Positions 1 to 64,000 of a stretch of 64,000 bases of DNA are shown here, in pieces (position 1 is the stretch's first letter; each line of letters opens with the position of its first letter). The translations under genes were made by a program, and so were the position numbers. The notes under the pieces were generated by a model. That model ran no database searches. It was given only the letters and a program-made list of their open reading frames with translations, and was not told the DNA's origin. Source of the stretch: Tardiphaga sp. P9-11 (GTDB lineage Bacteria; Pseudomonadota; Alphaproteobacteria; Rhizobiales; Xanthobacteraceae); the NCBI RefSeq assembly GCF_008329525.1, contig NZ_NPKQ01000002.1, positions 1-64,000 on the forward strand, in the 5' to 3' direction.

Positions 1-127
1 TCCACGATCAGCATCTCCGACCACCTGCTCTGTTACGAAGCAGGCAGCGCAACAGGCCAATGGTAGGGGGTCAATTTTGGACGCCGATCCCCCGGCTTAC
101 GGGGTCAATATTGCAGGCCGAATGACA
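1..127. mobile_element. Probable right end of an IS21-family element
   Basis: Two imperfect direct repeats are visible, one at 66-88 (GGGGTCAATTTTGGACGCCGAT) and one at 101-127 (GGGGTCAATATTGCAGGCCG, then AATGACA). Repeated blocks of this kind next to a terminal CA are typical of IS21-family ends. If the call is right, the element lies to the left, outside the window, and its last base is near 127. No transposase could be recognised in the 60 bases available. The endonuclease gene starts at or just inside this end, so the insertion may have trimmed its 5' part. Confidence 0.4.
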
Positions 128-1003
128 ACCGTCATGGTCATCGTGGTGCCGAAGGGGAGTACCGTTGAAAGCCAGCTCACATGGCTGTTTGGAATCGGGA
201 CAGATTCCGAAGGTGACTTTTTCGCGAAAGACGAAGTTGACGACTCTGAGCTTGATTTTGCCGCGCGTTATATTCTCGACGAGCTAGGCATCGAGGCTGA
301 AGAGCCCGATGCTGACAAGCTCGATGCCATCCTCGACAAGCACAAGAAAAAATTTCCCACCACCCTTGAGTTCGCCAAGCTGGCCCGTGACAGTCTGAAA
401 GATATCAACGCGAAGGATGATGCCGACCTCGTTCTGATGGCTTGGCTGGAACGGGAAGAACTGCTTTTCCGCAGGCTTGAGCGACACATCGTATCCGACC
501 GTTTGAAGACGGGTTTCATGAATGAGGAGATCGCGGATGTTGACGGCTTTATCTCGTTCTCCCTGAGTGTGCAGAACCGTCGAAAGTCACGCGCCGGTCA
601 CTCGCTTGAGCACCACGTCAACGCTCTGCTGACAGCCCGCGGCATCAAGTTTGAGCGGCAGGTTGTCACCGAGGGTAAAAGCAAGCCCGACTTCCTGTTT
701 CCCGGGCAGGCCGAATACCACGATGCCAAGTTCAAGATCGAGAAGCTCACAATGCTTGGGTCGAAGTCCACGCTCAAGGACAGGTGGCGCCAGGTTCTGG
801 ACGAAGCAGACCGCATCACTCACAAACACCTGCTCACACTGGAGCCCGGCATTTCGGAGAGCCAGACCGACGCCATGAAACATCGCAACCTGCAGCTCAT
901 CGTGCCGAAGTCGATTCACGGTACCTTCAAAGAAGCGCAGCAGAAGTGGCTCATGGACGTGGGCCAGTTCATAAAATTGATCGAAGAACGCCAGACGCTA
1001 TGA
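122..1003 (+). CDS. EcoRII/PspGI-type restriction endonuclease (EcoRII C-terminal domain)
   Basis: About 293 residues from the ATG at 122; another ATG lies at 134. The C-terminal half matches the EcoRII catalytic domain: SRAGHSLEHH near residue 157, KPDFLFP near 188, and the block LGSKSTLKDRWRQVLDEAD after it. The spacing D190, K215, E228 (25 and then 13 residues) equals the Asp-Lys-Glu catalytic triad known for EcoRII, so the nuclease core looks intact. EcoRII and PspGI cut CCWGG sites in family knowledge; specificity here is not established. EcoRII has about 400 residues with an N-terminal effector domain, whereas PspGI lacks it. The N-terminal part here is short and could be a natural short form or one truncated by the IS end at 127. 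No C5-methyltransferase is visible. The stop overlaps the next gene (ATGA), which implies translational coupling to the SIR2 protein. Confidence 0.85.
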   Translation: MTTVMVIVVPKGSTVESQLTWLFGIGTDSEGDFFAKDEVDDSELDFAARYILDELGIEAEEPDADKLDAILDKHKKKFPTTLEFAKLARDSLKDINAKDDADLVLMAWLEREELLFRRLERHIVSDRLKTGFMNEEIADVDGFISFSLSVQNRRKSRAGHSLEHHVNALLTARGIKFERQVVTEGKSKPDFLFPGQAEYHDAKFKIEKLTMLGSKSTLKDRWRQVLDEADRITHKHLLTLEPGISESQTDAMKHRNLQLIVPKSIHGTFKEAQQKWLMDVGQFIKLIEERQTL

Positions 1004-1992
1004 AGTATGTCCTCCTCACTGGTGCCGGCTTTAGCCGAAATTGGGGCGGATGGCTGGCCGAGGAAGTCTTCGAATATCTGATAGGGCAAGAAGAAGTCGG
1101 ACCGCGCCTAAAGGGCAGGCTTTGGGCTCACCGCGACCGGCGCGAAGGGTTCGAAGATGTCTTGGCCTCCCTTCAGTGGGAAGCGGAACGACCTCACTCC
1201 TACGATGCCGAAGAAGATCTACGAAATCTCACCGGATGTCTGCAGCGTATGTTTGCGGAGATGAACGATGCCCTCGACCGGCAACAATTCAACCCAAACA
1301 GCTTTGATCTCTCAATATCTGTCACTACTCTTCTGTCGAAGTTCGACGCGATCTTCACGCTGAACCAGGACACTCTGCTGGAGGCGCATTACCTTGGCGA
1401 TGCAATCGGCGGCAAGTTTACGTCGTGCTATCGACCGGGATATGAGGCTCACGATGAAGGAGTATCGATCGGAGGTCTGATCAGACCACTTTTTCGACCA
1501 GCTCAACCGCCTTACTCGTTGGTGCCAAACCTGCAGCCGTATTTCAAATTGCACGGATCTTCCGACCTCATCCAGGAGAGGTTGATTACAATGATCATGG
1601 GCACGGGCAAATCGGATGCTATTCAGAAAACGCCGCTTCTGAAATGGTCGATGGAACAGTTTGAGCAACAGCTCCTTACACCGTTCACGCGATTGATGGT
1701 TATCGGCTACAGCTTCCTGGACGACCACATCAACAAGATCATTCTCGCCGCCGCCAAGACAGGTTTGCAGATCTACATCATCGATTTTCAAGGCGTGAAT
1801 GTCATAGACCAGCGCGGAACGGATAACGGCAGCACCTATATGCTGTACGACGAGCTTCGGAACAGCCTTATCGGAGCATCACGAAGGCCTCTTCTCACGA
1901 CATTCAGTGGAAATGACAAAACCGAGTTCGACAAGATCCAGAAATTCTTCCGGCCTTCCCTTCCCTATATTATGGCGAACCAACCGAAATAG
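1000..1992 (+). CDS. SIR2-like domain protein (probable defence NADase or nucleotide-binding effector)
   Basis: 330 residues. The Rossmann-type SIR2 motifs are present in order: GAGFS near the N-terminus (residues 7-11), LNQD with N122 and D124, LHGSSD with H185, and GYSFLDDHIN near 235, which is the SIR2_2-type closing motif. In Thoeris ThsA and other SIR2 defence proteins the Asn and His of these motifs are needed for NAD+ hydrolysis, so activity is plausible here. There is no zinc-ribbon insertion as in true deacetylases. The start at 1000 overlaps the endonuclease stop by four bases, so the pair is one transcriptional and probably functional unit. NADase activity and coupling to restriction are inferences. 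Confidence 0.82.
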   Translation: MKYVLLTGAGFSRNWGGWLAEEVFEYLIGQEEVGPRLKGRLWAHRDRREGFEDVLASLQWEAERPHSYDAEEDLRNLTGCLQRMFAEMNDALDRQQFNPNSFDLSISVTTLLSKFDAIFTLNQDTLLEAHYLGDAIGGKFTSCYRPGYEAHDEGVSIGGLIRPLFRPAQPPYSLVPNLQPYFKLHGSSDLIQERLITMIMGTGKSDAIQKTPLLKWSMEQFEQQLLTPFTRLMVIGYSFLDDHINKIILAAAKTGLQIYIIDFQGVNVIDQRGTDNGSTYMLYDELRNSLIGASRRPLLTTFSGNDKTEFDKIQKFFRPSLPYIMANQPK

Positions 1993-2010
1993 ATTGGGTC
2001 CGCCGGATAT

Positions 2011-2130
2011 TTGACGAGTTGGGTGCCAGACACCGCCGTTGTTTTGGCGCCAGTACCAGCAACCAAGGCGTTCCTGGATATCGAGATAGGCGCAGACAGC
2101 CTTGAGCACCTGCCCTTCAGGCGTTGGCAC
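2011..2130 (-). pseudogene. 5' fragment of a VRR-NUC-type nuclease gene
   Basis: The first 40 codons read like the start of VRR-NUC proteins from phage and integrative elements: a TPEGQVLKAVCAYL opening, then CWYWRQNNGGVW, where the Trp-Arg-Asn-Gly pattern is the usual one. The similarity stops at about 2011 and the frame then runs into the reverse complement of the SIR2 gene. The PD and E-x-K catalytic parts of the nuclease are therefore missing. It is probably a remnant left when the endonuclease/SIR2 pair arrived. The assignment rests on motif recognition over a short stretch. Confidence 0.42.
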
Positions 2131-2317
2131 TCACGGCGGCTTCACTTGGTTTTCCGACAGAGCAAAGGGGAAGCTTGCGCGTGCCGTGCTCCAGGAGACG
2201 GCTCACCGATGTAAGAAGGCTCACGGGTATTCGCAAAGGGACCGTCGGCTCGTCATAGCGGCGTGGTCGACCAACACCCCGACAGCGCGCACCACGTTTG
2301 ACAGTTTCGTTTTGCAT
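2117..2317 (-). CDS. Small protein resembling plasmid/phage ribbon-helix-helix-type proteins
   Basis: 66 residues at most; the true start is uncertain. The segment GRPRRYDEPTVPLRIPVSLL resembles the opening of short basic proteins found near phage and ICE genes, where GRPxKYxEPTVxLRVP leads into a ribbon-helix-helix-like fold. Its stop lies 13 bases inside the start of the VRR-NUC fragment, so the two probably formed a small minus-strand unit before the latter was truncated. DNA binding is inferred from the resemblance only. Confidence 0.35.
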   Translation of the reverse strand: MQNETVKRGARCRGVGRPRRYDEPTVPLRIPVSLLTSVSRLLEHGTRKLPLCSVGKPSEAAVSANA

Positions 2318-2368
2318 TGCGAAATCGTGAGGCAGTTCGCACCAAGCGTCAACGATCGTCGCTTCAGG

Positions 2369-2920
2369 TCAGGAAAAAATCCACTTGATGGCTTCCTTGA
2401 TAGCAACAACACCGATCGATAATGATGTCGGTGCAAGCCACTTCCAAGACGCAGTCGTTTTCTTTGGTGTCTTGCCGAGATAGGCATCGATCGCTTCTTT
2501 TATAGTGTTGAACCCCAAATGCTGATGGCTAGACAGAACTGCCATCGAGGTTCCCGTCACGACGCCTTTTTCGAATTTGAAAAAAACGATACAGGGCGTT
2601 TTCGACGTCCCCTCAAAACCAAGTTTTTTTGTGAATTTATTATTGAAGGTTGCCAGGGAGCGCTTCTTCCCCTCATCGAAGAAGAAAACACTCAGTTCTT
2701 TACCTGTCAGTCTGTCCAATGAGATCATCACTTCTGGATCTAAGACGAGATTCTTAAATTCCTTCTGCTCGAAATTATAAAATAGGAACGCGAAGGCGCG
2801 CGCCCGTCCTTCGTCGAGATGGGACTTTAAGATCTGATCAAATCTGTTGAGAAAATCCGGAAGTTCATAACCGATGCTACGTCCTTCGTTCTGTTCAAAA
2901 ATTGGGACCATCGCACGCAT
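2369..2920 (-). CDS. Hypothetical protein with C-terminal membrane helix
   Basis: 183 residues, not recognised. The N-terminal 140 residues are rich in Phe, Lys and Asp (for example AFAFLFYNFEQKEFKNLVLD, then ELSVFFFDEG) and alternate in a way compatible with a compact alpha/beta domain. Residues about 158-181 (SWKWLAPTSLSIGVVAIKEAIKW) could form a single membrane-associated helix at the extreme C-terminus. Base composition is clearly AT-richer than the chromosomal part of the window, a sign of transfer. It lies between the SIR2 unit and the kinase/H-NS-like pair, so a role in defence or a toxin-like function is possible but unsupported by motifs. Confidence 0.55.
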   Translation of the reverse strand: MRAMVPIFEQNEGRSIGYELPDFLNRFDQILKSHLDEGRARAFAFLFYNFEQKEFKNLVLDPEVMISLDRLTGKELSVFFFDEGKKRSLATFNNKFTKKLGFEGTSKTPCIVFFKFEKGVVTGTSMAVLSSHQHLGFNTIKEAIDAYLGKTPKKTTASWKWLAPTSLSIGVVAIKEAIKWIFS

Positions 2921-3325
2921 CCAATGTCTCCGAAATAAAATTTCGCGCAGGCGATGACACTATAGCATGGCTTGATTTCTCGCGATGCAATATCATCTAG
3001 GACGGCGGTCAGCAAACCCGGTGGCCAGCTTATTCCCTTCGCGAGCCGACGATCCTCATCGTGATAGAAACTCGTCTGAGTAATGATAGTCACGGACGTG
3101 CAGGTCTTCCCGGTGGCGGATTACGCAAGCGCGCGAATTTCTGCCTCAAGCAGCTGGCGCCGGCTATCCTTTGCGGCGTTGAAGACCGCCATTATCTGTG
3201 GGTACGCCTCAGTTTGAGCGTTCAGCGGAAGTGCTTTGAAATCTGAAACGACTTTACTTATGCATGCCCTTCATTGGAGGCAGACTAGGTGTTGTGACTT
3301 GTTATTCAATAGATTTTGGTAGGCA
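2921..3325. other. Gap with no convincing gene
   Basis: 405 bases. On the minus strand a stretch ending at about 3123 reads as a short open segment (QIMAVFNAAKDSRRQLLEAEIRAL, then stop), faintly like the coiled-coil start of H-NS-type proteins, but it has no start codon and is probably a remnant. Nothing else is recognised. Confidence 0.4.
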
Positions 3326-4111
3326 CTACGGTTCACCACGCAGCTTCGCTCCCAATGAGAAACCTACGAGGCCGTCTAAGTGCCCGAGCTCCATTCCCAG
3401 ACCATCGATGACATCATCAAAATATGCACAACGCAGCGCATCCTCTCTGCCTTCGTATGGGATACTCTGCTCCAGAGCCCAGTCCTTCGAATTAAACGGT
3501 GCAATAATTCTAACAAAAGTTTCGTAGACGATCCGCCAATGCCGAGCTCTCGAATTTTCTTTCCCTGAAAACAACGAAGTGCCGAAGTCGAGAAGTTTCA
3601 TCCTCATCATTGTGCCGTAATCCCCATCCTCGTCGTAAACCATCACGTTACCGGGATGCGCATCTCCATGATAAAGCGACGAGGTCGTGGTGCTTTGAAT
3701 TGCATGAATGTATCCCCGGGCTAACATCCATCGGGTATGCAAGTCATCTGAATCCTTAAGCGTCTCTGCAAGTGTCCTACCGGTTATTTTCTCCATCGAA
3801 GAATAGAGGTATTGGCCCGCCGTCTCGGCGTCGTATATCATTACTACGTGACGTGGATCAGAAGCTGCTAGCTTTTGTGCCTCCGCTATACCCTGAGTCA
3901 CTTTGTCTCTGGTGTCCGTACCCCCGAGTTTCAACCAAACCTTGATCGCGCGAGGCTGATTTAAGACCAGATGGTGAGCGTCAAAGACGACGCCATTCGC
4001 TCCTTTACCGAGGATGCCCCGGATTACGAAGCGATCAACAGTCTGCTTTCCTAGATGGAGAGTACCGTTCTCCACGAAAACGTCCTTCGTGATCTTTACC
4101 TTAAATGCCAT
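3326..4111 (-). CDS. Ser/Thr protein kinase-like protein
   Basis: 261 residues from the ATG at 4111, chosen because it overlaps the stop of the upstream gene as TAATG. A Hanks-type kinase fold is shown by the glycine-rich loop GKGANGVVF (residues 35-43), the ATP-anchoring lysine K57 in AIKVW, the catalytic loop HGDAHPGNVMV (D150, N155) and the metal-binding DFG at 175-177. The HGD-x-HPGN form is closer to ABC1/aminoglycoside-phosphotransferase-like kinases than to eukaryotic HRD. All key residues are present, so activity is likely. The C-terminal ~80 residues are not recognised. GC is low against the chromosome. It is probably co-translated with the H-NS-like gene, so that protein or DNA-bound partners could be a substrate (inference). 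Confidence 0.85.
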   Translation of the reverse strand: MAFKVKITKDVFVENGTLHLGKQTVDRFVIRGILGKGANGVVFDAHHLVLNQPRAIKVWLKLGGTDTRDKVTQGIAEAQKLAASDPRHVVMIYDAETAGQYLYSSMEKITGRTLAETLKDSDDLHTRWMLARGYIHAIQSTTTSSLYHGDAHPGNVMVYDEDGDYGTMMRMKLLDFGTSLFSGKENSRARHWRIVYETFVRIIAPFNSKDWALEQSIPYEGREDALRCAYFDDVIDGLGMELGHLDGLVGFSLGAKLRGEP

Positions 4112-4458
4112 TATGCACGCCGATCGATGAGAAAGGCGTTCGGCTTCAGCTTCAGCTCTTTCATTTCCTGACGCATCCAAGTTGGCGTCGATCCCCTGCC
4201 AGACCAGGTAAGACTTTTGTTTTTCTTGCTTCGATGAGTGGGCGCCGGCTTCGCTCGCGTCTTTTTCTCGGCCGCAATTACGCTGCGATATTCGCGCTCA
4301 AGCATGGCAAGGTGTTGCTTAAGGGCTTTGAGATACCCTTTCTGCATCGCGTCGAGGCAGTATTTCATATTGTTCACGCCGAGGCCCATGAAGGCCTGGA
4401 TGACCTTCTGACCGGCTTCGGCTTCTTTCGGCGGCGTACCGTGCGGACGTTTATTCAT
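4111..4458 (-). CDS. H-NS-family DNA-binding protein
   Basis: 115 residues. The ATG at 4458 is preferred over an in-frame ATG further upstream because it is preceded by AAAGGG at good spacing. The middle is helical and charged (about residues 30-65, the oligomerisation region in this family), followed by a basic linker with KPAPTHRSKKNK and the C-terminal signature TWSGRGSTPTWM, which is the H-NS/StpA/MvaT-like minor-groove motif. H-NS proteins silence AT-rich foreign DNA, and small copies are often carried on mobile elements. The stop overlaps the kinase start (TAATG), a tight pair. Upstream at 4484-4498 lies a run of nine or more G residues. Confidence 0.8.
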   Translation of the reverse strand: MNKRPHGTPPKEAEAGQKVIQAFMGLGVNNMKYCLDAMQKGYLKALKQHLAMLEREYRSVIAAEKKTRAKPAPTHRSKKNKSLTWSGRGSTPTWMRQEMKELKLKPNAFLIDRRA

Positions 4459-4671
4459 GTGGCCCTTTAAGCGACCCAATAAGCTTAAAGGGGGGGGGTG
4501 CCAGAATTCAAGAGCTGTGAGAGCTTGGCTTCGCCTGCTAGGCATTTGAGCAGTCCCGCCGTTGTTTGCACTTTGTCGGGCTGCTCGTTGTTGTTGCTTA
4601 TAATCCTATTTTTGCTTGACGCCACAGATGGTTGGCGCATGATTCTCCTGCAATCAACGGAGAATCCACAT

Positions 4672-4696
4672 ATGAAAACTGACCGTCCTACTCTTG
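4672..4696 (+). pseudogene. Start of a gene cut off by an IS3-family end
   Basis: An ATG at 4672 is preceded by ACGGAG at ribosome-binding distance and begins MKTDRPTLE, then runs directly into the terminus of the IS3-family remnant at 4695. The most economical reading is that a gene was interrupted after about nine codons. The rest of that gene was not found in the window. Confidence 0.3.
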
Positions 4697-4772
4697 AAGT
4701 GCCCCCCGAAACTAGGCCAGCCAGCGCTGGAAATTTCCGGGGTTAGGCTCATACCGGCGGGGGCGCCGATAG
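4695..4772 (-). mobile_element. IS3-family right-end remnant (left copy)
   Basis: These about 78 bases are the reverse complement, with only a few mismatches, of 30590-30665, where the same stretch follows the last codons of an IS3-family orfB transposase. The terminus reads TGAAGTGCCCCCCGAAAC at 4695 on the plus strand and matches the other copy's TTTCGGGGTGCACTTCA in reverse. Only the end and the last codons remain. With the right copy it brackets about 26 kb in inverted orientation. Confidence 0.65.
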
Positions 4773-4889
4773 GACAGTCTCTGTCATCGCCGCCATTGCC
4801 AATGACCGATGTCCCGACTAATTGAGGACCCTGCATGCCAGACAGAATTCCCGCTGGCGATAGGCGGCCAGCAGAGGACGACAGGCGGC

Positions 4890-5090
4890 CTAGTGCTGCA
4901 TGTCGGCTAGTTCGTCCACCAAAACACGAACATTCTCGCTGTAGTCCACCGGCACCACCACGAGGTGGAGGCCACCGGCCGCAAAGGCCTTCTCCAGTGT
5001 CGGCGCCAGACCGCCTGCCTCGGTCACGCGATGACCCTGGGCACCGTAGGACTGCGCGTAGGCGACGAAATCCGGATTGCCGAAAGTCAT
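4890..5090 (-). pseudogene. C-terminal fragment of an acetolactate-synthase-like ThDP enzyme
   Basis: 66 residues reading FGNPDFVAYAQSYGAQGHRV, then LAPTLEKAFAAGGLHLVVVPVDYSEN. This is the end of the C-terminal thiamine-diphosphate-binding domain of acetolactate synthase large subunits and relatives, where NPDFVxxAExFGxxGxRV and a closing VPVDYSEN are typical. Full-length enzymes have about 550 residues, so nearly 90 percent of the gene is missing. It lies just inside the IS3-family end. Confidence 0.6.
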
Positions 5091-5281
5091 CCCCGCATCG
5101 GCGAAGCCGTCGACGGCCTGCTTCCACGGTTTTCGGGCGCCAAGCCGAAGAATACCGAGCGAAGGGAGAAGCCCTCATCCAGAAGACCGACAAGATGTCG
5201 TGCGAAAGCTGGAACGAGCAGACGCGGGCCGACCGCGAACCAATCGATCCCTCGCCGACGGTTGAGGCTGTGAACGGCGGT

Positions 5282-5962
5282 TTAGCCCGCTGCTTTGCAA
5301 ATCAGGTCGGCGACCGCGTTGGGTTTGGCCAGCATTGCGACATGACTGGCATCGGCGTGTGCGACAGTGGCGTTCATCCGCGTTGCCATTTTTTCTTGGT
5401 CACCGCGGGGTATAGCCCTGTCCTGATCGCCGACGAGATACCAGGACGACTTAGTCCTCCAAGCCGCTTCGGCCACGACCCCGCCGAGCGCAGCACCGCT
5501 GATTGGACCTTGGGTCGCGAATAGCAGTGATTTTTCCGCCGTTGTCAGGTCCTGTGCAAAGACATCGAATATCCCAGCCTCGGACAGCTTCAGAAAGCCT
5601 GCAGCATCAGGGCGAATTTCGGGATTCAACGGCGCTGATTCAAATTGTGCAAACAACGAGCCGGCCGACTCTCCTGCATCCGGCGCAAAGCCATCGATGT
5701 AAACAAGCGCCGCGACCTTCGCGTGGTTACCGGCCTGTGTCACTACCGAACCACCGTAGCTGTGGCCAACCAACACAACCGGGCCGTCTTCCAACTCGAT
5801 GGCTCGGCACACCGCGGCGACGTCTGCCTCATAGGAATTGAGTGGTAACTGCACGGCGGTCACATTCAACCCTTCAGCCGCAAGCAGAGGAATGACTTTC
5901 GACCAGCTTGAGGCATCAGCCCAAGCACCATGAACCAGAACGATATTCGAGATGTTACTCAT
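5282..5962 (-). CDS. Alpha/beta hydrolase
   Basis: 226 residues, start preceded by CGGAGG. The fold is shown by the oxyanion segment VLVHGAWADASSW (residues 8-20), the nucleophile elbow GHSYGG with Ser68, a late acidic VGDQDRAIP and the catalytic His in DASHVAML. It belongs to the short esterase/hydrolase group of methylesterase (salicylate methylesterase-like) type. No signal peptide, so cytoplasmic. It is the last gene of a minus-strand run (5282-9684) and a paralogue of the secreted hydrolase at 8100-8855. The substrate cannot be told from sequence. Confidence 0.85.
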   Translation of the reverse strand: MSNISNIVLVHGAWADASSWSKVIPLLAAEGLNVTAVQLPLNSYEADVAAVCRAIELEDGPVVLVGHSYGGSVVTQAGNHAKVAALVYIDGFAPDAGESAGSLFAQFESAPLNPEIRPDAAGFLKLSEAGIFDVFAQDLTTAEKSLLFATQGPISGAALGGVVAEAAWRTKSSWYLVGDQDRAIPRGDQEKMATRMNATVAHADASHVAMLAKPNAVADLICKAAG

Positions 5963-6154
5963 CAGATTTTCCTCCGGTTTCTGCCCGTCGGAATGAACGA
6001 CCAGATAGTAGATGCGCGCACCACGTGACGTAGCAATGGAATGCTTCCCAGATCACGTCGAAGGAGATTGCCCTTCCGAGTCCGCTCGATCATTTTCTTG
6101 TTGGACATGGACAACAATCTCTAGAGCGATGCTGAAGCCATACGGAATGGCGGA

Positions 6155-7042
6155 TTAGGCCTTTGCGAAGAACCGCTCGCTGATTTCAATGGCGGTTTGG
6201 TTGGCCGCACCGACCTGCTCGATCAATTCTGCCGCCCTGCTGCCTCTGATGCCGGCGATGGTCGGCTTGCCGTCCCGCACAAAGGTGTAAAAGCCTTTGA
6301 CCAGGTAGGCGCCAAGCGCGTCGATGTGCTTTTCTTGGGCGCTCAACATTTTTTGAAACCGCTTGGCAGCGAAGAAATGCCGCGCCGACCGCGCACTATC
6401 GAAAGCGGCTTCAACGACGGCCAGATTGAGCCGGTCGGCGCCGACGAAATGCCCCACATCGGGCGATGGCGGCGCAGGGTTGGCATTGTCGTAAGCTTGC
6501 GGCAGGTGCAGCTTCCATTTGCGGACCGCATCATCTCCGACCAGCTCGGCGCTGATGTCCGTCAGCCACGCATCGGCGCCTGGTCCAGGCTTGCGGTTCA
6601 TATAGACGTGCACGCGGTGCAGTCGATCCGGTCCGTTGCGCACTCCGTCTTCTTCCCTATCGACAAAGGTGGTCGATCCATTGGGCAGGTAGTAAGCTAC
6701 GGCCTCGCTGAACAGGTTGAATTCGTCGCCATAAAGTATCGTCCCTGCCTTGGCGAAGGCGGCTTGATCATCCTGGTTGGCAAATCCCAACTCTGCCGAC
6801 CCGTCAAGGACGGCCTCAATCCGGTGGACACCATCGGCTATGGGCCAGAGATTGGCGGTGTGGTCGCGGTCGAAATGCTGCTGGACATAGAAGCCAAGGC
6901 CTGGAAGCCGTGAGCAAAGTGTCGAATGGACGTCGCGCCAGTAATTGGCGAAAAGCGCTGCCGGCAGGCCATCCCGGCGGCGGACCGAGGCGTAGACATT
7001 GTGGCGCACCGTTTTGTCGCGATCCGAATAATCAGTCGACAT
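6155..7042 (-). CDS. EthD-type protein
   Basis: 295 residues from the ATG at 7042, which has GGAGAC just upstream. The opening segment RHNVYASVRRRDGLPAALFANYWRDVHSTLCSRLPGLGFY is the pattern of EthD/ferredoxin-fold proteins (RRxGLSxxxFxxYWRxxH). The protein is longer than a single EthD domain (about 100 residues), and a second half with KLHLPQAYDNANPAPP suggests a tandem domain. EthD proteins are small accessory proteins in degradation and polyketide clusters; the reaction here is unknown. It sits 29 bases after the SnoaL-like gene and is probably in the same transcript. Confidence 0.65.
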   Translation of the reverse strand: MSTDYSDRDKTVRHNVYASVRRRDGLPAALFANYWRDVHSTLCSRLPGLGFYVQQHFDRDHTANLWPIADGVHRIEAVLDGSAELGFANQDDQAAFAKAGTILYGDEFNLFSEAVAYYLPNGSTTFVDREEDGVRNGPDRLHRVHVYMNRKPGPGADAWLTDISAELVGDDAVRKWKLHLPQAYDNANPAPPSPDVGHFVGADRLNLAVVEAAFDSARSARHFFAAKRFQKMLSAQEKHIDALGAYLVKGFYTFVRDGKPTIAGIRGSRAAELIEQVGAANQTAIEISERFFAKA

Positions 7043-7071
7043 GATTGTCTCCTTCGACGAAGTGAGGGGAT

Positions 7072-7467
7072 TCAGGCGGCGGCCTGACGCAATAGCGGAG
7101 TCGGATCGAAATAGGCCACGCGTAGACGGACGGCTTTGCCATCCCGCACATCCCAATGCTCGGAAATGATGATTGCGGTATCCGTGCCCTGCACACCGAT
7201 CTCGATCAGGGCGACGACATGCTCGTCTTCGGCTGTGAGGCTGAGATACGTCATGTTGGCGAAATCCAGGGCCTCCGCGACCCGCGGGAGCAGATCGATA
7301 TATTGCTGCTTATCAAAGGTGCCGCCCCAAGGGAGCTGCGGAGGGACGAACAGTTCGAAGTCTTCGGACAGGCTGCCTGCGAAGCCCGTGATCTCGCCAC
7401 GGGCGCCGCCGTCGTAAAACGTTTTGACTAATGCACGTGCACGCTCGGTTGAATTGGGATCCGTCAT
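7072..7467 (-). CDS. SnoaL-like / NTF2-fold protein
   Basis: 131 residues. The pattern RARALVKTFYDGGARGEITGFAGSLSEDFELFVP, then ISEHWDVRDGKAVRLRVAYFDP, is that of SnoaL-like cone-shaped domains, which act as cyclases, isomerases, epoxide hydrolases or ligand-binding proteins. The catalytic role is not specified by the sequence. No signal peptide. Part of the compact minus-strand run with the EthD protein. Confidence 0.75.
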   Translation of the reverse strand: MTDPNSTERARALVKTFYDGGARGEITGFAGSLSEDFELFVPPQLPWGGTFDKQQYIDLLPRVAEALDFANMTYLSLTAEDEHVVALIEIGVQGTDTAIIISEHWDVRDGKAVRLRVAYFDPTPLLRQAAA

Positions 7468-7527
7468 GGCGAGCCTTTGAGTTGAACGATGAGATGGAGC
7501 TTAAATCGCGGATGTGAACTTCAAGGG

Positions 7528-8016
7528 CTACTGGCCTATCTGCTGCATGGCCGCGGCCCAGTTCTCCACATGGTAGGCACTGGCAAGCTTGCCGTTGCGG
7601 ACGGTGAACATGTCGATCGAGATTGTCCGGAAGCTCTTTCCGGTCGGCCTCACGCCGAAGAGGGGTTGCACGGGCGTGCCCGACGCCTCCCCCCGCACCA
7701 CGATGCGGTTGCCTGATGTCCAGATATCTTTGATGGTCCAGTGCAGATCGGGGATGATCGTGCCGAACACCTTGAACTGACCGGCTAACTCTTCTCGCCC
7801 AAGGCAGTCCTGGTTTGTCGAGCAGGACCGATAATCAGCGTTGGCGGCGCTTGCCAACAACGCGGAGACGTCTTTCTTCAGTGGCTCATTAAGCGCGTCG
7901 TAAAGCGGCGCCACGATCGCTCGGGCTTGCTGCGGCGTTAGCGATTGGGCATGGGCCGAAGCACCAAACGCAGAGGCAAGGAGCAGTGTCGCGGCGCCAA
8001 GGGCGAGCATCGTCAT
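7528..8016 (-). CDS. Secreted SnoaL-like protein
   Basis: 162 residues from the ATG at 8016; an internal ATG two codons later is also possible. An N-terminal signal peptide is evident (MTMLALGAATLLLASAFGASAHAQS, with cleavage likely after AHA), so export to the periplasm is expected. The mature part has the ester-cyclase/SnoaL pattern: LGREELAGQFKVFGTIIPDLHWTIKDIWTSGNRIVVRGEASG, then SIDMFTVRNGKLASAYHVENW. Two cysteines (residues about 68 and 74) may form a disulfide. It is followed by another exported protein of the same run. Confidence 0.75.
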   Translation of the reverse strand: MTMLALGAATLLLASAFGASAHAQSLTPQQARAIVAPLYDALNEPLKKDVSALLASAANADYRSCSTNQDCLGREELAGQFKVFGTIIPDLHWTIKDIWTSGNRIVVRGEASGTPVQPLFGVRPTGKSFRTISIDMFTVRNGKLASAYHVENWAAAMQQIGQ

Positions 8017-8099
8017 AGCGTGATCTTTCGTTCGTATGGGGAGCGAAAACGTGACGGCGGACGCGGGCGTTGTCCGCCGCCGGGTTGCCCGGAGGGGAT

Positions 8100-8855
8100 T
8101 TAGCGGGCAGCCTTTTCGATCAGCGCTGCGACATCCGCCGGGTGCGAGATGTATGCAACATGGCTCGACGCGACTTCGACCACATGCGCGTTCGACCGCT
8201 TGTACATGAAGCGCTGAAGTTCGGGATTGATTGAACGGTCTTTTGTAGCGACCATTGCGAAGCTGGGTTTGGACTTCCAAGCCGGCGACGTCACCGGTGT
8301 GCCAGCCGCCTTGCCTGCTAGGAATACCTGCGACTTGCTCATGAGATCGGCCTGCGCGGCCGGAACATCGGCTGCGAAATCGGCATGAAACAGTGCCTGA
8401 TTCAGATATAGGAAGCCATCGGACGTCTGCTGTATCGCCTTGGACGCAGGCGGCATCTTTGCACCCAGCGAACCTAGGCTCTCGCCGGCGTCCGGCTGGA
8501 AGGCCGCGATATAGACGAGACTTTTCACATGCGTATTGTTGCCGGCTTCCGTGATGATGACGCCACCGTAACTGTGCCCCACCAAAACGGCCGGCCCGTC
8601 GAGAGTATTTAGGACGCGGTTGGCGGCGGCAACGTCGTCTTCCAGCGAGGTTTCCGGCGGCTGCACGATGAATGTCTTGTAGCCATCCTTTTCAAGGATG
8701 GCTTTCACCGCGGCCCATCCCGATCCATCAGCAAAAGCGCCATGAACGAGCACGATATTCTTGGTGATGTCGGCGGGTGCCGCACTGGCGGGGAAAGCGG
8801 CGCCCGACATCAGAGAAAGTGCGATCGCGGCAAGGCGTTGCGAGGTCTTGGTCAT
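8100..8855 (-). CDS. Secreted alpha/beta hydrolase
   Basis: 251 residues with an N-terminal signal peptide (cleavage near ASA-AP at about residue 26). Hydrolase motifs are VLVHGAFADGSGW, the nucleophile elbow VLVGHSYGG, VATKDRSINPE for the acid and SSHVAYISHP for the His. It is a paralogue of the cytoplasmic hydrolase at 5282-5962, sharing LVGHSYGG, a QPDAGES block and the Asn-rich linker. With the secreted SnoaL-like protein it suggests that part of the pathway acts in the periplasm. Confidence 0.85.
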   Translation of the reverse strand: MTKTSQRLAAIALSLMSGAAFPASAAPADITKNIVLVHGAFADGSGWAAVKAILEKDGYKTFIVQPPETSLEDDVAAANRVLNTLDGPAVLVGHSYGGVIITEAGNNTHVKSLVYIAAFQPDAGESLGSLGAKMPPASKAIQQTSDGFLYLNQALFHADFAADVPAAQADLMSKSQVFLAGKAAGTPVTSPAWKSKPSFAMVATKDRSINPELQRFMYKRSNAHVVEVASSHVAYISHPADVAALIEKAAR

Positions 8856-8961
8856 TGTAGTCTCCTTGACTGTTGAAATTGTGTAAGCGGCGACATGGTG
8901 CTGCTGGTTATCTCATGATGATCCGTCTTCACGTTCCAACGCCGCCGCAAACTCGTTGCGG

Positions 8962-9684
8962 CTACGAAATGAACATGAAATCGCGGAAGTCGATGGAGAC
9001 CAGTAGCGGCTCCAGCACCTTCTTCATCGCCTCGTCATAGGCATAGATGCGCCGAGTCATCGGCATCATTAGGCCCTGGTAATCTTGGTAATCCGTCGTG
9101 TAGTTCGCACCCGTGGCGCCGCCCAGGATATCGACCGTGTAGTCGTGTCGGCGCATAAGGCCGTCTGGCCCAAAATGGGTGATCTGCGTCTTGGTGTGGC
9201 TGACGATGTGATCAGGAAATGTCACACGCAGACGCCGCCACTGCTCGCCGTTCTCGTACCAGGGCTCGATCTCTTCGCTCTCAAATCCTGGATAAGTGTA
9301 GAGAAACGGCGATGTGAGATAGGTCCATAGAGCTTCGCTGGCAAAAAACGCTGCGTGAAACTTATCCCACGGCATCTCGCGTTCTTGGTTCGCAAAAGCG
9401 GCTTCTGGATGCTCGCGGGCTTCCACGATTTTGCCCGTCAGCGTCTCGAGAGTCTGGCGGTCCGGGACAAACACGGACCGCAAGTTTGGCTTGAAGTAAG
9501 GAGTGATGGAGAGCTTCTCATAGTGAGTCTGCAGCTCAAACTTCTTATCAGTCAGCAGCCCTGGACAATGCTTAATCTCCCAGATGGCGCCGGCAATTGA
9601 GAGGTCAACGCGAAGCGTCTGGAATTCATTCCAGCGCTTCAGTCCTCCGTGCGCCTCCAATGCAAAGTCCAACAGGTCGCTCAT
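8962..9684 (-). CDS. Conserved hypothetical protein
   Basis: 240 residues from the ATG at 9684 (opening MSDLLDFALEAHGGLKRWNE). A frame open further upstream to 9804 would add 40 residues with a hydrophobic start; the inner ATG is preferred because the family typically begins with this HGGLxRWxxxxxLxVxLxxGG-type segment. The protein is rich in beta-strand-like and aromatic stretches (PFLYTYPGFESEEIEPWYE, then HFGPDGLMRRHDYTVDILGG), reminiscent of lipocalin- or outer-membrane-lipoprotein-sorting-like folds. No catalytic motif is seen. It lies at the head of the minus-strand run next to the AraC regulator. Confidence 0.65.
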   Translation of the reverse strand: MSDLLDFALEAHGGLKRWNEFQTLRVDLSIAGAIWEIKHCPGLLTDKKFELQTHYEKLSITPYFKPNLRSVFVPDRQTLETLTGKIVEAREHPEAAFANQEREMPWDKFHAAFFASEALWTYLTSPFLYTYPGFESEEIEPWYENGEQWRRLRVTFPDHIVSHTKTQITHFGPDGLMRRHDYTVDILGGATGANYTTDYQDYQGLMMPMTRRIYAYDEAMKKVLEPLLVSIDFRDFMFIS

Positions 9685-10038
9685 TGGGGGAACTTTCCGA
9701 ATGATGTGCTCGACAACGGCTTCTGTCGTCTCGGAGAGCAGTAGAGACCGGATTGCGGTGATAAGCTTGAACAAAGCCAGTGCACTTTGCATAAATCCGC
9801 CCAATACGCTCTCATGCGTAAAGCAGCTAAATATCGGGATAAACTCGCTCGTCCTCCAGCAGAATAATACGAGCGCTCAGTGATCTTGTATTTTGAAGCC
9901 GACTGCTGTCAGCATCAGTATCCGGAGATGTTCGTGCGAACTGTGTCGAGGCCAATCGCGCCGTTAGCCTACGAATCCCGTAGTTCTTTTGACCCCACCA
10001 GCGGAGGAAGTTCGGTCGGTAAAGATGGGCGCCGGCGC

Positions 10039-10950
10039 CTAGTGGGCGTAGTGAAAGGCGGAGTGCCTTCGCCAGGTTCCCGGGCTTTTTCCCTCGTGCT
10101 TTGAAAACACACGTGTGAAATGACTCTGATCCACGAATCCGCATGCTAAACCGATTTCGGCCAATGACAGTCCCTTGGCAATCATCAGCAGTTCCTTGGC
10201 TTTCTGAACTCGGCGTTTGATCAACCATTCATGCGGTGCCGTCCCTACGGTACGGCGAAAGGCTCGAGCGAAGTGGCTCGCTGAGATCCCGCATTCGCTC
10301 GCGAGCTCCGAAATTGACGGATTCATGCCTGACTGTTGCTCGACGAACTCGTAAATCCTGCGGAGTTGCCATGGACTCAGACCGCCTTTGACGGTGAGTC
10401 GATCACTCGTAGCTCCCCCGTACGTCCCTGCGACATGCGCGTGGAATGCAAGCGCAAGGTAATCCGTGAGCAGAGTTGGTGCGTACTGTCCGCGAGAGAT
10501 TACCGATGCCATGGTCTGAGCGAGCTGATACAGGATGGGATCATGGCCGGACAGCGAGGATAGCGACAAGCCTTGCACCAGCGGCAATTCCTTTTCATAG
10601 GCTGCCTCCGTCAACCGCCGTGTGGAAATGTATAAACGCATGATGTTGAACGGTGTATTTATCGCGTTTTTTGAACTTTTGGAGAGGTCCAAAAGGTAAA
10701 CGTCGCCTGGCTTCGCCTTCACGTCTACGATGCCATGCTGTCCACCGGTCTTCGAGCTTGTCGCCAGGATGTCGAGAGGAACCAAGAAGACAAAGGCAGG
10801 TTCTGGAACGACTACGACTTCGCTACGTGGCGATGCTCCCAACAGGTGACTCATGGAAATCGGCGATCCTGACTTATTGTCTGCCAGTATCGTTGGCGCC
10901 GCTTCTACGCCCCACCGCTCGCTGATTATCGATTGCTTGAAAGCTCTCAT
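10039..10950 (-). CDS. AraC-family transcriptional regulator
   Basis: 303 residues. The C-terminal ~100 residues carry the double helix-turn-helix of AraC proteins: PSISELASECGISASHFARAFRRTVGTAPHEWLIKRRVQKAKELL and LSLAEIGLACGFVDQSHFTRVFSKHEGKSPGTWRR. The N-terminal ~180 residues are a sensor domain of the AraC_binding_2 type. It lies upstream of and on the same strand as the hydrolase/SnoaL run (5282-9684), so it is the likely activator of that set; this is inference from position. Confidence 0.88.
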   Translation of the reverse strand: MRAFKQSIISERWGVEAAPTILADNKSGSPISMSHLLGASPRSEVVVVPEPAFVFLVPLDILATSSKTGGQHGIVDVKAKPGDVYLLDLSKSSKNAINTPFNIMRLYISTRRLTEAAYEKELPLVQGLSLSSLSGHDPILYQLAQTMASVISRGQYAPTLLTDYLALAFHAHVAGTYGGATSDRLTVKGGLSPWQLRRIYEFVEQQSGMNPSISELASECGISASHFARAFRRTVGTAPHEWLIKRRVQKAKELLMIAKGLSLAEIGLACGFVDQSHFTRVFSKHEGKSPGTWRRHSAFHYAH

Positions 10951-11113
10951 CGCGAAGTCTTCAATAGCAGCGGTAGCGTGCTCACAATGGCACAGCGCGC
11001 AATTCTAGATCGGGCTATGAAAATTGCATTGGACCAGTCATGGGTATGTGTAGTCACTATGAAGTACCTTTCGGATAAAACCGGTGACGCGCGGCCGCCG
11101 CGCGCCGAGGCAC

Positions 11114-11860
11114 CTACGATGCCGTCTTGCCGCCGTTGACGTTGATAATCTGGCCAGTGATGAAGCTCGCGTTGTCGGATGCCAAGAAAACGATTGCGTC
11201 GGCGATTTCGCCGACCTTGCCGACCCGCTTAAGTGGGACGCCAGCGATCATTCCGGCCAGACGTTCTTCTGACCCCGTGATGCGCTGAAGCATCTCGGTC
11301 TCGACCGGACCCGGCGCGACTGCGTTGATGCGGACTCCCACAGCCGCGGCCTCAAGGGCCCCCACTTTGGTCAGCCCCTCCACCGCGTGTTTGCTCGCCG
11401 TATACAGGGAAGCGTTCGGGGCACCCCGCTGGCCCATGGTGGAGGACAAGTTGACGATGCTCCCGCTCTTCTGCGCCAGCATCACCCGCATCTCGTGCTT
11501 CATGCTGAGCAGGACGCCGAGAACGTTGGTGTCGAATGTCGCCGCGTACGTCTCCTTGGTCTGCTCGACCAGTGGACTGAACTTGCCTTCGGTGCCTGCG
11601 TTGTTGACCGCGACGTCCAGACGCCCGAACCGCGCTACGGTCGCGTCAATCAGATTCTTGACGTCCTCTTCGAAGCGGACGTCGGCTTGGATGAATTCTG
11701 CCTGCGCGCCAATCAAGCGCAACGCTCCGGCGAGCTCGTCTCCCTCGGGTTTGCGTCGGCCAGACACGACTACCTTCGCGCCGAGACGTCCGAACTCGAG
11801 CGCCGCGGCCCGTCCGATTCCGGTCAGCGCGCCAGTTATCAGAACGATCTTGTTCTTCAT
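11114..11860 (-). CDS. Short-chain dehydrogenase/reductase (SDR)
   Basis: 248 residues. The classical SDR set is complete: TGALTGIG dinucleotide-binding motif near residue 9, ADV near 60, NNAG near 90, catalytic Ser in NLSSTMG, YTASK with Tyr and Lys near 155-159, and NAVAPGPVETEM. The Arg residues after the second strand (SGRRK) favour NADP(H). The C-terminal SFITGQIINVNGGKTAS end is normal. Carbonyl reduction or alcohol oxidation is expected; the substrate is unknown. A decayed SDR copy lies at 20893-21290. Confidence 0.9.
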   Translation of the reverse strand: MKNKIVLITGALTGIGRAAALEFGRLGAKVVVSGRRKPEGDELAGALRLIGAQAEFIQADVRFEEDVKNLIDATVARFGRLDVAVNNAGTEGKFSPLVEQTKETYAATFDTNVLGVLLSMKHEMRVMLAQKSGSIVNLSSTMGQRGAPNASLYTASKHAVEGLTKVGALEAAAVGVRINAVAPGPVETEMLQRITGSEERLAGMIAGVPLKRVGKVGEIADAIVFLASDNASFITGQIINVNGGKTAS

Positions 11861-12254
11861 GATTATATCCCGTGATTACCGAGGCCACATCTCGGCGTCG
11901 GTATATCCACGAGATACTCTCGGTAACCAGCCGGATTAACGGGCCGATATTCCAATGAGTTCGGACAGCCTCGTCCGCAATCGCCGGAGTTTATGGGCGT
12001 CCGGGTATACGTATGCTGTGGATCACGATCGCTGGCTCATCGTTCCACAAGCCAGGGCCTACGTCGCCGCCGGATCCGTCAGAATCGACTACGCGATACC
12101 CCAAACCGTTTCGGGAACTCGGGTGCCGTGAGCCGCCGCGCTTCCTCCACCGATGAACACCAGCTCTCGGTTAGTCGCGAGGATGTGCACATGTGGAACG
12201 CTTTTGAGGATATCCGTTACGAATTTGTCATTGCCACTCCCTCTCCATCATTGC
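11861..12254. other. Intergenic gap, nothing recognised
   Basis: 394 bases between the SDR start and the end of the Gfo/Idh/MocA gene. It must contain the SDR promoter on the minus strand. No conserved element or open reading frame of quality was seen. Confidence 0.4.
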
Positions 12255-13424
12255 TCAAAATGAAGCCGCGTCGAAGGCGCGCCGGGACGCGGCGGAAAGT
12301 TTCCGTGCATCGACGCGCGAGCCTGATGTATTCGATGTCTCGAAGAGATCGAACAGACCATGGAGCCAAACCGCGTCGTCGAAGGACGGGGCAACGTGGG
12401 TGCCTTGGGCCACGTCGATCGCGTGGGCTGCATAGAGGTTGGCAAGTTCGAGGACCGCCGAAGGGAGGTCGGACTGGGGGAGCCAGTTGTATTTGCCGGG
12501 GACCTGCAAGACTTGCAGCGGCAGGGCGTCACCATGGGCGCCGGATACGACGTAATCGTCGCCGACATCCCCAAAGGCCGAATTGTTCACGATCTTCAGA
12601 TCGCCCTGATCTCCCGTGATGTCGATCTGGACACCGGAACCATTGCGTTTGCCGCCCTCAATGTGGACGACCAACACCGCCGACCGACCGATTCGCGCCG
12701 AAAGCACCAACTGGTCGGGCGTCGTGGTCGCGATCGTCTCGCCTGTTTCAATGATCGTCACGATTTCGAACTGGTTCACCATAAGAGCGTCCAGTTGTTT
12801 CGGCCGACCAACGGAAAAGAACAACATGTCGAGAAAGTGACCCGCATAGATCGCGATCACACTTGAGAAATTCTCAGGCGCCGCTGTCCAGCGAAGCGAC
12901 TGAGACCGGAGCGCCTGAAAGTAATTCATGCTGACGTGCATGCGGACCGACCGCAATTCCCCGATATATCCATCGGCGATAAGGTCCCGGACGAATCTGT
13001 TATGGGGTGCTAACCTTCGCTGGAGGCCGACCACCGCCCGAACGCCTGCTTCGCGAGCCAGATGCAGAAGCTCCCGAGCAACTAATGCGCTCGTCGTCAG
13101 CGGCCACTCGCAATACACATCCTTTCCTGCAGCGATGACGGCCCGCACTGTGTCCGCATGCTGCGGAGCGGTATTGAGCACGCAGACCATGTCCACCTCC
13201 GGAAGAGCAATCAGTTCGGCTTCATTGTCCATCACGCGCGAAATTCCGTGGGCGACCGCAGCCTTCTCCGCAGCATGTCGGCGCCGTGCCTGGACGGCGA
13301 CCACCTCATAGTCCGGCAAAAGACTCAGAACACGGAGGTGACCGTGGTTCGCCCAATTGCCCGCGCCGATGATCCCAACCCGGATGTTCGAACCGCTCTT
13401 TCGGTCAGGCTCAGTCATTGTCAT
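12255..13424 (-). CDS. Gfo/Idh/MocA-family oxidoreductase
   Basis: 389 residues from the ATG at 13424, which has AAGGAAA upstream; the frame is open for 42 further codons that do not belong to the family. The N-terminal Rossmann fold begins VGIIGAGNWANHGHLRVL, followed by the nicotinamide-side EWPLTTS (the EKP-type motif of the family with Trp in place of Lys at 'CEWPL'). The C-terminal part is the family's beta-sheet domain. Replacement of the usual catalytic Lys in EKP by Trp is notable and may mean an altered reaction. The enzymes oxidise or reduce sugar-like or cyclic alcohols with NAD(P). Confidence 0.85.
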   Translation of the reverse strand: MTMTEPDRKSGSNIRVGIIGAGNWANHGHLRVLSLLPDYEVVAVQARRRHAAEKAAVAHGISRVMDNEAELIALPEVDMVCVLNTAPQHADTVRAVIAAGKDVYCEWPLTTSALVARELLHLAREAGVRAVVGLQRRLAPHNRFVRDLIADGYIGELRSVRMHVSMNYFQALRSQSLRWTAAPENFSSVIAIYAGHFLDMLFFSVGRPKQLDALMVNQFEIVTIIETGETIATTTPDQLVLSARIGRSAVLVVHIEGGKRNGSGVQIDITGDQGDLKIVNNSAFGDVGDDYVVSGAHGDALPLQVLQVPGKYNWLPQSDLPSAVLELANLYAAHAIDVAQGTHVAPSFDDAVWLHGLFDLFETSNTSGSRVDARKLSAASRRAFDAASF

Positions 13425-14007
13425 CACGGTTTCCTTTACACTAAAAATTGGCGTCGTCTCGTTCCGTACATCAGTTAAACGCAAATCTGCGCCGCCGATA
13501 ATTGGTGCAGGAATCTGGATTATGAGGACGTCATCGTCCGGAATCCGCACCGCACTACTGACGCTTCGACCGCGAGGCCGCCGTAGGCCGCCCCTCCCTT
13601 GGAATGCATCCGACGATCCGGAATGACCTCACGTCAAAATGCGCCAGCTTCTCGCACGGCCAGATCTCCTGCGGCAGCGCCGGCCCCGATGATCTGGCGT
13701 CTTGATGTTGAGGTCGTCAACGACTGGCCTTGCCGTTGCATAGTGAAGCGAAGGAGCTTTCCGTCGGACATCTGCATTCCGTTGCAACGGCTTTCGGATC
13801 TCGCACGTTTCGCCAGCCCCAGGGCAGGCTCGCCGAGTCGGGCGACGGTAAAACATCGCAACTTGGGCACGGGACGTATTGGATAATTTCTGTCCCTTTA
13901 AATGCTTCGGATGAAGTGTTCGCTCAGAACACCTGACGGCGCATAATCGCCGTCAGTCGAGGCGCGGAGGCGAGCGGGAAATTCGTGGCGTACCCGCATG
14001 TTTTGGC
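13425..14007. other. Gap with one hairpin
   Basis: 583 bases with no convincing gene. A 9-bp inverted repeat, CTGACGGCG / CGCCGTCAG, lies at 13933-13956 with a 6-base loop; it is placed to act as a terminator for the tautomerase gene (minus strand) or for a plus-strand transcript. Short minus-strand open frames at 13629-13870 show no family pattern. Confidence 0.4.
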
Positions 14008-14436
14008 TCAGTCGCGCAGCTTACTAATCTCGGCGCGGGCCGCTCCCACGATCTCGTCGTTAGTGTGCGCATGGCCCCAGAGCCCCCATCCGCCAGGCAT
14101 CGCTTCCGTTAGTAGTACCCACGTGCGGTCGGTCAGCGTCGGATCGCCTGCCGCCGCCGCAACGAGATCCGTAAGTTGGCGCACCACCGCGATCTGCTTG
14201 TCCCGATCGAGCGCGCCGGCGTTGGTGAGTACCTGAACGCGAACGTAGTTGCCGTCGCCATCCACGTTCGACGACGATCCGACGGGAAGAGTGTGCACGA
14301 ATGCGGCGGTGTTCTTCCGGAACATCGAAATGTCAGGAACCTGCTCTACTGCCTTCACGGTGGATGCCGCATCGATAGCAAGCTTGTGGGGGTCGGAAAA
14401 CGTGCCGGCCGTGGCGTAGATGTCGATCATCGGCAT
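14008..14436 (-). CDS. Tautomerase-superfamily protein
   Basis: 142 residues beginning MPMIDIYATAGTF, where Pro2 becomes the N-terminal catalytic base of 4-oxalocrotonate-tautomerase-like enzymes once Met is removed. The length fits a fused two-motif tautomerase; a second half has VRVQVLTNAGALDRDKQIAVVRQLTDLV. Enolase-keto tautomerisation of small carbonyl acids is the family reaction. It fits the cluster's enone/carbonyl theme. Confidence 0.7.
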   Translation of the reverse strand: MPMIDIYATAGTFSDPHKLAIDAASTVKAVEQVPDISMFRKNTAAFVHTLPVGSSSNVDGDGNYVRVQVLTNAGALDRDKQIAVVRQLTDLVAAAAGDPTLTDRTWVLLTEAMPGGWGLWGHAHTNDEIVGAARAEISKLRD

Positions 14437-14755
14437 GGGTGGAATCCTTCTTTTGATGTGACGGTGATTGGTCGGGCGTATTCGAATCCAGGAAACAGCC
14501 GACGAGCGCCTTAGATAGAGATAGACGCCTGCCGCAGGATCAGCACATCACGTGTGTCTTCGACGGTGTTTCCGCCGACGATCACGGTCACTCGCCTGGG
14601 GTTGAGCTCTATCGTTATCGTTGCTGCGCGTTCGGCGTTTCATCCTGCTGAAATCGCGCGTAAGTTCTTTAACAATTCTCGTTCTCCGTTCGAGCGTCAT
14701 CATGCTGTACGCTTCGACGACGCAAACGCCCCCGTCGCCCGGCGCGATGATGTCC
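14437..14755. other. Intergenic gap, nothing recognised
   Basis: 319 bases between the tautomerase start and the SnoaL-like stop. No open frame of quality and no clear hairpin was seen; it should hold the promoter of the tautomerase gene. Confidence 0.35.
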
Positions 14756-15154
14756 TCACCCGGGAAATTCGCTTCCGAACATGGGAAGCCCGCTTACCGA
14801 ATCGACCTTGGTCGCTTCGTCCTGGAGGACATCCCAGTGCTCGGCCAGTTTACCGCCGGCGACGCGAACGATGTCGACCGCGATCCAAGGAGCGGGACGA
14901 CCGTTTCCCGAAAAGCGTCCGTGCAGAAACACCAAGTCGCCTTCCGCAGCGATTGCGCCACGTTCGTATTTGAGCTCGGCGGGCGCCGATTTGATCAGGT
15001 CGAAAAGGCCTTCCCTGCCCGGCCCGATATGCGCGCTGTGCTGAATGTAGTTCGGCGACCAGAAGGTCTCGGCGGTCGCATAGTCCCTCTTGTTGAAGAG
15101 AGTCTCGAACGCCTCAAGCACCAGCGCCTTGTTCTTTTCTGTCGTTTCGCTCAT
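14756..15154 (-). CDS. SnoaL-like / NTF2-fold protein
   Basis: 132 residues. The pattern KNKALVLEAFETLFNKRDYATAETFWSPNYIQHSAHIGPGREGL, then VDIVRVAGGKLAEHWDVLQDE, matches predicted SnoaL-like aldol-condensation-type proteins; YIQHSAHIGPGRE contains the His-rich stretch usual in this group. It lies 24 bases from the ene-reductase stop on the same strand and is probably co-transcribed with it. It is the third SnoaL-like protein in the cluster. Confidence 0.8.
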   Translation of the reverse strand: MSETTEKNKALVLEAFETLFNKRDYATAETFWSPNYIQHSAHIGPGREGLFDLIKSAPAELKYERGAIAAEGDLVFLHGRFSGNGRPAPWIAVDIVRVAGGKLAEHWDVLQDEATKVDSVSGLPMFGSEFPG

Positions 15155-15178
15155 GTGTTCACCTGAATTGAACGTGCT

Positions 15179-16330
15179 TCAGACGGTTGCCGCCGCTTGG
15201 TAGGACTTGAAGTCGGTGTACCAGTGTTGGTCTCCACCCCAAAAGGCTTCGCGCTCATATTGCGTGAGCGGCAGGTTGCCGCGCAGGCGTTCGGGAAGAT
15301 CCGGGTTCGACGTGAAGAAACGGCCGAACGCGACAAGGTCCGTATCGCCCCGCTCAAGTATGGCCTCTGCGCCCTTTCGGTCGAAGCCGCCGGCGGAGAT
15401 GATCGTGCCTTTATAGATCTTTCGAAGCGTCGCCGAAGCCACGGGCGCCTGCGTCTGATCGATCGTCTCGACGCCCTTCACGCGCGGCTCGATGATATGG
15501 AGATACGCCAGCGGATACCCGTTCAACCGGTTGGCGAAATGACCAAAGGTGGCTTCCGGATCACTGTCCGAAATGGCGCCCCACTGCCCGCTCGGCGATA
15601 TCCGGATGCCGACGCGGCCAGGTCCCCATACCGAGACGAGTGCTTCAAGAAGTTCGAGCGAGAAGCGCGCGCGGTTCTCGATGCTGCCGCCGTATGCGTC
15701 CGTCCGCTTGTTCGTACCGTCCTGCAGGAAGGTATCGGCCAGATAGCCGTTGGCGTTGTGGAGTTCAATGCCGTCGAAGCCCGCGGTCTTCGCCCTTTCT
15801 GCGCCCTTCCGGAAGGACTCGACCAGTCCTGGAATCTCCTCGATTGACAACGCACGATGTGGCGAAACCGGCACCCAGCCGTTCTTGGTCAGCGCCTCGC
15901 CCTCGAAGGGGACCACCGACGGGGCGATCGGCGACGCACCGTCGCTCAGATCGACGTGGGATTGTCTGCCGTCGTGCGCGATCTGCATGAAGATGACGCC
16001 GCCCTTGGCGTGGACGCTGTCCGTTAGCGCCCGCCATCCTTTCACGTGTGAATCCGTGTAGATGCCTGGCGCGCCTTCGTATCCTCGGCTGTCATGCGAA
16101 GGATGCGCGCTCTCGGTGATGATCAGTCCGCCCTTCGACGCACGCTGGCTGTAGTATTCAGCCATCATCTTGCTTGGCGTCTCGTCCGCCTCCGCCCGCA
16201 GGCGCGTCGTCGGAGCATGCACGACGCGGTGAAGGAGCGAAGCCGGACCCATCTGGATCGGAGAAAAGAGGCGCGGGACGTCGTTGCCACTGTTCGTCGC
16301 TCGTTCTGCAGTCTTCAAATCGTCGCACAT
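15179..16330 (-). CDS. Alkene reductase, old-yellow-enzyme family (copy 1)
   Basis: 383 residues. The ATG at 16330 is chosen because GGAAGG lies at good spacing; an in-frame ATG nine bases earlier sits on top of that site. Family features: FSPIQMGPASLLHRVVHAPTTRLRA at the FMN-binding start, HDGRQSHV, the active-site pair His/Asn in HNANGYL, then FLQDGTNKRTDAYGGSIENRARF and ISAGGF for phosphate binding. Old-yellow-enzyme proteins reduce activated C=C bonds of enones, nitro-olefins and nitrate esters with NADPH and FMN. It is paralogous to copy 2 (16589-17695) and divergent from it, with 258 bases between the starts. Confidence 0.9.
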   Translation of the reverse strand: MCDDLKTAERATNSGNDVPRLFSPIQMGPASLLHRVVHAPTTRLRAEADETPSKMMAEYYSQRASKGGLIITESAHPSHDSRGYEGAPGIYTDSHVKGWRALTDSVHAKGGVIFMQIAHDGRQSHVDLSDGASPIAPSVVPFEGEALTKNGWVPVSPHRALSIEEIPGLVESFRKGAERAKTAGFDGIELHNANGYLADTFLQDGTNKRTDAYGGSIENRARFSLELLEALVSVWGPGRVGIRISPSGQWGAISDSDPEATFGHFANRLNGYPLAYLHIIEPRVKGVETIDQTQAPVASATLRKIYKGTIISAGGFDRKGAEAILERGDTDLVAFGRFFTSNPDLPERLRGNLPLTQYEREAFWGGDQHWYTDFKSYQAAATV

Positions 16331-16588
16331 CGAAGTCATCCTTCCGTATCTATCTCGGCGTTGCCCGACATAGATACGAAAGCCGTCTGGACACCGGTAG
16401 GCGCAGGCCTGTCCAGACACTCTGGACGCGGAGTTCCGCAATTGGCGACTTACTCGTCGCGTCACGGCGACGATTGCGGAATTTGAGTCCAGCCGATCCC
16501 AACCTGCAGAGGGATTTTATTGTGAGCGTCGGTCCGTATTTTCGATTGCAAGGATTCCATCAGCTTGATCCTGCAACAGGAGTACATC

Positions 16589-17695
16589 ATGACGAAGCTC
16601 TACACTCCGGTCACCATCGGCCCCATCGCCCTCACCCATCGCGTCGTCCAGGCACCGCTCACGCGGCTGCGCTCGGAACAGCCAGGCGACATCCCCGGCA
16701 ACCTCATGGCCACGCATTACGGCCAGCGTGCCTCCAAGGGCGGCCTGCAGATCGCGGAGGCGACGACCGTCTCCATTCACGGTCGCGGCTATCTCGGCGC
16801 TCCCGGCATCTATTCGGCCGATCAGGTCACCGGCTGGCGCAAGGTCACGAAGGCGGTCCACGCGAAGGGCGGCAAGATCTTCCTGCAATTGTGGCACGTC
16901 GGGCGCCAAAGCCACGTCGAAATGACCGGCGGAGTGCCGCCCGTCGCTCCGTCCGTGATGCCCTTCGAACAGGTCGTGGTCACCAGTGACGGCTGGGTGC
17001 CAGTATCGCCCCACCGTGCACTCGCGCTCAGCGAAATTCCGGCCATCGTCGAAGAATTCCGCAGCGGCGCCCAGCGAGCCAAGGATGCCGGCTTCGACGG
17101 AGTCGAGATTCACGGCGCTAACGGCTACCTGATCGACCAATTCCTCCAGGACGGCAGCAACACCCGCACCGACATCTACGGCGGCCCCATCGAAAACAGG
17201 GCGAGGCTGTTGCTCGAAGTTGTTGAGGCTGCGGCGTCCGTGTGGGGCGGCGACCGCGTCGGCGTGCGCCTCGGGCCGAGCGGCACTTGGGCATCGATGT
17301 CCGACAGCGATCCGGACGCGACGTTCGGCTATGTAGCCGAACAATTGAACCGGTTCGGTCTGGCATACCTTCATATCGTCGAGCCCCGCATCGTCGGCGC
17401 CGAGGCTCCCGTCGAGGGGAAGCCGCCAGTTGCCGCCGCCCAGATACGCGCGATCTTCAACGGCCCGATCATCGCGGCCGGCGGCTTCGACCGCGACGGC
17501 GCGCAGCGGATCGTCGACAGTGGCGACGCAGATCTCGTGGCGTTCGGCAGGCACTTCTCGTCCAATCCGGATCTTCCGGAGCGGCTTCGCCGGGATCTAC
17601 CCCTCGCGCCCTACGACCGGGATACGTTTTGGGGCGGCGATCACCGCGGATACACGGACTTCCCCGCCTTCGAAGAGCAGGCAGAACTGGCCTGA
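16589..17695 (+). CDS. Alkene reductase, old-yellow-enzyme family (copy 2)
   Basis: 368 residues from the ATG at 16589, with CAGGAG seven bases upstream. Motifs: MTKLYTPVTIGPIALTHRVVQAPLTRLRS, WHVGRQSHV, the active-site HGANGYL (His/Asn), FLQDGSNTRTDIYGGPIENRARL and IAAGGFDRDGA. This is the typical bacterial ene-reductase length (NemA/XenB-like). It differs clearly from copy 1 in the N-terminal extension and the active-site loop, so the two may divide substrates. A strong hairpin follows the stop. Confidence 0.92.
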   Translation: MTKLYTPVTIGPIALTHRVVQAPLTRLRSEQPGDIPGNLMATHYGQRASKGGLQIAEATTVSIHGRGYLGAPGIYSADQVTGWRKVTKAVHAKGGKIFLQLWHVGRQSHVEMTGGVPPVAPSVMPFEQVVVTSDGWVPVSPHRALALSEIPAIVEEFRSGAQRAKDAGFDGVEIHGANGYLIDQFLQDGSNTRTDIYGGPIENRARLLLEVVEAAASVWGGDRVGVRLGPSGTWASMSDSDPDATFGYVAEQLNRFGLAYLHIVEPRIVGAEAPVEGKPPVAAAQIRAIFNGPIIAAGGFDRDGAQRIVDSGDADLVAFGRHFSSNPDLPERLRRDLPLAPYDRDTFWGGDHRGYTDFPAFEEQAELA

Positions 17696-17735
17696 ATCAA
17701 GCATGGCCGCAGCGCGAGCTGCGGCCATGCTTGAT
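17696..17735. terminator. Bidirectional terminator hairpin
   Basis: An 18-bp perfect stem (ATCAAGCATGGCCGCAGC with its reverse complement) and a GCGA loop sit between the convergent ene-reductase and LysR genes. A T-rich CTATTT follows on the plus side. It can serve both directions. Confidence 0.8.
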
Positions 17736-17743
17736 CTATTTCG

Positions 17744-18637
17744 TCAGGCGGTGACGACGAAGAGGTTCTTGGCCATGAAGTCGACGAATGCCTTCACCTT
17801 CGGCGCGGGATGGCGGTTCGACGGCCAGATGATCTGGAGCGTACCCGTCGCGCGCAGATACTCGTCGAGGACCGAGACAAGCATCCCGGAGGCGAGCTGG
17901 CGGCGAACTGTAAAGACGGGCGTATACATTAGCCCGAGCCCCCTCTCCGCCATATCTATGAGCGGTTCCATCGTGTTCGCCACGATGGTCGGCGCAGGCT
18001 CGACTTCAATATCCGCTCCGCCCCGGCTCAATTGCCAGCGTTCGAGCTTTCCGGTCGCCGCCCAGCGATGAAAAAGACAGGCGTGTTGGGCCAGCTCCTC
18101 CGGTGTCTTCGGCGCAGCACGCTTCTTGAGATAGGCGGGAGAACCGACGATCACATAAGAGTACGTACCGAGAGACCTGATCTTGAGGCGCGAGTCGCTC
18201 ACCTTCCCGGTTCTCATCACTGCATCGAAACCCTCTTCGATAACGTCGACGAGACGGTCCGAGAAATCGAGCTCGAGCTCGATGTTCGGATGCGCCTCGG
18301 CGAACGCCGATAACGAGGGCATCAAGAGCATCCCGATCGCGGGCATGCTCACTTTCAGCTTTCCACGGGGCGAGAGGGTCGATTGCGCGATCTCCGCTTC
18401 GGCCGCTTCGATCTCGCTGAAGATCAACTGGCATCGCTTGAGAAAGGATGCGCCTTCCGACGTGAGCGTGATCTTGCGTGTGCTGCGGTGGAAGAGTTGC
18501 ACGCCTAACCGGTCTTCCAGGCGCGATACCGCTTTGCCGACGGCCGAAGCGGAGATGCCCAATTCGCGCCCCGCCGTAGTGAAGCTTCTATGCTCTGCCG
18601 CCTGGATGAAGGCGTTCAGCGGCGCAAGCCGATCCAT
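17744..18637 (-). CDS. LysR-family transcriptional regulator (paralogue A)
   Basis: 297 residues. N-terminal winged helix: LNAFIQAAEHRSFTTAGRELGISASAVGKAVSRLEDRLGVQLFHRSTRKITLT, then the LysR effector domain with KLKVSMPAIGMLLMPSLSAF and VIVGSPAYL. It belongs with the LysR proteins at 21421 and 29418, which share SAVGKxISRLExRxGVxLFHRSTR, so the three are recent paralogues of the CrgA-like subgroup. It lies convergent with ene-reductase copy 2, a typical target for such regulators, and is followed upstream by the DUF3237 gene. Confidence 0.9.
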   Translation of the reverse strand: MDRLAPLNAFIQAAEHRSFTTAGRELGISASAVGKAVSRLEDRLGVQLFHRSTRKITLTSEGASFLKRCQLIFSEIEAAEAEIAQSTLSPRGKLKVSMPAIGMLLMPSLSAFAEAHPNIELELDFSDRLVDVIEEGFDAVMRTGKVSDSRLKIRSLGTYSYVIVGSPAYLKKRAAPKTPEELAQHACLFHRWAATGKLERWQLSRGGADIEVEPAPTIVANTMEPLIDMAERGLGLMYTPVFTVRRQLASGMLVSVLDEYLRATGTLQIIWPSNRHPAPKVKAFVDFMAKNLFVVTA

Positions 18638-18947
18638 GTGTTTGTCCTTGGCTTCTATTTAGCGTCGAACCGCCTCAATGCGATGGCGGTAGCGCCATCA
18701 TTCGGATACTGCTCGATAAGCATTCCGATCCGGTCGATATCTTTGCGTTGAATGTCCGCGAGAAGCGCGTCCCGTCTTGCAGAATACGAGCCACTTGGTC
18801 GCTCGTCAGAGCCTATCCTATCATCTTCAAATTGATGAAGTGCCTGCGTTTTCCTTTGTTTTTGCCTGTAGCGGCAGCCGCGTGTCCGGCCGCAGCCCGA
18901 TTGCTCGGATCTGTTCATCGTAGAATTTTGTGTGGAAAGCGACCGCG
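18638..18947. other. Intergenic gap
   Basis: 310 bases between the LysR start and the DUF3237 stop. A minus-strand open frame ends at 18655 with NDGATAIALRRFDAK, but it lacks a clear family or ribosome-binding site. The LysR promoter and possibly its own operator should lie here. Confidence 0.35.
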
Positions 18948-19439
18948 TCAGAGAATCTCGAACACGCTGTAAACCACGCCTTCGGCCGTGCGGTTACCGA
19001 TGCCGATCGCCAGAACGCCGTTCAGCCAGTCGTACGACGACGCTGTCTCGAAGATCGGATTGGTGCGAAAATAGTATGCGGCGGGATCGACAATCTCGCC
19101 TTGATCGAGGCGCTTCAATACATCGGCTGGTCCTCGGCGGATGCCCCTATAGGTCATTCCGATCATTGCGCCATCGTCGGTCTCAAGGACTAGCCTGACA
19201 TCCAGTTCGACTTTCCCGTCGGCCTTGACGATCTGCCAATCGTTGCCGCCTTCCCTGACCTTTCCGTTTAGACGCTCGCCCTCGAAGACGCCGCCAGGGA
19301 CGACGCCAATCCTTCTCAGGGCTCCATCCGGTCCCCCTATTATCTGGTAAGGTCGGACGTCGAGGCGCATGACGAAGAGCGGCCGGCTCTTCACCGCACG
19401 AAGCGTATCCGGAAGTCCATCGTTGAGCCTGGTTGCCAT
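18948..19439 (-). CDS. DUF3237 domain protein
   Basis: 163 residues. The family pattern is clear: PLFVMRLDVRPYQIIGGPDGALRRIGVVPGGVFEGERLNG, GGNDWQIVKADGKVELDVRLVLETDDGA, MTYRGIRRGPADVL and the closing YDWLNGVLAIGIGNRTAEGVVYSVFEIL. The biochemical role of the family is unknown; members lie near catabolic and oxidoreductase genes. It is divergent from the MFS transporter with 208 bases between, so it probably shares a control region with it. Confidence 0.88.
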   Translation of the reverse strand: MATRLNDGLPDTLRAVKSRPLFVMRLDVRPYQIIGGPDGALRRIGVVPGGVFEGERLNGKVREGGNDWQIVKADGKVELDVRLVLETDDGAMIGMTYRGIRRGPADVLKRLDQGEIVDPAAYYFRTNPIFETASSYDWLNGVLAIGIGNRTAEGVVYSVFEIL

Positions 19440-19647
19440 GTTCCACTCCGTTTATGCGTTCAAGTCGGCGACAGTGATGGAATAGCGCAGGCGCGGAAGC
19501 CGGCAATGCGGGTTACTGTCCTCTCACTCAGGACGGAAGGTCTCAAATCGGCAAAGAGAATGATAGTCCAACACCCGACGCAGGTGTCCGCAATGTTCGG
19601 ACAAAGGGCTCATCCTTGCTTAGGCCTATCCGGAATAGATAGACCCT

Positions 19648-20850
19648 ATGCAACAGAAATCGGTCCCGACGCTCGGGCAGCGCGCATCGTTCTGGGTCTC
19701 GGCCGCGGTCGTGGTCCAGACGCTTTGGACCAGTGCCGCGCCCACGATGACATACCCGCTGTACGCGGCCGAATGGCACCTCACGCTTACGGTCACAAAC
19801 ATGATCTATGCGGTGTTTCCGATCGTTGTAGTTGCGGTCCTGATACTGTTTGGCGATCTGTCGGATCACATCGGCCGCCGCGCAACGATGCTGATGGGGC
19901 TAAGCGCCGCGCTGCTCGGCGCCCTGCTGTTCGCCCTCGCTCCAGACATCGCCTGGATCTTCGTCGGCCGCGTACTGATGGGCATCGGAGTGGGTCTCGC
20001 CGCAAGTCCGAGCACGGCCGCCATAATCGAATTCAGTGGTCCCGGCCAAGCAGATCGAGCCAGTTCTGCGACCACCGCGTCACAGGCCGTCGGCTTCGCG
20101 TTGGCGACACTCATCGGCGGCGCACTCATTCAGTACGCTCCAAATCCTACCCGGCTGAACTTCTGGGTCCTGTCCCTCGTCATCGCGACCACGATCGCAT
20201 TCGCCTGGTTTCTACCAAGACATACGAAGGCGGACGCTGCGACTCCGTGGAAGCTGAAGGCGCCATGCATTCCGAGAAGGCTCCGGATGACCTTGGCGAC
20301 CTCGTCCGCCGCAGGGATCGTCGGCTGGGTCATCGGCGGACTGATGCTGTCGTTGGGGGCTAGGATATCGCGCGATCTCGTCGGCTCCAGCAACATCCTC
20401 GTAAATGGAGCGGCCATAGCACTGTTCGCGGTCGTGTGGGGCGTCTGCAGCATATTTGCAAGACGCGTGGCTGCCAGATGGGCCGTCGTCATCGGAGCGG
20501 GGTCGTCGATCGTGAGCATGGGCGCGCTCGGGCTTTCGACCGCTCAACATTCACTGTGGCTTTTCCTTGCCTCGGCGAGCTTAGCTGGGATCGGCTATAG
20601 CTATCTTCTGTTCGGCGCGCTGTCTCTCATCAACGCCAACGCGGCGGCGGATCATCGCGCTGGCGCGTTTTCAGCGCTCTACCTCATCGTCTATCTGCTG
20701 CAGGGCACGGTCGCCTTCCTGCTCGGGTTGGCGGCGACCGCCTGGGGTCTGGAAGCCGCCATCGACCTCGGAGCAGCCTTTGTCGCCGCCATCAGCGCGT
20801 TGGCTGCCGCGCTTGCGTTCACCTATCGGGAGCCCGCGCCTGACGCCTAG
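19648..20850 (+). CDS. MFS transporter, drug/small-molecule exporter type
   Basis: 400 residues with about 12 hydrophobic segments. The conserved motif A equivalent LFGDLSDHIGRRATMLMGL follows the second segment and motif C-like GVGLAASPSTAAIIEF lies in the fifth. Size and layout are those of the 12-helix DHA1 group of proton-coupled exporters. No signal peptide cleavage is expected. It is the only exporter of the cluster and could remove the compounds handled by the reductases, or drugs (inference). Confidence 0.85.
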   Translation: MQQKSVPTLGQRASFWVSAAVVVQTLWTSAAPTMTYPLYAAEWHLTLTVTNMIYAVFPIVVVAVLILFGDLSDHIGRRATMLMGLSAALLGALLFALAPDIAWIFVGRVLMGIGVGLAASPSTAAIIEFSGPGQADRASSATTASQAVGFALATLIGGALIQYAPNPTRLNFWVLSLVIATTIAFAWFLPRHTKADAATPWKLKAPCIPRRLRMTLATSSAAGIVGWVIGGLMLSLGARISRDLVGSSNILVNGAAIALFAVVWGVCSIFARRVAARWAVVIGAGSSIVSMGALGLSTAQHSLWLFLASASLAGIGYSYLLFGALSLINANAAADHRAGAFSALYLIVYLLQGTVAFLLGLAATAWGLEAAIDLGAAFVAAISALAAALAFTYREPAPDA

Positions 20851-20892
20851 CTGGGCTTCGAGCCGCCGCTACGCCGATGGACGTCCGACACC

Positions 20893-21290
20893 TCACCGCG
20901 ATGCATCCGAGGCCAAGAAGGCGATCACGTCCGCGACGTCGTGCGGTCGGCCGTCCCGCTTCAACGTCTGAAAGCTGAGCACTTCGTTCCGACCATCGTC
21001 GGACCGCACGAAGCTGGACACGTCGGTGTCGATGACGCCCGGCACGATGGGATTGATCCCGGATGCCTTTCGCGCCCAGCAGCAGCGCCAGTTGCTTCAC
21101 CATCGTATGGAATGGCGCCCATGGTCGCAGAGTACGTCGAGATGTCGCCCCGACTGCGGGGCGGCAAGCGACGACACCAGGATAACGCTCGATTCTTCCG
21201 CGAACAGGGCAGCAATTGCTGAGTGAGGAAGCACGGCGCCAAGTTGAGATATGACATGTCATACCGCTTCCGATCGAATCTGTGATGGTG
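20893..21290 (-). pseudogene. Short-chain dehydrogenase remnant with frameshifts
   Basis: SDR pieces appear in different minus-strand frames. The C-terminal piece reads GINPIVPGVIDTDVSS, VLSFQTLKRDGRPHDVADVIAFLASDASR, stopping at 20893. Upstream, MVKQLALLLGAKGIR and, in yet another frame, SSVILVSSLAAPQSGR are the matching middle pieces, the latter being the catalytic-serine segment. At least two frameshifts and loss of the N-terminal cofactor-binding part make a functional enzyme unlikely. Confidence 0.7.
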
Positions 21291-21420
21291 GCCGTACAAC
21301 CGGTGCTCTGGAGCTGGGAGGACGTGGTTGTGTCTCCGGGCCACCTCGGGGTCGTTTAGGGTCGATTGCTCTCGGCTATCTTTGGGTTATCGTCGGAGAG
21401 AGTGGACGCTGCTGTCCGGA

Positions 21421-22329
21421 ATGGGATTCGAGAATTTGGACAGTCTGAGCGCGCTAAGTGCATTCGTCCGGGCAGCTGAAGCCCGCAGCTTCACGATCGC
21501 CGGTCGGCAGTTGGGTCTGTCATCCTCCGCGATCGGAAAGACGATTTCGCGCCTTGAGGATCGTCTGGGCGTGCGGCTCTTCCACCGCAGCACTCGGACG
21601 ATCTCCCTGACCCAGGAAGGCACCACGTTCCTGGAGGCCTGCCGCCGGATCTTCGCCGAGATCGAGAACGTCGAAAAGGAGTTCGCGCAATCGACCGGGG
21701 TCCCCAAGGGGCGGATGCGCGTCAGCCTTCCGCTGGTGGGCATGCTCATGATGCCCACGGTGGCCAGGTTCCTGAAAGCGTATCCGGGCGTTGAGCTCGA
21801 CATGGAATTCACCGACCATCTCGTCGACGTCATCGACGGCGGCTACGACGTCGTCGTCCGGTCCGGCCAGTCCACGGATTCCAGGCTGATGTCGCGCCAT
21901 CTCGGACGCTACGAGTTGCAGATCGTGGGATCGCCGGCATACCTCAAGAACGCGGGAACGCCCCGCGTCCCGCAGGACTTGCTGTCCCATTCCTGCCTTC
22001 ACCACAGATATCCGACTTCGGGCAAGCTGCAGGCCTGGCCGTTCAAGGCGGACGCCGCGAAGGACCTCGTCCTTCCGTATTCCGCTATGGCGACGACCAT
22101 CGAGGCCCTCGTCTCCATGGCCGAGAACGACGTCGGGCTGGCATGCGTGCCCGACTTCGCCGTACGCAGCCAGATCAAGGCCGGCGCCCTCGTGACGGTG
22201 CTGAAGGACTCCACGGAGCATGAGGGGGTTTTCCGGGCGTTATGGCCGACAAGCAGGCACCTGGCTCCTAGGGTCCGGGTATTCGTCGACTTCCTCGCCG
22301 AACACCTTTTCGTCGATCCGGAACACTAG
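21421..22329 (+). CDS. LysR-family transcriptional regulator (paralogue B)
   Basis: 302 residues from the ATG at 21421 (MGFENLDSLSALSAF), which matches the usual LysR start; the frame is open 31 codons further upstream. Helix-turn-helix: FVRAAEARSFTIAGRQLGLSSSAIGKTISRLEDRLGVRLFHRSTR. The effector domain has VSLPLVGMLMMPTVARF, DMEFTDHLVDVIDGGYDVVVRSG and ACVPDFAVR. It is very close to paralogues A and C. A tautomerase gene lies convergent downstream with seven bases between stops. Confidence 0.9.
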   Translation: MGFENLDSLSALSAFVRAAEARSFTIAGRQLGLSSSAIGKTISRLEDRLGVRLFHRSTRTISLTQEGTTFLEACRRIFAEIENVEKEFAQSTGVPKGRMRVSLPLVGMLMMPTVARFLKAYPGVELDMEFTDHLVDVIDGGYDVVVRSGQSTDSRLMSRHLGRYELQIVGSPAYLKNAGTPRVPQDLLSHSCLHHRYPTSGKLQAWPFKADAAKDLVLPYSAMATTIEALVSMAENDVGLACVPDFAVRSQIKAGALVTVLKDSTEHEGVFRALWPTSRHLAPRVRVFVDFLAEHLFVDPEH

Positions 22330-22336
22330 GCAGTTT

Positions 22337-22726
22337 CTAGAGCTCGCCGGTCAGGAATTGTGCCCGTCCCAGACCGAATGACCAGTCCTCGTCCGCGTTC
22401 GTCACAAAGTTCACGGCGAGATCGCTGGAGGGGATGCCGCAGCGGGAAGCAAGCTCCCCGGCGAGCGAAGCATAGAATTGCTGCTTTGCCTCCTTGGTCC
22501 GTGGGCGCGTCGTGATCTGCAACATCACGACCTTGTTCGTCCGCTTCATGCCAAGACCGGTGTCTTCGATGATCATGCGGGTCGGCCGATGCTCGTGGAC
22601 GATCTGATAGCGGTCCCGGGGGGACACCTTGAACGCAGCCACCATCACCTCATGGGTCACGTCGAGCATGCTCTTCAAGTCGGTATCTGACCATCCTTCG
22701 GCGAGATCGAAGCGCAAAAGCGGCAT
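22337..22726 (-). CDS. Tautomerase-family protein
   Basis: 129 residues, opening MPLLRFDLAEGWSDTDLKSMLDVTHEVMVAAFKVSPRDRYQIVHEH, typical of the malonate-semialdehyde-decarboxylase-like branch of tautomerases; Pro2 would be the catalytic base. Further family pattern: VVMLQITTRPRTKEAKQQFYASLAGEL and VNFVTNADEDWSFGLGRAQFLTGEL. It is the second tautomerase in the cluster. Confidence 0.85.
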   Translation of the reverse strand: MPLLRFDLAEGWSDTDLKSMLDVTHEVMVAAFKVSPRDRYQIVHEHRPTRMIIEDTGLGMKRTNKVVMLQITTRPRTKEAKQQFYASLAGELASRCGIPSSDLAVNFVTNADEDWSFGLGRAQFLTGEL

Positions 22727-22786
22727 CCGTCAATTCCTGTCGTTTAATTTCGTGTGGACCGACCCGGTTCATGCGTTCAGCGAGTA

Positions 22787-23266
22787 TTAAGCGCCACTCA
22801 AGCTCGCGAAATCGTCCTGGCTCAGTTCGATGGACGCCGCGCCAACCCTTTCGTCGAGATGCGCGACCTTCGAGGTGCCCGGATCGGCAGCATGGCCCGA
22901 CTCCGCTTGAGCAACGATGCGAGCGCTATCTGGCCCGACGTCGCGCCACGCTTCTTCGCCATTCGGTCGAGCGAAGACCCCAGCCGCATCAGTGCCCCGC
23001 CGCGAGCGGATGCCACGGAATGAAGCCGATGTCGTGGGCCTCACAGTAGTCGTCGCGATGAACATGCCTTTGCCCGCCGGAAACGCCTCTCCGATGAGCT
23101 CTTCCGAGACATCTGGGCCGTAGGAGTCGGCGGTGTCGATGAAATCTACGCCGATCTCGGATAGTCTCGCGAGGGCGCGTAAAGCCTCAGCGCGGCCCGA
23201 CGGAGAACCCCAGATCCCCCTGCCCGTTATCCTCATCGCGCCGAACCCGAGGCGATTGATCGGCAC
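22787..23266 (-). pseudogene. Aldo/keto reductase remnant
   Basis: The minus frame opens with [50 protein letters not shown] (catalytic Asp and Tyr of the family) and then loses the pattern. The end returns to the AKR C-terminus ([14 protein letters not shown]). About 160 of an expected 280-290 residues remain, so most of the barrel is deleted. The natural start upstream is also lost: the frame carries a stop just before [10 protein letters not shown] and the open reading uses a GTG at 23266. Confidence 0.72.
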
Positions 23267-23462
23267 CTCGCCGCCGATCTTGAACTGCCCACCTTTGATG
23301 CGTCCGGAACTGCCATGCTATTCTCTGTCTGAGCCTGCACGAAATGCCCGCTCGCCCCCGTGCGGCTTGGATGAAAGCACGACGTGCCAGCTGTTCGGAA
23401 GGTGGCTGCGTGTACGAACAATGCAGACACCGTTGTCTACAATCCCGGCGAATGATCTGTTT

Positions 23463-24152
23463 TCAGCACGTCGCGGTGCGAGCTTCCGCATTCGCGCCGA
23501 CGAAGAGCACCGAGGTCGACCCGCACGGTTCAAAGCGCTGGACGAACGATCCTTTCAAGCTGTCCGTCAGACCTTCGATCAGCTTCAATCCCTGTCCCGA
23601 TCTGAGCGGCTTATGCGGACTGCCGTCGTCGCTGACTCGGCATTCGACGGTGCCTCCGGATATCGTCAGTTCGACGAGGATGTTGCCGCCCGAGGCTCCG
23701 AAGGCATGCCGTGAGGCATTGGTCACGAGCTCGGCGACGATCATGCCGACCTTCCAGCAGACATCGCTGACGAGAAGGACAGGTCCTGCTGACAGCGTCA
23801 GATTCACCTGGGTGGACGCCAGCCGCGCATCGACGAGCGCCTCGCACAGTTCCCGGAAATACTCGGTCGCGTCGATGACCAACCCGCTGTCACGCATTTG
23901 GAGAGCACGGTTCAGACGCGCTTGCGCATGGATGCAATCGGCGACCACACCCAGCGCGACCTTTGCCTCGACACTCACGGCACGGGAGGTAGTCCGCGAG
24001 ATCAGGCTGACGGCGGACGCGAACTCGCTGTTCACGCGATGCAGAATTTCGCGGACCAGCAATTGTTCGTAGCGCTCTCTGGACGTCTCCAGATCATCTC
24101 CGGACGTTTCGACGTCTTCGCCCATCGGGGCTCGTTTGGCATGATGCAACAT
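23463..24152 (-). CDS. Sensor histidine kinase, HWE/HisKA_2 type
   Basis: About 229 residues; the start at 24152 (MLHHAKRAPMGEDVE) is tentative, since the frame is open to 24254. The phosphoacceptor segment LLVREILHRVNSEFASAVSLIS has the histidine typical of HisKA_2/HWE kinases. The ATPase domain has ELVTNASRHAF (N-box) and VSDDGSPHKPLRSGQGLKLIEGLTDSL (G1 and later glycine box). No sensor domain or membrane helix is visible, so it is a short cytoplasmic kinase. No response regulator lies next to it. Confidence 0.8.
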   Translation of the reverse strand: MLHHAKRAPMGEDVETSGDDLETSRERYEQLLVREILHRVNSEFASAVSLISRTTSRAVSVEAKVALGVVADCIHAQARLNRALQMRDSGLVIDATEYFRELCEALVDARLASTQVNLTLSAGPVLLVSDVCWKVGMIVAELVTNASRHAFGASGGNILVELTISGGTVECRVSDDGSPHKPLRSGQGLKLIEGLTDSLKGSFVQRFEPCGSTSVLFVGANAEARTATC

Positions 24153-24476
24153 TTCCGGGCCCCGAGTTTCCGTCTTCTTCGGCCACCATCGAATTTGTGC
24201 ATGGCGGTGCGAGGATGATTGCAATCGAATTCGCCACGATATTGAAGCTTTCACAGGCGCTTTGAACGATATCGCGCAAATAGTCGCCTCACAAAACGCA
24301 CTTTGATGATCTGAATAATATTGGCCACTTTAGGATGCATCTTTCGGCTTTGCGACACTCAACGCTAGTTGGCTCCGAAGAAACCGTCTATACACGGTTG
24401 GGCAGACGAGATGTGGAACGCAAAGACGCGTTTGGCCCGACAATCCTGAACACGTCGAACTGAAACAAGGAGCGAC

Positions 24477-25682
24477 ATGAGACGACGCGACCTGCTCGCG
24501 CTGCTCGGTGGCACGGCGTTCTGGCCGGCGATCGCTCAAACTCAGCCGGCGGGCGTCGCCGGCGGGCAAGAAATTCGAATCGGCAACATCATGCCTTACA
24601 GCGGGCCCGCATCCGCATTCAGCGCGATCGGTACCGCGATCGACGCTTATTTCCGGAAAGTGAATGACGAGGGCGGCGTCAACGGACGCAAAATCAAGTT
24701 CATCTCGTACGACGACGGATACGTCCCGTCGAAGACGGTCGAACAGGCGCGCAGACTGGTCGAGGGCGACGAAGTCCTGCTGCTGTTCGCTACGCTCGGC
24801 ACGGCGTCGAACGCCGCGATCCAGAAGTACATGAACTCGAAGAAGACGCCACAGCTGTTCGTGCTGACGGGCCTTACCCGTTTCAGCGATCCCGAGAACT
24901 ATCCTTGGACGATGGGCTTCCAGCCGACCTCGCGCGACGAAGCGCGCGGCTATGCGAAATTTCTTCTGCGGAACCATCCGGGCGGCAGGATCGCGATCCT
25001 TTCGGAGAACGACGACTTCGGGCGCGACTACGTTGCAGGCATGAAGGAAGGCTTGGACGGCAAGATCCCTGTCGTTGCGGAAGCAGTCTACGATGCGACC
25101 TCGCCAACCGTGGATTCCCAGATCGTGACACTGAAGTCGTCGGGCGCGGACATATTCTTCAACGTTGGGACACCGAAATTCACGGCGCAGGCGATCCGCA
25201 GGACCGCAGAGATCGGCTGGAAGCCGGTACAGATCATCATCAGGCCATCGAGCTCCATCGGAGCGGTAATCGCACCCGCAGGTCTGGAAAACGCCGTCGG
25301 CATCATTTCCAGCGAGTTCGTCAAGGATCCGACCGATCCGGCGTGGGCGGGCGATCCAAAAGTCCGAGAGTGGTCGGAATACATGGCCAAGTACAACCCC
25401 GCGGGAGACCTGAACAGCAATCTGAACGTCGCTGCTCATTGCATGGCGCAAGCGCTCGTCCAGGTGCTGAAGCAATGCGGCGACGACCTCACGCGGGAGA
25501 ACGTCATGCGCCAGGCCGCCAACCTCAGGCATGTCGAGCTCGACATGGTGCTTCCCGGAATCACCGCGAACACGACGTCCGCCGATTATTTTCCGATCAA
25601 GCAATTTCTGCTCAAACGCTTCGACGGCAAGCGATGGGAGACCTTCGGCCACCTTGTCGGCGATATCGTCCGCAAGGGGTAG
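24477..25682 (+). CDS. ABC transporter substrate-binding protein, branched-chain amino-acid type
   Basis: 401 residues with a twin-arginine-like signal (MRRRDLLALLGGTAFWPAIAQ), so exported to the periplasm. The mature part is a Peripla_BP_6 (LivJ/ANF-receptor-like) protein: IRIGNIMPYSGPASAFSAIGTAIDAYFRKVNDEGGVNGRKI, YDDGYVPSKTVEQARRLVEGDEVLLLFATLGTASNAAIQKYMN, NDDFGRDYVAGMKEGL, and TRFSDPENYPWTMGFQPT. No permease or ATPase genes are near, so it works with transporters elsewhere. Such proteins bind aromatic or amide compounds as well as amino acids. Confidence 0.9.
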   Translation: MRRRDLLALLGGTAFWPAIAQTQPAGVAGGQEIRIGNIMPYSGPASAFSAIGTAIDAYFRKVNDEGGVNGRKIKFISYDDGYVPSKTVEQARRLVEGDEVLLLFATLGTASNAAIQKYMNSKKTPQLFVLTGLTRFSDPENYPWTMGFQPTSRDEARGYAKFLLRNHPGGRIAILSENDDFGRDYVAGMKEGLDGKIPVVAEAVYDATSPTVDSQIVTLKSSGADIFFNVGTPKFTAQAIRRTAEIGWKPVQIIIRPSSSIGAVIAPAGLENAVGIISSEFVKDPTDPAWAGDPKVREWSEYMAKYNPAGDLNSNLNVAAHCMAQALVQVLKQCGDDLTRENVMRQAANLRHVELDMVLPGITANTTSADYFPIKQFLLKRFDGKRWETFGHLVGDIVRKG

Positions 25683-25878
25683 TGCCCGACGCAGGGCTGG
25701 CATGGGAGCTGTCACGTTGGCAGAGCCCGGTTACTTTGTTACCTACACGACATTGCCCAGTGATGGACGGGATTAAAGTCAAAGTCGACTTTACTGCGAA
25801 GATGACGATACTTTTGGCGCCTCGGTGCTTTGCCGTCGCGGCTGGTGATCGCACTCCGCGGAAGCTGAACGGACAAAG

Positions 25879-28662
25879 ATGCCCACCATTTTCAGCTTTG
25901 GAGATTTCGAATTCGACGGCGGGACCGGCACCCTGACGCGGGACGGCAGGCCGATTGTCCTTGGCAGCAGAGCGGTCAGCGTCCTCCGGACGCTCATCGA
26001 GCGGCGCGACGAGTGCGTGAGCAACGCGCAACTGCTCGCAGCGGGGTGGCCAAACGTCCAGGTCGAAGAGGCAAACATCCGGGTCCACGTTGCGGCGCTC
26101 CGCAAGGTGCTCGGCGACCACGGGCGGTTCGTCTCGAACACGATCGGTCGCGGCTATCAGTTCATTGCGCCCGTAAAGATCTTAGAGACGACCGCGAGGC
26201 TTCCAGCGACCGCAGCCAGATTCCGATCGAACATGCCTTTCGCGCCGGCGCGTTTAGTCGGCCGGAGGGAGGTCGTCGCGCGCATCTCGTCGGCGCTTGC
26301 CCCTCACTCAGTGATCACGATTTCCGGGACGGGAGGCATCGGCAAGACCAGCGTGGCCCTAGCAGTGGCGCAGGAGTGGGAGCTCGATGAGAGGGCGGAA
26401 GTCGCCTTCATCGATCTAGGAGCCGTTTCGGACCCGAGCCGCGTATACGCGGCCGTCGCCACGCCTCTGTCGATACGTTCGGCCTCCGAGGACGTGCTCG
26501 GCGCCATCATCGGCAGCCTCCAGACCCGCAATGTGCTCCTCGTCCTGGACAACTGCGAACATCTCATCGATCCCATCGCGAACCTTGCCGAAGTGCTGGT
26601 CGAGGCGACAGAGGTCAGGTTGCTCACCACCTCCCGCGAGCCTCTGCGTATCAAGAACGAAGCGGTCCACCGGCTGGATCCTCTACCTTTCCCGGAAGCA
26701 GGATCTGACCTGTCGGCGGCGGGCGCCATGGCCTTTCCCGCCGTCGAGCTTTTCGCCCAGCGCGCGCGATCGGTGCTCCAGACTTTCGAGATCACTGATA
26801 CCATGGCGCGCGACGTCGCCGAGATCTGCAGGCGGCTCGACGGGAATCCCCTGGCGCTCGAGTTCGCGGCCGCCCGCGTCGAGAGCTTTGACCCAAAGGG
26901 CTTGGCTTTCGCGCTCGACAGGCGGTTTTCTCTACTGACGCAGGGTCGTCGAACCGCGCCGAGCCGGCAAATGAGCCTGAAGGCGACGCTGGACTGGAGC
27001 TACCGCCTCCTCACTCCCGACCAGCAGTCGGCCCTTCGGCAGTTGGCCGTTTTCTCCGGCAGGTTCAATCTAGCAGACGCGGAAGGCGTGGTGGCATGTG
27101 GATCGGCCTCCGCTTTGGTCATCGATGCCATCGCCGAGTTGGCGGCAAAATCCATGATCGCCGTCGATCTCGGTGAGGACGAAGTCACCTACCGCCTATT
27201 GGAATCGATCCGCGCCTACGCGTTGGAAAAGCTGGGTGAAGCGGGTGAGGCCGACGACGTGCGATCACGGCACGCGGCGCATTTTCTGAAAGTCTTTCAG
27301 ACCCAAGACGTGGAATGGGACAAGGCACCGCCGTCCGACGTGCTGCGGTTCTACCGGATAGCCGTCGACGACGTCCGGACGGCGATTCACTGGGCATTCC
27401 AGCGGGTCGACGACGAAACGGGCATCCGCCTGACCGCCGCTTCGGCTCCGATGTGGTTTCATCTGAGCCTGCTCTATGAATATCAGGAGCATCTGCGGTT
27501 CGCTCTGCAGCGTTTGGAAATCCGAGGCGTGCCAAATCCGTTGCACGAGATGCAGCTGCAATGCGCCTTGGCGGTCTCGCTGTTCACGAGCGGCCGTCTC
27601 CTGCCGGAGATGAGCGCCGCGGGTGAACGTGGCCTACTGTTGGCGGAGGAGCTGGGAGAGATCAGGCATCAACTGCGCGCGCTCTGGGCGCTCACCGGCT
27701 CTTCGACCTTGAACGCAGATTACGTCGAGGCGCTTTCCTACGCCATGAAATTCAAGCACGCCGCTGCGCAGACGTCCGACATCAACGCCATCCACGCGTC
27801 CTACCGCATGATGGGACTTCAATCGACCCTTGCCGGTCGGCACCTAGATGCCCGCCGCTTCTGTGAGACGGCGCTCGATGTCGGCGCAAACGACCTTACG
27901 GGTCAGCGCAACACCTTCGTGTACGACCACATGCCGGTTGCGCGGGCGACGTCGTCCCGCGTTCTTTGGCTCCTAGGCTATCCCGACTCGGCGCTCTCCG
28001 AAGCAGATCGCGCGGTAACCGAAGTCTTGGCCTCCGGACAGCCCGCGAGTGCCATGTTCGTGATGGCGATCGGCGCCATTCCAGTCGCATTCTGGTCCGG
28101 CGACTGGAATACGGCGAAGGACAGGGTCGCTACGTTCTACGCCCACGCCGTCGCCCACGATTTTCCCCGCTGGCAGTCCTACGGAAAGATCTTCGAGTGG
28201 GTGCTCTCGTTCGCGGCGGACGAGGCCGACGACGTGCCGGTCGCCGCCAAGACTTGGACTCCGAGTTCGCTGCACGTGCTCGAACTGGTCGGCTCCCTTC
28301 ACCCTTCTCTGGTCCTCCCGGAAGCTCTGGTCCCCATAGAGGTCAGCGAGGAACGGTGGAGCGCGCCGGAGATGTTGCGCGCAATAGGCGAACAGCTTGC
28401 GGCGCCCGGATGTGAACAAGGAATGGCGAAAGCCGAGGAAATGTTCGTCAGATCCGCCCGCCTGGCAGCGAATCAAGGCGCCCTCGGCTGGGAGTTGCGC
28501 AGCGCCACCAGTCTTGCTCGCCTTCTGAATCGCCAAAGTCGTCATTCGGAAGCGCTCGACACCCTCGCGCCCGTCTACGACCGCTTCACGCAAGGCTTCG
28601 AAAGCCGGGACCTCCGCAGCGCAAGGAAGGTCATGAGGGCAAGCCACCCGGCGGCGGGCTAG
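25879..28662 (+). CDS. STAND-type regulator: winged-helix DNA-binding domain, NTPase and TPR-like repeats
   Basis: 927 residues. Residues 1-100 are an OmpR/PhoB-type winged helix (FSFGDFEFDGGTGTLTRDGRPIVLGSRAVSVLRTLIE to NTIGRGYQFIAPV). Residues about 130-400 form a NACHT/NB-ARC-like ATPase with Walker A GTGGIGKTSVAL, Walker B VLLVLDNCEHLID, TTSREPL and GNPLALEFAAARVE. Residues about 450-900 are helical repeats of TPR character. This is the architecture of AfsR/MalT-like STAND regulators in many alphaproteobacteria. It may integrate a small-molecule signal for the neighbouring AraC and LysR genes; this is inferred from position. The ABC binding protein upstream is on the same strand. Confidence 0.85.
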   Translation: MPTIFSFGDFEFDGGTGTLTRDGRPIVLGSRAVSVLRTLIERRDECVSNAQLLAAGWPNVQVEEANIRVHVAALRKVLGDHGRFVSNTIGRGYQFIAPVKILETTARLPATAARFRSNMPFAPARLVGRREVVARISSALAPHSVITISGTGGIGKTSVALAVAQEWELDERAEVAFIDLGAVSDPSRVYAAVATPLSIRSASEDVLGAIIGSLQTRNVLLVLDNCEHLIDPIANLAEVLVEATEVRLLTTSREPLRIKNEAVHRLDPLPFPEAGSDLSAAGAMAFPAVELFAQRARSVLQTFEITDTMARDVAEICRRLDGNPLALEFAAARVESFDPKGLAFALDRRFSLLTQGRRTAPSRQMSLKATLDWSYRLLTPDQQSALRQLAVFSGRFNLADAEGVVACGSASALVIDAIAELAAKSMIAVDLGEDEVTYRLLESIRAYALEKLGEAGEADDVRSRHAAHFLKVFQTQDVEWDKAPPSDVLRFYRIAVDDVRTAIHWAFQRVDDETGIRLTAASAPMWFHLSLLYEYQEHLRFALQRLEIRGVPNPLHEMQLQCALAVSLFTSGRLLPEMSAAGERGLLLAEELGEIRHQLRALWALTGSSTLNADYVEALSYAMKFKHAAAQTSDINAIHASYRMMGLQSTLAGRHLDARRFCETALDVGANDLTGQRNTFVYDHMPVARATSSRVLWLLGYPDSALSEADRAVTEVLASGQPASAMFVMAIGAIPVAFWSGDWNTAKDRVATFYAHAVAHDFPRWQSYGKIFEWVLSFAADEADDVPVAAKTWTPSSLHVLELVGSLHPSLVLPEALVPIEVSEERWSAPEMLRAIGEQLAAPGCEQGMAKAEEMFVRSARLAANQGALGWELRSATSLARLLNRQSRHSEALDTLAPVYDRFTQGFESRDLRSARKVMRASHPAAG

Positions 28663-28810
28663 ATATGCCACCCATACGAATGGACAGGAAGCCGTCCAGC
28701 CTTTCAAGTTCCCGGTTCGCCGGGAATTAACGCCATTTTACGCCGATTGATTGGTCATCCCCGCTTGCTTCGCCGATCCTGCATTCCTTCTCCCCCGGAG
28801 GATCGGAACC

Positions 28811-29431
28811 ATGAATTCCCAAGCAACGGCATTGCGGCGGTCCGACCCGAAGGCTGGACGTCTTGGCGACCTCGCCGAGAGCCTGATCGATATTCTCACC
28901 GACGCCGCACGCGCCATCGATACCGACAGGTCATCGGCGAAGGCAGCCATCGCCCACGTTTCACAACTCTTACAAAACCAGGTCGGGCCTCGCGCTGCGG
29001 TGAAACTGCACAGCCGGCAGACCGCCAGTCTCGTTGAGTGGCAGGTACGGCGTGTTACAAAATACGTCGACGGCCATCTGCACCGCCAGATCAGGATCGA
29101 GGAATTGAGCCAAATAGCCGGCCGCAGTGCTTGCTACTTCTCTCGGGCATTCCGAGCCACGTTCGGAGAGTCTCCCCGCGCTTACGTCGCGCGCTGTCGC
29201 GTCCGCTACGCCGGCGATCTGATGCTGACGACACCCATGTCGTTCAGCGAGATCGCGCTTGCAAGCGGCTTTTCGGACCAAGCCCACCTTTGCCGCAATT
29301 TCCGCGATCTGACGGGGACGACCCCTGCTGCGTGGCGGCGCGAACACAGAGACCTTACACCGGGTCCGGGAACGGCGACCGCCGCTCTGCCGTCGCCTCA
29401 AAGCCGAATGGATCAGCATGGACAGCATTAG
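28811..29431 (+). CDS. AraC-family transcriptional regulator (short)
   Basis: 206 residues from the ATG at 28811, with GGAGG at suitable distance upstream. The AraC HTH block is clear: YVDGHLHRQIRIEELSQIAGRSACYFSRAFRATFGESPRAYVARCRVRYAGDLML and MSFSEIALASGFSDQAHLCRNFRDLTGTTPAAWRR. The N-terminal ~80 residues carry no recognisable sensor domain, so it is a short member. Its last 14 bases overlap the LysR start, an operonic arrangement. Confidence 0.85.
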   Translation: MNSQATALRRSDPKAGRLGDLAESLIDILTDAARAIDTDRSSAKAAIAHVSQLLQNQVGPRAAVKLHSRQTASLVEWQVRRVTKYVDGHLHRQIRIEELSQIAGRSACYFSRAFRATFGESPRAYVARCRVRYAGDLMLTTPMSFSEIALASGFSDQAHLCRNFRDLTGTTPAAWRREHRDLTPGPGTATAALPSPQSRMDQHGQH

Positions 29432-30410
29432 CGCACTCACGGTCTTCGTCAGGGCGGCCGAGCTCCGGAATTTCACCGATGTCGCACGCCAGCTGAATCT
29501 GTCGTCTTCGGCCATCGGAAAAGCGATCTCCCGTTTGGAGGAGCGCCACGGTGTCAGGCTCTTCCACCGGAGCACGCGCACCGTGACCCTCACCCAGGAA
29601 GGCAGGTTCTTCCTCGATAGCTGCCGAAGGATTCTCGCAGAATTCAAGCGAGTGGAAGCGGAGTTCAAACAGACGAAATGCGTGCCCAGGGGGCCGCTGC
29701 GGGTGAGCCTGCCAGCGGTGTCGAATCTGCTCGTGAGTTCGATTAGCGATTTCATGACGAAATATCCCGACATCGGGCTCAATATCGAGTTTACGGACGA
29801 GCACGTCGACGTCATCGAAGGCGGCTACGACCTGGTGGTGCGCGCTGGGGCCGCAAACGACTCCAGACTCATGACCCGGCAAATGGGCCGCTATCACTGG
29901 GCTATGGTCGGATCGCCCGGCTACTTCGAACGGAACGGCACACCGTCGATTCCGCATGAGCTTCTTCAACATGCTTGCCTGCGAAGAAAATGCGCTCGCT
30001 TGGGGCGGATCAATCCATGGCCAGTGTGCTGCGATGACGACTTGGAACTGCCCGAGACGATCACGACGACATCCTTCGAAGCCCTCATCGCTCTGGCCGT
30101 GGGCGGACACGGACTTGCCTGCGTGCCCGAGTTTGCCGTCAGAGAACAGATCGCCGCCGGGACACTCGTCTCAGTCATGGCGAACCATTTGCCGATTGAC
30201 CAAGCCTTTTGCGCCGTGTGGCCGACGAGCCAGTACCTTTCGCCACGCCTCCGCGTATTTCTCGACTTCTTGGCGAAAAAGCATTTTCCAATCCTGCCAC
30301 CTACAGTGGGTGCCCACGAGCAAGCATCAGTCGAAAAAGACGCGGAATCGTATATTGAAAATTCCAGTCACCCGAGAATGCTAACGCCCCTTTTTTCGGT
30401 AAGCCATTGA
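29418..30410 (+). CDS. LysR-family transcriptional regulator (paralogue C)
   Basis: 330 residues. Helix-turn-helix: FVRAAELRNFTDVARQLNLSSSAIGKAISRLEERHGVRLFHRSTR; effector domain: VSLPAVSNLLVSSISDF, IEFTDEHVDVIEGGYDLVVRAG, ACVPEFAVREQIAAGTL. It is very close to paralogues A and B. The C-terminal ~35 residues after FLDFLAKKHFPI (VGAHEQASVEKDAESYIENSS...) exceed the other two and may come from the IS-derived DNA that follows, which starts about 50 bases after the stop. Confidence 0.88.
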   Translation: MDSISALTVFVRAAELRNFTDVARQLNLSSSAIGKAISRLEERHGVRLFHRSTRTVTLTQEGRFFLDSCRRILAEFKRVEAEFKQTKCVPRGPLRVSLPAVSNLLVSSISDFMTKYPDIGLNIEFTDEHVDVIEGGYDLVVRAGAANDSRLMTRQMGRYHWAMVGSPGYFERNGTPSIPHELLQHACLRRKCARLGRINPWPVCCDDDLELPETITTTSFEALIALAVGGHGLACVPEFAVREQIAAGTLVSVMANHLPIDQAFCAVWPTSQYLSPRLRVFLDFLAKKHFPILPPTVGAHEQASVEKDAESYIENSSHPRMLTPLFSVSH

Positions 30411-30460
30411 AGCGCGCCACGAACGTGCGATGCTCATAAGTCGCATACCACCAAGTTTGC

Positions 30461-30665
30461 CTGAACACGCACTGGTTCCTGAGCCTTGACGACGCACGCC
30501 AGAAAATGGAGGATTGGCGTAGAGACTACAACGAAGTCCGGCCACATAGCGCAATCGGTAACAAGACGCCGATATCGCTGTTGAATGGCTCATCGGCGCC
30601 CCCGCCGGCATGAGCCTAACCCGGGAAAATTCCAGCGCTGGCTGGCCTAGTTTCGGGGTGCACTT
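30461..30665 (+). mobile_element. IS3-family orfB 3' remnant and right end (right copy)
   Basis: The plus frame from about 30461 reads [41 protein letters not shown] and stops at 30613. This is the C-terminus of an IS3-family (IS407-like group) OrfB integrase core: the DDE glutamate region has been lost. The terminal stretch to 30665 ends in TTTCGGGGTGCACTTCA and repeats in inverse orientation at 4695-4772. The remnant is too short for transposition. Confidence 0.8.
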
Positions 30666-30821
30666 CAAATAATCAAAGGATTCTTCCCGTCGCTGGATGA
30701 AGCTTGGGGCTCAGGTCACCATTCACCGCCCTGTAGGTGGCTTTTATCGGTGATGAGAATGCCAGTTGCGCTCCCGCCTTCCTCTGCGCGCCATGTCCCT
30801 CGGCGTCGTTTTAGACAATCG

Positions 30822-31097
30822 ATGTCTTTGAAAGATCGGTTGCAAGAAGAGGCCCAAAATCTGCACCACGAAGCAGAGATGCTGGCCGACGGCGCGGTTC
30901 GGGATGAAGTCTTGAAACCGGCGCGGCAAACTGAAATCGCAGCCCATAGGGAGGATTGGCTCGGGCCTCCGACACCGCCGAGAAAATACGAGACACCCGG
31001 CCGTAAGCATCGGACCGCGCAACTGAACTCAGCTTACTTCGCTCGGGCACGATCACTGCTGCCGCGATCAACGCGATCAAGAGGCATATTGAGCTGA
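30822..31097 (+). CDS. Small conserved rhizobial-type protein, possibly truncated
   Basis: Up to 91 residues from the ATG at 30822. The first half reads SLKDRLQEEAQNLHHEAEMLADGAVRDEVLKPARQTEIAAHREDWL, a helical, charged pattern found in many short hypothetical proteins of Bradyrhizobium-like genomes (repeated Leu-x-Glu helices, then a WLxPP end). The rest does not match and runs into the recombinase module's last gene on the other strand, so the 3' part may be chimeric. Function unknown. Confidence 0.45.
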   Translation: MSLKDRLQEEAQNLHHEAEMLADGAVRDEVLKPARQTEIAAHREDWLGPPTPPRKYETPGRKHRTAQLNSAYFARARSLLPRSTRSRGILS

Positions 31098-31471
31098 TCC
31101 ACCGATAGTCGGCCGTACGTACGAGCGTTGTTTTGCCACGTAGCGAATTTTTCGAAGAATCCGTCGCGCTGCGCTTTAAAAAATCTGACCTCCTCAAGCA
31201 GACTATCGATGCGCTCCTGCATCACCACCAACTCTCGCGAACCCCCGCTAGCTTTAACCGGTTCTGCAGGCTTCGACTTTAGACGAGCCTTGGCTTGCCT
31301 AAAGGCGGCAGCAATCGACGCCTGCTTGTGAAGTCCTTGCCGCGAGAAGCGCCGACCAAGGAGGATTTCGGTATGACGCAATAAGAGCTCCCAACTCAGT
31401 TCCCCGTCCCAGGAAATGAGCGTTGACAGGATTCCCTCTATTTCGCCACCCTTGAGCCTAGCCTTAGCCAA
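31034..31471 (-). CDS. Small coiled-coil accessory protein of the recombinase module
   Basis: 145 residues. A basic N-terminal half (LGRRFSRQGLHKQASIAAAFRQAKARLKS) and a helical coiled-coil stretch, residues about 80-120 (MQERIDSLLEEVRFFKAQRDGFFEKFATWQNNA). Position at the end of a three-recombinase operon parallels TnpC of Tn554 and GmtX of the gamma-mobile-trio elements, both small accessory proteins. Membership in either family is an inference and was not tested. It may assist DNA binding or target choice. It starts 58 bases after the stop of the 671-residue recombinase. Confidence 0.65.
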   Translation of the reverse strand: MAKARLKGGEIEGILSTLISWDGELSWELLLRHTEILLGRRFSRQGLHKQASIAAAFRQAKARLKSKPAEPVKASGGSRELVVMQERIDSLLEEVRFFKAQRDGFFEKFATWQNNARTYGRLSVDQLNMPLDRVDRGSSDRARAK

Positions 31472-31528
31472 GACGAATCTCTCTCTTTCAATCCGTGGAC
31501 CTGTTTGCCGATGCCTTACTTGACTCGA

Positions 31529-33544
31529 TCATGTCACCATAAGGCCCTGCTTTGATCTCTCGCGTAACGCGACCGCAACTTCGCTATCACGCGTCGCATT
31601 CGGAAGGCTGACGATCGTGCCATCTTCAACTGAATCGTTCTGATGAATTCCAATGATTAACTGAAGACGATCAACCTTCTTATGATGCGCAGCGAGCCAC
31701 CGGTCGGCCTGGGAGAACGCGCTATCGATGTTATCCATTGCTTCCGTCACCTGGCGGCTCGCAATATCGAGTTGCTGTTGAATTTTCTCCGCATGCGCGA
31801 CATCGCCCTTCACAAAGACGCTTTCCGAGCAATCGAAACAATTGCCATGCACCCCGCACGGCTGGAGGGTGTAGTCATGCACGCAAATGCCATAGTCCGT
31901 AATATGCGCCGAACCGATTTGCGCATTCAAGAAATCTTGAAGTGAAACTGGTGGGTTAACTCCGACCTCCGCCGGCACCTCAAACATAGGACCAATGGTC
32001 TTCCCGTCATCAATCGCTTGCCAGATCTGAGACAATCTTTCATCCGCAGTAACATGATCGTACGCTTGGTTTTGCGCAACATCTCGCCCACTCCACGTCG
32101 CAATGTCGAGTTCGCTCAAGCCTTTCAATTGCGCAATAGTATTAATCCAATGCCGAAACGACTTTGTCGTGACTTTGATCTCTGCACCATCTCGCTCGCG
32201 AAATTTCCAACGTTGAAAGACGCTATCATCGCGCCCCGTGATACCGGATAGCCACCGCTCAAATGACTGAACGGTCGCCTTCGCAACGAGACACGAGAAC
32301 GTCGGCTTTTGCAGGCCCGCTTGATTGCGAAGAAGGATCGCGAGTGTCTCGCTGTAACGCTGCCCTCGCTTGCCGTTGAGATAAGGGTACCCCTGGGGCA
32401 TGTAAGAGAGGAGATTCGAAGCCAAAGAAGACAACGAAACCTTTCGGTCACTATCGCGCAACTCAATACCTCGACGACGCAAAACAACGGGGAGCTGCGA
32501 CAGTTCCGCGCCAACAATCAGACGCTGCACGTCCGTTAGCGAGATAAACCCCTCTTTCCGGAAACGCCGAAGCTCTCGTGGTAGCCATAGTTCGTCAGGC
32601 GACTCTTCGTACCACTTCGCGACATTACGCGCTTCTGCTGACAGCTCCTTAAGACGCTCCACCGCTTCACGTGCTACAGACACCATTGGGGTGGGCACCC
32701 ACTTCACCTGTGGTGCCTTACCCTTTCCGGGCCGGATGCGTATCCCATACACGTCCGCCTCTTGAGTCTCTCCAAGCACCTCGCAATCGATCTTTAATTC
32801 CAACACCTCATGCGCACGAACCGGAATACAAACACAAATCGCTGCGATCGCCGAGTAGAAGCGATCCGCGAAAGTTTCGGCGTTACAGAAGACGTGCCCC
32901 AATGCACGAAACGCCTCTGGGCTCGGCAGGATCTTATCGCGTCGGTCCTTTGCTTCACGCCCGAGTGTCTCTCTCGCTTCTTCGGGCTTCCTGACCCCAT
33001 GCTTCCAATTGAATGGTGCGTTAAGAAATTGTCGCTCTTTGCAGAATTCGAGCACTTGCTGCACGTACACCGCGAACTTATAGAAGCGCGACGAGCTCAC
33101 CTCATCTCGCGCTTGAGATAAGCCCGCATGAAGAACATGCGCGGTTAAATTCTCAATCTTTGGTTCCAGACCCAGACGACGGAAACCTGCCTCGATTATA
33201 GCTAGGCCGACCAATCGGTGCTTAGTACTCCCGAACCCAACGGGCTCTGCGGAGTGCCTGTAGCGGATATAGGCCTTTGCGAAATCTTTGAATGCGTCGT
33301 CCAGCGGCTCCCCAGCTATGGAGTGCCGATTTCCCAAAACTGCTTCTCTATTGTAGAATGATAGCACCTTCTCCGACGGGTTTTGTCCCTTAAGGACGAA
33401 TTGATCGCCGACTTGCCACAGATCCCTGTCCCATTCATTATCATCGATAAGCGCATGAATTTTGTTGCGAGAAAGATCGATAAAGTCAGACAACCGTTGA
33501 TCTGGCCGCTTTGCCTTCGATATGAAGGTGATGTGCGCGCTCAC
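31529..33544 (-). CDS. Large tyrosine-recombinase-like protein (third of trio)
   Basis: 671 residues, about twice the size of a simple integrase. C-terminal catalytic pattern is visible but not standard: first arginine in PVRAHEVLEL, then TTKSFRHWIN where the usual H-x-x-R appears as K-x-x-R, a Trp in TWSGRD in place of the second His, and the nucleophile Tyr in NQAYDHV. A cysteine set CVHDYTLQPCGVHGNCFDC near the C-terminus looks like a small zinc ribbon. Sizes and features resemble TnpB of Tn554 and GmtZ of gamma-mobile-trio elements. The start overlaps the upstream gene stop by four bases. Confidence 0.8.
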   Translation of the reverse strand: MSAHITFISKAKRPDQRLSDFIDLSRNKIHALIDDNEWDRDLWQVGDQFVLKGQNPSEKVLSFYNREAVLGNRHSIAGEPLDDAFKDFAKAYIRYRHSAEPVGFGSTKHRLVGLAIIEAGFRRLGLEPKIENLTAHVLHAGLSQARDEVSSSRFYKFAVYVQQVLEFCKERQFLNAPFNWKHGVRKPEEARETLGREAKDRRDKILPSPEAFRALGHVFCNAETFADRFYSAIAAICVCIPVRAHEVLELKIDCEVLGETQEADVYGIRIRPGKGKAPQVKWVPTPMVSVAREAVERLKELSAEARNVAKWYEESPDELWLPRELRRFRKEGFISLTDVQRLIVGAELSQLPVVLRRRGIELRDSDRKVSLSSLASNLLSYMPQGYPYLNGKRGQRYSETLAILLRNQAGLQKPTFSCLVAKATVQSFERWLSGITGRDDSVFQRWKFRERDGAEIKVTTKSFRHWINTIAQLKGLSELDIATWSGRDVAQNQAYDHVTADERLSQIWQAIDDGKTIGPMFEVPAEVGVNPPVSLQDFLNAQIGSAHITDYGICVHDYTLQPCGVHGNCFDCSESVFVKGDVAHAEKIQQQLDIASRQVTEAMDNIDSAFSQADRWLAAHHKKVDRLQLIIGIHQNDSVEDGTIVSLPNATRDSEVAVALRERSKQGLMVT

Positions 33545-35067
33545 TTTAAACTCTCCAGCGGTACGTCAAGCTTACCGTCGCAATACTGAATTACTTGTGC
33601 GACCGCCAAAATAGTCCTGTCGCGGATTTCAAAGATCCTTGGAGAGTACCCGTTATCTACCATCCGCTGGCGATCTGCGATCAGCTTTTCCATAAACTCG
33701 TCATGCGGCCCGTCGATCCAAGGCTGAAACCTGCGGCATGTATAACAAGCATAAGGAGCAGACAGCTCACACAGCCCCGTTTGACCGCAATTTCCAAGTG
33801 CAGCTGAAACATTGTCCTGCAGGGTTCGATCATAGATCCGACTCGAACGGTCGCCTCCTCGAACTGCATCATTCTCATTATGCACGACTGCTCCAGAGAA
33901 CGCCTGCGCTAAAGGCGCCAGCTCCATAGCGAGTGCGCGATCGAGCCGCGCAACAATTTTCGGACTTGCATCGAAATAAGGATATACGCTCTGCGTACTT
34001 GAGTGATCGAGGAGTTCGGCGACGGTGTATTTGTCCTTTCCGTCATCGACGGCACGCTGTGCAATAGTTGACCGAAATCGCTTTGCGTTCGTCTTCAAGT
34101 TCGAGATTCGGCTGATCACGTCGTTGAATATATAGTACACCCTCTCGGCGGAAATATGGTGATCGACACTGAACCGCTCTCGCCTATCTGCAAAGAACAG
34201 AGGCCATTTTTCCTTCTCGAGATTGATCCCTTGGAACTCTCGGCTATTCCAGTCGATTACCTCCTCAATTAATTGACCGATCGGCTTACTGCAGTGGCGC
34301 AGTTTAAACTCCCCTCGTTCAGATTGGCCAATCTGCTTAGCTCGAGGAATTCTCAGGCTATACGCCTTACCGTCGCTTCCATTGGAGACGACCAGATCAC
34401 ATTCCTTGAGCGCTGCGATCTGACACGGCCTAGAGCCGTACGCGATCAGCAACCATGCTACGGCAAATTGATAGAGCGTTATGCGCCCATCCGCGTAACA
34501 ATCATTCAAGCACGACTGGATATATAACAGCTCCGTGTCCTCGAAGGCTCCAGTCTCCGGATCCCTCGTGCGAATAGCAGTCCCCCGAACATTCCGGCGG
34601 AATCGCGCACCGCGCAGGTACTGCAAAGCCTCTAGACTTGCGACGCCGAAACCAGAGTTATCCATCGAGTCAAGCAGCGTTCGCACGTAGCCAAGCTGCC
34701 ACTCCGTCTCCAGACTTAGTCCAGAACGATAGTTGAGGACATCCTCCAATTCGACTTGCAGGCACTCTTCCGGCTTTCCGTGCAATTGCGCGAGGTAGAA
34801 CGCACGAAAATTGTAAAGCATGTTCCTCGCGTAACTAAACGAGCGGTTCTGGACATATTGGAGCATGCCACATTTGAGGCTGTCGATCAGCTCACCACAC
34901 AGATTCGGAAAGCAATCGAAACGGAGCGCGCGCGGACTTTTCACCAGTGACCACAGTACCCACACGTCTGAACGCGGGTTAAATATGATTCCGTCCCTCG
35001 ATCGTGCCGACTTGGGCAAACTCCGCCGTTCAACCTTCGATCGGAAAGCCCGTGGTAGCCGCTTCAT
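33541..35067 (-). CDS. Tyrosine-recombinase-like protein (second of trio)
   Basis: 508 residues. The catalytic pattern: first arginine in AYGSRPCQIAAL, the H-x-x-R site as K-R-F-R in NAKRFRST (His replaced by Lys), second His in LLDHSS and Tyr in VYPYFDA. A Cys-rich segment CGQTGLCELSAPYACYTCRRF follows, a probable zinc ribbon. So all of the DNA-cleaving residues except the first His are in place. It overlaps both neighbours by four bases (ATGA junctions), so the three are translationally coupled. Confidence 0.82.
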   Translation of the reverse strand: MKRLPRAFRSKVERRSLPKSARSRDGIIFNPRSDVWVLWSLVKSPRALRFDCFPNLCGELIDSLKCGMLQYVQNRSFSYARNMLYNFRAFYLAQLHGKPEECLQVELEDVLNYRSGLSLETEWQLGYVRTLLDSMDNSGFGVASLEALQYLRGARFRRNVRGTAIRTRDPETGAFEDTELLYIQSCLNDCYADGRITLYQFAVAWLLIAYGSRPCQIAALKECDLVVSNGSDGKAYSLRIPRAKQIGQSERGEFKLRHCSKPIGQLIEEVIDWNSREFQGINLEKEKWPLFFADRRERFSVDHHISAERVYYIFNDVISRISNLKTNAKRFRSTIAQRAVDDGKDKYTVAELLDHSSTQSVYPYFDASPKIVARLDRALAMELAPLAQAFSGAVVHNENDAVRGGDRSSRIYDRTLQDNVSAALGNCGQTGLCELSAPYACYTCRRFQPWIDGPHDEFMEKLIADRQRMVDNGYSPRIFEIRDRTILAVAQVIQYCDGKLDVPLESLK

Positions 35068-36335
35068 TCCTTGCTCCTTGGAGCCAAAAGCAATTTTCCG
35101 TGCATTTCAGCGAGCACTTCGTTCGCTCGGCGGCGCACCGTTCGACGGAGATATATTGCTGCCGTATCCTCGCTCCTCCACCCCATCAAATACATGCGGT
35201 ACTTCAACTCCATCTCCGGTGTGACCTTCTTTCGATCCATCTCCTCGGAGAATTCGTCATTCCACGTGTGACGAAGAAGATGCGGCGAGAGCTCGACGGG
35301 TAGCCCAGGCACCCGAGTTCGGATGTCCGTCAATATCTTATTGATGTTGGATAGCGACATCGCCGCTCCATCTTGATTACTCACAATGAGGAATGGATGC
35401 CGATGAACTCCAGGTATCTCCCGCCGATCACGCATAATGAGATCGTACAAAAGCTCAGCCAATTCTCCACTGAGCCGCAATTTTCTTGGCAAGGTTTTCG
35501 TAGCAGGTTTGTATGGTCGAGGATCCTCAGGATCGTCGGGCCGACGATGCAACGTTATCGTCGATGCAGAATTAATAGCACAATCGCCGAGTTTTATTCC
35601 CAGGAGTTCGCCACGCCGCATCCCCAACTCCAGAAGCAAGCGTACAATCACGTAGTTCCGAAACCGTACGGCTGACGTGAACGGGTTCTCGGGGTGATTT
35701 GGATCGATCACTTGTCGAAGACGCTCAACGGCCTCCTTTGAAAGCCCTTCCGGAAGATCGTGATGATTTCTAACGTATCGGCGAGCGGCTCCTCGGGTAT
35801 AGCCTCGCACGATCCCGATGAAATGTTCACGAACAGCGCTGTATTGATCGCGCCGTTCCGGCCACGCCGCCAATCCCAAAAGAACCTCAGAACTCTCAAA
35901 CTCGACGAACGACAGAATCGTTGCGAGACGCTTGCCCTTCTCTTCTAACTGAGAGGGCTCAAATGTGCCTTTGTAACGCATGCTGGTGTCCACCACTACG
36001 GAAGATGGGATTTCGTTGATCAACGCAGAGATCGGGCGACCGCACGACTGCACCAGATCGATAAGCTCCGGCATCTGAAGAAATTTCCCCTCTCGTATAC
36101 GCCGACCTATATCGATGCCCCTTGCGTCCGCCCATACGTATAGATGCGCCAAAACGCGTAGTTCATTGGCAAGTGTATTCGGTTGCACCCCTTTTGGTCG
36201 ACGAGATGCTGTGACCCAATAGGTTACTTCCTCCAACGGAAGCCCGTCCTGCACGCGAATGAGAAACGGCATTCTTTCGCCGGATGCGAACGTCGCCCAT
36301 CTCACTGCGTAAGGGTTCCTACTCCCAACGTCCAT
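35064..36335 (-). CDS. Tyrosine recombinase/integrase (first of trio)
   Basis: 423 residues from the ATG at 36335, which has GGGAGG at good spacing; the frame is open to 36437. It is the only member with a standard active site: Arg in LGMRRGELLGI, H-x-x-R in SPHLLRHTW, and Tyr in AAIYLRRT after GWRSEDT. N-terminal core-binding domain covers about residues 20-170. It is therefore likely to be the strand-cleaving partner of the operon. First gene of the minus-strand module, so its promoter lies in the 36336-37589 gap. Confidence 0.9.
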   Translation of the reverse strand: MDVGSRNPYAVRWATFASGERMPFLIRVQDGLPLEEVTYWVTASRRPKGVQPNTLANELRVLAHLYVWADARGIDIGRRIREGKFLQMPELIDLVQSCGRPISALINEIPSSVVVDTSMRYKGTFEPSQLEEKGKRLATILSFVEFESSEVLLGLAAWPERRDQYSAVREHFIGIVRGYTRGAARRYVRNHHDLPEGLSKEAVERLRQVIDPNHPENPFTSAVRFRNYVIVRLLLELGMRRGELLGIKLGDCAINSASTITLHRRPDDPEDPRPYKPATKTLPRKLRLSGELAELLYDLIMRDRREIPGVHRHPFLIVSNQDGAAMSLSNINKILTDIRTRVPGLPVELSPHLLRHTWNDEFSEEMDRKKVTPEMELKYRMYLMGWRSEDTAAIYLRRTVRRRANEVLAEMHGKLLLAPRSKE

Positions 36336-37589
36336 CGTTGAACGCCTCCCATTCGCGCGAGAATGTCGATGCCTTGGAGGTTCGTCAACTGAGTTTGTTC
36401 CTCGATGGCCGACCGCAGGAGTCAACCGTACGGTCAACTAACAAAACAGCGAAACGCTATCATTCACTGACTCGCGCTCGAGTTCTTACGCGAAAGCAGT
36501 TCTGAAAGGACTCGTGTCATGGACGGCACTCTCGGCAACCAATCTACGAAGGACTCGATCCTTCGAGTAGTCACTCCTCTACACCACCAGATCAAACCGG
36601 CTGACTTACGCACGCCGTTGAGCAATGGCCTCATCTGCTACGATCTGACGCAGGACCAGCCACTCTGGTATAGTTTCTCTGGCCACATGTCAGAGTCGCA
36701 TCCAATCAAGAAAGCGAACAGCAGATAGCCCTCTCAAGGAAAGCCACTATCGGAACGAAGAAAACAATATTGCGCGGGTGATTGCGGGCTCTAACGATCC
36801 AAGAGGCATTACCAATGGCGCTACTGATTGATGATGTGAAGGGTTGCAGAATTCGCCGAACAGGAGTTCGAAAGCGCCGGTAACAGTTTCGAGCGCAAGC
36901 AAACCGGCAAGTCACATTTGCGGAATTTGAATCCACCGTTTCGGATGACTCCATCCACGGAGGCGGATATCCGAATGCACCTGGTGCAGTTTGCTTGGCC
37001 TCATTGAGGGCCGCACATACAAATGGAATCGGAGCTTATGAGACCGACTCACCGCCCGCTCTCGCTTCTTTTTGACGGGCGACGTTCAGGGCGGGCACAC
37101 ATCGACCAAATCGCATGTGATAATGATTTGAGATCAGCTTTTAGGAATCTTGCGGCAATCCAACGCGCAATCGAAGTGGACCGTGGTGTTAGGCGAGCCA
37201 ACTACAATCATGCTTCCTGCGTAATACACTTGCAAAGGTAGCGCCGCTGATCCAGCCCGCGATCGGGCCGACGCTTATCGGAATAAGTTTCAGGTTGCCT
37301 TGGAGCAACACTCGACTTTCTTCAATCGCAGCGAACAACGTCCATCCCGATTGAATAACAGTACAGCGCAAAGATCGGGCCTGCTTGCTTGCTATTTGGG
37401 GAGCCGCTGCGCAGGCCCGCTCTCCACTACCGTCCGTACTTTGTCGCGGACCTTAGTTTACATATTAGATACCGGCTCCGCCCCAGCGCAAATATTGACG
37501 ACGGCTCATAATGCCGCTCGTCAACCCGATTTCATTGACCTTCCAACAACTTCCCTCAGGATAGTTGACGCTCCGTCGTTCACGGTGCC
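36336..37589. other. Gene-poor island border
   Basis: 1.25 kb between the recombinase operon and ssb. Only short open frames with no family pattern or ribosome-binding site (for example 36519-36728 plus and 36706-36954 minus). AT-rich against the core. It should hold the recombinase promoter and, if the module defines the island edge, an attachment site near the ssb end. No repeat of the ssb 3' end was found at the other edge within the window. Confidence 0.45.
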
Positions 37590-38096
37590 CTAGAACGGGA
37601 TATCGTCATCCATATCGCTGCCGCGACCGCCACCGCCGGCCGGTGCGGCCACGCGGCGCTGCGGCGGAGCGCTCGACTGGCCGCCGCCGAAGCTTTCGCC
37701 CATGTCGTCGCCGCCGTAACCGCCGCCACCACCCGCGCCGCCGCCCTTGCCGTCGAGCATGGTCAGCGTCGAATTGAAGCCCTGCAGCACGATCTCGGTG
37801 GAGTATTTCTCGACACCCTGCGGATCGGTCCATTTGCGGGTCTGCAGCGCGCCTTCGATGTAAACCTTGGCGCCCTTCTTCAGATATTGTTCGGCGACCT
37901 TGGCGAGACCTTCGCTGAAGATCACGACGCGATGCCACTCGGTCTTTTCCTTGCGCTCGCCGGTGCCCTTGTCGCGCCAGGTATCCGACGTCGCGACAGT
38001 CAGGTTGACGACCGGATTGCCGTTCTGCATCCGGCGAACCTCGGGATCCTTGCCGAGATTACCGACCAAAATCACCTTGTTGACGCTACCCGCCAT
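37590..38096 (-). CDS. ssb: Single-stranded DNA-binding protein SSB
   Basis: 168 residues. The OB-fold covers residues 1-110: [89 protein letters not shown] Gly-rich linker leads to the acidic tip DMDDDIPF that binds replication and repair partners. It coats single-stranded DNA in replication, recombination and repair. An SOS box (38263-38277) stands about 170 bases upstream, so damage induction is likely. It is the first conserved core gene beside the island. Confidence 0.97.
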
Positions 38097-38262
38097 GCCA
38101 CTCTCCTACTCTCGAATCTGAATTTGCTGATCGGCCGCCGGCGCAGGCCCCGGCCCGCGCGCAAAGCCGCTGATAATGGGACCCTATACGGTCCGCGCTC
38201 CGCGCAGGCCCCCGCGACCGGGTTATCCACGATCTCTTATTGATCAGCGTCCGATATAGCAT

Positions 38263-38277
38263 GTTCCATTTTTGTTC
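38263..38277 (-). promoter_or_regulatory. LexA (SOS) box upstream of ssb
   Basis: Exact GTTC-N7-GTTC (GTTCCATTTTTGTTC on the plus strand), the alphaproteobacterial LexA operator. It lies about 165 bases before the ssb start and 280 bases before the outer-membrane protein start, so it fits ssb best. It is preceded by a short run of T and followed by a small palindrome GTTCTCAAGAAC. Confidence 0.65.
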
Positions 38278-38558
38278 TCAAGAACACCCCTTGGTGAATT
38301 GTTGGGCGACGACGAAGTGCCGAGTCGTCGCTCTCGCGCCTGAGTGGAGCAATAGCGGAACCCGAAGGGAACCCATGCTCCGCCAAAATCCATATACCTT
38401 TCATTAACTTAGAAACGACCAAACATCGCGAACGAGTGTGTTATTTGGGTGACGGACTTTTTCGCAGAGTTGCGTATATTTCGATCACTGAATTGCATTT
38501 GGCGCCTGCGCCGGGACATGAGGCTTCGCCAACGCGAAGCGACAAGGGGAGAATTCAC

Positions 38559-39287
38559 ATGAAGAAGTTTCTGTTGGGCACCGTTGCCCTGATCGCTCTG
38601 GGCGCTTCGGTTCCGGCAATGGCCGCTGACCTGGCCGCCCGTCCCTACACCAAGGCTCCGGCCTATGTTCCGGCCCCGATCTACAACTGGACCGGCTTCT
38701 ACATCGGCGGTCACGTCGGCGGCGCGTTCAACGGTTCGAACGGCTTCGGCGGCACCTCCGACAATTCGGATGGCCGTTTCCTCGGCGGTCTGCAGATCGG
38801 CTATGACTACCAGTTCGCTCCGAACTGGGTGTTCGGCATCGAAGGTCAGTACAGCTGGGTTGGTTCGAACAACACCAACGTCGCTTTCCTCACCACGCCA
38901 GGCGTCACCTACAACCTGAACCAGAAGGGCCTCGCCTCGGTCACCGGTCGCATCGGTTACACTTGGGGTCCGGCACTGCTCTACGTGAAGGGCGGCTACG
39001 CTTACTCCGACTACAGCGAATCGCTGGTCACGACCGTTGGCGCTGTTCCGGTTGCCTTCGCAGCTGGCACCAAGCATGACGGTTACACCGTCGGCGCCGG
39101 CCTCGAATACATGTTCACCCAGAACTGGTCGGGCAAGGTTGAGTACCAGTACTACGACTTCGGCAAGACCACCTTCACGACCCCGGTCGCGCTGGCTGGC
39201 GTGTCGTCCCGCAACGACGAGCACACCGTCAAGGCCGGCCTGAACTACCGCTTCAACTGGGGTGGCCCGGTCGTCGCCAAGTACTGA
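38559..39287 (+). CDS. Outer-membrane beta-barrel protein (Omp25/Omp31-like)
   Basis: 242 residues from the ATG at 38559, with AGGGGAG upstream. A signal peptide ([25 protein letters not shown], cleavage after AMA) is followed by strands of alternating aromatic and polar residues: [62 protein letters not shown], and the terminal [19 protein letters not shown]. This is the eight-stranded porin-like family found in Brucella and rhizobia; it stabilises the outer membrane. It is between ssb and uvrA with its own terminator, so transcribed alone. Confidence 0.93.
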
Positions 39288-39308
39288 GCTTCAGATTTAC
39301 CTCTGAAC

Positions 39309-39339
39309 CGAAAAGCCCGGCCTCGCGCCGGGCTTTTTG
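39309..39339 (+). terminator. Rho-independent terminator after the outer-membrane protein
   Basis: AAAAGCCCGGC and GCCGGGCTTTTT form an 8-9 bp GC stem with a CTCGC-type loop and a run of five T residues. It starts about 22 bases after the stop of the outer-membrane protein. Confidence 0.9.
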
Positions 39340-39427
39340 CTTTTGGAAGACTGACCAGCCCCCTCTCTGCAACCCCTCCGCCAACAAACCGTTGAAGGCT
39401 GGTGCGGAGCACTGGAAATCCGTTCTC

Positions 39428-39442
39428 GTTCTTCCTATGTTC
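39428..39442 (+). promoter_or_regulatory. LexA (SOS) box upstream of uvrA
   Basis: Exact GTTC-N7-GTTC (GTTCTTCCTATGTTC), 88 bases before the uvrA start. This is the alphaproteobacterial LexA operator and uvrA is a standard SOS target. Confidence 0.8.
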
Positions 39443-39529
39443 CGATGACAATCAATCGGCGTTGATCCCGGCCCGGCCGGCGGTGCGCGCCCGGATGTGC
39501 GCGCCTCGCGCGCTGGGGAATTGCCTGTT

Positions 39530-42517
39530 ATGGACGAGATCATCAAGGCGAAGCGGCAGCAGGCCGCCGCGAACATGCGCAGCATCACCATCCGCGGCGC
39601 GCGCGAGCACAATCTCAAGAATGTCGACCTGACCATCCCGCGCGACAAGCTGGTGGTGTTCACCGGCCTGTCCGGCTCCGGCAAATCGTCACTCGCCTTC
39701 GACACGATCTATGCCGAAGGCCAGCGCCGTTATGTCGAGTCGCTGTCGGCTTACGCCCGGCAATTCCTCGAGATGATGCAGAAGCCGGACGTTGACCAGA
39801 TCGACGGCCTGTCGCCCGCCATCTCCATCGAGCAGAAAACGACGTCGAAGAACCCTCGCTCGACCGTCGGCACCGTCACCGAGATCTACGACTACATGCG
39901 CCTGCTGTGGGCGCGCGTCGGCATTCCCTATTCGCCGGCGACGGGTCTTCCGATCGAAAGCCAGACCGTGACGATGATGGTCGACCGCGTGCTGGCGCTG
40001 CCGGAGGGCACCCGCCTCTATCTGCTGGCGCCCGTGGTGCGCGGCCGCAAGGGCGAGTACCGCAAGGAATTCGCCGAATATCTCAAGAAGGGCTTTCAGC
40101 GCATCAAGGTCGACGGCAAATTCCACGAACTCGCGGAAGCGCCGGTGCTCGACAAGAAATTCCCGCATGACATCGACGTCGTCGTCGATCGTATCGTCGT
40201 GCGCCCGGATATCGGACAGCGCCTCGCGGAAAGTTTCGAGACCGCGTTGAAGCTCGCCGAAGGCCTCGCGGTGATCGAATATGCCGATGCGCCTGGCGCT
40301 CCCGCCGAAGACAACACCGCGAAGAAGACCGACAAGAAGGTCGCGAAGATTCACGACAAGACCGGTGCCGAACGAATCCTGTTTTCCGAGAAGTTCGCCT
40401 GTCCGGTGTCCGGCTTCACGATCCCCGAGATCGAACCCCGGCTCTTTTCGTTCAACAACCCCTATGGCGCCTGCCCGAAATGCGGTGGCCTCGGCGTCGA
40501 GCAGACCATCGATGCCGATCTGGTCATTCCCGACAAGGAGCTGACGCTACGCAAGGGCGCCATCGCGCCTTGGGCGAAGTCGTCATCGCCTTATTACATC
40601 CAGACGCTGACCGCGCTCGGCAAGTTCTACAAGTTCACGCTGGACACCAAGTGGAAGGACCTGCCGAAGAAGACGCAGAACGCCATCCTGCATGGCTCCG
40701 GCGATGACGAGATCAAGTTCTCCTATGAAGACGGCGTCCGCTCCTACGACACCAAGAAGCCGTTCGAGGGCGTCGTCACCAATATTGACCGCCGCTTCCG
40801 CGAGACCGAGAGCGAATGGGCGCGCGAGGAGCTTGGCAAGTATTTCTCGGACGTGCCCTGCGATGCCTGCGAGGGCTATCGGCTGAAGCCGGAAGCGCTG
40901 TCGGTAAAGATCGGCGGCAAGCATATCGGCAACATCTCGGAAATGTCGGTACGCAAGGCCGGCGACTGGTTCGAGACCGTGCCGGACCTCCTCAACAAGC
41001 AGCAGAACGAGATTGCCGTTCGCATCCTCAAGGAGATTCGCGAGCGCCTCTCCTTCCTGCTCGATGTCGGCCTGAACTATCTCACGCTGGCGCGCTCATC
41101 CGGCACGCTGTCCGGCGGCGAGAGCCAGCGCATTCGCCTGGCGTCGCAGATCGGCTCAGGTCTCACGGGCGTGCTCTATGTGCTCGACGAGCCATCGATC
41201 GGCCTGCATCAGCGCGACAATGCCAGATTACTTGATACGCTGCGGCGGCTGCGCGATCTCGGCAATACCGTGATCGTGGTCGAGCATGACGAGGACGCGG
41301 TGATCGCCGCCGACTACGTGGTCGATGTCGGCCCCGGCGCCGGCACCCATGGCGGCAATATCGTCGCCCAGGGCACTCCCGCCGAGGTGATGAAGAATCC
41401 GAAGTCGCTGACCGGCAAATATCTCACCGGCGAAATGTCGGTGCCGGTGCGGGAACGACGTCCGCCGAACCATCGCCGCACCATCAAGGTCATCAATGCG
41501 CGCGGCAACAATCTCAAGAACGTCTCGGCGGAAGTGCCGCTCGGCCTGTTCACCGCCATCACCGGCGTGTCCGGTGGCGGCAAGTCGACGCTGCTGATCG
41601 ACACGCTCTACAAGGCCATCGCGCGAAAACTCAACGGCGCCAGCGAAGGCGCGGCACCGCATGACCGCATCGAGGGTCTCGAGCATATCGACAAGATCAT
41701 CGACATCGACCAGTCGCCGATCGGTCGCACCCCGCGCTCCAATCCCGCGACCTATACCGGCGCGTTCACGCCGATCCGCGAATGGTTCGCCGGCCTGCCG
41801 GAATCCAAGGCGCGCGGCTACGAGCCCGGGCGCTTTTCGTTCAACGTCAAGGGCGGTCGCTGCGAGGCCTGCCAGGGCGATGGCGTCATCAAGATCGAGA
41901 TGCACTTCCTGCCCGACGTCTATGTCACCTGTGACACCTGCAAGGGCAAGCGCTACAACCGCGAAACGCTGGAAGTCCTGTTCAAGGGCAAGTCGATCGC
42001 CGACGTGCTCGACATGACCGTGGAAGAAGCCGCCGAATTCTTCAAGGCGGTGCCGCGCGTGCGCGAGACCTTCAAGACGCTGCATCGCGTCGGTCTCGAC
42101 TACATCCATGTCGGCCAGCAGGCGACAACGCTATCCGGCGGCGAAGCGCAGCGCGTGAAACTGGCCAAGGAATTGTCGAAGCGCGCCACCGGCCGCACGC
42201 TCTACATTCTAGACGAGCCAACGACCGGACTCCACTTCCACGACGTCGCAAAGCTGCTCGAAGTGCTGCATGAGCTGGTCGAACAGGGCAATACGGTGGT
42301 GGTGATCGAGCACAATCTCGAAGTCATCAAGACCGCCGACTGGGTCATCGATCTCGGGCCCGAAGGCGGCGACGGCGGCGGCGAAATCGTTGCCTGGGGC
42401 CCACCGGAAGATATCGTCAAGGCACCGCGCAGCTATACGGGCAAGTTCCTGAAGCCGGTGCTGGAAAAGGCGGGGAAGCCGAAGAAGCGGAAGGCGACGA
42501 GCGAAGCGGCGGAGTGA
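39530..42517 (+). CDS. uvrA: Excinuclease ABC subunit A
   Basis: 995 residues from the ATG at 39530. Two ABC ATPase halves: [10 protein letters not shown] and [12 protein letters not shown] in the first, [11 protein letters not shown] and [12 protein letters not shown] in the second, with [11 protein letters not shown] and DEPTTGLHF Walker-B/D-loop regions. The UvrB-binding and zinc modules follow; the C-terminal one has CEACQGDG and [10 protein letters not shown]. In the first zinc module CPVSGF replaces the second Cys with Val-Ser, as seen in related alphaproteobacteria. It recognises bulky DNA lesions and loads UvrB. Start at 39530 fits the family; an upstream in-frame ATG at 39497 is rejected. 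Confidence 0.98.
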
Positions 42518-42536
42518 CACACGGCGCCAAACTGTA

Positions 42537-43373
42537 ATGGACCCAAAAATGCTTATTTACGCTCCTGTGAAGCTAAGCATAAAGAGGAAGATTGACGTCG
42601 CTAATGAAATCTTGGTCGCCATCGCGACGGGCTTTTTCTGGAAGCATGGCGATAATTTTTATCTCATAACCAACTGGCACAACGTCACAGGCTGGGATCA
42701 ACTGAATAACCGCAGTATGAGTCCGTCGGCGGTTCAGCCAACACATATACAGATGCCATTACTGCTGAAATCGGATATTACCTTTGAAGGTAAGTCGATG
42801 GCAGCGCGCAAGCGATACGATATTTCGCTTTACAATATTGATGGAATGCCTGCGTGGCTTGAACATCCGGTATTCGGAAGCCAAGTTGATGTAGTCGCGC
42901 TCAAGATTGCTCAACTAGACGATTCCCTAGTAAGTCGCCCAATAAACTCTCTCGATGATTTCGTGGATTTTGACCCACGAGTAGGAGATGACGTTTTCGT
43001 CCTCGGTTATCCCGGAGGCTTAGATGGTGGAAATGAACTTGCAATATGGAAGCGAGGATCGATAGCAAGCCAACCGCTTTTCAATATTGATCAACTACCC
43101 AAGTTGCTGATCGATACTGCTATCCGAAAGGGCATGTCGGGTTCTCCTGTCATCGCTAGACAAACTGGAATAATCGTTCCTAAAGGTACACCCCGAATGA
43201 CCGAGGGTGCGCTTTCGGGTAGCGAGATTATCGGTCAGGCGGACAAGTTTCTTGGTATTTACTCCGGCCGTATCGGAGACGATGAGTTCGGCCTGCAATT
43301 GGGTATTGTCTGGAAGGCAAGCGTGCTTGATGAAATTGTAGGAGGCGGCCAACCGGGGAAATCGCCTCATTAG
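42537..43373 (+). CDS. Trypsin-like serine protease domain protein
   Basis: 278 residues. The serine protease triad is in place: H48 in LITNWHNVTG, D118 in VDVVALKI, and S203 in IRKGMSGSPVI, with the oxyanion GMSGSP motif. No signal peptide or PDZ domain, so it is a stand-alone cytosolic protease unlike DegP. It begins only 19 bases after the uvrA stop, with no ribosome-binding site visible, and its base composition is AT-rich against uvrA. That points to a recent insertion behind uvrA. Such lone trypsin-like proteins occur near bacterial defence genes; a role in phage defence is an inference. Confidence 0.72.
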   Translation: MDPKMLIYAPVKLSIKRKIDVANEILVAIATGFFWKHGDNFYLITNWHNVTGWDQLNNRSMSPSAVQPTHIQMPLLLKSDITFEGKSMAARKRYDISLYNIDGMPAWLEHPVFGSQVDVVALKIAQLDDSLVSRPINSLDDFVDFDPRVGDDVFVLGYPGGLDGGNELAIWKRGSIASQPLFNIDQLPKLLIDTAIRKGMSGSPVIARQTGIIVPKGTPRMTEGALSGSEIIGQADKFLGIYSGRIGDDEFGLQLGIVWKASVLDEIVGGGQPGKSPH

Positions 43374-43467
43374 CAAGCGTAGCCCAAATGAGCGAAGCAA
43401 TATCTGGGACTCTTAAGCGCGGCAGTCTTCCGCGTATTGCGGCTCTAATGCGGGCTACCAGCCTCAC

Positions 43468-43608
43468 TCACCTCAGTCCCGTCCCGTGGCACCGCTGGCA
43501 CTTCACCACCTTCTCGCCCTTCTTCAGCAGGCCCTTGCCTTCGCAATTTTTGCACTTCTGCTTCTTCTTGGTGTTGGGGCCTTTCTGGTTCGGCCTGTCG
43601 TCTGCCAT
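43468..43608 (-). CDS. Small zinc-ribbon protein (DnaJ-type CxxCxGxG)
   Basis: 46 residues, too short for usual gene cut-offs. The ATG at 43608 has AGGAG at good spacing. The sequence reads MADDRPNQKGPNTKKKQKCKNCEGKGLLKKGEKVVKCQRCHGTGLR: two CxxCxGxG-type halves that would bind one zinc, like half of the DnaJ zinc domain or the C4 ribbon of small Alphaproteobacteria proteins. A lysine-rich front suggests RNA or DNA contact. Function unknown. The strength of the ribosome-binding site and the motif make a real gene likely. Confidence 0.8.
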   Translation of the reverse strand: MADDRPNQKGPNTKKKQKCKNCEGKGLLKKGEKVVKCQRCHGTGLR

Positions 43609-43841
43609 GATGGCTCCTGCGGATGATGTGAAACTGTTGTGACCCGTCTAGCACGGGCCGGGCCCGTCGTGCATCGTTTCGCCGCGCGGATGCAGGTTGA
43701 AATGCCCGTCCGATAGGGTCATCCTTGCGACGGGTCGCATATCGGCCACGACTCAGACGAGAACCAGCCCGTGACCCACACTGCCAGACCCCCGGCCAGA
43801 CATCCGATCAAGACCCCAGCCATCTCCTCCGCCCGCTAGCC

Positions 43842-44477
43842 ATGCCCTACAAGCTCGCCATCTTTGACATGGACGGCACGCTGTCCGACAGCTTTCCGTG
43901 GTTTCTCAGCGTCATCAATTCGGTCGCCGACAAACACAAGTTTCAGCGCGTCGAACGCGACCGCATCGACGAGTTGCGGAGCGTTGGCGCCGGCGAACTG
44001 ATCCGGCTGCTCGGTGTCGCCAAATGGCGGATCCCGCTGATCGCGCGCGACATGCGCAAGCGCAAGGCGCAGCAAATCGATCGCATCAATCTGTTTCCCG
44101 GCGTCGACCGCATGTTCTGTGAATTGAAGGCGCGCGGCATGACGCTTGCGATCGTCAGCTCCGACAGCGAGGACAATGTGCGTCACGTGCTCGGCGATCT
44201 CGACCGGCACGTCGCCTATTTCGCCTGCGGCGCCAGCCTGTTCGGCAAGACGGCCAAGTTCCGGCGCATCCTCGACCTCACCGGCATCTCGGTGGATGAC
44301 ACGATCAGCATCGGTGACGAAATCCGCGACATCGATGCCGCGCGCGAGGCCGGAATCGATTTCGGCGCGGTGACGTGGGGCTATACCAGCGGGGCGGCGC
44401 TGGAAGCGCGCGCGCCGAACTATCTGTTTTCCCGGATCGATGAGGTGATCGCGGCGCTGGCTGTGCCAGGACGCTAA
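43842..44477 (+). CDS. HAD-superfamily phosphatase (phosphoglycolate-phosphatase-like)
   Basis: 211 residues from the ATG at 43842. Motif I is FDMDGTLSDS (nucleophile Asp9 and Asp11), motif II is LAIVSSDSEDNVRHVL, and the closing acid motif is ISIGDEIRDIDAAREAGIDFGAVTWGY. The cap region is a short helical insert. Family members dephosphorylate small sugar or nucleotide phosphates. The frame is open upstream for 39 codons without pattern. Its stop falls within a tandem 18-bp repeat. Confidence 0.9.
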   Translation: MPYKLAIFDMDGTLSDSFPWFLSVINSVADKHKFQRVERDRIDELRSVGAGELIRLLGVAKWRIPLIARDMRKRKAQQIDRINLFPGVDRMFCELKARGMTLAIVSSDSEDNVRHVLGDLDRHVAYFACGASLFGKTAKFRRILDLTGISVDDTISIGDEIRDIDAAREAGIDFGAVTWGYTSGAALEARAPNYLFSRIDEVIAALAVPGR

Positions 44478-44496
44478 CCTGTGCCAGGACGCTAAC
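44461..44496 (+). repeat. Tandem 18-bp direct repeat at the HAD gene end
   Basis: CTGTGCCAGGACGCTAAC occurs twice in a row (44461-44478 and 44479-44496). The first copy contains the stop codon of the HAD gene, so duplication of the stop region has no effect on the protein. Probably a slippage product. Confidence 0.85.
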
Positions 44497-44518
44497 GGCC
44501 GGTGACAGATAAACGAGA

Positions 44519-44546
44519 CCCGCCGGCCTCATGCAAGACCGGCGGG
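44519..44546. terminator. Hairpin between the HAD and SPW genes
   Basis: CCCGCCGG and CCGGCGGG form an 8-bp stem with a 12-base loop between two convergent genes (ends 44477 and 44563). A clear T-run is present only in the minus direction (TCTCGTTTAT), so it mainly serves the SPW gene. Confidence 0.55.
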
Positions 44547-44562
44547 CCTGATCGCCTGTTGT

Positions 44563-44967
44563 TCACTGCCCGTGCCGGGCCATTTCCCCGTCGCTCAAAT
44601 CCCAGTCCTGCCACAGCTGCAGTGTTGCCAGCAGCACCACGAGGCCGCCAAGGCAGGTATGGATGAATCTGAGCATGCCGTCGCCGGAATAACCAAGGAA
44701 AAGTGGCGAGGCAATCAGCCACAGGCCGAGGACGATCGCGGCCACCTCCTCCCAGCGTTGCAGCGCGACATACTCAAGCTGGGCAACGCCAAATACCAGG
44801 ACGCCAACCGTCACCGTGTTAATGATTATGGTGCTGGGGGTCCCCCCGGTATATTGATGACCGTTCTGCGTAGGAAACCAGGGCGACAGCGCAATCAGGA
44901 CACCAAGCGCCATGCCAAACCAGTCTTCCCACGTGCGATGCGTACCGAGAAACCGAGAGTCTGACAT
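44563..44967 (-). CDS. SPW-repeat membrane protein
   Basis: 134 residues from the ATG at 44967, preceded by GGAGG. Four hydrophobic segments; the first and third contain SPW/SPLFLG repeats (GVLIALSPWFPTQ and LWLIASPLFLGYSG), the hallmark of the SPW family of small inner-membrane proteins. The function is unknown. Confidence 0.9.
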   Translation of the reverse strand: MSDSRFLGTHRTWEDWFGMALGVLIALSPWFPTQNGHQYTGGTPSTIIINTVTVGVLVFGVAQLEYVALQRWEEVAAIVLGLWLIASPLFLGYSGDGMLRFIHTCLGGLVVLLATLQLWQDWDLSDGEMARHGQ

Positions 44968-45252
44968 CGTGACCTCCTCCAAAAAGAGGCATACGTCAGC
45001 GGCCGTTGGCATGACACTCCAACTGTCAAACGACCGATCCGGCCGCTTCGGGGCGTATGTCTACAATTGACGTAGGAACCCGCTTTGCCTTTGCAAGGCC
45101 ACGCCAAAGCCATTTTTCACAGCGCGCAGAACTTCAAAAGGCCCAGCGCGACGACACGGATTTCCCCTATCGGATGAAGCATGCAGCGGCCGCATTGCAC
45201 TCGTTTGGAAATCGCTGCTACCTTCTCCCGGACACCTGTGGATGGACTGAGA

Positions 45253-45537
45253 ATGAGCAACGCGGTTTATAACAATACTTCGCTTCACCGTTTCGAACTT
45301 GCCGTCGACGGCCATATTGCTTTCACCGAATATACCCGGACGTCCGATACCATCACTTTCGTCCACACTGTCGTGCCGCCGGAATTGGGTGGCAGAGGTA
45401 TCGGCTCACAGCTTGCCCGCGGCGCGCTCGATGCGGTCCGGGCAGAGGGATTGAAGGTCGTGGCGCAGTGCCCCTTCATCGCAGCTTATATCGCGAAACA
45501 TGCGGACTATCAGGATCTGCTGAAAGACGCGGCATGA
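45253..45537 (+). CDS. GNAT-fold N-acetyltransferase, YjdJ type (tandem copy 1)
   Basis: 94 residues from the ATG at 45253. The acetyl-CoA motif is GGRGIGSQLARGALDAVRAEGLKV, and the pattern HRFELAVDGHIAFTEYT...HTVVPPELGGRGIG is that of YjdJ-type small acetyltransferases. The last two Tyr/His-containing blocks (FIAAYIAKHADY) match. It overlaps the second copy by four bases (ATGA), so the two are a translationally coupled tandem pair. Confidence 0.88.
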   Translation: MSNAVYNNTSLHRFELAVDGHIAFTEYTRTSDTITFVHTVVPPELGGRGIGSQLARGALDAVRAEGLKVVAQCPFIAAYIAKHADYQDLLKDAA

Positions 45538-45806
45538 CCGCCGTTCGCGACAACAAGGCGCTCAATCGCTTCGAGCTGGATGTCGGCGAATCCGTCGCCT
45601 TTGCGAATTATCGCCGTGCCGGCGATCGCGTCATCATCACGCACACCGAAACGCCGCCCGCGCTGCGTGGCCGCGGTATCGCGTCGGAGCTGGTCAAGGG
45701 CGCGTTAGCGCTGATCCGTTCGGATGGATTGAAAGTCGTGGCGGGCTGTTCGTTCGTGGTGGACTATCTTCGCCAGCATCCGGACTATGCGGACCTGGTG
45801 AACTAG
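45534..45806 (+). CDS. GNAT-fold N-acetyltransferase, YjdJ type (tandem copy 2)
   Basis: 90 residues from the ATG at 45534. Pattern LNRFELDVGESVAFANYR, HTETPPALRGRGIASELVKGALALIRSDGLKVVAGC. About half of the residues are identical to copy 1, so it is an old tandem duplication. The last codons (DLVN, stop TAG) lie exactly at the CTAG target of the following IS5-like element; whether the natural C-terminus was altered is unclear, though the family length is kept. Confidence 0.87.
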   Translation: MTAVRDNKALNRFELDVGESVAFANYRRAGDRVIITHTETPPALRGRGIASELVKGALALIRSDGLKVVAGCSFVVDYLRQHPDYADLVN

Positions 45807-46222
45807 GGCGTGGACTCATAAGCGCGCAGCCAAATCCGAATGGCTGCGCGCTTTATGAAGGCGAGGTAATTTGCAGCGAGTTTGTCATATCGGGTGGCGA
45901 CGCGCCGGCATTGCTTTATCCTATTGAAGAAACGCTCCACCAAATTGCGTGCCCGATACAGATATGGGCTAAAACAGATTGGGTCTCTGCGATTTCGCTT
46001 CGGAGGAATGTTAGCCCACGCACCTCGGTCACCGGCGAATGCCCCAATCCAGTCTGCATCGTACCCTCGATCAGCCAACAACATCGCGCCTGATTTTAGA
46101 TCAGACAGCAGCTCGGTGACGAGCCGGTTGTCGTGGGCCTCACCGGTCGTCAGTTCAAGGCGAACCGGCATTCCGTTGCTATCGACGCCGACAGGCTTGC
46201 CACCCCCGATACTCGCCCGCAT
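45803..46222 (-). pseudogene. IS5-family transposase, 3' half
   Basis: 139 residues ending in the family C-terminus: LLADRGYDADWIGAF (the D of the DDE triad region), WANIPPKRNRRDP and the final-Glu block ARNLVERFFNRIKQCRRVATRYDKLAANYLAFIKRAAIRIWL. The N-terminal ~130 residues, including the first catalytic Asp, are missing, since the frame starts abruptly at MRASIGGGKPVG. The stop TAG is provided by the CTAG target at the end. Confidence 0.85.
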
Positions 46223-47128
46223 GAACCAAACCGCAGGACCGGGCTACTCATGCATAGCAGTTTGGCCGGTTGTCATTGCCATCGCCTTCGGCTGTGGGAC
46301 GGTTCGGACGTCACCTTGGCGGATTGGAATCGTCAATGCCCCTCCTCGACTTGCTCTACCTCGTTGTCGTCGAGCCGCTATTGCCACTGCTCGCCGGCGC
46401 CGGCCTGTTCATGCTGACCCGTTCCCACTTGATCGCGGCAGGCCTTTCCGCTCTCGGCTTCGGCGCTTGGGGGGCGTTGCACTTCTCGCGCTTGTCACTC
46501 AACGGCCCTTTGTCGGGCGCACTCTACGGATTGGAAGTCGACGGCGTCACCAGCGGGTTAGTGGCGTTGGCGGGCAGCGGCTACGTGCGCCTGATCGAAG
46601 CGGAGGCGCGACGCCTCGGCACGGAGCGGACGGCAATCGTGCACGCCGTCGGCATCGCCTTCGCAGCGACAGCATTTGTTCTGCTCTTTGTGACGCATGG
46701 CTCAGACAAGGTCGGGATCGGGCTCTATCTCTTAATGCTCGCGTGGTCGTTCGGGGCCGTGGCTGCAACCGGCAGCTTCGGCGGTGTCGTCGCCACGATG
46801 GCGTTGGTGATGGTCGCCATGGTGCATGGCATCTGGGGCGCCGCAATCGCCAGTGGTGTCCGCGATGCCGGCCAAGCCTATATCGCGATCTTCACCGTGC
46901 CGCTGTTGCTGGTGCCTGTTCTCGCGATCGCCGCCTTTGGCAGGTGGCTCGGCGACGCCCTCCGAGTGCGCGGAAGCCATAGGCGACCAGGATAAGTGGG
47001 CCGCGCGGATTAACGTCGCCTGTTGGCACAAAAGGGACCTGAGGCGATGTAGAGCTTGAGTCTGCAATGTGCCGAATAGCGGAAACGGGTTGAGCTTGCT
47101 TGCGAACCTCAATTTATGAGTACACGCT
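45807..47128. mobile_element. IS5-like element with CTAG target duplication and a passenger gene
   Basis: Terminal inverted repeats: GGCGTGGACTCATAA at 45807 on the left and its counterpart TTATGAGTACACGCT ending at 47128 on the right. CTAG stands just outside both ends (45803-45806 and 47129-47132), the 4-bp duplication expected of IS5 (target YTAR). Length about 1.32 kb. Only the 3' half of the transposase gene is left (minus strand, 45803-46222), and a foreign-looking membrane-protein gene occupies the place of the 5' half on the opposite strand. So it cannot move on its own unless transposase is supplied from elsewhere. Confidence 0.75.
46336..46995 (+). CDS. Passenger membrane protein inside the IS5-like element
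   Basis: 219 residues from the ATG at 46336; an upstream in-frame ATG at 46270 is not supported. Hydrophobic segments: LLYLVVVEPLLPLLAGAGLFML, LIAAGLSALGFGAWGALHF, IVHAVGIAFAATAFVLLFV, IGLYLLMLAWSFGAVAATGSF, GVVATMALVMVAMVHGIWGAA, AYIAIFTVPLLLVPVLAIAAF, so about six membrane helices. No family was recognised. The gene is oriented opposite to the transposase remnant. It may confer a selectable trait, or be a chance insertion. Confidence 0.6.
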   Translation: MPLLDLLYLVVVEPLLPLLAGAGLFMLTRSHLIAAGLSALGFGAWGALHFSRLSLNGPLSGALYGLEVDGVTSGLVALAGSGYVRLIEAEARRLGTERTAIVHAVGIAFAATAFVLLFVTHGSDKVGIGLYLLMLAWSFGAVAATGSFGGVVATMALVMVAMVHGIWGAAIASGVRDAGQAYIAIFTVPLLLVPVLAIAAFGRWLGDALRVRGSHRRPG

Positions 47129-47170
47129 CTAGGCGGTTATCCCGCCACCGTCACTCCGGGCGTCCGGCTC

Positions 47171-47210
47171 GTCATTCCCCGGCAAACCAATTGGTTTGCC
47201 GGGGAATGAC
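47171..47210. repeat. Perfect 40-bp palindrome (REP-like)
   Basis: The left half is GTCATTCCCCGGCAAACCAA and the right half is its exact reverse complement, with no loop. It lies about 40 bases after the IS5-like element. GTCATTCCCCGG...CCGGGGAATGAC-type palindromes are common dispersed repeats in Bradyrhizobium-like genomes. It could fold into a very stable cruciform or RNA hairpin. Confidence 0.9.
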
Positions 47211-47867
47211 AGTGTGGGGGCGAGAAGATAGTGCTAAAACATATTTTCCTATCTCCCGTTGACAACATCCCCATCAGGTTTATCTTCCCCTCGTCCTGCC
47301 CCACCGAGAGGGGCGATCGCGATCGTCAGGTTCGCGGGGTGGGATGCGGTGGACGCCGGAGATGCGGCGTCACGGGATATGTGGGGACGGCTGTCTTCGG
47401 GCAGGCCAGATCGTCTGTCCGCGGGACAGGCGGCGCGGTTTGTCTTGGGGGCCACCTGCAGATCACGGGACGGACGACCTCATCCGAGAAATCCGTTCCG
47501 GTTGTTTGAGGCTCCCTGGCCCCTCGCCTTGGGCCTGTAAATTGGTGTGATGGACTCGGCACCATGGCAAAGTGCAGGCAACCGAAACAACACCGCGTGC
47601 GGAACGCTGGGCACTTGCTCGGCGCGTCCGAAAGTCCTGATGCATTCACTATTGCGGACGACCGCATCGCATCAGGCCCAAGGGTGCAACGGGCACCCGG
47701 CGTTCCGCACGCCCTCTCACAGGGGGCAGGAATGCAAACAGAGGACGGCGCCCCCGCGCCGCAAACAACAGGGTCGATGACGCATGTCTAGAGGGGATGT
47801 GTTGTCGCGCGCAGTGGCTGTTTGACATTCACATCCGACGCGCCTGCTGCGACGGGAAGCTACGCCG
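47211..47867. other. Repeat-rich intergenic region, no gene
   Basis: 657 bases without a convincing gene; frames are open only because of high GC. An inverted pair, GCGTGCGGAACGCTGGGCAC near 47595 and its near-complement GGGCACCCGGCGTTCCGCACGC near 47690, brackets about 90 bases. The character suggests a degenerate dispersed rhizobial repeat. It should also hold the stop-side region of the next (minus) gene. Confidence 0.45.
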
Positions 47868-48659
47868 TCAAACAATCTTGATCGACATGTCCGGCAAGCC
47901 CTGGAGCTTGCAGAGCAGCACGTCGCCCTTCACGACCGGCCCGACATTCTCCGGCGTGCCGGAATAGATGATGTCGCCGGCCTTCAGTTCGAAGGCGTCC
48001 GAGAGTTTCGATATCTGCTCGGCGACGCTCCAGATCATCTTGTCGAGATCGGACGTCTGCTTCACCGTGCCATTCACCGCCAGCGAGATCGGACCCTTGG
48101 TCATGTGCCCGGTTTTGCTGACCGGATGGATCGGACCGATCACCGCGCCGTGGTCGAAGCTCTTGCCGATCTCCCATGGCTTCTTCTCGTCGCCCATGGC
48201 GCGCTGCAGGTCACGGCGGGTCATGTCGAGTCCAACAGCGTAGCCATAGACGTGGTCGAGCGCCTTATCGACGGGGATATTGGTACCGCCGGATTTCAGC
48301 GCGGCGACCAGTTCGACCTCGTAATGATAGTTCTTGGTCAGTGACGGATACGGGTGATCGGCCACCTCGCCGGTCTTGACGTTCTGGATCGCATCGGTGG
48401 GCTTCTGGAAGAAGAACGGCGGCTCGCGCGTCGGGTCCGATCCCATCTCGCGGGAATGCGCCGCGTAATTGCGGCCGATGCAATAGATGCGGCGCACCGG
48501 AAACACGTCGGTCTCGCCGACGATGGGGATCGTCACCGTCGCGACCGTGAAAATGCCCTTCGGCCCGGCCTGCGCCTGCGCGGCCTCACCGGCCAATGCG
48601 CTGCCGGCCAGGGCAACGGCGCCGGTGGTCAGAATCGTTCTGCGATTGATGGGGTCCAT
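47868..48659 (-). CDS. Fumarylacetoacetate-hydrolase-family protein with Tat-type signal
   Basis: 263 residues from the ATG at 48659. N-terminus NRRTILTTGAVALAGSALAGEAAQAQA is a twin-arginine-like signal, so export to the periplasm is predicted. The rest is a clean FAH fold: IYCIGRNYAAH, PPFFFQKPTDAI, YHYEVELVAALKSGG (metal-binding Glu), GYAVGLDMTRRDLQ, GKSFDHGAVIGP and GDIIYSGTPENVGPV. FAH enzymes hydrolyse or decarboxylate beta-diketo acids with a divalent metal. Secreted family members are known in rhizobia. The natural substrate is unknown. Confidence 0.9.
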   Translation of the reverse strand: MDPINRRTILTTGAVALAGSALAGEAAQAQAGPKGIFTVATVTIPIVGETDVFPVRRIYCIGRNYAAHSREMGSDPTREPPFFFQKPTDAIQNVKTGEVADHPYPSLTKNYHYEVELVAALKSGGTNIPVDKALDHVYGYAVGLDMTRRDLQRAMGDEKKPWEIGKSFDHGAVIGPIHPVSKTGHMTKGPISLAVNGTVKQTSDLDKMIWSVAEQISKLSDAFELKAGDIIYSGTPENVGPVVKGDVLLCKLQGLPDMSIKIV

Positions 48660-48732
48660 GGCGTTTCTCCTCGTATGTTTCGTCTTGTTTTTCTGGTCTT
48701 GTTTTTGATGCGCGCTGGTATACCACAGCAAA

Positions 48733-48756
48733 AAGGCCCGCGCGAGCGCGGGCCTT
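48733..48756 (-). terminator. Terminator of the DUF3597 gene
   Basis: AAGGCCCGCGC and GCGCGGGCCTT with a two-base loop, followed on the minus strand by TTTTTGCTG. It lies 24 bases after the stop of the DUF3597 gene and 74 bases before the FAH start. Confidence 0.85.
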
Positions 48757-48779
48757 CAGCTTCATTCGAAATGAAGAGC

Positions 48780-49157
48780 TTAGTGCTTGATGTCGGCCGG
48801 CAGCTTGCCGCCATTGGCAGCGAGTTTGGTCATCATCTGCTTGTGCAGCCAGATATTCATGCTGGCGGAATCGCTGGTGTCGCCGGTGTAGCCGAGCTCC
48901 TTGGCAAGATCCTTGCGGGCCGTCAGGCTGGAGTCGATGTCGAGCGCCTTCATCAGGTCGACAATCGAGGTCTTCCATTCCAGCTTCTCGCCCTTGGCCG
49001 CCACGGCCTTGTCGAGGATCGCTGCGACGTCGACCGAGTCCATCGGCGCGGCGCCTGCGGCGGGGGCCGAACCGCCGGCTGCCGGAGCGGCATCAGGGCT
49101 TGCTGCACTGGCGCTGGTGCCGAAAATCGCGCCCATGATCTTTCCGAAAATGCTCAT
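48780..49157 (-). CDS. DUF3597 domain protein
   Basis: 125 residues from the ATG at 49157. An N-terminal hydrophobic/Ala-rich lead (MSIFGKIMGAIFGTSASAASPDAAPAAGG) is followed by the DUF3597 core: VDVAAILDKAVAAKGEKLEWKTSIVDLMKALDIDSSLTARKDLAKELGYTGDTSDSASMNIWLHKQMMTKLAANGGKLP. Members are small helical stress-linked proteins of alphaproteobacteria; function unknown. Confidence 0.92.
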   Translation of the reverse strand: MSIFGKIMGAIFGTSASAASPDAAPAAGGSAPAAGAAPMDSVDVAAILDKAVAAKGEKLEWKTSIVDLMKALDIDSSLTARKDLAKELGYTGDTSDSASMNIWLHKQMMTKLAANGGKLPADIKH

Positions 49158-49589
49158 ATGTCGCTCCCAATAGCTTTCGTGACGGATTGAAGAATTCGTG
49201 CAGCGTTGGTTCCGGCTGCACCAGCCGGTCCGTATTTGTAGCCGCCCGCCTCCCGCTTGCCAATGCGGCACAGCGGACTGCGGGGATAGTCACTCCAAGC
49301 CAACTGCCAAAGTCATCGGAAGATCGCTGGGCGTCAGGAGCAAAGTCCGACTGAATTGAGGCAAAAGCCCGGCCGCTGCATTGCAGCGCCGTGAATATCG
49401 GACGACATTTTCACCGAAGCGTGAGCGACGGCGCGATCGGATCAGCGTAGGGTCGCTCCACAGGTCGCGGCAAGACCAGCTCTTTCGGCACCTTGTTACA
49501 CGCGCGTCTGGTTTGTTCGTGATCGCTACCAATGCGGCCTGCACGCTCCATCGAGCGCGACAAAGGCTGCGCAAAGGGAGTTCACGACT

Positions 49590-50492
49590 ATGGCGACCCA
49601 ATACCCTGTTCATGTCACCGACTTCGCTCATAGCACGGCTGACGCCACGACCCCCGCCATTCACACCATCACCTCTGCCGACCTGACCGATGCATTGCGG
49701 CTCGGCTGGCAAGACTTCAAGGCGGTGCCCAGCCACGCAATCATGCTGTGCCTTATCTATCCCGTCGTCGGCATTGTGCTGGCGCGCACCGTGCTCGGCT
49801 ATTCGATCCTGCCGCTCTTGTTTCCGCTCGCTGCGGGCTTCGCCTTGCTCGGCCCGTTTGCCGCGCTCGGCCTCTATGAACTCAGCCGCAGACGCGAGAG
49901 CGGCGAGGACGCCTCCGCCTGGCACGCGATGGACGTCACCCGCTCACCGTCATTTGGCGCCATGCTGGGCCTCGGCCTCGCATTACTGGTGCTGTTCCTG
50001 ACCTGGATCGCTACAGCACAATCAATCTACGTCGCGGCCTTCGGCCATGAGCCCGCTGCGGAGATCCCTGATTTCGTTTCCAAGGTTCTGACCACGCCGC
50101 AAGGCTGGCAGCTCATCATGGTCGGCTGCGGCGTCGGTTTCCTCTTCGCCGTGGTCGCTCTCTGCATCAGCGTCGTGTCATTTCCCTTGATGCTCGATCG
50201 TCATGCCGGCGTTATGGATGCCGTGATCACATCACTGCGTGTGGTCGCGCGCAATCCGGTGCCGATGGCCCTATGGGGCCTGATCGTCGCCGCGTTGCTG
50301 GTGCTGGGATCGTTGCCGCTGTTTCTCGGACTTGCGGTGGTGATCCCCCTGCTCGGCCACGCCACATGGCATCTCTATCGCAAGGTCGTGGAGCGCAACC
50401 CCAATCCACCGGTGCTGCCGCCGCGCAACAAGATCAAGCGCTCGGCTGCGGATTTCCCCGTCTCGCTGTTTCAATGGCGCAGTGACAAGTAA
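49590..50492 (+). CDS. DUF2189 membrane protein
   Basis: 300 residues with about six membrane helices: ALRLGWQDFKAVPSHAIMLCLIYPVVGIVLA, LPLLFPLAAGFALLGPFAALGLYELSRRRE (the conserved family centre), MLGLGLALLVLFLTWIA, LIMVGCGVGFLFAVVALCISVVSFPLMLDR and MALWGLIVAALLVLGSLPLFLGLAVVIPLLGHATWHLYRKVV. The pattern matches the alphaproteobacterial DUF2189 family. Function unknown. A stem of about 14 bp at 50522-50559 may end transcription. Confidence 0.9.
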   Translation: MATQYPVHVTDFAHSTADATTPAIHTITSADLTDALRLGWQDFKAVPSHAIMLCLIYPVVGIVLARTVLGYSILPLLFPLAAGFALLGPFAALGLYELSRRRESGEDASAWHAMDVTRSPSFGAMLGLGLALLVLFLTWIATAQSIYVAAFGHEPAAEIPDFVSKVLTTPQGWQLIMVGCGVGFLFAVVALCISVVSFPLMLDRHAGVMDAVITSLRVVARNPVPMALWGLIVAALLVLGSLPLFLGLAVVIPLLGHATWHLYRKVVERNPNPPVLPPRNKIKRSAADFPVSLFQWRSDK

Positions 50493-50670
50493 TACAGGCA
50501 AGGTCGCCTGATCCTGCCGAACCGCCGGCCTCTCGCAGAATTGCGCGAGAGGTCGGCGGGCGACTTTGATATCACCCCCGCAAGCCTTGTTTTGGCCGTG
50601 GTTCACCGGAAGGCTCATCGCGCACTATTGTCGCGACATCATTTCAATAGCGAATGAGAGCCTTGAGACC

Positions 50671-51483
50671 ATGCGCCCCCTGCTTCGTACGTTCCTGCTT
50701 GGTACTGTCCTGATCTCGCCGCTAGCGCCGGCCCTTGCTGCGCCTACCTGCGGCACCGGCAGTTTCGATGGCTGGCTCGCAGCCTTCAAGACGGAAGCGG
50801 TTGGCAAAGGCATCTCGCAAAAGACAGCCGATGCAGCCCTGACCGGCGTCACCCTGGACAACAGCGTGCTGTCGCGTGATCGCGGCCAGCAGGTGTTCAA
50901 GCAAAGCTTCGAGGAGTTCTCCGGACGCATGGTGCCACCACGGCTGCGTCGGGGCAGCGACATGCTGAAGCGTTACGGCTCGGTGCTGGGACGCATCGAA
51001 CAGCAATATGGCGTGCCCGGTCCAGTGCTGGTGGCGATCTGGGGACTGGAGACCGATTATGGCGTGAACATCGGCAAATTTCCTACGATCCGTGCCATCG
51101 CGTCGCTCGCATATGATTGCCGACGCGCGGAGTTGTTTCGTGCTGAATTGCTCGATGCGCTGCGCATCGTCGACCGCGGGGATCTGGCGCCTGCCGAGAT
51201 GCATGGCGCCTGGGCCGGCGAAATCGGCCAGACGCAATTCATGCCATCGTCCTACCTGAAATTCGCGGTCGACTTCGACGGCAATGGTCATCGCGACCTG
51301 CTGCGTAGCGCACCGGATGTGCTGGCTTCAACGGCGAACTATCTCGCCAGCTTTGGCTGGAAGCGCGATCAGGACTTTGCTCCGGGAACAGCGAACTTCG
51401 CGGTCATCCAGCAGTGGAACAAGAGCGAGGTTTATTCGAAGACCATCGCTTACTTCGCCAGCCAGCTCGCCAAGGAGCCGTAA
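50671..51483 (+). CDS. Lytic murein transglycosylase (MltB-like)
   Basis: 270 residues from the ATG at 50671. Signal peptide MRPLLRTFLLGTVLISPLAPALAA, so periplasmic or outer-membrane attached. The SLT-MltB fold is shown by the catalytic Glu in AIWGLETDYGVN, the segment GKFPTIRAIASLAYDCRR, and WAGEIGQTQFMPSSY. It lacks the C-terminal peptidoglycan-binding domain. It cleaves the glycan strands of murein, forming 1,6-anhydro products, in wall remodelling. Confidence 0.92.
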   Translation: MRPLLRTFLLGTVLISPLAPALAAPTCGTGSFDGWLAAFKTEAVGKGISQKTADAALTGVTLDNSVLSRDRGQQVFKQSFEEFSGRMVPPRLRRGSDMLKRYGSVLGRIEQQYGVPGPVLVAIWGLETDYGVNIGKFPTIRAIASLAYDCRRAELFRAELLDALRIVDRGDLAPAEMHGAWAGEIGQTQFMPSSYLKFAVDFDGNGHRDLLRSAPDVLASTANYLASFGWKRDQDFAPGTANFAVIQQWNKSEVYSKTIAYFASQLAKEP

Positions 51484-51544
51484 CGCCCACCGCGATGATG
51501 GAAGGGCCGTCCGCTCCTCAGCAAGCGGCCCCTCCCGTGATCTC

Positions 51545-51805
51545 CTACTTCGTCATGCCGACATGCATCGCCCTGGTCAGATGGACAGCGCACACGCCCA
51601 TCTTGTTATCGAGCAACGCGGTCTGCGCGTCCGTCATTTCCTTGAACGCAACCCACTTCGCATCGCCGTCCGGCATCGCCTCGACGGCGGTCTCGGTTTT
51701 CATCAGGTTGCTGCCGCTGCAGCCTTCCATACGCGCAGCCGAGGCCGGCGCCGCAGCGAACGCAATAGCAGCCATGGCGGCCGCTCCCAGTAATCTTGTG
51801 ATCAT
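51545..51805 (-). CDS. Small secreted protein
   Basis: 86 residues from the ATG at 51805, with AAGGAT upstream. Signal peptide MITRLLGAAAMAAIAFAAAPASA leads to a short helical mature part: CSGSNLMKTETAVEAMPDGDAKWVAFKEMTDAQTALLDNKMGVCAVHLTRAMHVG. The two Cys residues are placed for a disulfide. Many alphaproteobacteria carry such small periplasmic proteins of unknown role. Confidence 0.75.
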   Translation of the reverse strand: MITRLLGAAAMAAIAFAAAPASAARMEGCSGSNLMKTETAVEAMPDGDAKWVAFKEMTDAQTALLDNKMGVCAVHLTRAMHVGMTK

Positions 51806-52643
51806 CTTGTTTATCCTTCGCAACAGAACCGACGCCATTGCCGGATTCTGTAGAAGGAATTGATACGTCCGGCTGCGATCCAGGAAATAACAGCCGCAGT
51901 GAATTGAATGTGAGGCGGTTGTGATCGTCACGAAGAACACTCAACTTTTTGGTGCTTCAGACATCACAAGCAACAAACTTACACAAATGTAATTCGCGCG
52001 GGGATCGCGCATGTCACGGTATCGGCTCTTCCTTGTGCATCGAAGGATGATCCCATCGCAGGCCAGCAACCGATCCCACAATGAAACGCGATCACGTGAG
52101 CGCGCATCTGTCTCGCCGAACACGACGCGACGCGGCGCGAACACACGATAGCTGCCGTCTGGAAATTTCCAGTTGCAGATATAAATATCCTCACGCGGCA
52201 GCATCCTGGAACAAGCTTCTGATCAGGCACACGTAAGGATGATTTTATATTCACATTTACTCCGCGTATGCGATTCGCGCATAGCGACGAGGGCAATGAT
52301 CAGCTGTGAAGCGTCCGGTCCAGCCATCCAGTTTGGAGAGAGAATGGCTTGATCCGGCGTCGCATCGCGGGTCCACGCGTTCAGCCACAGGAACCATTCC
52401 AAACGCATGATTTAACTGACTAATTAAACCCAAGAATGGCTACTGGAGGTGCCCTAATACGCACCATGCCTGTAAAATCACCTGCCAGCGCCGAGAGGTT
52501 AATCATTCCTTGCGTGAGCTATGCGATCCTTGACTAGCTGCATCGCAACATCTCCACTGCTGCACTGCGATATCGTCATCTATATTCACTTCAACAGCGA
52601 AGCACCTCGCAAGAGATGAATCGCCTAACGAAGGAGAACCAAG
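51806..52643. other. Gap upstream of the DUF1127 gene
   Basis: 838 bases with no convincing gene. An open minus-strand frame at 51941-52204 reads MLPREDIYICNWKFPDGSYRVF but has no good ribosome-binding site. The region must hold the promoters of the small secreted protein and of the DUF1127 gene. Confidence 0.4.
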
Positions 52644-52796
52644 ATGCTGCTTTCATTCATCCGCATGATCCAGGCGTTCCGCGACTATCAGCGCAACGTT
52701 GCCGAACTCTCCCAGCTCAGCGATCGCGAGCTTTCCGACATCGGTCTCGACCGTTCGGACATTCCGCGCGTTGCTTCTGGCGCCTATAACGGTTGA
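52644..52796 (+). CDS. DUF1127 mini-protein
   Basis: 50 residues, start at 52644 with AAGGAG just upstream. Sequence MLLSFIRMIQAFRDYQRNVAELSQLSDRELSDIGLDRSDIPRVASGAY. The WRxYRxxxxELxxLSDRELxDIGLxRxDI pattern is the DUF1127 (YjiS-like) motif. Small DUF1127 proteins in alphaproteobacteria affect RNA turnover and phosphate metabolism (known for some members). It is followed by a terminator-like hairpin. Confidence 0.93.
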   Translation: MLLSFIRMIQAFRDYQRNVAELSQLSDRELSDIGLDRSDIPRVASGAYNG

Positions 52797-52840
52797 TCCG
52801 TCAGGACGGTTTACCCGTCCAGTTTGACGTTTCACGGATT

Positions 52841-52861
52841 GCGCCCGCCTCGCGCGGGCGC
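52841..52861 (+). terminator. Hairpin after the DUF1127 gene
   Basis: GCGCCCGC and GCGGGCGC with a CTCGC loop, 44 bases after the DUF1127 stop. No T-run follows, so termination efficiency is uncertain. Confidence 0.5.
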
Positions 52862-52982
52862 GATCGTGGTTCCCGACAAGACGACTATGTTCCGAGCTAG
52901 AACTCTTCAAACCTCTGGCTAACCGGCCGAATTTCCGCGAAGCGAATTCCACTTCGCGCCGAAACGCGCTACATGCGGGGCC

Positions 52983-54416
52983 ATGACAACAGCCCCAAAC
53001 CAAGACGACTGCGTCCATGTGATCGGCGCGGGCCTCGCCGGCTCGGAAGCCGCTTGGCAGGTCGCCAATGCCGGCATTCCCGTGATCTTGCACGAGATGC
53101 GGCCGCACCAGATGACCGACGCCCATCGCACCGATGGCCTCGCCGAACTGGTCTGCTCCAATTCCTTCCGCTCTGACGACGCGCTCAACAACGCTGTCGG
53201 CCTGCTGCACGCCGAGATGCGCAAGCTGGGCTCGCTGATCATGCGCTGCGCCGATGCCAACCAGGTGCCCGCCGGTGGCGCGCTGGCGGTGGATCGCGAC
53301 GGCTTCTCCGATGCCGTAACCAAGGCGCTGAACGACCACCCGCTTATCACCATCGACCGCGCCGAAGTGGCAGGCCTGCCGCCGGCCGACTGGCGCAATG
53401 TCATCATTGCAACGGGACCTCTGACCTCGGCAGCGCTCGCGGACGGCATTCGTGGGCTGACCGACGAAAACGCACTCGCCTTCTTCGATGCCATCGCGCC
53501 GATCGTCCATAAAGAATCGATCGATATGGAGATCGCCTGGTTCCAGTCGCGCTACGACAAGGTCGGGCCCGGCGGCACCGGTGCCGACTACATCAACTGC
53601 CCGATGACCCGTGAGCAGTACGAGGCCTTCATCGACGCGCTGCTGGCCGGCGAAAAGACCGACTTCAAAGAATGGGAAACCAACACGCCTTATTTCGACG
53701 GCTGTCTGCCGATCGAGGTGATGGCGGAGCGCGGCCGCGAGACGTTGCGTCACGGCCCGATGAAGCCGGTCGGTCTCACCAACCCGCGCGATCCTCTCGT
53801 GAAACCTTACGCCATCGTGCAGCTGCGCCAGGACAACAAGCTGGGCACGCTCTACAACATCGTCGGTTTCCAGACGAAGCTGAAATACGGCCCGCAGCAG
53901 CAGGCATTGCGGATGATCCCCGGCCTGCAAAATGCCGAATTCGCACGCCTTGGCGGCCTGCATCGCAACACCTTCCTCAACTCGCCAAAACTGCTCGACG
54001 AACAACTCCGCCTGAAGGCGCAGCCACGCCTGCGCTTCGCCGGCCAGATGACCGGCTGCGAAGGCTATGTGGAGTCCGCGAGCGTTGGCCTGATCGCCGG
54101 CCTCTATGCCGCGGCCGATGCCAAGCGCCAGTCGCTGGCGCCCCCGCCCGTGACAACGGCGCTGGGCTCGCTGCTCGGCCATATCACCGGCGGTCATATC
54201 GAAACCATCGATGCGGGCCCGCGCTCGTTCCAGCCGATGAACATCAATTTCGGCCTGTTCCCGCCGCTGGCTCAGGCGCCGACCAAGAAGCCCGACGGCT
54301 CGCGGCTGCGCGGCAATGAGAAGACCGTGGCCAAGAAGCAGGCGATGAGCGCGCGGGCGCTGGCCGACATGGATAGCTGGATCGCCGCCAGCCTGCCCGT
54401 CGCAGCCGCAGCATGA
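52983..54416 (+). CDS. trmFO: Methylenetetrahydrofolate--tRNA-(uracil-5)-methyltransferase TrmFO
   Basis: 477 residues. The FAD-binding motif [12 protein letters not shown] near residue 16 and the family blocks [64 protein letters not shown], and [19 protein letters not shown] identify TrmFO (Gid). It methylates U54 of tRNAs to T54 with methylene-tetrahydrofolate and FADH2. Followed after 30 bases by a kinase-like gene on the same strand. Confidence 0.97.
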
Positions 54417-54446
54417 CGCTGGCAATTTGAATTTCAGGATTGTTCG

Positions 54447-55550
54447 ATGAGTTTGCCGCCACAGGACGCCGCTGCGCTGTCCAAGACCTGGACCGAAGGC
54501 GTGTTGCTGAAACGCGACGTGTTCTCGACCGTCGAGCGCGGTCGCTATCGCACGTCATCGGGCGAAGTCGATGCGGTGCTGCGCCGGCTCGACCAGGTGC
54601 CATGGTGGTCATATCTGCTGGCGCTGCATCTGTTCACGCGGGAACGCCGTGCACTGACGCTGGCGCGCGATCTGCGCGTCGGACCTGAATTGCTCTGGGC
54701 CGGCGATCGCGCGCTGGTGCGCGGCTTCATCGACGGCGTCGCACTGCATCTTGCCAAGCCCCATCACGATGCTCGCTACTTCAAATCCGCGAAGCTGGCG
54801 CTGCGCAAGCTGCATCGCATGGGCGTCTGCCATAACGATCTCGCCAAGGAGCAGAACTGGCTGCGCGGCAGCGATGGTCTGGCCTACGTCACCGACTTCC
54901 AGCTCGCAGTCTGCTTCAAGTCCCGCAGTCAGTTGTTTCGCATCGCCGCCTATGAAGACCTGCGCCATCTCCTGAAGCACAAGCGGACTTACGCGCCGGA
55001 ACTGCTAACGCCGAAGGAAAAGGCGATCCTGGCGAAGAAGTCGCTGCCGGCACGGATCTGGCTGATGACCGGCAAGAAAGTCTACCGCGCCATTACCCGC
55101 GGTATCTTCAACTTCACCGACCGCGAAGGCGGCGGCAAGCGGCTGGTCAACGACGCGCCGCCACTGCTGGAAATCATCAAGAAGAATGCGGCCGTGCGCG
55201 ACGCGTCCATCGTCGCCTTCGCCGATCGCCGCACCGGCGTGGGCCTCTATGCCTTTGTCGAAGCCGATGACGTCGCGCTAGAAACCAAGCTGCAGGGCGA
55301 ATTGGCTGCCGCAAAGGCTGCAAAGCCGCCTGAGCATCTGCAGGTCGTCGCAGCCCTGCCCCGCGACGCCTCAGGCCGCATTCGCACCGAGGTGCTGCAA
55401 CTGGTTGCGATGAACCAGGTCGATCTCTTGGAACCTCTGATGACCAGCGACGCCGACCGCGCGTTCCTGAAGGGCATTCTGGAGTCGCGGAAGAACCTGC
55501 GCGACCGTTTCAATTTCGAGACGACGGACCAGAATCTGACGTCACACTGA
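54447..55550 (+). CDS. Kinase-like protein fused to an AMP-binding-enzyme C-terminal domain
   Basis: 367 residues. The N-terminal half is a divergent protein-kinase fold: catalytic loop HNDLAKEQNW with D131 and N137 and metal site DFQ at 150-152, where DFG has Gln for Gly; a usual glycine loop is not seen. After about residue 250 comes the C-terminal domain of acyl-CoA synthetases (AMP-binding_C): SIVAFADRRTGVGLYAFVEA, EHLQVVAALPRDASGRIRTEVLQLVAMNQVD. In ANL enzymes the last Lys acts in adenylation; here Arg stands at the SGRIR position. The gene follows trmFO directly and may be co-transcribed. Function unknown. Confidence 0.82.
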   Translation: MSLPPQDAAALSKTWTEGVLLKRDVFSTVERGRYRTSSGEVDAVLRRLDQVPWWSYLLALHLFTRERRALTLARDLRVGPELLWAGDRALVRGFIDGVALHLAKPHHDARYFKSAKLALRKLHRMGVCHNDLAKEQNWLRGSDGLAYVTDFQLAVCFKSRSQLFRIAAYEDLRHLLKHKRTYAPELLTPKEKAILAKKSLPARIWLMTGKKVYRAITRGIFNFTDREGGGKRLVNDAPPLLEIIKKNAAVRDASIVAFADRRTGVGLYAFVEADDVALETKLQGELAAAKAAKPPEHLQVVAALPRDASGRIRTEVLQLVAMNQVDLLEPLMTSDADRAFLKGILESRKNLRDRFNFETTDQNLTSH

Positions 55551-56387
55551 CCGCGAGGCGCACCACAATGTCCAGAGGGTTCGCAACCGCGATCTTATGT
55601 GAAGTTCGAACGGATCGTGATCCGGTCGCGCCATCTGCGCCAGATCGTATTTCACCAGTGCCATGGGCAGGAACGCTGCGCGCGCAGCCGGTGCTACATC
55701 CGCAAGCATTCCATGCGCTGTCGCGAGTTGCTCCTGCGCACCTGATATCAGCCGATCCAGCGTTTCGCGGATGCCCGGCGTCAACTTCCCGGCAAATACC
55801 TGATCGGCGCTGCTGCCGTTCTGCAGGAGCATGTCCTGCGGAATGAACAGTTGTCGCCGCATCGTGTCATAAGGCAAACGCGCGACGATCCGCGCGACAC
55901 CCTGGGCCAATCCGGCATGCTCGGCGACATGCGCGCTGGCCTCCGAGCCGTCGCCAAGGATCCTGGCCGACGAGAACAGCAAAGTCCCGAGCGTATCGCG
56001 AAAGTGACTCTCGAGCAGTGCCAGATCCGGCATCGGATCGTTGTAGAGATCGAAGATATGCACATCGATCAGCTTCGATAGCCGGTCGACGGGAAGATCA
56101 TGCGTGCGGATCGCCAGCAGTAATTCGGCAGCAACCGGGTTCTGATCAACCTCGCCATGGCCGAGACCGGCCAGCATGTCGGTCCACCATTGCAACCGGA
56201 TCTCGCCGGGCAATGGCTGCTTCACCAGCTCGCGGACGCGGGTAATTTCCGTATTGAACGCATAGAGCGCCAGCAGCGAACGGCGCTTGTCCGCAGGCAC
56301 GAACAAGGTCGATGCGTAGCGGTCAAAGTCGTGGCTGCGCACCAACTCCGCGCAGAACGCCGCGGAGCTTTGATCAGCACCACTCAT
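55542..56387 (-). CDS. Squalene/phytoene-synthase-like protein (NDUFAF6 homologue)
   Basis: 281 residues. The prenyl-synthase fold is clear: SHDFDRYASTLFVPADKRRSLLALYAFNTEITRV, LQWWTDMLAG, HIFDLYNDPM, VARIVARLPYDTMRRQLFIPQDML. The Asp-rich motifs of true synthases (DxxxD) are only partly conserved. Alphaproteobacterial copies in this neighbourhood correspond to mitochondrial NDUFAF6, a complex I assembly factor, and are not carotenoid enzymes. It overlaps the DUF498 gene by four bases (ATGA). The C-terminal end overlaps the kinase fusion gene by nine bases. Confidence 0.9.
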   Translation of the reverse strand: MSGADQSSAAFCAELVRSHDFDRYASTLFVPADKRRSLLALYAFNTEITRVRELVKQPLPGEIRLQWWTDMLAGLGHGEVDQNPVAAELLLAIRTHDLPVDRLSKLIDVHIFDLYNDPMPDLALLESHFRDTLGTLLFSSARILGDGSEASAHVAEHAGLAQGVARIVARLPYDTMRRQLFIPQDMLLQNGSSADQVFAGKLTPGIRETLDRLISGAQEQLATAHGMLADVAPAARAAFLPMALVKYDLAQMARPDHDPFELHIRSRLRTLWTLWCASRSV

Positions 56388-56767
56388 GGCACCGCAATCA
56401 GCGCGGCAGCAACGCGCCGACGCTCGCCCATCATCACGTTATAGGTGCGGATCGCAGGGCCGGTCTGCATCGCATCGATCACCACATGCAGATTGCGCAA
56501 GGCATTACGGAGATCATTCGGCACGATCCAGACGTCATTGCCGGTGCCAATGATCAGCGTATCGATGCCTGCAGCGCCCTCGAACACGCGCCGCAGCGAA
56601 TGGCGGTCGATATCACTGGCCTTTGTCACCGACCATGCCCAGACCGCATCGGGCAGGCACAAAAGCGAGCCCTGATGCGACATGGTGTCGAAGTGGAAGC
56701 CACCTTTGCCGTAGGCTTCGATGGCGGCCGAGCGCGGAAGGTGCGGCGCGTCGGGGTCGACAGGCAT
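56384..56767 (-). CDS. DUF498/Mth938-like protein (NDUFAF3 homologue)
   Basis: 127 residues from the ATG at 56767, one base after the secF stop (TGAGATG). Family pattern: PHLPRSAAIEAYGKGGFHFDTMSHQGSLLCLPDAVWAW, DTLIIGTGNDVWIVPNDLRNALRNLHVVIDAMQTGPAIRTYNVMMGERRRVAAALIAVP. The mitochondrial orthologue NDUFAF3 helps assemble complex I, and its bacterial relatives lie with secDF-yajC in alphaproteobacteria, as here. Role in bacteria is inferred. Confidence 0.92.
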   Translation of the reverse strand: MPVDPDAPHLPRSAAIEAYGKGGFHFDTMSHQGSLLCLPDAVWAWSVTKASDIDRHSLRRVFEGAAGIDTLIIGTGNDVWIVPNDLRNALRNLHVVIDAMQTGPAIRTYNVMMGERRRVAAALIAVP

Positions 56768-56768
56768 C

Positions 56769-57797
56769 TCAGGGCTTCGCTGATTTCGCTGCAGGTTTGG
56801 CCGGCTTGTCGGCGTCTTCGCGGTGCTCACCGACGCCGAGATAGATCAGCAGCGGCGCGGCGATAAAGATCGAGGTGTAGGTGCCGACCAGCACGACGCC
56901 GAAGATCATGACGGCGGTGAAGGAGTGGATCGCCTGGCCGCCGAACGCATACAGCGCGAGCAGCGCCAGCGTCACGGTGACGTGGGTGATAATCGAACGC
57001 GACAGCGTGGAATTGATCGACTCATTCAGCAGTTCCGGCATCGGCATCTTCTTGTAGCGGCGCAGGATCTCGCGAATACGATCATAGATGACCACAGTGT
57101 CGTTGAGCGAATAGCCGAGAATGGTCAATAGCGCCGCAATACTGGTGAGATCGAAGTCGACCTGCGTGATCGACATGAAGCCGATCGTCAGCACGATATC
57201 GTGGACGTTGGCGATCATCGCGCCCAGAGCGAACTGCCATTCGAAGCGGAACCAGAGATAGATCAGGATGCCGATGATCGCGAGGATCAGACCGAGCATA
57301 CCGTAAGCCAGCAATTCGCCGGAGACGCGCGGACCCACCACTTCGACGCGGCGATATTCGACGCTGTCGCCGAGCGCGGCACGCACCTTCTGCACCGCCG
57401 TCTGCTGCGCGGCGTCGCCGCCGGGCTGTTCGGCAAGGCGGATCAGAACTTCAGCCGGGCCGCCGAACTGCTGCAGCTGTACGTCACCGAGCTGCAGGGC
57501 TGCGAGCGTCGTGCGCATCGCGCTGATGTCGGCGGTTCCGGACTTGGCCTGAACTTCCAGCAGCGTGCCGCCCTTGAAGTCGATACCGAAATTCAACCCG
57601 TGCGTGAAGAACAGCGTGATGGCGAGGATCGACAGCAGCGCCGATATCGGGAACGAGATGCGGCGGAAGCGTGTGAAATCGAACTTCGTATCGTCGGGGA
57701 CGATGCGGAGCGACGGCAACAGGTCGAAGATCGCCACGATCGACAGAACGACGATCAGCGCGCCCAGACCTGCGAGAACCATTTGTGTCGTTGTCAA
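56769..57797 (-). CDS. secF: Protein-export membrane protein SecF
   Basis: About 342 residues; the TTG at 57797 is preferred because GGAG stands at good spacing, though the ATG at 57782 is the first AUG. Six membrane helices with the RND-type layout: LSILAITLFFTHGLNFGIDFKGGTLLEVQ, ELLAYGMLGLILAIIGILIYLWFRFEWQFALGAMIANVHDI, IAALLTILGYSLNDTVVIYDRIREILRR and THVTVTLALLALYAFGG. SecF forms SecDF, which pulls translocating proteins across the inner membrane with proton force. It follows secD by 16 bases. Confidence 0.97.
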   Translation of the reverse strand: MTTTQMVLAGLGALIVVLSIVAIFDLLPSLRIVPDDTKFDFTRFRRISFPISALLSILAITLFFTHGLNFGIDFKGGTLLEVQAKSGTADISAMRTTLAALQLGDVQLQQFGGPAEVLIRLAEQPGGDAAQQTAVQKVRAALGDSVEYRRVEVVGPRVSGELLAYGMLGLILAIIGILIYLWFRFEWQFALGAMIANVHDIVLTIGFMSITQVDFDLTSIAALLTILGYSLNDTVVIYDRIREILRRYKKMPMPELLNESINSTLSRSIITHVTVTLALLALYAFGGQAIHSFTAVMIFGVVLVGTYTSIFIAAPLLIYLGVGEHREDADKPAKPAAKSAKP

Positions 57798-57813
57798 AGT
57801 CTGCTCCGTAAAC

Positions 57814-59412
57814 TCAGATCGGCACGCTGGTCGGCCGCTTCCACCTGACCCAGGCAGCAACGATCAGGCGGGTCACGGTGAAGGCCGTGAAAACCGTCGT
57901 GATGATGCCGATGCCGAAGGTCACGGCGAAGCCGCGGACCGGTCCGGTGCCGATATAAAACAGCACCGCAGCCGCAATAAAAGTCGTGATGTTGGAATCC
58001 AGAATGGTCGCCAGCGCGCGCTTGAAGCCGGCATCGATCGCCGAGATGGCGGTGCGGCCAGCGCGCAGTTCCTCGCGGATGCGCTCATAGATCAGCACGT
58101 TGGAGTCCACGGCGATGCCGACCGTCAGCACGATGCCGGCGATGCCGGGCAGCGTCAGCGTGGCGTTGAGCAGCGACAGGATGCCGAAGATCATGAGGAC
58201 GTTGATGGTCACCGCGATGTTGGCGAACAGCCCGAACAGGCGGTAGGTCAGCAGCATGAAAACGATGACGAGGATCGACCCGACATAGGCCGCAAGCTCG
58301 CCCTTGGCGATCGAATCGGCGCCGAGGCCGGGACCAACGGTACGCTCCTCGATGATGCTGAGCGGCGCAGGCAGCGCTCCGGCACGCAGCAGGATCGCGA
58401 GATCATTGGCGCCCTGCACCGTGAAACTGCCCGAGATCTGGCCGGAGCCGCCGGTGATCGGTTCACGAATGACGGGGGCCGAGACCACTTCATTGTCGAG
58501 CACGATGGCGAAAGGCAGATTGACGTTCTTCACCGTGGCGTCGGAAAACTTGCGTGCGCCCGACGTGTTGAAGCGGAACGAGACGATCGGCTCGTTAGTG
58601 CGCTGATCGAAGCCCGGCTGCGCGTCGGTCAGGTCAGCGCCGGAGACCAGCACTTCCTTCTTCACGAGATAAGGCGTCTTCGGCGACTGCGAGCTCATCA
58701 GGAGTTCAGAGTCGGGCGGCACCCTGCCCTGTGCTTGCTCGGCCGGGATCGAGGTATCGACCATGCGGAAGTCGAGCTTCGCCGTCTTGCCGAGCAATTC
58801 CTTGAGGCGGGTCGGATCCTGCAGACCCGGGACCTGCACCAGGATGCGGTCGAGACCCTGACGCTGGATCAGCGGTTCGACGGTGCCGAGTTCATTGACG
58901 CGGCGCTCGACGATCTGGATCGACTGTTCGACCGACTGGCGAATCCGGTCATTGATCGCGGCCGGCGGCACCGAGAGGCGGATCAGGCCGTTGCCTGCAT
59001 CCGAAACTTCGAGACTGCGCTGGCCGCTCTGCCCCATCAGGCCGCCGAGCGGCTGTGACAGCTCGCGCAGCTTGGTGAGTGCGGTCTGATAGTCGGTGTC
59101 CTTGGTGATGCGGACTTCGACATTGTCGCCGCGAACGCCAAGGCCGGTGTACACGATCTTGGCGTCACGCAGCGTGCGACGAACGTCGTCGCGCACCTGA
59201 TCGAGCTTGTCCTTCTTGACCGAATTGGCGTCGACTTCGAGCAGGATGTGCGAGCCACCCTGCAAGTCGAGACCCAGCACCAGATGGCGCTGCGCCCATT
59301 TTGGCCAGGTTTTCACGGTGGCTTCGGGAAAGAAGTTAGGAACCGCGCACAGGCAGACCACGAGCGCCGTCAGAATGACCGCCAGCGCCTTCCACCGCGT
59401 GAAATACAACAT
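57814..59412 (-). CDS. secD: Protein-export membrane protein SecD
   Basis: 532 residues. N-terminal helix (LAVILTALVVCLCAVPNFFP), periplasmic P1 region with LVLGLDLQGGSHILLEVD, then five helices with GAGALPAPLSIIEERTVGPGLGADSI, and the conserved GIVLTVGIAVDSNVLIYERIREELRAG motif of RND proteins. Partner of SecF, upstream member of the operon yajC-secD-secF. Confidence 0.97.
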   Translation of the reverse strand: MLYFTRWKALAVILTALVVCLCAVPNFFPEATVKTWPKWAQRHLVLGLDLQGGSHILLEVDANSVKKDKLDQVRDDVRRTLRDAKIVYTGLGVRGDNVEVRITKDTDYQTALTKLRELSQPLGGLMGQSGQRSLEVSDAGNGLIRLSVPPAAINDRIRQSVEQSIQIVERRVNELGTVEPLIQRQGLDRILVQVPGLQDPTRLKELLGKTAKLDFRMVDTSIPAEQAQGRVPPDSELLMSSQSPKTPYLVKKEVLVSGADLTDAQPGFDQRTNEPIVSFRFNTSGARKFSDATVKNVNLPFAIVLDNEVVSAPVIREPITGGSGQISGSFTVQGANDLAILLRAGALPAPLSIIEERTVGPGLGADSIAKGELAAYVGSILVIVFMLLTYRLFGLFANIAVTINVLMIFGILSLLNATLTLPGIAGIVLTVGIAVDSNVLIYERIREELRAGRTAISAIDAGFKRALATILDSNITTFIAAAVLFYIGTGPVRGFAVTFGIGIITTVFTAFTVTRLIVAAWVRWKRPTSVPI

Positions 59413-59458
59413 CGAGATGACCCGTCAGATTCTTAAATAATGGCGACGCGTAAACGCG

Positions 59459-59830
59459 TCAGCTCGCGGTCGAGTCGTCCTTGGCCTCGGACTTGTCCGC
59501 CTTCTCCTTTGCGGGCTCACCCTTGGTGCGCACACCCGAGATCATCGTACGGAGCTGGCGCACACGAACGCCCTCGGCGAGTTCGAACTCGACCTGCTCG
59601 TCGTCCACCACCTTGGTGACCTTGCCGACAAGACCGCCCGAGGTGACGATGGTGTCGCCGCGGCGGATGTTCTTCACCATCTCGGCGTGATCCTTCACCT
59701 TCTTCTGCTGCGGACGCAGGATCAGGAAATACATGATCACAAAGATCAGCGCGAACGGCAGCAGTGACATCAGCATGCTGTTGGTGTCGCCGCCGGCTGC
59801 AGCCTGGGCAAACGCAGGGGTAATGAACAT
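59459..59830 (-). CDS. yajC: Preprotein translocase subunit YajC
   Basis: 123 residues. Single membrane helix (LLPFALIFVIMYFLILRPQQKKVKDH) followed by the YajC cytoplasmic SH3-like domain with VKNIRRGDTIVTSGGLVGKVTKVVDDEQVEFELAEGVRVRQLRTMISGV. The first gene of the sec operon; it binds SecDF. Starts at 59830 on the minus strand. Confidence 0.97.
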   Translation of the reverse strand: MFITPAFAQAAAGGDTNSMLMSLLPFALIFVIMYFLILRPQQKKVKDHAEMVKNIRRGDTIVTSGGLVGKVTKVVDDEQVEFELAEGVRVRQLRTMISGVRTKGEPAKEKADKSEAKDDSTAS

Positions 59831-60022
59831 CGGAAGTCCTCGTGAACGCTGGGGAATAACCGGCGACGCGTCGGCGTTCGGCCGGTTTGGGCAAATTCGC
59901 GCGGACTATAGCGGCCGGCGTCCCAATTGCAACGCCGGTAAACCCACTGATTTGCCTGCGATTTGTACCGCTTGCGGATGTGTTCCGGGCTCGATATGGG
60001 TGCGCGCCGAGGAAAGTCAAAA

Positions 60023-61006
60023 ATGTCAAAAAAGCCCAATAAAACAAGCCGCCGCCCTGCCAAAAAGGCTCCCGCGACCCGCACATCAAAGACCGTCCGC
60101 ACGACCGCGGCAAAACGTCCGCGACCAGCCGCCGCCCCCCGGATCGACGAACGGATCGCACTCGCGCTTGAGGCCATTGCCGCCGGCATGGCCGCCGCGG
60201 CGCCGAAGCGCTCCAATGCCGATTCTCTGGCCCAGGCCGACGCCTTCATCTGGCATCCCGACGGCCGTCTGGCCCCAGTCCCCAAAGTCAGCCGGGTCGA
60301 TATTGGCCTGCTGCAGGGCATCAACCAGCAGGTCGACACCCTGATCGAGAACACCCGGCGCTTCGCCAACGGCCTGCCAGCCAACAACGCGCTGCTTTGG
60401 GGCGCGCGCGGCATGGGCAAGTCGTCGCTGGTCAAGGCTGCGCATGCCTCGGTCAATGCCAGCAAATCCGTCGCCGGTCGCCTCAAGCTGGTCGAGATCC
60501 ATCGCGAGGACATCGAGAGCCTACCGGCACTGATGGAACAGATCCGCGCTTCGGATTTCTATTTCATCGTGTTCTGCGACGACCTCTCCTTCGACGGCAA
60601 CGATGCCTCCTACAAGTCGCTCAAGGCTGTGCTCGAAGGCGGCATCGAAGGCCGGCCGGACAACGTGATCCTCTATGCGACCTCGAACCGCCGCCATCTT
60701 CTGGCCCGCGAGATGATCGAGAACGAACGCTCGACCGCGATCAATCCCGGCGAAGCCGTCGAGGAGAAAGTGTCGCTGTCGGATCGTTTCGGCCTCTGGC
60801 TCGGCTTTCACAAATGCAGCCAGGACGAATATCTCGACATGGTGCGCGGCTATTGCAGCCATTACGACATCAAGATCGACGCCGCCGAGCTGGAACGCGA
60901 CGCGCTGGAATGGTCGACCACCCGCGGCTCGCGATCGGGCCGTGTCGCTTGGCAGTTCGTGCAGGAACTCGCCGGCCGCCTTGGCGTGAAGCTAGCAACG
61001 AAGTAA
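60023..61006 (+). CDS. DUF815 AAA-type ATPase
   Basis: 327 residues from the ATG at 60023, with GAGGAAAG upstream. A basic, Pro/Ala-rich N-terminal tail leads to the P-loop ATPase: LPANNALLWGARGMGKSSLVKAAH (Walker A), FYFIVFCDDLSFDGNDASYKSLKAVLEGGIEGRPDNVILYATSNRRHLLARE (Walker B, sensor 1), and DRFGLWLGFHKCSQDEYLDMVRGYC. This is the DUF815 family, fused with a helical lid. The family is widespread in alphaproteobacteria beside yajC; function unknown. It is divergent from the sec operon. Confidence 0.92.
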   Translation: MSKKPNKTSRRPAKKAPATRTSKTVRTTAAKRPRPAAAPRIDERIALALEAIAAGMAAAAPKRSNADSLAQADAFIWHPDGRLAPVPKVSRVDIGLLQGINQQVDTLIENTRRFANGLPANNALLWGARGMGKSSLVKAAHASVNASKSVAGRLKLVEIHREDIESLPALMEQIRASDFYFIVFCDDLSFDGNDASYKSLKAVLEGGIEGRPDNVILYATSNRRHLLAREMIENERSTAINPGEAVEEKVSLSDRFGLWLGFHKCSQDEYLDMVRGYCSHYDIKIDAAELERDALEWSTTRGSRSGRVAWQFVQELAGRLGVKLATK

Positions 61007-61014
61007 AAACAAAT

Positions 61015-61041
61015 GCCGCCCCGTCATGACAACGGGGCGGC
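61015..61041. terminator. Terminator between the DUF815 and metE genes
   Basis: GCCGCCCCGT and ACGGGGCGGC form a 10-bp stem, with CATGACA in the loop, between the convergent genes; T-rich CTTCTTTTATACC follows on the plus side. Bidirectional use is likely. Confidence 0.8.
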
Positions 61042-61053
61042 GCCAGTCTTCTT

Positions 61054-63429
61054 TTATACCAGGCTTCGCAACTCGCGTGCTGCCGCGACCATATTTACGA
61101 GCGCAGGCCGCACCTCCTCCCATTTTCGAGTCTTCAGCCCGCAATCGGGATTGATCCAGAGCTGAGCGTCCGCCAGCCGGTGCCGTGCAAGCTTGAGCAG
61201 ATCAACCATGTCGCGCATTTCAGGCACCCGCGGCGAGTGGATGTCGTAAACGCCCGGACCTATCTCGTTCGGGTACTTGTAGGTCCTGAATGCATCGAGC
61301 AGTTCCATCTTCGACCGTGACGTTTCGATGGAGATCACGTCGGCGTCCATGGCACCAATCGCGTCGATGATGTCGTTGAACTCCGAGTAACACATATGCG
61401 TATGGATCTGCGTGTCGTCACGCACGCCGGACGAACAAATGCGGAAGCTCTCCACGGCCCAATCGAGATAGGACTTCCATTCCGATTTGCGCAGCGGAAG
61501 CCCTTCGCGGAGTGCCGCTTCGTCGATCTGAATCATACCGGCGCCAGCCTTTTCCAGATCGGCCACCTCATCGCGTATCGCGAGCGCGATCTGGCGACAG
61601 GCGACTTCGCGGGGAACGTCGTCACGCACGAACGACCAGTTCAGGATCGTGACAGGCCCTGTCAGCATGGCCTTCATCGGACGTTCGGTGAGCGACTGTG
61701 AGTACTGCCACCATTCGACGGTCATCGGATGCGGCCGGGACACGTCGCCGAACAGCACGGGTGGCCGCACGCAGCGGGAGCCATAGGACTGCACCCAGCC
61801 GTGTTTTGTGAAGGCAAAGCCGGAGAGCTGCTCGCCAAAATACTGCACCATGTCGTTGCGCTCGAACTCCCCATGTACCAGCACGTCGAGACCGATATTC
61901 TCCTGCCAGCGCACCGCCCTTGCCGTCTGGTTCTGCAGGAACGTCTTGTAGGCGGCATCGCTGAGTGTGCCTCTGACATGGGCCCCGCGCGCATTTCTCA
62001 CTTCCGCAGTTTGTGGAAACGAGCCGATGGTCGTTGTCGGAAATGTCGGCAGCCTGAAGCGTCGATGCTGTTCGGCCGCCCGTGAGACAAAGTCACTGCC
62101 ACGCTGACGCATGGTTGCATCAACAGAGGCGACGCGCTTGGCGACAGTAACGTCGTGGATCTTCGGCGATGCCTTTCGCGCGGCGGCTGCGGCATCCGAC
62201 GTTGCAAGCGTCGCGGCGACATCAGCGCGGCTGCTAGCCAGTGCAGCACCGAGGGTGGCCAGTTCTTCCATCTTCTGGATCGAAAAGGCCAGCCAGCTAT
62301 TGACGTCCGGATCGAGCTCGGTCTCAAGGCTCAGATCGATCGGCACATGCAGCAGCGAGCAAGATGGCGCGAGCTCCACGCGATCCCGTCCCAGCAGATC
62401 GACCATGGGCTCCAACCCATCGAGAAGACTGGACAGGTCGGATCGCCAGATATTGCGTCCATCGATCACGCCGAGCGAGAGAACCATGTCCTTCGGCACT
62501 TTCGCAGCGACTTCATCGAACTGATCGGGTGCACGAACCAGATCGAGATGAAGGCCGGCCACGGGAAGCGACAAAGCCAGATCGAGGTTGTCACCCAGCT
62601 CGCCAAAATAAGTGTTCAGCATGATCCTGAGTTGCGGAACCGCTTCGGCAAAAGCCGCATAAGTCTTCTGCAGCGCCTGCCGAGCGGACGCGTCGAGATC
62701 GAGCACCAGACACGGCTCATCCAGTTGCACCCACTCGGCGCCGCCGTCGGCTAATTCCCCGAGCACCTCAACATAGACGGGCAGCAATCGATCGAGCAGC
62801 GTTACCGGGTCGAATGACGCACCCATACTCTTGGCCAGTTTGAGATAGGTCACAGGCCCGACCAGCACAGGTCGTGTCTGATAACCCAGCGATCTCGCCT
62901 CCTCATACTCCTTGATCGGCTTGCGCGATGCGAGACTGAAGGTCTGATCCTGCGTCAGCTCAGGCACCATGAAATGATAGTTGGTATCAAACCACTTGGT
63001 CATCTCCTGTGCCGGTACGCCTTGCGACGCGCCATGCGCATGAGAGCCGTGCGTGCAGGCCTCGTCATGCGCATCGCCTTGTGATCCACGCGCCATGGCA
63101 AAATAGGTCGCGAAGGAAACATCTCCGCCGGTCCAGCCATAGACTTTGGGAATAGCGCCTACCATGACGCTGGTATCGAGCACTTGATCGTAGAAGGAGA
63201 AGTCGTTCGACGGCATGACCGTGATCCCGAGCGACTTTTGACGCGCCCAGTTTGCGGCACGCAGTCCGATGCCGACATCGATCAGTGCATTCTCGTCGAT
63301 TGTACCGGACCAATAGCTTTCCAGCGCCATCTTGAGCTCACGCCGCGGACCGATCCGTGGCGTCCCCAATGTAGCAACAGGAAGTGAGGTAGTTGATTTT
63401 GAAGAAGTAGACTTTGACACAGTAGACAT
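61054..63429 (-). CDS. metE: Cobalamin-independent methionine synthase MetE
   Basis: 791 residues. Two barrel halves: an N-terminal one with LGTPRIGPRRELKMALESYWSG and a C-terminal one with TTIGSFPQTAEVRNARGAHVRG, LVHGEFERNDMVQYFGEQLSG, THMCYSEFNDI (zinc ligands His and Cys), IQIDEAALREGLPLRK and NPDCGLKTRKW (second Cys). It methylates homocysteine with methyltetrahydropteroyl-glutamate in the last step of methionine synthesis. It is preceded by a cobalamin riboswitch, so it is made when B12 is low. Confidence 0.97.
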   Translation of the reverse strand: MSTVSKSTSSKSTTSLPVATLGTPRIGPRRELKMALESYWSGTIDENALIDVGIGLRAANWARQKSLGITVMPSNDFSFYDQVLDTSVMVGAIPKVYGWTGGDVSFATYFAMARGSQGDAHDEACTHGSHAHGASQGVPAQEMTKWFDTNYHFMVPELTQDQTFSLASRKPIKEYEEARSLGYQTRPVLVGPVTYLKLAKSMGASFDPVTLLDRLLPVYVEVLGELADGGAEWVQLDEPCLVLDLDASARQALQKTYAAFAEAVPQLRIMLNTYFGELGDNLDLALSLPVAGLHLDLVRAPDQFDEVAAKVPKDMVLSLGVIDGRNIWRSDLSSLLDGLEPMVDLLGRDRVELAPSCSLLHVPIDLSLETELDPDVNSWLAFSIQKMEELATLGAALASSRADVAATLATSDAAAAARKASPKIHDVTVAKRVASVDATMRQRGSDFVSRAAEQHRRFRLPTFPTTTIGSFPQTAEVRNARGAHVRGTLSDAAYKTFLQNQTARAVRWQENIGLDVLVHGEFERNDMVQYFGEQLSGFAFTKHGWVQSYGSRCVRPPVLFGDVSRPHPMTVEWWQYSQSLTERPMKAMLTGPVTILNWSFVRDDVPREVACRQIALAIRDEVADLEKAGAGMIQIDEAALREGLPLRKSEWKSYLDWAVESFRICSSGVRDDTQIHTHMCYSEFNDIIDAIGAMDADVISIETSRSKMELLDAFRTYKYPNEIGPGVYDIHSPRVPEMRDMVDLLKLARHRLADAQLWINPDCGLKTRKWEEVRPALVNMVAAARELRSLV

Positions 63430-63544
63430 GGCTTAACCCCAATGATTGGGGGCAAAAGGCCAAAGTGACACGTCTGGATTCCACGACGGCAGTCGCGGAA
63501 TCGCAACCGCACCACCGGGACACCCCGCCCGAGGACGTTTATGT

Positions 63545-63735
63545 TGTCGGGGCAGGTCTCCTGGCTCGCGGGTCAATGCTGCTGTCCGGTCTTCCCAAAA
63601 CCTTTGCAGGTCTCAGTGACTTTAATGGACAGCGGCTCACCGCTTACAGTTGCGGGGGCAGCTCCGGCCTTGGCTTAACGCCTCACCGGCTTCCCTCTTA
63701 GCTTCGGGCAAACCTTCCCGAAGAACCACGACAGC
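63545..63735 (-). promoter_or_regulatory. Cobalamin riboswitch upstream of metE
   Basis: On the minus strand the B12 box AGCCAGGAGACCTGCC lies at 63551-63566, matching the consensus. Upstream in the same strand the segments GGGAAGCCGGTGAGG near 63690 and CTGCCCCCGCAACTGTAAGCGG near 63650 complete the usual P1-P7 elements (5' side of the aptamer from about 63735). The gene start is 116 bases downstream. Class I/II cobalamin riboswitches repress metE when cobalamin is present, because the MetH pathway is then used. Confidence 0.93.
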
Positions 63736-63856
63736 TTCACATATGGGCAACATCGCACGGCAGTCAACAGAGCGTGCGCGGACGAACTCTGCCCACACGC
63801 AGCAGCGCGTTGAAGATTCCGGAGCCGGAGTGGGCCGTAGCCCCGAGATCAAACGC

Positions 63857-63885
63857 ATCAAGCCCGGCACGAGGCCGGGCTTGAT
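63857..63885. terminator. Terminator hairpin between the M23 gene end and the riboswitch
   Basis: ATCAAGCCCGGC and GCCGGGCTTGAT with an ACGAG loop make a 12-bp stem. It lies about 30 bases after the stop of the partial gene on the minus strand. A short run of T (TTGAT) follows, so it probably terminates that gene. Confidence 0.75.
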
Positions 63886-63915
63886 CAAATGCGAACTACA
63901 CTTCGTGGATTGCGC

Positions 63916-64000
63916 TTACGCGCCGTTGAGGAACTGCAGCGGATCAACCGGCGACGAGCCCTTGCGGATTTCGAAGTGAAGCTGCGGCGAAGTGACTTCA
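63916..64000 (-). CDS. C-terminal end of an M23-type peptidase/LysM protein (partial)
   Basis: Only the last 27 codons are in the window. On the minus strand they read EVTSPQLHFEIRKGSSPVDPLQFLNG and stop at 63916. HFEIRKGxxPVDPxxFL is the end of the LytM/M23 zinc peptidase fold of NlpD-like murein hydrolase activators. The gene extends beyond 64000. Confidence 0.65.
   Translation of the reverse strand, partial: EVTSPQLHFEIRKGSSPVDPLQFLNGA

Follow-up and report, generated by a model that had tools for sequence, protein, structure and literature searches.

GInts are mobile islands defined by the four genes ginABCD, with ssb as a frequent target, according to the accessible part of Bardaji et al. 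(2017, PMC5385486); the same part of that text reports that in other GInts all four genes are needed for excision and integration, that circles are formed and that imperfect direct repeats of 10-17 nt lie on either side of the islands. They are called Tn6571-family in PMC10121019. In the literature GinC is said to have a recombinase fold but to lack catalytic residues, and GinD has been compared with TnpC of Tn554. We analysed a 64,000-nt stretch of DNA (hereafter the window) and conclude that the element it carries is almost certainly a GInt, i.e., a site-specific mobile island whose left end carries ginABCD and which has inserted at the 3' end of ssb, because of the order and sizes of the operon genes, the NCBIfam match NF041502, the layout in relatives, the ssb end, the native flank and the TGTAAA sites. 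The locus is ordinary for GInts, sharing with them the gene order, three recombinases with a small helical protein, cargo behind ginD, and insertion at the end of ssb that leaves SSB unchanged. It differs from them in a longer leader, weak end repeats and the KxxR of GinC, which, together with the assembly gap and the lack of a second copy, are the points that speak against this identification. A four-gene unit that had no name is thereby placed in a described class of mobile islands, with both ends given; an earlier note on this DNA had correctly seen a mobility module and had missed the published four-gene class (GInt, as set out in the accessible part of PMC5385486).

The operon consists of four open frames, all on the minus strand of the window, and the ORF list bears out both the coordinates and the sizes (423, 508, 671 and 145 aa) given beforehand. 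ginA (35064-36335, ATG start) encodes a tyrosine recombinase of 423 aa; reading from a TTG at 36437 gives the longest ORF of this gene (457 aa). ginB (33541-35067) encodes a 508-aa tyrosine recombinase with a C-terminal ribbon-like four-Cys cluster, ginC (31529-33544, GTG start) a 671-aa recombinase-fold protein that also ends in a four-Cys cluster, and ginD (31034-31471, TTG start) a small helical protein of 145 aa. The first three genes had been described as joined by ATGA overlaps, which is true of ginA/ginB, whereas the 4-nt overlap of ginB and ginC reads GTGA; ginC and ginD do not overlap and are 57 nt apart. As in the GInt layout, three recombinase genes and a small gene thus lie on one strand, overlapping or close. 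GinA matched Pfam Phage_integrase (7.7e-9); GinB scored 0.004 against this profile, below the cut-off, and passed NCBIfam NF041502 with 402.8 bits against a cut-off of 350. For GinC the single Pfam match was DUF6098 (0.094, below the cut-off) and there was no NCBIfam match at E values up to 1, and GinD matched neither Pfam nor NCBIfam at E values up to 1. The profile matches indicate a mobile family and the operon is a mobility module at the island edge, in keeping with its proposed role as the likely mover of the island.

Strand-biased circularizing elements (SEs), in the accessible part of PMC10214605, likewise comprise four genes, encode a recombinase-fold protein whose catalytic activity is uncertain and a small helical partner, and follow the logic of a 6-bp footprint; both they and Tn554-type transposons follow the same general plan of tyrosine recombinases, a TnpC-like small protein and a fixed target. 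It is nevertheless scarcely credible that the element is an SE or a Tn554-type transposon instead of a GInt: the same part of that paper places SE and GInt proteins in separate clusters, gives a different SE gene order (intA-tfp-intB-srap) and describes Tn554 as having three genes without a Tfp/GinC counterpart, and the relatives that we found are ginABCD-like operons, mostly at ssb. With its 671-aa third recombinase-fold protein, the element departs by description from a Tn554 family defined by tnpABC without a GinC/Tfp counterpart. The likeness to Tn554 TnpABC that had been suggested (a site-specific system in which a small third protein accompanies tyrosine recombinases) still holds, by description, in the broad published sense of GinD compared with TnpC. 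RIT elements also have three adjacent recombinases, but their proteins are of ~315-410 aa and they comprise three coding regions only (accessible part of PMC10214605). Sizes of 423, 508 and 671 aa and a fourth gene do not fit this description, and the earlier note was right to set RIT elements aside. The Gamma-Mobile-Trio (GmtY-Z-X), also named there, presumably has three core genes. It resembles the present element in being a mobile island with rich defence cargo, as far as the accessible part of a citing paper (PMC12039261) describes it.

The gene order ginA, ginB, ginC, ginD on one strand recurs in 69 of the 80 relatives kept. Where at least 1.5 kb of upstream sequence was available (72 relatives), ssb lies upstream of the operon in 61, and in 56 its distance from the ginA match is under 400 nt. 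The nearest kept relatives, from Rhizobium, Ensifer, Mesorhizobium and others, show identities of 47-53% for GinB and 43-50% for GinC. Homology of the Gin products was assessed against plasmid operons of the same layout, and homologues were found in order in four plasmid records at 27-41% identity (ginA of one, L074, is in two pieces) and at up to 49% in a further search. Plasmids pTROUS1 and pKPC-4b66 carry ssb, ginA, ginB, ginC and ginD in this order, with most of each gene aligning at 30-36% identity. A contig scan with ginC alone found no relative, and a scan with the GinB alignment did find relatives. Among 61 genomes (the window's own and relatives) a ginC homologue is confined to the window's own, so that they gave no further copy of this particular island.

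The target gene ssb occupies 37590-38096 on the minus strand, and the left attachment site is made up of its final codons (DDDIPF-stop). In the attL region (37580-37600, minus strand) the end of ssb, CCCGTTCTAG, is followed directly by island sequence that displaces the native flank, and the main ssb match ends at query positions 507-513 in each of the 16 relatives (of 17) that matched, where the stop codon occupies 509-511. The island begins at the ssb stop codon (37590), which confirms the placement of its edge beside ssb and agrees with the site-specific insertion of GInts, whose attL overlaps a gene end. Two minus-strand left-end sites follow, CGTCAACT (37563-37570), beginning 20 nt past the stop codon, and TGTAAACT (37455-37462), beginning 128 nt past it; in GInt left ends at ssb, TGTAAA-like sites recur near +20 and +124. 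TGTAAA stands exactly at +20 in 36 of 61 relatives and a looser word in 41, compared with an average of 0.3 per offset (the 61 ssb rows include L170, which the script miscalled and which was kept in the counts). We did not find this layout in the literature; its sharing could explain the choice of ssb by distant GInts of many bacterial groups. The leader between ssb and ginA (36336-37589, minus strand) is 1,254 nt long; in the 61 relatives ssb and the ginA match are separated by a median of 155 nt, so that the leader is about eightfold longer and has an extra 1.1 kb. Among the loci compared it has no protein-level relative, the one match being of 26 nt and at chance level; leaders of 643-1184 nt occur in 5 of the 61 relatives.

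The native flank that the island displaced was located on another contig (C13:3031-4528), where it is 91-92% identical to an empty site and is followed by GyrA. The island measures at least 40.6 kb and is broken by an assembly gap, across which its two ends are inferred to be contiguous. The ssb-adjacent site of 16 relatives holds the native flank in nine, with the start of gyrA ~0.8 kb behind ssb, other GInt-ended inserts in three and other sequence in four; within the genus the site thus varies from species to species and is not fixed, as a mobile element had been expected to leave it. The flank of relative G001 is the right native flank. That of G009 was also tried as native, but its sole match in G000 was at an unrelated location and it proved to be a different insert. 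Three relatives carry small inserts at the ssb site that lack a gin operon, with just a ginA-like piece in one, and that show a clear CCnTTCTGA repeat. The end repeats of the island itself are weak (ATCCCGTTCTAG versus TTACCAGAGTGA, 4/12 by eye), attL and attR having a weak CC-N5-T pattern in common. As in GInts, cargo follows ginD and the 3' end has a short AT-rich stretch, by a modest difference (AT content of 51.6% in the last 250 nt, 46.4% in the last 500 nt and 43.1% further in).

The cargo (1-30668; window position 1 is the contig start and lies in a repeat) encodes an EcoRII-C-type nuclease, a SIR2-like protein (a weak match), a kinase-like protein, metabolic genes, LysR/AraC regulators and an MFS transporter. 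The earlier note had the operon near defence-type genes: the nuclease, SIR2-like and kinase-like genes are indeed in the island, but ~27-31 kb from the operon. Inverted 77-bp IS-like copies at 4694-4770 and 30592-30668 lie on both sides of a block (4.8-30.6 kb) whose GC content per kb (0.54-0.65) is mostly above that of the flanking island parts (0.50-0.55). Both features would suit an IS-mediated rearrangement that placed this block, which would then be no true GInt passenger even though the operon is mobile. We consider this unlikely, as the block sits on the stretch from ssb to the end of the contig, a place at which native-flank relatives have the start of gyrA, and is collinear with none of 17 relatives among the matches listed.

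The active-site set of GinA is R240, K280, H352xxR355, W386 and Y395. GinB has R213, K244, K329xxR332, H355 and Y364, and GinC R243, K274, K461xxR464, R487 and Y495, with a long stretch of ~180 aa separating the hairpin Lys from the HxxR helix and an Arg at the usual His/Trp place. In the window, then, the R...HxxR...Y signature is kept by the first protein alone and Lys replaces the first His in the other two, as originally reported. In the GinB family His occupies that place in 0 of 92 sequences (R in 27, T in 27 and K in 10 being the commonest), whereas in the GinC family it does so in 85 of 87 letters, and K461 is thus an oddity of this GinC and not a family trait. Tyr is kept in 90 of 91 letters of GinB and in 87 of 87 of GinC. 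With gaps left out, each Cys of the C-terminal cluster is present in 91 of 91 letters of GinB and in 83 of 83 or 84 of 84 of GinC; the clusters behind the ribbons that had been proposed are thus genuine, and they probably bind zinc.

The K461 change, the 1.1 kb of extra leader, the inverted IS remnants in the cargo, the weak end repeats and the small inserts that occupy the same site without a gin operon are what would be expected if the GInt had decayed and its operon and ends persisted in an immobile island. This is possible, though we lean away from it, given that none of the four frames is interrupted, the two left-end sites are present, the remaining catalytic-type residues are intact and five of the 61 relatives also have long leaders. 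Were the GInt active, as we suppose, the three recombinases together with GinD would bind to the core in the ssb tip codons (CC-GTTCT-GA) and to the TGTAAA-like end sites, and would make cuts offset by only about 6 nt. The joined island ends would give a circle, which could then integrate at another ssb tip and leave the SSB protein unchanged.

Arg, hairpin Lys, HxxR and Tyr are kept almost without exception in 93 GinC sequences, a conservation that we did not find in the literature and that makes GinC look more enzyme-like than published. A profile alignment of GinC with GinB was modest (E 1.7e-4, probability 49%) and covers residue 440 onward only; it places R487 at the His/Trp position, for which W484 had been considered and was dropped. 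The alignment with GinA was not significant (E 0.094), and in forced global alignments of the first half, also not significant (E 0.05 and 0.10), R243 pairs with R240 of GinA and R213 of GinB. A sequence-based search of solved structures with the GinC profile brought up no recombinase; a fold search did find recombinases, with rmsd values of 8-12 Å in the best rows. Catalysis by GinC may be supposed, and we are evenly divided on whether GInts might work through complexes of three different active recombinases and GinD, in which a competent GinC (R..K..HxxR..R..Y) acts on a compact ssb-tip/+20/+124 attachment site common to several phyla. If true, the conserved catalytic-type residues in GinC would change the view of three-recombinase machines.

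A fold search with GinD gave no significant match. The protein is predicted to have an N-terminal helical domain and one long helix (79-119), the form in which the coiled coil previously noted for it reappears. In pTROUS1 and pKPC-4b66 ginD is annotated as a hypothetical protein, with a shorter frame in pKPC-4b66.

The four genes of the recombinase unit all lie on the minus strand, at the positions claimed for them in the earlier note: gene 1 (ginA, 36335-35064, 423 aa from ATG), gene 2 (ginB, 35067-33541, 508 aa), gene 3 (ginC, 33544-31529, 671 aa, GTG start) and gene 4 (ginD, 31471-31034, 145 aa, TTG start). The ATGA overlaps described for the first three genes hold for genes 1 and 2, whereas the overlap of genes 2 and 3 reads GTGA and a 57-nt gap separates genes 3 and 4. 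GinA gave a Pfam match to Phage_integrase (7.7e-9), and GinB matched the same family under the cut-off (0.004) and NCBIfam NF041502 ('integrase_1') with 402.8 bits (cut-off 350), which we take as the GinB family. The sole Pfam match of GinC was sub-threshold (DUF6098, 0.094), GinD had no family match in Pfam or NCBIfam, and PHROGs assigned integrase families to genes 1 and 2 only. The layout matches the one described in the text of Bardaji et al. (2017, PMC5385486), and the unit is the mobility operon of a GInt, a kind of genomic island alternatively named Tn6571-family (PMC10121019). According to the same text of Bardaji et al., one ssb homologue is the target of six of 11 GInts chosen from different species, with attL overlapping the gene end. 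The window's unit is thereby an addition to an already described class; of specialist interest may be a conserved residue set in GinC and a common left-end layout at ssb, both computed from sequence.

A search of plasmids with the gene 3 protein matched 81 records; in 53 of these a single place accounts for 80% or more of the query, in every case at less than 60% identity. Four of these records were examined, two annotated (pTROUS1 and pKPC-4b66) and two without annotation. The annotated order is ssb, integrase, integrase/recombinase, third protein and small protein, and counterparts of all four window proteins occur in order in all four records, with ginA in two pieces in one of them (L074). 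Within the order, NF041502 is present in 10 of 397 genomes including the window's own; the other nine have ssb upstream of ginA in five cases, ginC in nine and ginD in four, one locus (L094) being cut short by its contig. When a GinB alignment was scanned against a single genome of each species, 207 relatives emerged, and the best 80 were kept and searched, on the plus strand of each locus only, with profiles built from the earlier loci. A, B, C and D follow in order in 69 of these best 80 of 207, and no D was found by profile on the strand searched in the other 11. Bardaji et al. report alphaproteobacterial operons in their text (PMC5385486), whereas the Alphaproteobacteria are without a ginC-ginD block in the RefSeq set as described in PMC10214605; our Rhizobium, Ensifer, Mesorhizobium, Agrobacterium and Bosea loci agree with the former. 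Judged by record titles, several of them of metagenome bins, the kept loci represent several proteobacterial classes together with records titled Desulfobacterium, Holophagaceae, Planctomycetaceae and Methylacidiphilales. Where at least 1.5 kb is available upstream of ginA (72 kept loci), ssb is present upstream in 61, at most 400 nt from the ginA match in 56 of those, and absent upstream in 11. In Afipia massiliensis (L140) the gin operon follows another replication gene instead of ssb, namely dnaN (beta clamp; 7387-8577, upstream of ginA).

For the recombinase residues we counted letters only, omitting gaps, with the known catalytic residues of Xer, Cre and lambda-type enzymes as the reference. 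GinA (n = 92) is nearly invariant at R240 (R in 90/90), K280 (91/91), H352 (89/90), R355 (90/90), W386 (88/89) and Y395 (90/90). In GinB (n = 92), R213 is Arg in 84 and Asn in eight, K244 is Lys in 91/92, R332 Arg in 92/92, H355 His in 89/92 and Y364 Tyr in 90/91, and the His of HxxR is never His (R 27, T 27, K 10, others 28). The GinC set (n = 93) comprises the window, 12 earlier loci and the 80 kept loci, with one identical pair and five further pairs 96-99.9% alike, including L088/L170, which are the same operon. It has R243 (92/92), K274 (91/92), R464 (87/87) and Y495 (87/87), as well as R487 (86/88), at the position of His or Trp in other recombinases when aligned with GinB. The HxxR His place holds His in 85/87, Thr in one and Lys in the window only; KxxR also serves in topoisomerase IB. 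Structure prediction for the window's GinC gave a model (mean pLDDT 83.6) that matches XerH and Cre, with 11 solved-structure matches at an E-value of 0.001 or lower (best 3.3e-5), each with a probability of 1.00 and target TM-scores of 0.47-0.60, but with rmsd of 7.7-12.1 A and 10-12% identity. Motif context, the secondary-structure order of the model and forced alignments without significance suggest R243 as the candidate first Arg. In the published texts, GinC is said to be missing the first Arg (PMC5385486) and to be without a catalytic RHRY motif or Tyr (PMC10214605).

Relatives of the 145-residue GinD occupy the same place in eight loci of the first set, and 67 of suitable length do so among the 80 loci. 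Its model (mean pLDDT 85.5) shows a helical domain at the N terminus and, at 79-119, a long helix; no solved structure matched it at E 0.001. One of seven GinD members gave a weak Pfam match (0.0044) to DUF6262, a family related to TnpC, alongside other weak, mostly coiled-coil families.

Sixteen of 17 further genomes in the genus match the window's ssb (37590-38096, minus strand), and the main match ends at query position 507-513 in each, the stop codon being 509-511. One common flank, seen within 280 nt of the stop codon, follows ssb in nine relatives (L006, L009, L012-L018) and is interrupted further on in L013; three carry inserts, and the remaining four (L007, L008, L010, L011) have extra or different sequence. 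In this comparison between species the island boundary is therefore variable. In the window's own genome the L006-type flank is found on another contig, C13 (3031-4528, 91-92% identical), where GyrA starts at 3816. Because the native flank and GyrA sit on C13, the insertion splits ssb from gyrA; it extends over 37,589 bases in the window and about 3,027 on C13. We infer that the starts of the two contigs are contiguous across an assembly gap. The window begins at the first base of its contig, inside a 127-base repeat that starts or ends four other contigs, and C13 starts with a weakly related stretch (72% over 61 nt).

The empty core in L006 reads ATTCCGTTCTGATCT. The left end of the window's island, ATCCCGTTCTAGGGC, keeps GTTCT, whereas AGAGT stands in the right end, TTACCAGAGTGATCT, a pattern expected from staggered exchange of a short stretch; the direct repeat between the two ends is weak. 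Published work describes such an exchange for GInts, with a stagger of 6-7 nt. The inserts at the same ssb place in genomes G009, G016 and G004 (loci L067, L068 and L069) measure 2,498, 2,763 and 2,497 nt and have GInt-type left ends, with sites at +19 and +120 or +121 after the stop codon, and right ends reading CCCTTCTGATCT. No gin operon was found in them, apart from a ginA-like piece in L068 (31% identity, 89 aa), and the L067 insert carries a methyltransferase and a P-loop protein. They are perhaps GInt remnants or non-autonomous GInts.

We then counted left-end offsets from the base after the ssb stop codon in those 61 kept loci that have ssb upstream. In 60 of them the ssb frame ends [DE][IV]PF, the exception (L170) being a miscalled frame. 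Position +6 is A in 57 loci, the window not among them, and each letter of T-G-T-A-A-A, spanning +20 to +25, is kept in 77-93%. Exact TGTAAA starts at +20 in 36 loci and the looser word [TCG]GT[AC]AA in 41 (mean 0.3 sites per offset over 480 offsets), with a second cluster of 38 sites at +121 to +125 and a smaller peak of nine at +74; these counts are not independent events, because the loci are related and include a few near-duplicates (e.g., L120/L121). The window's own words are CGTCAAC (+20) and TGTAAAC (+128), and reading inward from the C13 end gives TGTAAAG at both +24 and +94. No such layout at ssb was found among the literature listings searched or in the texts of PMC5385486 and PMC10214605; terminal sequences are shown in figure 1c of the latter, and the layout may be partly known. 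The text of PMC5385486 identifies no common feature in the GInt 3' end and suggests that recognition signals are possibly highly conserved. The window's ssb-ginA leader (36336-37589) is 1.1 kb longer than usual, with leaders of 643-1184 nt in five of the 61 relatives, and no clear relative of it was found among the loci compared. By eye, a hairpin and then a T run directly follow the left-end site in L073 and L086, as though a terminator for ssb came with the island.

Thirty chosen cargo ORFs were run against Pfam, giving an EcoRII-C nuclease (77-1003), a SIR2_2-like domain just under the cut-off (784-1992) and a protein-kinase domain (3326-4180). Further cargo comprises alpha/beta hydrolases, SnoaL-like proteins, a short-chain dehydrogenase, an FMN oxidoreductase, an MFS transporter, and LysR and AraC regulators. 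In PADLOC, run on 10 proteins, the EcoRII-C, SIR2_2-like and kinase proteins match defence-type families, the SIR2 match being short. No collinear high-identity match of the cargo to any relative was found among the matches listed. A 77-bp IS-like piece, present in two inverted copies (4694-4770 and 30592-30668, 95% alike), brackets a cargo block of about 26 kb that is mostly GC-richer, and two relatives contain repeated copies that are about 96% alike to 30458-30668. Within 15209-17662, a pair of adjacent segments of ~1 kb lie inverted to each other and are 67% alike, with an FMN oxidoreductase gene in the first.
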